Of a stretch of DNA of 11,296 nt, positions 1 through 11,296 are shown piece by piece. The DNA comes from Desulfobacteraceae bacterium UBA2230 (GTDB lineage Bacteria > Desulfobacterota > Desulfobacteria > Desulfobacterales > Desulfosarcinaceae), in the NCBI GenBank assembly GCA_002348005.1, contig DDYQ01000066.1:1-11296 (forward strand), in the 5' to 3' direction. The stretch's first letter is position 1, and each line of letters begins with the position of its first letter. The translations under genes and the position numbers were made by a program. The notes below the pieces were generated by a model. That model ran no database searches. It was not told the DNA's origin and saw only the letters and a list, made by a program, of their open reading frames with translations.

Positions 1-2
1 AA

Positions 3-125
3 CGCAAGCTTTACGACACTGCCCAGACGCTGTTGATCAAAGAGCTTTCGACCGCCAAAAACTCGGACGAGAAAAGCGTGGTGACCGAGATCGAAGCACT
101 TTTTGCCGCTGGTGCTGAGGAGTAA
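3..125 (+). CDS. C-terminal end of an unrecognised protein (partial)
   Basis: An open frame enters from the left edge and gives about 40 residues before a TAA stop. The tail is charged and probably helical, ending in an acidic, alanine-rich stretch (EIEALFAAGAEE). No domain can be recognised in so short a piece and I assign no function. The frame is preferred because the other two + frames are stopped within this stretch and read as arginine- and cysteine-rich peptides. It ends 70 bases before the preferred rluD start on the same strand, so the two genes may be co-transcribed. Confidence 0.55.
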   Translation, partial: RKLYDTAQTLLIKELSTAKNSDEKSVVTEIEALFAAGAEE

Positions 126-195
126 TCGCTTCCGTTCGGCCGCCCGCTCATCGATCCAATCACAACCGAAAGCGCCCCCATTTCACATCGTAACT

Positions 196-1167
196 ATGCC
201 CTTCCAAGGCACGTGGACGTTCATTATCCCTCAAGACGAGGCGGGGATGCGGCTGGACATGGTGGTCGCCGCCCACATTGCGGAGGTGTCGCGATCGCAT
301 GCCGCACTTCTGATCCGTCAAGAAATCGTCCAAGTCGACGGGATGGTCCAAAAGCCAAGCTACAAAGTAAAAGCCGGACAAACGATCGAGGCTGCAATTC
401 CGGCGCCCGCCCCCGCAAAGGCAGCACCTGAAGCTATAGCCCTGGATATCGTTTTCGAAGATCATGACCTTGTCGTGGTCAACAAACCGGCCGGCTTGGT
501 CGTGCATCCATCGGCAGGACATGCCAGTGGCACTCTGGTCAATGCCCTGCTGCACCATTGTCCCAACCTTGCTGGAATCGGCGGCAGCCAACGTCCCGGG
601 ATCGTCCACCGCCTGGACAAGGATACGTCCGGACTGGTGGTCGTGGCCAAGAATGATCAAGCGCATCAACTGCTCTCCGGGGAATTCAAGGAACGCCGCA
701 TCCTTAAAACGTATCAGGCCATTGTTCATGGCGTTCCCGGGATGTCGAATGGAGCCATCGAGCTGCCGGTGGGCCGCCACCCGGTCGATCGCAAGCGGAT
801 GTCTGTCAGCAGTCCCAGGGGGCGAAATGCCGTGACCCTGTGGCGCGTAAACGAGCGTTTTCACGGGGCGGCCTGGCTGGAGTTTGACCTCAAGACCGGT
901 CGAACGCATCAAATCAGGGTTCATTGCCAATCCATCGGACATCCGATTGTTGGCGACCCGGTTTACGGATTCCCCCGCGCCCTGCGCCAACTGGCCCGGT
1001 CCGATCCGGCGCTTCACGCAATAGTCGGCGATATCGGGCGCCAGATGCTGCATGCCATGCGCCTCGGATTTACCCATCCCAGGAACGGTGAGCGAATGGT
1101 TTTCGAGTCCCCTTTACCAGAAGACATGCGGCAACTCATTCAAAGATTGAGACAACTGAAAGGGTGA
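196..1167 (+). CDS. rluD: 23S rRNA pseudouridine synthase, RluA/RluD family
   Basis: Cytoplasmic enzyme that isomerises uridines to pseudouridine. RluD of E. coli acts on the helix 69 loop of 23S rRNA (positions 1911, 1915 and 1917). The 323-residue product has an N-terminal S4 RNA-binding domain (about residues 14-80, with GMRLD and the QVDG turn). The RluA-type catalytic domain follows, with the family motif HRLDKDTSG; Asp141 is the predicted catalytic residue. The substrate-binding motif GRTHQIRVH lies at about 235-243. Length and order match the family. The frame is open upstream to a TTG at 103, but that extension would add 31 residues before the normal N-terminus and overlap the preceding gene. 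ATG 196 places the S4 domain correctly, although no clear ribosome binding site precedes it. RluD is favoured over RluA and RluC by the S4 domain and overall fit; the exact target uridines are inferred. It is convergent with the rnf operon and functionally unrelated to it. Confidence 0.92.
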   Translation: MPFQGTWTFIIPQDEAGMRLDMVVAAHIAEVSRSHAALLIRQEIVQVDGMVQKPSYKVKAGQTIEAAIPAPAPAKAAPEAIALDIVFEDHDLVVVNKPAGLVVHPSAGHASGTLVNALLHHCPNLAGIGGSQRPGIVHRLDKDTSGLVVVAKNDQAHQLLSGEFKERRILKTYQAIVHGVPGMSNGAIELPVGRHPVDRKRMSVSSPRGRNAVTLWRVNERFHGAAWLEFDLKTGRTHQIRVHCQSIGHPIVGDPVYGFPRALRQLARSDPALHAIVGDIGRQMLHAMRLGFTHPRNGERMVFESPLPEDMRQLIQRLRQLKG

Positions 1168-1229
1168 ACTCGGGGTGTAAGGCGCGGGATGATGGGGCCT
1201 CGACTCAAGCGGGATCACAGGTGTGCGAA

Positions 1230-1270
1230 GTGAGCCCCCTGGTCCAGGGTCCTGGTCCATGGGGGCTCAC
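1230..1270. terminator. Candidate bidirectional terminator hairpin between rluD and rnfB
   Basis: A perfect 10-bp inverted repeat, GTGAGCCCCC at 1230-1239 and GGGGGCTCAC at 1261-1270, lies between the convergent rluD and rnfB stops. The 21-base centre can form a further short stem (CCA with TGG). No good T-tract follows on either strand, so it is not a textbook intrinsic terminator. Its position, only 5 bases past the rnfB stop and about 60 past rluD, argues for stopping or protecting both transcripts. Confidence 0.6.
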
Positions 1271-1275
1271 CGAGT

Positions 1276-3357
1276 TCAAGCGCATTCTTTCTGAATGTCC
1301 GGATTGTAGCATATGCGGCAGCAATCGAGGCAGCGGCGGGATTCCTCGGCGGCATCCTTTTCGCTGATGACCTGGTCGACCTCCACCATGCTGTGAATAC
1401 GCTCCGGGACTTCGAGTTCCGGCATGGGGGTGCGCTTTTTTGACACGACGCCATCGACGCGCTCGAAGAGCGATTCGGGAATATGGCGCTTGCGCAGCGA
1501 GCGGGCGGAGCCTTCTACATTCTGGCCCGTCAGGAATTGATGGATCGAGCGGGCGGCGCGGCGTCCGCCGCCAATCGCCTCAACTACCAGGGACGGCCCG
1601 GTAGCCGAATCGCCGGCCGTAAACAGGTAGGGCAAGCTGGTTCGAAGGATTTCAGGGTCATTTTCAAACGTATTCCAGCGGGTCACTGCCGGTTTTTCCG
1701 GGTCCTTTTCCTTCCCGAGGAAGTCGAGTTCGGGCTGCTGGCCGATTGCAGAGATCACCATATCGACCGCTATCGTCTTCTCGGAACCTTCCACAGGCAC
1801 CGGACGACGGCGACCGCTTTTATCCGGTTCGCCCAATTTCATCGTGAGGTATTCCAGACCGGCTACACGGCCCTGTTCGTCTCCGACAACCTTTACGGGA
1901 GCGGCAAGAAACAAAAACTTTACCCCCTCGTGTTCGGCCGCCACGATTTCAACTTCATTGGCCGGCATCTCTTTGCGGGTCCGGCGGTAGACAATATAAA
2001 CTTCTTCAGCCCCAAGCCGGATCAGGGTGCGGACGCAGTCGATGGCGGAATTGCCGCCGCCGACCACCGCCGCCCGCCGTCCGACCGGGATTTTCTTGTC
2101 CGGAGCAGATGCCACGGTAGACAAGAATTCGATCCCTTTCCAGCAGCCCTTCAGCTCCTCGCCGTTCACCTGCAGGGCGTAATCCTTCCAGGCGCCGACG
2201 CCCAGGAAAATCGCATCATATCCTTCCTCGCGCAGCGATTGAATCGTAAAGTCACGACCTAACCGCTGATTGGAATGGGCTTCGATACCCATTTCCAGAA
2301 TGCCTTGGATTTCCCAATCCAACACCTTGTCGGGCAGGCGATATTCCGGTATTCCATAGCGGGTAATGCCGCCCAGCCTGGGCATGGCTTCGAAAATGGT
2401 CACCAGGTGTCCGAGACGGCGCAAAAAGTAAGCGCAGCTGAGACCGGCCGGTCCGCCGCCAACCACGGCCACCTTTTTGCCGCTATAGGGTGCACACGGG
2501 ATTGGCAGCCGCTGGCCGGAATTCATCTCCCAGTCGGCCACGAAGCGCTTGAGCTGATTGATCGAAACGGGCTCGTCGGCGATACCGCGACGGCAGAAGT
2601 TTTCACAAGGATGCGGACAGACCCGGCCGCAGCTCAGCAACAAGGGGTTACGTTCGCGGATCGTATGAACAGCGCCTGCGAAATCGCCCATCCGGATTTG
2701 ACGGATATATTGCGGGATATTGATTTCCGCGGGGCAGGTTTGGCGGCAGGGTGCCAGTGCATCGTCTTCCTCGTTGAAGTGCAGCAGGCGCTGACTCATG
2801 GTGCGCACCGTCAGGATGTGCTTCGGGCAGGCCTTTTCACACGCGCCGCAGCCCACGCACTTGCCCTCATCGACCACCGGGAAGCCTTCGGCTCCCATAT
2901 GAATCGCATCGAACTTGCAAGAGCGCACGCAATCGCCCATTCCCAGACAGCCCACCGAGCAGACGCGCCGTCCACCAAACATGGCGGACATAGCGGCGCA
3001 GGTTCTGGCGCCGTCGTAAAAATATTTATCGGCGGCGCGGTTTCCACCCAGGCATTCGTTCAGCGATCGCACCGGTTCGGCGCTGCCGGCATCCACGCCC
3101 ATGACGCCGGCAATATTCTTCGCCGATTCCATGCCGCCGACGATGCAGACACTCGGCGCGGCCTTGCCGGAAACCACGGCGGAGGCCGCCGCTGAACATC
3201 CGGCGTAACCGCAGCCCCCGCAATTGGCGCCCGCCATATAATATTCCACCTGAGAGATACGGGGATCTTCCCAGACGTAAAACACTTTGGAAGCTACGCT
3301 GAGCACGATTCCACAGGTGGCCCCGATTCCCAACATAACCAGAATTGCCTCTATCAC
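1276..3357 (-). CDS. rnfB: RnfB fused to a GltD/NfnB-like FAD-dependent NAD(P)H oxidoreductase module
   Basis: Iron-sulfur subunit of the Rnf complex, expected to accept electrons from ferredoxin on the cytoplasmic side; here it is 693 residues instead of the usual 200-350. The N-terminus is classical RnfB: a membrane helix at about 4-22, a 4Fe-4S site at Cys46, Cys49, Cys54 and Cys71, then two ferredoxin-type sites at Cys133/137/143/147 and Cys167/170/173/177. From about residue 200 a second protein is fused on. It starts with a region like the N-terminal Fe-S domain of GltD, NfnB and dihydropyrimidine dehydrogenase (Cys204, 208, 243, 247, 251, 255). An FAD-binding glycine motif follows (GGGPAG, 300-305), then a second Rossmann motif (GGGNSAID, 433-440). 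The arginine pair in YRRTRKEMP (457-465) resembles NADPH-type enzymes. The FAD-closing motif AGDSATGPS comes later. A last cysteine cluster (676, 679, 680, 683) sits near the C-terminus. The start is GTG. It is the last gene of the rnf operon, 140 bases after rnfA. RnfB identity is firm; cofactor preference of the fused part is inferred. Confidence 0.93.
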   Translation of the reverse strand: MIEAILVMLGIGATCGIVLSVASKVFYVWEDPRISQVEYYMAGANCGGCGYAGCSAAASAVVSGKAAPSVCIVGGMESAKNIAGVMGVDAGSAEPVRSLNECLGGNRAADKYFYDGARTCAAMSAMFGGRRVCSVGCLGMGDCVRSCKFDAIHMGAEGFPVVDEGKCVGCGACEKACPKHILTVRTMSQRLLHFNEEDDALAPCRQTCPAEINIPQYIRQIRMGDFAGAVHTIRERNPLLLSCGRVCPHPCENFCRRGIADEPVSINQLKRFVADWEMNSGQRLPIPCAPYSGKKVAVVGGGPAGLSCAYFLRRLGHLVTIFEAMPRLGGITRYGIPEYRLPDKVLDWEIQGILEMGIEAHSNQRLGRDFTIQSLREEGYDAIFLGVGAWKDYALQVNGEELKGCWKGIEFLSTVASAPDKKIPVGRRAAVVGGGNSAIDCVRTLIRLGAEEVYIVYRRTRKEMPANEVEIVAAEHEGVKFLFLAAPVKVVGDEQGRVAGLEYLTMKLGEPDKSGRRRPVPVEGSEKTIAVDMVISAIGQQPELDFLGKEKDPEKPAVTRWNTFENDPEILRTSLPYLFTAGDSATGPSLVVEAIGGGRRAARSIHQFLTGQNVEGSARSLRKRHIPESLFERVDGVVSKKRTPMPELEVPERIHSMVEVDQVISEKDAAEESRRCLDCCRICYNPDIQKECA

Positions 3358-3497
3358 AGGATCATCCTCCTTAAATGGATCATAAACGCGCTTGGCGGTC
3401 TGGCCAGCCTATCGTGGCGGTATGACAACGCCACAGGGAACAAGGTGCTCCGGAAGGTATAGGCGCGGACCAATGCCGCCGGCAGCGGAGGCCTGCG
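3358..3497 (-). other. 140-base rnfA-rnfB intergenic gap
   Basis: The only long gap within the rnf genes, which are elsewhere overlapping or at most about 30 bases apart. It holds the rnfB ribosome binding site and one short inverted repeat (GTGGCG at 3414-3419, CGCCAC at 3429-3434, 9-base loop). I see no convincing promoter hexamers and no coding potential. Confidence 0.5.
3366..3372 (-). promoter_or_regulatory. Strong ribosome binding site that fixes the GTG start of rnfB
   Basis: On the minus strand AAGGAGG lies 8 bases before the GTG at 3357. An ATG overlaps this spacer but is out of frame and stops after three codons, so GTG is the start. The ideal site suggests efficient independent translation initiation after the unusually long rnfA-rnfB gap. 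Confidence 0.8.
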
Positions 3498-4070
3498 CTA
3501 CACCATACCGCGAAACGCATAAAAACTCAGGGATATAATGCCGGCAGTGACCAGGGCGATGGACGTGTCTCTCAGCGGCCGCGGCACTCTTGCAAGCAGG
3601 ATACGTTCCCGTATACCCGCGAAGAGGATCAAGGCCAGTCCAAAACCGGCTGCGTAGGCGAAGGACGTCAGCAATCCCTGAATGAATGTCAGCTCCTTGT
3701 CGATGTTCAGAACGCAGGCTCCCATAACGGCGCAGTTGGTGGTGATCAAGGGTAGGAAAATGCCAAGTCCGGCGTAAAGCGCCGGAATGCTCTTCTTCAA
3801 AAACATTTCCACAAACTGCACCAGTGCCGCGATGACCAGAATAAATGCGATGGTCCTCAGGTATTCGAGCTTAAACGGCACAAGGAGCAAATGATAGATA
3901 ATCCAGGTAATCACCCCCGCCAGCACCAGTACGAATATAACCGCCATGGCCATGCCGAGCGCGGTTTCCATCTTTTTGGAAGTGCCGAGAAAAGGGCAAT
4001 TCCCTAGAAACTGGGCCAGGAGAATATTGTTCACAAAGATTCCAGCGATGATCAGTTCAAAATATTCCAT
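3498..4070 (-). CDS. rnfA: Rnf complex membrane subunit RnfA
   Basis: Integral membrane subunit of the ion-pumping ferredoxin-oxidising Rnf complex, homologous to NqrE. At 190 residues it has the normal length. About six hydrophobic segments are visible. Both half-membrane cysteine motifs are intact: Cys25 in GNCPFLG and Cys113 in TTNCAVMG. In Rnf and Nqr structures these cysteines, with the equivalent pair of RnfE, hold a 2Fe-2S cluster in the middle of the membrane that passes electrons between the cytoplasmic and periplasmic halves. The ATG start is preceded by GGGAG about 7 bases upstream. The gene begins 15 bases after rnfE, so the two inverted-topology partners are made together. Nothing in the sequence is unusual for the family. 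Confidence 0.95.
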   Translation of the reverse strand: MEYFELIIAGIFVNNILLAQFLGNCPFLGTSKKMETALGMAMAVIFVLVLAGVITWIIYHLLLVPFKLEYLRTIAFILVIAALVQFVEMFLKKSIPALYAGLGIFLPLITTNCAVMGACVLNIDKELTFIQGLLTSFAYAAGFGLALILFAGIRERILLARVPRPLRDTSIALVTAGIISLSFYAFRGMV

Positions 4071-4085
4071 CAGCGATCTCCCGGC

Positions 4086-4715
4086 CTATTTGCTTGGGAT
4101 CAGATTCATGAGACACAGCATCAAACCGAGGGCAATAAACGCACCCGGCGCCTGCACCATAAACCCGAAGGGTTCAAAGCTCGGAAACATTTGCGTCAGA
4201 TCGAGCACCGGCCCGTCGAAAAAGGGCGCTTTCCATATGGTGATCGTCCCTTTGCCTAAGATTTCGCGAACCGCACCGAGGGAGGCTAGCGAAAGCGTGA
4301 ACCCGATGCCGATCCCCAGGCCGTCGGCCATGGAGCGCACAAGACCGTTTTTATAGGCGAAAGCTTCGGCCCGGCCCAGAACGATACAGTTCACAACGAT
4401 CAGCGGGATAAAGACCCCCAGGGTCAGGTAAAGATCATAACTGTAGGCCTTCATGAACTGTTCGACCACGATGACGAAGGTGGCAATGATGACGATGAAA
4501 CAAGCGATGCGCACTTTGGGCGGAATGACTTTGCGCAGTGCGGAAACCAGTATGTTTGAACACAACAGGACGAAGGTCGTCGCCAACCCCATCCCGATAC
4601 CGTTTTCGACAGAAGTTGATACACCCAGCGCCGGACATAAGCCCAGAACCAGGCGAAACGGCGGAACTTCAGCCCATAGGCCTTTGGTGAAATCCTGAGC
4701 TATGGATTTGGCCAT
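4086..4715 (-). CDS. rnfE: Rnf complex membrane subunit RnfE
   Basis: Integral membrane partner of RnfA, homologous to NqrD. The 209-residue protein has about six hydrophobic segments. The paired motifs GLCPALG (Cys27) and VNCIVLGRAEAFA (Cys110) supply the second half of the shared 2Fe-2S site. A GTG two codons upstream (4721) keeps the frame open. ATG 4715 is preferred because AGAGGAG lies 7 bases before it, whereas that site would almost touch the GTG. The gene is 32 bases after rnfG and 15 before rnfA, in the common C-D-G-E-A-B order. Confidence 0.94.
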   Translation of the reverse strand: MAKSIAQDFTKGLWAEVPPFRLVLGLCPALGVSTSVENGIGMGLATTFVLLCSNILVSALRKVIPPKVRIACFIVIIATFVIVVEQFMKAYSYDLYLTLGVFIPLIVVNCIVLGRAEAFAYKNGLVRSMADGLGIGIGFTLSLASLGAVREILGKGTITIWKAPFFDGPVLDLTQMFPSFEPFGFMVQAPGAFIALGLMLCLMNLIPSK

Positions 4716-4747
4716 AAACACACTCCTCTTTCGCTTTTGGGCATCAT

Positions 4748-5338
4748 TTATTTCGAGCCTTGAAGTTTTTGCAGCAACTGGGGTTTGATTTCCCTGTAAG
4801 TGGCGATCACCTGCCCGGCCGCAGCGGCAACAGCCCGCGAGGTAATGGTGGCGCCACTGAGCGCATTGATTTCACCGCCGTCACCGGTCACCTTGAAGTT
4901 GCTGTTCACCGATTTGCCTTTAAACTGAGCGGCAAAGGCAGGATCGTCCTTGGCCCGCGAACCCAATCCCGCAGTCTCCGTATGCGTTGTCACGCGGACG
5001 CCGGTGACTTGTTCGGTATCGATATCAAGGGCCACGATCAGTCCGACCGGTCCGCCGTAGCCTTTGCCTTCAGATTCCATGGCCACGATTTTAGGCTTCC
5101 CGTCATACACGCCCATAAAGACCGTCTGTTCTTTATCACCCTGTTGAATTTTAAAACGGTCGGCGATCGGATCGTTGGCGGCGCCCTTGAGCAGATCGCG
5201 CACAGCGGGGCCCTTAACCAGTTCCATGATATTATTTTCCTGAATCGGCTTTAACTCGCGCTCAAGGTAGGATAAACCGCCGCCGGATACGATGCTCAAG
5301 AAGGTCAAAACCACAACCATTTTGATCATTTCACCCAT
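4748..5338 (-). CDS. rnfG: Rnf complex flavoprotein subunit RnfG
   Basis: Periplasmic, membrane-anchored subunit with a covalent FMN, homologous to NqrC; length 196 residues. A single N-terminal membrane helix spans about residues 5-22. The FMN-binding domain contains the conserved HTETAGLGS (119-127). The flavinylation motif SGATITS is at 161-167, with Thr164 the predicted phosphoester attachment site. Attachment is normally made by the flavin transferase ApbE, whose gene is not in this window. The ATG starts one base after the rnfD stop, so translation is probably coupled. As the periplasm-facing flavin, RnfG is the natural neighbour for the operon's multihaem cytochrome. No anomalies are seen. 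Confidence 0.95.
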   Translation of the reverse strand: MGEMIKMVVVLTFLSIVSGGGLSYLERELKPIQENNIMELVKGPAVRDLLKGAANDPIADRFKIQQGDKEQTVFMGVYDGKPKIVAMESEGKGYGGPVGLIVALDIDTEQVTGVRVTTHTETAGLGSRAKDDPAFAAQFKGKSVNSNFKVTGDGGEINALSGATITSRAVAAAAGQVIATYREIKPQLLQKLQGSK

Positions 5339-5339
5339 A

Positions 5340-6377
5340 TCACGCTACCTTTCCAATCGCCTTCGGCCTGATCTTGTCGATCAGCGGATTAATCAGATTG
5401 ATCAATAGAATTGCCAGGATGGTACCGTCCGGATAGATCCCGATGTTGCGGATCAACATGGTCAGGATTCCACCCAAGGCGCCATACATCAGCATTGGAA
5501 CCATGTTGACCGGCGACGAACTGTCGTCGGTAGCCAGAAAGATCGCCCCAATCAGGGTGTATCCGGTAAGCAGATGAAAGAGGGGCCCGGCATACCGGCT
5601 CGGATCGGCAGCATGAAACAGTGCTGCCGTTATGAATATTCCGAGCATGAACGAGACCGGGACTTCCCAACGCATGAAGCCGCGGAATGCAAGATAAATA
5701 CCGCCCAGGATCAAAGCCAACCCGCAGGTGGCGCCCAGGCCGCCGACCTGACGGCCTAAAAACAGATCCAGGGCCGCATAATTCTGCTCGGCCGCAGGGC
5801 CGAATGCCTTAACCGCAACCAAGGGAAAAAGGGTTGGGAAGTTGAATTCATAATTGACCAGACGGGCATCAAAATCGAAATAGAGAGGCCAGGATACCAT
5901 CAGGATGGCGCAGGCCAGTGCGGCCGGGTTAAACGGATTGGCCCCGATGCCGCCGAAAATCTGCTTGCCGATGACAATGGCCAGCAGTGTACCGGTTACG
6001 ACAAACCACCAGGGCACCGTGGCCGGCAACAGCATGGCCAGCAGCAGGCCGGTCAGAGCAGCATGGCCGTCCGCGACCGAAACTGACCGCTTGGTGGCCA
6101 GATTGATGAGCAATTCCCAGATGATGGCCGTCGCAACGGATAAGCTGATCACCGCCAGCGCGGGAACGCCGTAATATACAATGCCCATTAAAGCCGCCGG
6201 AAGCGCCGCGAAGAGCGTGTTGTAATAGCGTTCGGGGACCGCGCTGCCATTATGCCAGAAGGGTGCGTGGGAGACGATATACTTCCTGGGAACATCTGCT
6301 GCAGGCTTGTTGCTGGATACCGGGTTGTCCCCTGACGCCATGGCGAGCGGGACAGTGACAGTATTCGGGCTATTCAT
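5340..6377 (-). CDS. rnfD: Rnf complex membrane subunit RnfD, flavinylation motif not evident
   Basis: Polytopic subunit homologous to NqrB that forms the membrane core of the electron and ion path. The 345 residues show about nine or ten hydrophobic segments. Family landmarks are present: PERYYNTLFAALP near 48, the DGHAALTGLLLA motif at 103-114, and GGIGANPFNPAA at 142-153. LDLFLG is at 203-208, and IYPDGT lies in the last third. The first about 45 residues are hydrophilic and longer than usual. Typical RnfD carries a covalent FMN on a threonine in an S/T-G-A-T motif before the LFLG motif. Residues 180-202 here hold no such motif; the only similar tetrapeptide is LGAT (214-217) after it. The gene overlaps the end of rnfC by 8 bases, with GGAGG 6 bases before its ATG inside rnfC. 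Confidence 0.93.
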   Translation of the reverse strand: MNSPNTVTVPLAMASGDNPVSSNKPAADVPRKYIVSHAPFWHNGSAVPERYYNTLFAALPAALMGIVYYGVPALAVISLSVATAIIWELLINLATKRSVSVADGHAALTGLLLAMLLPATVPWWFVVTGTLLAIVIGKQIFGGIGANPFNPAALACAILMVSWPLYFDFDARLVNYEFNFPTLFPLVAVKAFGPAAEQNYAALDLFLGRQVGGLGATCGLALILGGIYLAFRGFMRWEVPVSFMLGIFITAALFHAADPSRYAGPLFHLLTGYTLIGAIFLATDDSSSPVNMVPMLMYGALGGILTMLIRNIGIYPDGTILAILLINLINPLIDKIRPKAIGKVA

Positions 6378-7644
6378 TCTCTTCCTCCGCCGGGGTCAAG
6401 CGTGCCAGTTCGAATTTAGCCAGTTTGATATATTGAAGTATGGGGATGCGCGCGGTGCAGACAAAGCTGCACAGGCCGCACTCCACGCAGGAGAATAAAT
6501 CGTACAGGTCCGCAGCGTCCTGGTACTGACCGGCCTCAAGGAAGCGCACCAGCATGTTGACCTGCACATTAGCGGGGCAGATGCGGACGCAATCGCCGCA
6601 ATTGATGCAGGGGTAGTCGCTGGAAAGAATGATGTCATTCCGTCCCTGCACCATAATGGCATCCGTATCGGGCAGGATCGGCTGCGATTCGGCATAGATC
6701 GCCGTGCCGGTCATGGGGCCGCCGAGCACCAGGCGGTCGCCGTTGTTCAAAGAGATGTTCAGACGGTTGAGGATATCGGCGACCGGGGTTCCGATCCGGG
6801 CGCTGATCAAGCGCTTGCGGCCTTGTTTGTCCAGAACGGTAACGATTTTATCGACCGGAAGGCGGCCTTCCAGCACGGCCCGCCCCATCGCCGCCACAGC
6901 TTCGGCGCGCACGAACCACACCCCCGCGCTCTCAAAAGACTGGCCCTGTTCCAGCCTGCGACCGAAATGGCGGCAGTAAATCATCAAAGGCTGGGCGCCG
7001 GGATAGGCGTTGGGCATGGCAATGACATCGGCCTCAAAGTGGCCGTCGAAATTTTGAAAGCTCTCGTTGGGAACTGCCAGAACGACCGTGTTGATGCCGG
7101 TGGCCTGCTTGAGCAATGCGATGCCGCGGTTTACGGCTTCGGTGTGATGCTTGAGAACGTACAGATTGGTTTCGACCAGCAGGTCGGTGTCGCCGCCGTA
7201 GATTATAATGGTCTTGATACTTTTTCTGAACCGAATGAAGCGCGAGAGAGCCGCCCCGCCCGGGCCGGTTTCGAAGTGGCGGGCCAAGGTTTCGATATCC
7301 GGTGTCTTTTCCGTGAAAGGTGCCCAATTCTCCTCGGGGGAGAGGCTGACGGTCACGGCCGTAAATTTGCGTCCGTAATCGCCGGTGTACGAGGCAAGAT
7401 CGACGATTGTTCCGGTAGCGGTGGAGAGGACGGCGCCTGACGGTTGATCGGCGTTCAGCAACTGTCCCGTTTGGACGGCGGTGCCGATTTTGAGCATGCC
7501 GGTCGGGGTCGATTCCGCCTCAAGGGGCTGCATCAGGATAACCTTGCCCGAAGCCGCTACCGGCAATGGTTCGGGGGAACCGGCGGTCATCAATTCGTAT
7601 CGGAAGCACGCTTTTTTTGAATCCAGCAAAGATTTGAGTGTCAT
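6370..7644 (-). CDS. rnfC: RnfC-like Fe-S subunit with degenerate NADH/FMN-binding motifs
   Basis: Peripheral cytoplasmic Rnf subunit, classically the NADH/NAD+ site, homologous to NqrA in its N-terminal part and related to Nqo1/HydB flavoproteins. At 424 residues it is close to normal length. A lipoyl-like N-terminal domain (about 28-85) and an SLBB-like segment near 280-320 (GTPVADILNRL, then GGPMTG) are recognisable. Two ferredoxin-type 4Fe-4S motifs are complete: Cys346/349/352/356 and Cys386/389/392/396. The middle is odd. The expected glycine-rich GxGGAGFPT motif is reduced to GPGGAALSRF at 127-136. The expected NGxECEP signature reads YGGDTDLL at 149-156, with neither Cys nor Pro. The N-terminal HPP motif of ordinary RnfC is also absent. 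I infer that FMN and NADH binding is lost or altered. The ATG at 7644 has only a weak AGG upstream. It lies 66 bases after the cytochrome gene and overlaps rnfD. Confidence 0.9.
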   Translation of the reverse strand: MTLKSLLDSKKACFRYELMTAGSPEPLPVAASGKVILMQPLEAESTPTGMLKIGTAVQTGQLLNADQPSGAVLSTATGTIVDLASYTGDYGRKFTAVTVSLSPEENWAPFTEKTPDIETLARHFETGPGGAALSRFIRFRKSIKTIIIYGGDTDLLVETNLYVLKHHTEAVNRGIALLKQATGINTVVLAVPNESFQNFDGHFEADVIAMPNAYPGAQPLMIYCRHFGRRLEQGQSFESAGVWFVRAEAVAAMGRAVLEGRLPVDKIVTVLDKQGRKRLISARIGTPVADILNRLNISLNNGDRLVLGGPMTGTAIYAESQPILPDTDAIMVQGRNDIILSSDYPCINCGDCVRICPANVQVNMLVRFLEAGQYQDAADLYDLFSCVECGLCSFVCTARIPILQYIKLAKFELARLTPAEEENE

Positions 7645-7680
7645 GATTAACCTATATTTTAATTTTAATGAGTCTTGACC
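7645..7680 (-). promoter_or_regulatory. AT-rich leader in front of rnfC, possible internal promoter
   Basis: A markedly AT-rich patch in an otherwise GC-rich window lies directly before the rnfC ATG. It contains two TAAAAT hexamers resembling a -10 box on the minus strand. A weak TTGGTC about 15 bases further upstream of the second is the only -35-like element. It could be an internal promoter or just an unstructured leader that aids translation initiation at a poor ribosome binding site. Confidence 0.3.
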
Positions 7681-7710
7681 AATCAGGGATGATCAGCTGT
7701 GCCGGTATTG

Positions 7711-8157
7711 CTAAAGGACATGGCATTTTGAACAGTCCTCCGACCCTGAACGCGGTCCTTTCCCGAACTGATCGTGACATCCGATGCACTGCTGGTGAAA
7801 GGCATCGGAACGTTTGGGATATTCGGCCTCTTCTGCTTCTGAAGCGTCATGGCATTCAAGGCAATATTCGGGTACGACCCCTTCCTCCGGCTGGGCAGGG
7901 TGGCATTTACCGCAACCCACCGCGTCCGTGTCGGTATCCGCGGGATGATGGTGGCAATCCCCGCAGACAAGACCGAATCCCATGCTGGACGCATGGGTTT
8001 TGTGATCGAAGAGAACCTTGCCGGCATTGGAAGCGAACATCAGTCGAATAGGTTCTTCGGGCGCTTCTATCGGAAAGGCGGCGTAGCTCACAATCGCGAT
8101 CAGAAGCAAGTGGGCTGCCACAGTATACATGATGATGCGCTGCTTCTTCGAAGTCAT
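7711..8157 (-). CDS. Membrane-anchored pentahaem c-type cytochrome heading the rnf operon
   Basis: Probable periplasmic electron carrier tied to Rnf. The 148-residue product has a short basic N-terminus and one hydrophobic segment (about 8-28), read as an uncleaved anchor or signal sequence. Five CxxCH haem-attachment motifs follow, at Cys65, 82, 99, 124 and 142. Outside the motifs and the membrane segment there are exactly five histidines (52, 55, 70, 71, 121), enough for bis-His ligation of all five haems. The F-x-H-x-x-H stretch before the first motif and the CGDCHHH pattern resemble class III cytochromes (c3/c7), which usually bind three or four haems. The frame stays open to 8373, but ATG 8157 is chosen because it puts the membrane segment at the N-terminus and has AAGGA 8-9 bases upstream. 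Multihaem cytochrome genes beside rnf are known from Desulfovibrio and, as MmcA, from Methanosarcina acetivorans. The exact partner here is inferred from position. Confidence 0.88.
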   Translation of the reverse strand: MTSKKQRIIMYTVAAHLLLIAIVSYAAFPIEAPEEPIRLMFASNAGKVLFDHKTHASSMGFGLVCGDCHHHPADTDTDAVGCGKCHPAQPEEGVVPEYCLECHDASEAEEAEYPKRSDAFHQQCIGCHDQFGKGPRSGSEDCSKCHVL

Positions 8158-8583
8158 CGGCCAGATCCTTGTTTCGCTGCTTTCGACGAAGCCGTAGGAA
8201 TCCGCTTGCCACGCCGGCTTCATCCTGAAGGCAATCCTGTTCGGAATTGAAGTCGGATTCGGCGCCTTGGCAGAGCCACCGCGGCTGACGGCGTCGTCTT
8301 TCTGGTTTGTAAGGAACCACTCATCCGTGAAAAATCGAAGATTTTGAGTACCATAAGCCTTTGGGGCTTTCAAGTGTTTTGTGAGCCGATGAAATTATTG
8401 ACAAAATGTTGCGACGCTGCACCGGGCGACTTCCACGGTTGATTTTCTTTCGGGCGGCGATTCTCCAGGCAGGGGCAACCCGAAAAGGCACATGTCCTTA
8501 ACATTCTGCCGGCGCAAAGGGAGACGGTTGACCCGCTTAAGCCGTTTATTCGACAGAAAATTGACAGGTTCCCATAGGGTTTT
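8158..8583. promoter_or_regulatory. Divergent regulatory region between the cytochrome-rnf operon and the MerR/B12 regulator
   Basis: About 426 bases without a supported gene separate two divergent transcription units, so both sets of promoters should lie here. Visible elements are three TTGAC motifs on the + strand (8398, 8528, 8561) and two small perfect inverted repeats (AAAATC at 8331-8336 with GATTTT at 8340-8345; AAGCC at 8355-8359 with GGCTT at 8365-8369). On the minus strand a GG-N10-GC spacing (TGGCTCTGCCAAGGC, about 8266-8280) loosely resembles a sigma-54 site. None is a strong rnf promoter by eye. The minus frame is open from 8373 to 8158 but its translation looks non-coding. Confidence 0.5.
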
Positions 8584-8588
8584 ATGTT
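8561..8588 (+). promoter_or_regulatory. Candidate sigma-70 promoter of the MerR/B12 regulator
   Basis: A perfect TTGACA (8561-8566) is followed after 16 bases by TATGTT (8583-8588). The -10 overlaps the first possible ATG (8584). If this promoter is used, translation would start at ATG 8596 on a nearly leaderless message, or a different upstream promoter serves the longer form. Confidence 0.4.
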
Positions 8589-9540
8589 CAATTTTATGGA
8601 GGACAGGCCCATATATCCCATTCGCGTGGTGGCGCACCGTACCGGCCTTTCCGTGCATGTGATCCGTGCCTGGGAGCGTCGCTATGGGGCAGTAAAACCG
8701 CAACGAACGGGAACCCAGCGCAGGCTTTATGCCACCAGCGATATAAAGCGGCTTATGCTGCTGCGCAAAGCCGTCATGGACGGCAACAGCATCGCGCAGG
8801 TTGCCGCCCTGGATGATTCCTCTTTGCGGGAATTGACCGGCTATGAACCGCACGCCGGTCCCGTTTCGCAGCCCGATCCGGAGGCGTATGCCTCGAATGC
8901 GCAATTTCAACCATCCCGATTCGTCCAGCAGGCACTTGAGGCGCTGCAGGCGCTTGAGCCTGCGGCGCTGGAACAGGTCCTCGAACGCGCTGCGGTGACA
9001 CTATCCCGGCCCGTTCTGATTGAACGCATGATGCTGCCGCTGACCGAAAGAATTGGAACCCTGTGGGCCAGTGGCCAACTGAAAATCGTTCATGAACACG
9101 CCGCTTCGGCGGTTCTGCGGCACTTCCTTTGGAATATGATCAATGCGGTCGCCGCGCCTCCGGACGCGCCGGTGGCCATTGCCGCAACACTGGTGGGGCA
9201 ATGGCATGAACTGGGAACGCTGCTGGCACTGCTTGCGGCTGTCGATGCGGGCTGGCGCGGAATTTATTGCGGGCCCAATCTGCCACCTGAAGAAATCGTT
9301 TCGGCCGTGGAACAAAAGCGTGCCAGAGCCATACTCATGGGCATCGGTCAGCCAGTGGACAGTGCGCAACTCAGCCGTGATTTAAGACGCCTCGTGCGCA
9401 GCAAGCCTTCTTTTTGTACGCTGCTGGTCGGGGGTCCGGGTGCCGAAGCCGTCCAAACACTTTTCGATCGGTCCGAACTGATCACCGTCAGCCGTTTATT
9501 GGATATCAAGACGAAGTTGCAGGAGTTACTGATCGTCTGA
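8584..9540 (+). CDS. MerR-family regulator with B12-binding domain (CarH/LitR-like)
   Basis: Cytoplasmic transcription regulator of 318 residues. Residues 9-76 form a MerR-type winged helix (IRVVAHRTGLS, IRAWERRYG, RRLYATSDI). After a proline-rich linker comes a four-helix cobalamin-binding region with the complete W-x9-EH signature of CarH-type proteins (Trp161, Glu171-His172). A flavodoxin-like B12 domain follows with QWHELG at 206-211. In known proteins this is an E/D-x-H-x-x-G motif whose histidine ligates cobalt; His208 is kept but the acidic residue is Gln206. CarH and LitR use adenosylcobalamin to repress promoters and release them in light; other relatives sense only B12. The start is uncertain between ATG 8584 (weak AGGG just upstream) and ATG 8596. 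It is divergent from the cytochrome-rnf operon and so is a candidate regulator of it, though it could control itself or distant genes. The next gene is 81 bases downstream on the same strand. Confidence 0.85.
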   Translation: MFNFMEDRPIYPIRVVAHRTGLSVHVIRAWERRYGAVKPQRTGTQRRLYATSDIKRLMLLRKAVMDGNSIAQVAALDDSSLRELTGYEPHAGPVSQPDPEAYASNAQFQPSRFVQQALEALQALEPAALEQVLERAAVTLSRPVLIERMMLPLTERIGTLWASGQLKIVHEHAASAVLRHFLWNMINAVAAPPDAPVAIAATLVGQWHELGTLLALLAAVDAGWRGIYCGPNLPPEEIVSAVEQKRARAILMGIGQPVDSAQLSRDLRRLVRSKPSFCTLLVGGPGAEAVQTLFDRSELITVSRLLDIKTKLQELLIV

Positions 9541-9621
9541 ACCTTTCCGCGGTTCTTCTGCTCATGCCTCCAGTGCCTTGCCGAGAATCCAGGATCGAAA
9601 ATTTGGGGGACAAACAGAGCA

Positions 9622-10377
9622 ATGAACAAGAAAATGAGGTTGCGGTCAGCGCTACTGGCCGGCGGCTTGGGTATTTTTTTAAATGCCTGCACGCTGTTCA
9701 CGGGTCAGCAGTATCGTGATTTTTCGACTTTGACGCCGCTGGAACCGGATCATATTCTGGTTCTGGGCATCGTGGGCGGAATCGAACGCTGGAACGACGA
9801 CTCGCGCGGGGTGCCTCGGCTGGCCGCAAAATTGCGCACGCTGAACCTGCCGCGCGTAAAAGTGGAAACCGTCGAAAATCATCGTTTGGAACTGGCCATT
9901 GCCCTGATCATGAACGCCTTCGATCGAGACGGCGACGGGCGGCTGAGTATCGCTGAAGCGCACTCTTCGCAGTTGATCCTTTTCGGGCACAGTATGGGGG
10001 GTGCAGCGGTGGTGGCCCTGGCGGGTCAGCTGAACCGGATGGGGATACCCGTACAGCTGACCATTCAGGTCGACAGTTTCGGTCGAAGCGACGGCTGGAT
10101 TCCACCTAACGTGCGGCGCGCCGTCAATTTTTTCCAGCGCGACGGTCTTCTGGTTAAAGGGGAATCGACCATAGCGGCCATGGATGAGCGGGTTACCCGG
10201 ATCATCGGCAATTTCAAATTCGATTACACCGATAACCCGGTGGACATGTCCTCGCAGAAGTTTATCCGGCGTTTGTTCAATACCCCCCATGACCAGATGG
10301 CCGCCGATCCGCGTGTATGGAATCGGGTCGAGAATCTGATTGTATCGCAGTTCACGATTGCGTCTGCCGACGGATAA
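9622..10377 (+). CDS. Lipoprotein alpha/beta-hydrolase with an embedded EF-hand loop
   Basis: Predicted exported, lipid-anchored hydrolase of 251 residues; the substrate is unknown. The N-terminus is a lipoprotein signal: basic residues, a hydrophobic core, then a lipobox ending at Cys23 (LNAC). Thr follows the cysteine, so outer-membrane sorting is expected if the usual Lol rule holds. The nucleophile elbow GHSMGG is at 122-127 (Ser124). Asp150 and His222 are plausible remaining triad members by position. Just before the elbow, residues 101-112 form a complete EF-hand loop, with Asp101, Asp103, Asp105, Gly106, Ser109 and Glu112 all at calcium-ligand positions. Only one loop is evident, so calcium may stabilise the fold rather than signal. 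The ATG at 9622 has a purine-rich but weak ribosome site. It follows the regulator by 81 bases on the same strand, possibly one transcript. No link to Rnf function is visible. Confidence 0.75.
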   Translation: MNKKMRLRSALLAGGLGIFLNACTLFTGQQYRDFSTLTPLEPDHILVLGIVGGIERWNDDSRGVPRLAAKLRTLNLPRVKVETVENHRLELAIALIMNAFDRDGDGRLSIAEAHSSQLILFGHSMGGAAVVALAGQLNRMGIPVQLTIQVDSFGRSDGWIPPNVRRAVNFFQRDGLLVKGESTIAAMDERVTRIIGNFKFDYTDNPVDMSSQKFIRRLFNTPHDQMAADPRVWNRVENLIVSQFTIASADG

Positions 10378-10482
10378 ACAGGTCCCGAACACCATTGAAG
10401 GCCAAAAAACTGATCGCTTTCGCCGGCATGCTTTTATTTCGAAATCGCGTCGCGTGCAGAAAGTGGCTCGCGATCGAACTTC

Positions 10483-10504
10483 AAACGCGGGCGCGTCCCG
10501 CTTT
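10483..10504 (+). terminator. Weak candidate terminator downstream of the lipoprotein gene
   Basis: GCGGG (10487-10491) and CCCGC (10497-10501) form a 5-bp stem with a 5-base loop, extendable by AAA/TTT across a bulged C. The run of T is only three long. It lies 106 bases past the lipoprotein stop in a 178-base convergent gap (10378-10555) in which I see nothing else convincing. Confidence 0.3.
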
Positions 10505-10555
10505 CATCATTCGCAACGCGCCGACCTCCACGCTTCACCTCCATCCTAAAACCGT

Positions 10556-11296
10556 TCATTGCTTGCGGCCGTAGGGAACTTTCAATTTGTTCATCCGGTT
10601 TCGCAAGGTATTGGGATGTACCCCAAGAAACGCAGCGGCGCCGTTCGGGCCGTTGATTTTGCCGTGTGTGATCCGCAGGGTTTTGGCGATGTGGCGCCGG
10701 ATCACTTCATCCAAAGGGAGCGGCTGCTCGCTGACGTTCAGCGGAATGGAGGAATGGTCCCGGTCCCGGTACTCCACCGATCCGTGTAAATAAAGGGGGC
10801 CCTGGCGTTGTTGAATCAGGGCTCTTTCCACTGCATTCTCGAGCTCACGCACATTGCCAGGCCAGGAGTGGCTGGCGAGCCGTTCGATTGCATCGGGCGC
10901 CAGGACGGGGAGGTCATGAATTCCGAGTTCAAGCGCCTTTTTGCGCAAAAAATGGTTCACCAGCAGCGGAATATCCATCTTGCGTTGGCGCAGCGGCGGA
11001 ATTTCAACCGGAAAAGCATTGATACGGAACCACAAATCTTCGCGAAATTCGCCTGCGCGAACCATTTGGAGCAGATCCCGGTGGGTGGCGGCGATCACAC
11101 GGATGTCCAGGCGGATAGGGGGGGATCCGCCAACCCGTTCAATTTCCTGGGTCTGCAGGACCCGCAGTAGTCGGATCTGAGCCCAGGAGGGGAGTTCGCC
11201 GATTTCATCCAGAAAGATGGTTCCCTTGTTCGCCCTCTCGAAACGGCCCCTTTTCTGTTCGATGGCACCCGTGAAAGCGCCTTTTTCATGACCGAA
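10556..11296 (-). CDS. Sigma-54-dependent transcriptional activator, C-terminal part (partial)
   Basis: The 246 residues visible are the end of an NtrC-type enhancer-binding protein; the N-terminal sensor domain and Walker A lie outside the window. The sigma-54 contact loop GAFTGA is at residues 6-11 of this fragment, and Walker B ([11 protein letters not shown]) is at 25-35. IAATHRDL is followed by the [20 protein letters not shown] segment characteristic of the AAA+ core, and [11 protein letters not shown] is intact. The last about 50 residues are a Fis-type helix-turn-helix ending in [15 protein letters not shown]. The frame stays open through the right edge, so the internal GTG at 11098 is not the start. 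It faces the lipoprotein gene tail to tail. What signal it senses and what it activates cannot be judged from this part. Confidence 0.93.

Follow-up and report, generated by a model that had tools for sequence, protein, structure and literature searches.

Organization of the operon

The window analyzed in this study is a stretch of 11,296 nucleotides from Desulfobacteraceae bacterium UBA2230 (contig DDYQ01000066.1). On its minus strand, on which all features given below lie, six rnf genes are arranged in the order C-D-G-E-A-B between 7644 and 1276 and represent all six subunits RnfABCDGE. The first gene of the operon encodes a c3-like cytochrome (7711..8157). Its ATG is at 8157 and its end is 66 bases before rnfC. 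It was identified by a class III cytochrome c Pfam match and by its five CxxCH motifs, and its N-terminal part includes a hydrophobic segment. RnfC (6370..7644, 424 aa) is followed by RnfD (5340..6377, 345 aa; PF03116 and TIGR01946) and RnfG (4748..5338, 196 aa). RnfG scored above the cut-off of NF045876 (RnfG_DVU2794) and keeps the FMN-attachment motif SGATITS at residues 161-167. RnfE (4086..4721, 211 aa) has conserved C29 and C112, and RnfA (3498..4070, 190 aa) has conserved C25 and C113; all four lie in the aligned part and are putative ligands of the RnfA/E cluster. The last gene (1276..3357) has a GTG start and encodes a 693-aa RnfB fused to an NfnB/GltD-like flavoprotein.

Fusion of RnfB to a flavoprotein

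The first-pass annotation had proposed that RnfB carries a complete GltD/NfnB-like module, and this was borne out. Residues 1-190 (2788..3357) comprise the membrane anchor and the RnfB-type cluster cysteines. Residues 199-693 (1279..2763) comprise a Fer4_20 domain and the FAD and NAD(P) Rossmann domains, whose motifs lie at 300-305 and 433-438, respectively. The module has the same fold, FAD and NADP motifs and cluster cysteines as NfnB, NfnABC and StnC. Its order is permuted as in NfnABC, the C-terminal RCLDC aligning with the N-terminal RCLQC of NfnL. Subunits of the bifurcating NfnABC/StnABC are its closest solved relatives. The AlphaFold model of the fused RnfB was weak (mean pLDDT 59), and the kinship of the module rests on sequence too. 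Unlike NfnB, NfnABC and StnC, the module is fused to a membrane-anchored RnfB, and the window holds no NfnA or NuoF-like partner. Thus, the NfnB-like FAD/NADP subunit of NfnAB is present with its cluster cysteines, and no NfnA partner (FAD + 2Fe-2S) was found among the window ORFs scanned; it may lie elsewhere in the genome.

Among the 74 fused operons of the survey described below, the FAD-motif glycines 300, 302 and 305 and the 14 cysteines of RnfB spanning C46 to C177 were kept without exception, and the NADP-site arginines R458 and R459 were found in 69 and 64, respectively. These motifs suggest a preference of the fused module for NADP(H) and the ligation of clusters by it, and entry of NADP(H) at RnfB is plausible. 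We rejected misassembly as the source of the fusion, considering the 74 operon-linked fused loci, three of which had a broken or cut RnfB frame. Among the matches listed, at least 59 fused RnfB frames of at least 600 aa occurred in at least 43 of 395 genomes.

Lost sites in RnfC and RnfD

RnfC had been described as lacking both GxGGAGFPT and NGxECEP while keeping its Fe-S clusters. We confirmed this description, and all eight cluster cysteines, which make up two 4Fe-4S motifs, are present. The stretch matching the canonical GxGGAxFPT loop (residues about 124-138, 7231..7275) reads T-G-P-G-G-A-A-L-S. At the place of NGxECEP, RnfC reads Y-G-G-D-T-D-L-L (GGDTDLL at residues 150-156, 7177..7197), so that two acidic residues, D152 and D154, survive. 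Against TIGR01945 the protein scored 172 bits, under the 246-bit cut-off, and a Pfam scan at E <= 0.001 revealed only Fer4-type domains, with no NADH-oxidoreductase or SLBB match. The predicted model keeps the fold (mean 71.8), although residues 340-406 were under 50 and the Fe-S part was of low confidence. The nearest homologues of the window suggested GGDTDLL as a universal replacement motif; in the wider survey, only the acidic pair, mostly D-x-D, was general in RnfC of fused operons. Decay of the gene was also rejected, because the mean column identity among 35 relatives was 69 percent and the eight cysteines were found in 74/74 fused operons. Their retention indicates that RnfC probably still carries electrons.

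RnfD has lost a site as well. In the alignment, F184 of the window RnfD (in EFNFPTLFPL, residues 177-186, 5820..5849) stands where A. woodii RnfD has Thr156, the covalent-FMN site (PMC11889175). The motif was present in 41/41 canonical operons, and A-T at the site was present in 0/74 fused operons, four of which had a T in another context. We found no report of this loss in the literature searched. Both riboflavin ligands, N150 and D284, are present in the window RnfD; across the 74 fused operons, the former was N in 62 and the latter D in 14 and E in 60. The SGAT threonine of RnfG, C25 and C113 of RnfA and C29 and C112 of RnfE were kept in 74/74. However, C112 of RnfE was replaced by A in 9/41 canonical operons, so conservation does not settle its role as a ligand.

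Association between the fusion and the losses

We scored 7998 candidates for RnfC, of which 1489 matched; in the length window searched, 1412 proteins matched the RnfB part. The departures of RnfC and RnfB were both conserved, and the observation is not one of chance. The survey comprised 172 rnfC ORFs with an adjacent rnfD, after leaving out L081-L118 (short) and L131 (a duplicate); other duplicates may remain. For 43 of the ORFs (42 variant and one canonical) no rnfB was found nearby, and they were kept outside the fused and unfused counts. Loci L001-L080 were drawn with an RnfC-variant query and therefore cannot show a fused RnfB beside a canonical RnfC. The phylum sample can; its 100 regions were hand-picked among the matches listed, and the phylum search may not cover Desulfovibrio. 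An RnfC labelled Desulfonatronum (P0279) lacked the loop and read NALDIEP.

A fused RnfB was found near 74 of the 172 rnfC loci, and the RnfC loop GxGGAxFPT was present in none of them. Among the 42 canonical RnfC loci, RnfB was unfused at 41 and not found at one, and the loop was present in 41/41. The first-pass annotation expected motif loss to follow the fusion, and no exception was found (loop absent in 74/74 fused loci; 0/41 canonical loci with RnfB nearby fused). Similarly, the phylum sample yielded no fused RnfB beside a canonical RnfC among the matches listed: the 23 fused RnfB with an RnfC within 10 kb had RnfC scores of 173-321 bits, none canonical-scoring, and 0/60 canonical-scoring RnfC with RnfB within 10 kb had a fused one.

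The fusion and the loss of the loop are thus associated. The further claim, that the pyridine-nucleotide site had moved from RnfC to RnfB, was not supported in that form, since the association is close to one clade and RnfD has lost its site too. In a core tree built from 107 of 159 operons having both RnfE and RnfA, 67 of the 107 rows formed one clade (SH-aLRT 100), and one change explains the RnfD loss. There is therefore no independent replication, and an independent-pairs sign test gave P = 1. Unfused operons are members of this clade as well; they too lack the RnfC loop and the RnfD motif but keep N..[DE].EP. What we have is an association and not a demonstrated swap. The order of the fusion and the losses was not resolved by the tree. 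As the covalent-FMN site of RnfD is lost in addition, it seems that the limb delivering to NAD was abandoned and not relocated.

Cytochrome genes near rnfC

A cytochrome gene (at least three CxxCH) was present within 4 kb upstream of rnfC in 61/74 fused loci, compared with 0/37 canonical loci with room for one. The figure depends on sampling: an adjacent cytochrome gene was found in 51/51 fused loci from the RnfC-variant query versus 9/22 fused loci of the phylum sample, to which all 13 cytochrome-less fused loci belong. In two further fused loci of this sample (L137 and L141), a 4-haem frame overlaps rnfC. By the same count, 9/14 unfused-variant loci also had no cytochrome gene, one locus of each kind lacking room to look. 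These 13/74 and 9/14 loci weaken the cytochrome as a single explanation of the RnfC loss. As a control, RnfC of M. acetivorans scored above the TIGR01945 cut-off; losses in RnfC on this scale are thus not required for linkage of an Rnf to a cytochrome. In D. alaskensis G20, which has rnfCDGEABF, a mutant of dhcA (a decahaem cytochrome) was reported to show no Rnf-like phenotype (PMC4215793).

Comparison with known systems

A fused RnfB with a cut-back RnfC is already in print: RnfB of about 700 residues with NAD sites beside RnfC without NADH/SLBB domains was described in Desulfobacula toluolica and Desulfococcus multivorans (PMC5109826). This Tol2-type Rnf (Rnf2) of D. toluolica Tol2 and D. 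multivorans has the same RnfB and RnfC traits, and the D. multivorans cluster has a cytochrome gene. As judged from sequence, our operon, most likely that of a sulfate reducer within the Desulfobacterales, is a Tol2-type Rnf, because its RnfB is about 700 aa long with an NAD(P) site, its RnfC has no NADH-oxidoreductase or SLBB domains and its cluster contains a cytochrome gene. The accessible text of that description mentions no RnfD flavin site, replacement motifs or tree, and in 2016 the mechanism was said to await 'experimental verification' (PMC5109826). In Desulfovibrio, rnfCDGEABF is likewise accompanied by a multihaem cytochrome gene (D. gigas, PMC4287179; D. alaskensis G20, PMC4841214 and PMC4215793), and no flavoprotein fusion is mentioned in the accessible parts of these papers.

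With the canonical Rnf of A. woodii, C. tetanomorphum and A. vinelandii, the operon shares the six subunits and the RnfB, RnfA/E and RnfG features, including the covalent-FMN threonine of RnfG and the conserved RnfA/E cysteines; A. woodii also has the order C-D-G-E-A-B. Unlike them, it lacks the FMN/NADH signatures and loop of RnfC and the covalent-FMN threonine motif of RnfD, carries an NfnB module behind the first ferredoxin segments of RnfB and has a cytochrome in the operon. Na+-NQR is alike in idea: a flavoprotein in the place of RnfB would be the entry for NAD(P)H, and NqrA, which is homologous to RnfC, has lost its cofactors. It differs in that its flavoprotein, NqrF, is unrelated, clusters are absent from NqrA whereas RnfC here has its cysteines, and NqrB keeps covalent FMN. 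No NqrF (2Fe-2S + FAD, NADH) was found in the window, where RnfB with the NfnB module stands in that place. Two-subunit NQR/RNF-like systems, mainly from Actinobacteria and candidate phyla, have an RnfD-like subunit without a flavinylation site and were proposed to move electrons from NAD(P)H outwards only; however, they have only two subunits, with the NAD domain on the RnfD-like one (PMC8238504, PMC11334425). The Rnf of M. acetivorans has a co-encoded multihaem cytochrome, does not use NAD(P) and has RnfG as its proposed exit; the accessible text mentions no flavoprotein fusion (PMC4023990). Its RnfC was compared by TIGR01945 score only.

A possible route from RnfB to RnfG

The predicted entry limb is kept and enlarged: the RnfB cysteines, the NfnB-like FAD/NADP module, the RnfA and RnfE cysteines and the RnfG FMN-threonine are in place. 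The predicted NAD exit limb is minus two sites, the covalent-FMN threonine of RnfD and the NADH/FMN loop of RnfC. We tentatively propose, short of firm belief, that RnfB is the entry point of NADPH and ferredoxin and RnfG the exit towards cytochrome c, in place of the route via RnfD and RnfC to NAD. RnfB would be reduced by NADPH, via the fused FAD and its clusters, and by ferredoxin. From RnfA/E the electrons would reach the RnfG FMN in the periplasm, a step coupled to ion pumping, and RnfG would pass them to the periplasmic cytochrome c3 pool, here via the co-encoded five-haem cytochrome. In the reverse mode, NADP+ or ferredoxin would be reduced with cytochrome electrons at the expense of the ion gradient. 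With the fusion, an Rnf that has ceased to supply NAD would gain an entry for NADPH.

The losses in RnfD and RnfC, the kept sites of RnfB, RnfA, RnfE and RnfG and the upstream cytochrome in 61/74 loci argue for this exit. The M. acetivorans Rnf has a model in which RnfG donates to cytochrome c (PMC4023990), and the role proposed for A. woodii RnfD is in electron transfer and not in Na+ transport (PMC11889175). Against this exit stand the RnfC cysteines in 74/74, the kept riboflavin ligands of RnfD, the cytochrome in only 9/22 loci of the less biased sample, the reported dhcA mutant of D. alaskensis G20, the RnfC score of M. acetivorans and the near confinement of the association to one clade. 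Nor need the loss of the RnfD threonine break the electron path: for two-subunit NQR/RNF-like complexes, sampling of the membrane flavin site by the outer FMN was proposed (PMC11334425). According to an earlier proposal, the Rnf of sulfate reducers may connect NAD(P)H and ferredoxin to the pool of cytochrome c (PMC4287179). To that proposal, as far as its accessible text goes, our analysis adds the RnfD and RnfC evidence and the one-way exit.

The same RnfC cysteines and riboflavin ligands would suit an intact U-shaped path that makes the complex a ferredoxin:NADP+ oxidoreductase, with the RnfC clusters as donors to the FAD of the module on RnfB. This reading comes nearest to the swap first suggested, except that the site is at the exit end. 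We consider it unlikely, because 74/74 fused operons are without the RnfD FMN motif, which stands for the step from RnfG to riboflavin. The C. tetanomorphum structure has been counted in its favor, yet the electron carriers of RnfB and RnfC are at least 25 A apart there (PMC9588780). Moreover, a module joined straight to the RnfB clusters would probably short-circuit ferredoxin to NADP+ without pumping. The retained RnfC clusters might instead serve a cytoplasmic protein acceptor (e.g. ferredoxin, flavodoxin or a DsrC-type partner), with the cytochrome incidental. The lost RnfD motif and the distribution of the cytochrome gene (61/74 fused, 0/37 canonical) make this improbable to a similar degree.

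It is quite improbable that the NfnB-like FAD splits the electrons of NADPH as in Nfn, with the RnfB clusters leading to RnfA/E and the RnfC clusters or another acceptor taking the rest: the module has bifurcating relatives, but no second-acceptor subunit, either NfnA-like or with FMN, is encoded in the window, RnfC is without FMN signatures and sequence cannot diagnose a bifurcating flavin. A half-circuit, in which NADPH is split at the fused FAD and the low-potential electron goes through the RnfA/E pump and RnfG to cytochrome c3 and the other to the RnfC clusters, would explain why these clusters were kept despite the lost RnfC NADH loop and RnfD FMN motif; we regard it as highly improbable.

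Significance

How NAD(P)H electrons reach sulfate reduction has been called a long-standing mystery for Desulfovibrio, for which Hdr/flox and Nfn were offered as answers (PMC4215793). A concrete and testable answer for Tol2-type Rnf comes from the RnfD FMN site and the RnfC loop being lost together while the entry limb is intact, often next to a cytochrome gene. If exit at RnfG is true, these complexes would be ion pumps that connect NADPH and ferredoxin of the cytoplasm to the cytochrome pool of the periplasm, and such operons should not be called ferredoxin:NAD+ oxidoreductase by name alone.

The rnf operon of the window and its described relatives

On the minus strand of the window, six rnf genes in the order C-D-G-E-A-B (7644-1276) are preceded by a cytochrome gene (7711-8157). 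The first-pass annotation held that RnfC lacks FMN/NADH signatures but keeps its Fe-S part, and that RnfB carries a GltD/NfnB-like module. Both statements were borne out. RnfC had kept its ferredoxin end and lost the NADH/FMN signatures, and RnfB (693 residues) comprised the anchor and the RnfB-type cluster cysteines, followed by a complete NfnB/GltD-like flavoprotein.

Such features are reported in PMC5109826 for the Tol2-type Rnf: an RnfB of about 700 aa with NAD sites, an RnfC missing the NADH and SLBB domains and, in D. multivorans, a cluster that includes a cytochrome. Therefore, the Rnf of the window is one more member of a described kind. The mode of action of the Tol2-type Rnf is stated there to await verification (PMC5109826). 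A cytochrome c pool linked to the Rnf of sulfate reducers was printed earlier as a hypothesis (PMC4287179). Canonical and variant Rnf were both present in some genomes, at 3.10 and 3.12 Mb of contig C1 in genome G165 (loci L176, L134) and at 6.13 and 2.51 Mb in genome G001 (L198, L011). About 17 kb separated the two rnfC of G165, and a like spacing is reported for D. multivorans (PMC5109826).

An RNA pseudouridine synthase-like gene (103-1167, plus) is convergent with rnfB, and a gene for a MerR-type regulator with B12-binding domains (8584-9540, plus) is divergent from the operon. By eye, the plus-strand ORF at 9622-10377 contains DRDGDGRLS, which resembles an EF-hand, and a lipase-like stretch with GHSMGG; an NCBIfam scan of this ORF gave no match. 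A sigma-54 activator-type protein (10556-11296, minus) runs off the window.

RnfB fusion and loss of the RnfC loop

We used 180 loci, the window among them. The sources were a scan with the RnfC variant as query, which gave 80 loci, and a search for the rnfC family in 395 genomes of the phylum, from whose listed matches 100 regions were hand-picked. In 172 loci rnfD adjoined the rnfC ORF; RnfB was fused to the flavoprotein in 74, unfused in 55 and not found nearby in 43. Besides the window, the fused loci comprised 51 that the RnfC-variant query had found and 22 that belong to the phylum sample. RnfC was canonical in 41 of the unfused loci and variant in 14.

The first-pass annotation would take a strong correlation between fusion and motif loss as support for its proposal, and the two did go together. 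The loop (GxGGAxFPT) occurred in 0 of 74 fused operons and an NGxECEP-like pattern in one (L166, NGIDAEP). Within the phylum sample, eight fused operons (L166-L172, L174) lacked the loop although their RnfC, at 270-321 bits, scored above the TIGR01945 cut-off. When the same genomes were searched with RnfB, at least 43 of them proved to hold RnfB frames of 600 aa or more, at least 59 in all; among the matches listed, 23 of the 59 had an RnfC no more than 10 kb away, which scored 173-321 bits. The opposite case, a fused RnfB with a canonical RnfC, was not encountered: among the matches listed from the 395 genomes, 60 RnfC of at least 440 bits had an RnfB within 10 kb, and in no case was it a fused one.

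A tree of RnfE+RnfA was built by a quick method for 107 of 159 operons. A branch with SH-aLRT 100 set apart a group made up of all 53 fused operons, five unfused-variant operons and nine without RnfB nearby. This tree needed one change for RnfD loss, two for RnfC loss and three for fusion, and a sign test on independent pairs, which were too few, gave P = 1. Therefore, the perfect association amounts to roughly one historical event. Six further unfused operons with an NxTEFEP-like RnfC lacked the loop and kept the RnfD motif. The proposed shift of the pyridine-nucleotide site from RnfC to the flavoprotein on RnfB agrees with the coincidence of fusion and loop loss, but the nearly single origin of that coincidence makes it an association rather than a demonstrated swap.

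Other arrangements of RnfB and NfnB

RnfB-NfnB fusions of a second class, which share about 50 percent identity with the window across the RnfB part, were found at L243 7944-10049, L245 7965-10076 and L246 3617-5725 (minus strand). These fusions adjoin a NuoF/HydB-like gene and are not in an rnf operon; the gene was called by NCBIfam NuoF models in L243 and L245, and by the RnfC model only in L246. They may belong to an NfnABC-like complex anchored in the membrane, or they may serve as an alternative input subunit.

Eight loci (L004, L007, L014, L048, L062, L064, L143, L146) had cyt-rnfCDGEA without an adjoining rnfB. A fused RnfB lay elsewhere in the genome for seven of them, and a search of the L146 genome gave no match; for L004, L007, L014 and L064 the fused RnfB was only of the class with roughly 50 percent identity. 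In L135 (2583-4942, minus) and L149 (12025-14594), rnfCDGEA is directly followed by nfnA-like and nfnB-like genes, the nfnA-like gene of L135 being checked by family scan. Both genomes have a fused RnfB elsewhere.

Loss of the covalent-FMN site in RnfD

In A. woodii RnfD, FMN is reported to be held by T156 and riboflavin by N123/D249 (PMC11889175). Alignment placed N123 at N150, D249 at D284 and T156 at F184 of the window. At the FMN site, A-T was present in all 41 canonical operons, in 6 of the 14 unfused-variant ones and in none of the 74 fused ones. The pattern falls elsewhere in the sequence of three fused proteins, and four keep a threonine at the site, but in another context. All 74 fused operons had the SGAT threonine of RnfG, C29 and C112 of RnfE, and C25 and C113 of RnfA. 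In the column of the riboflavin-binding Asp, 60 of 74 fused operons had Glu, whereas all 41 canonical operons, like the window (D284), had Asp. The literature searched, which covers little subscription material, yielded no report that operons of this kind have lost the RnfD site, but two-subunit NQR/RNF-like systems are described with a comparable loss (PMC11334425).

Cytochrome gene and a proposed electron route

An ORF on the strand of rnfC, at most 4 kb upstream of it and with three or more CxxCH motifs, was found in 61 of 74 fused and 5 of 14 unfused-variant operons, and in none of 37 canonical ones with room to look. Five motifs were present in 42 of the ORFs of fused operons; one canonical locus had an upstream ORF with two. 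Of the 61, one is the window; the RnfC-variant query contributed 51 (all of its 51 fused loci) and the phylum sample 9 (of its 22). Thus, the association with a cytochrome gene is tight close to the window and looser across the wider fused clade.

From the observed pattern of kept and lost sites, a direction, substrates and an exit of electron flow can be proposed. As the entry limb is complete and the RnfD-RnfC-NAD limb is changed at two places, we tentatively favour a reading in which electrons would leave at RnfG for a c-type cytochrome and not via the RnfD-RnfC-NAD limb. Three results count against it: the RnfC clusters are untouched, some fused loci have no cytochrome gene next to them, and a dhcA mutant of D. 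alaskensis G20 is reported as silent (PMC4215793). Attempts at a ferredoxin:NAD+-coupled gradient in G20 membrane vesicles are described as unsuccessful (PMC4841214), which fits an exit at RnfG but proves little. Ion pumping could survive the loss of the RnfD site, because the pump of A. woodii is placed in RnfA/E and its RnfD is proposed to transport electrons but not Na+ (PMC11889175).
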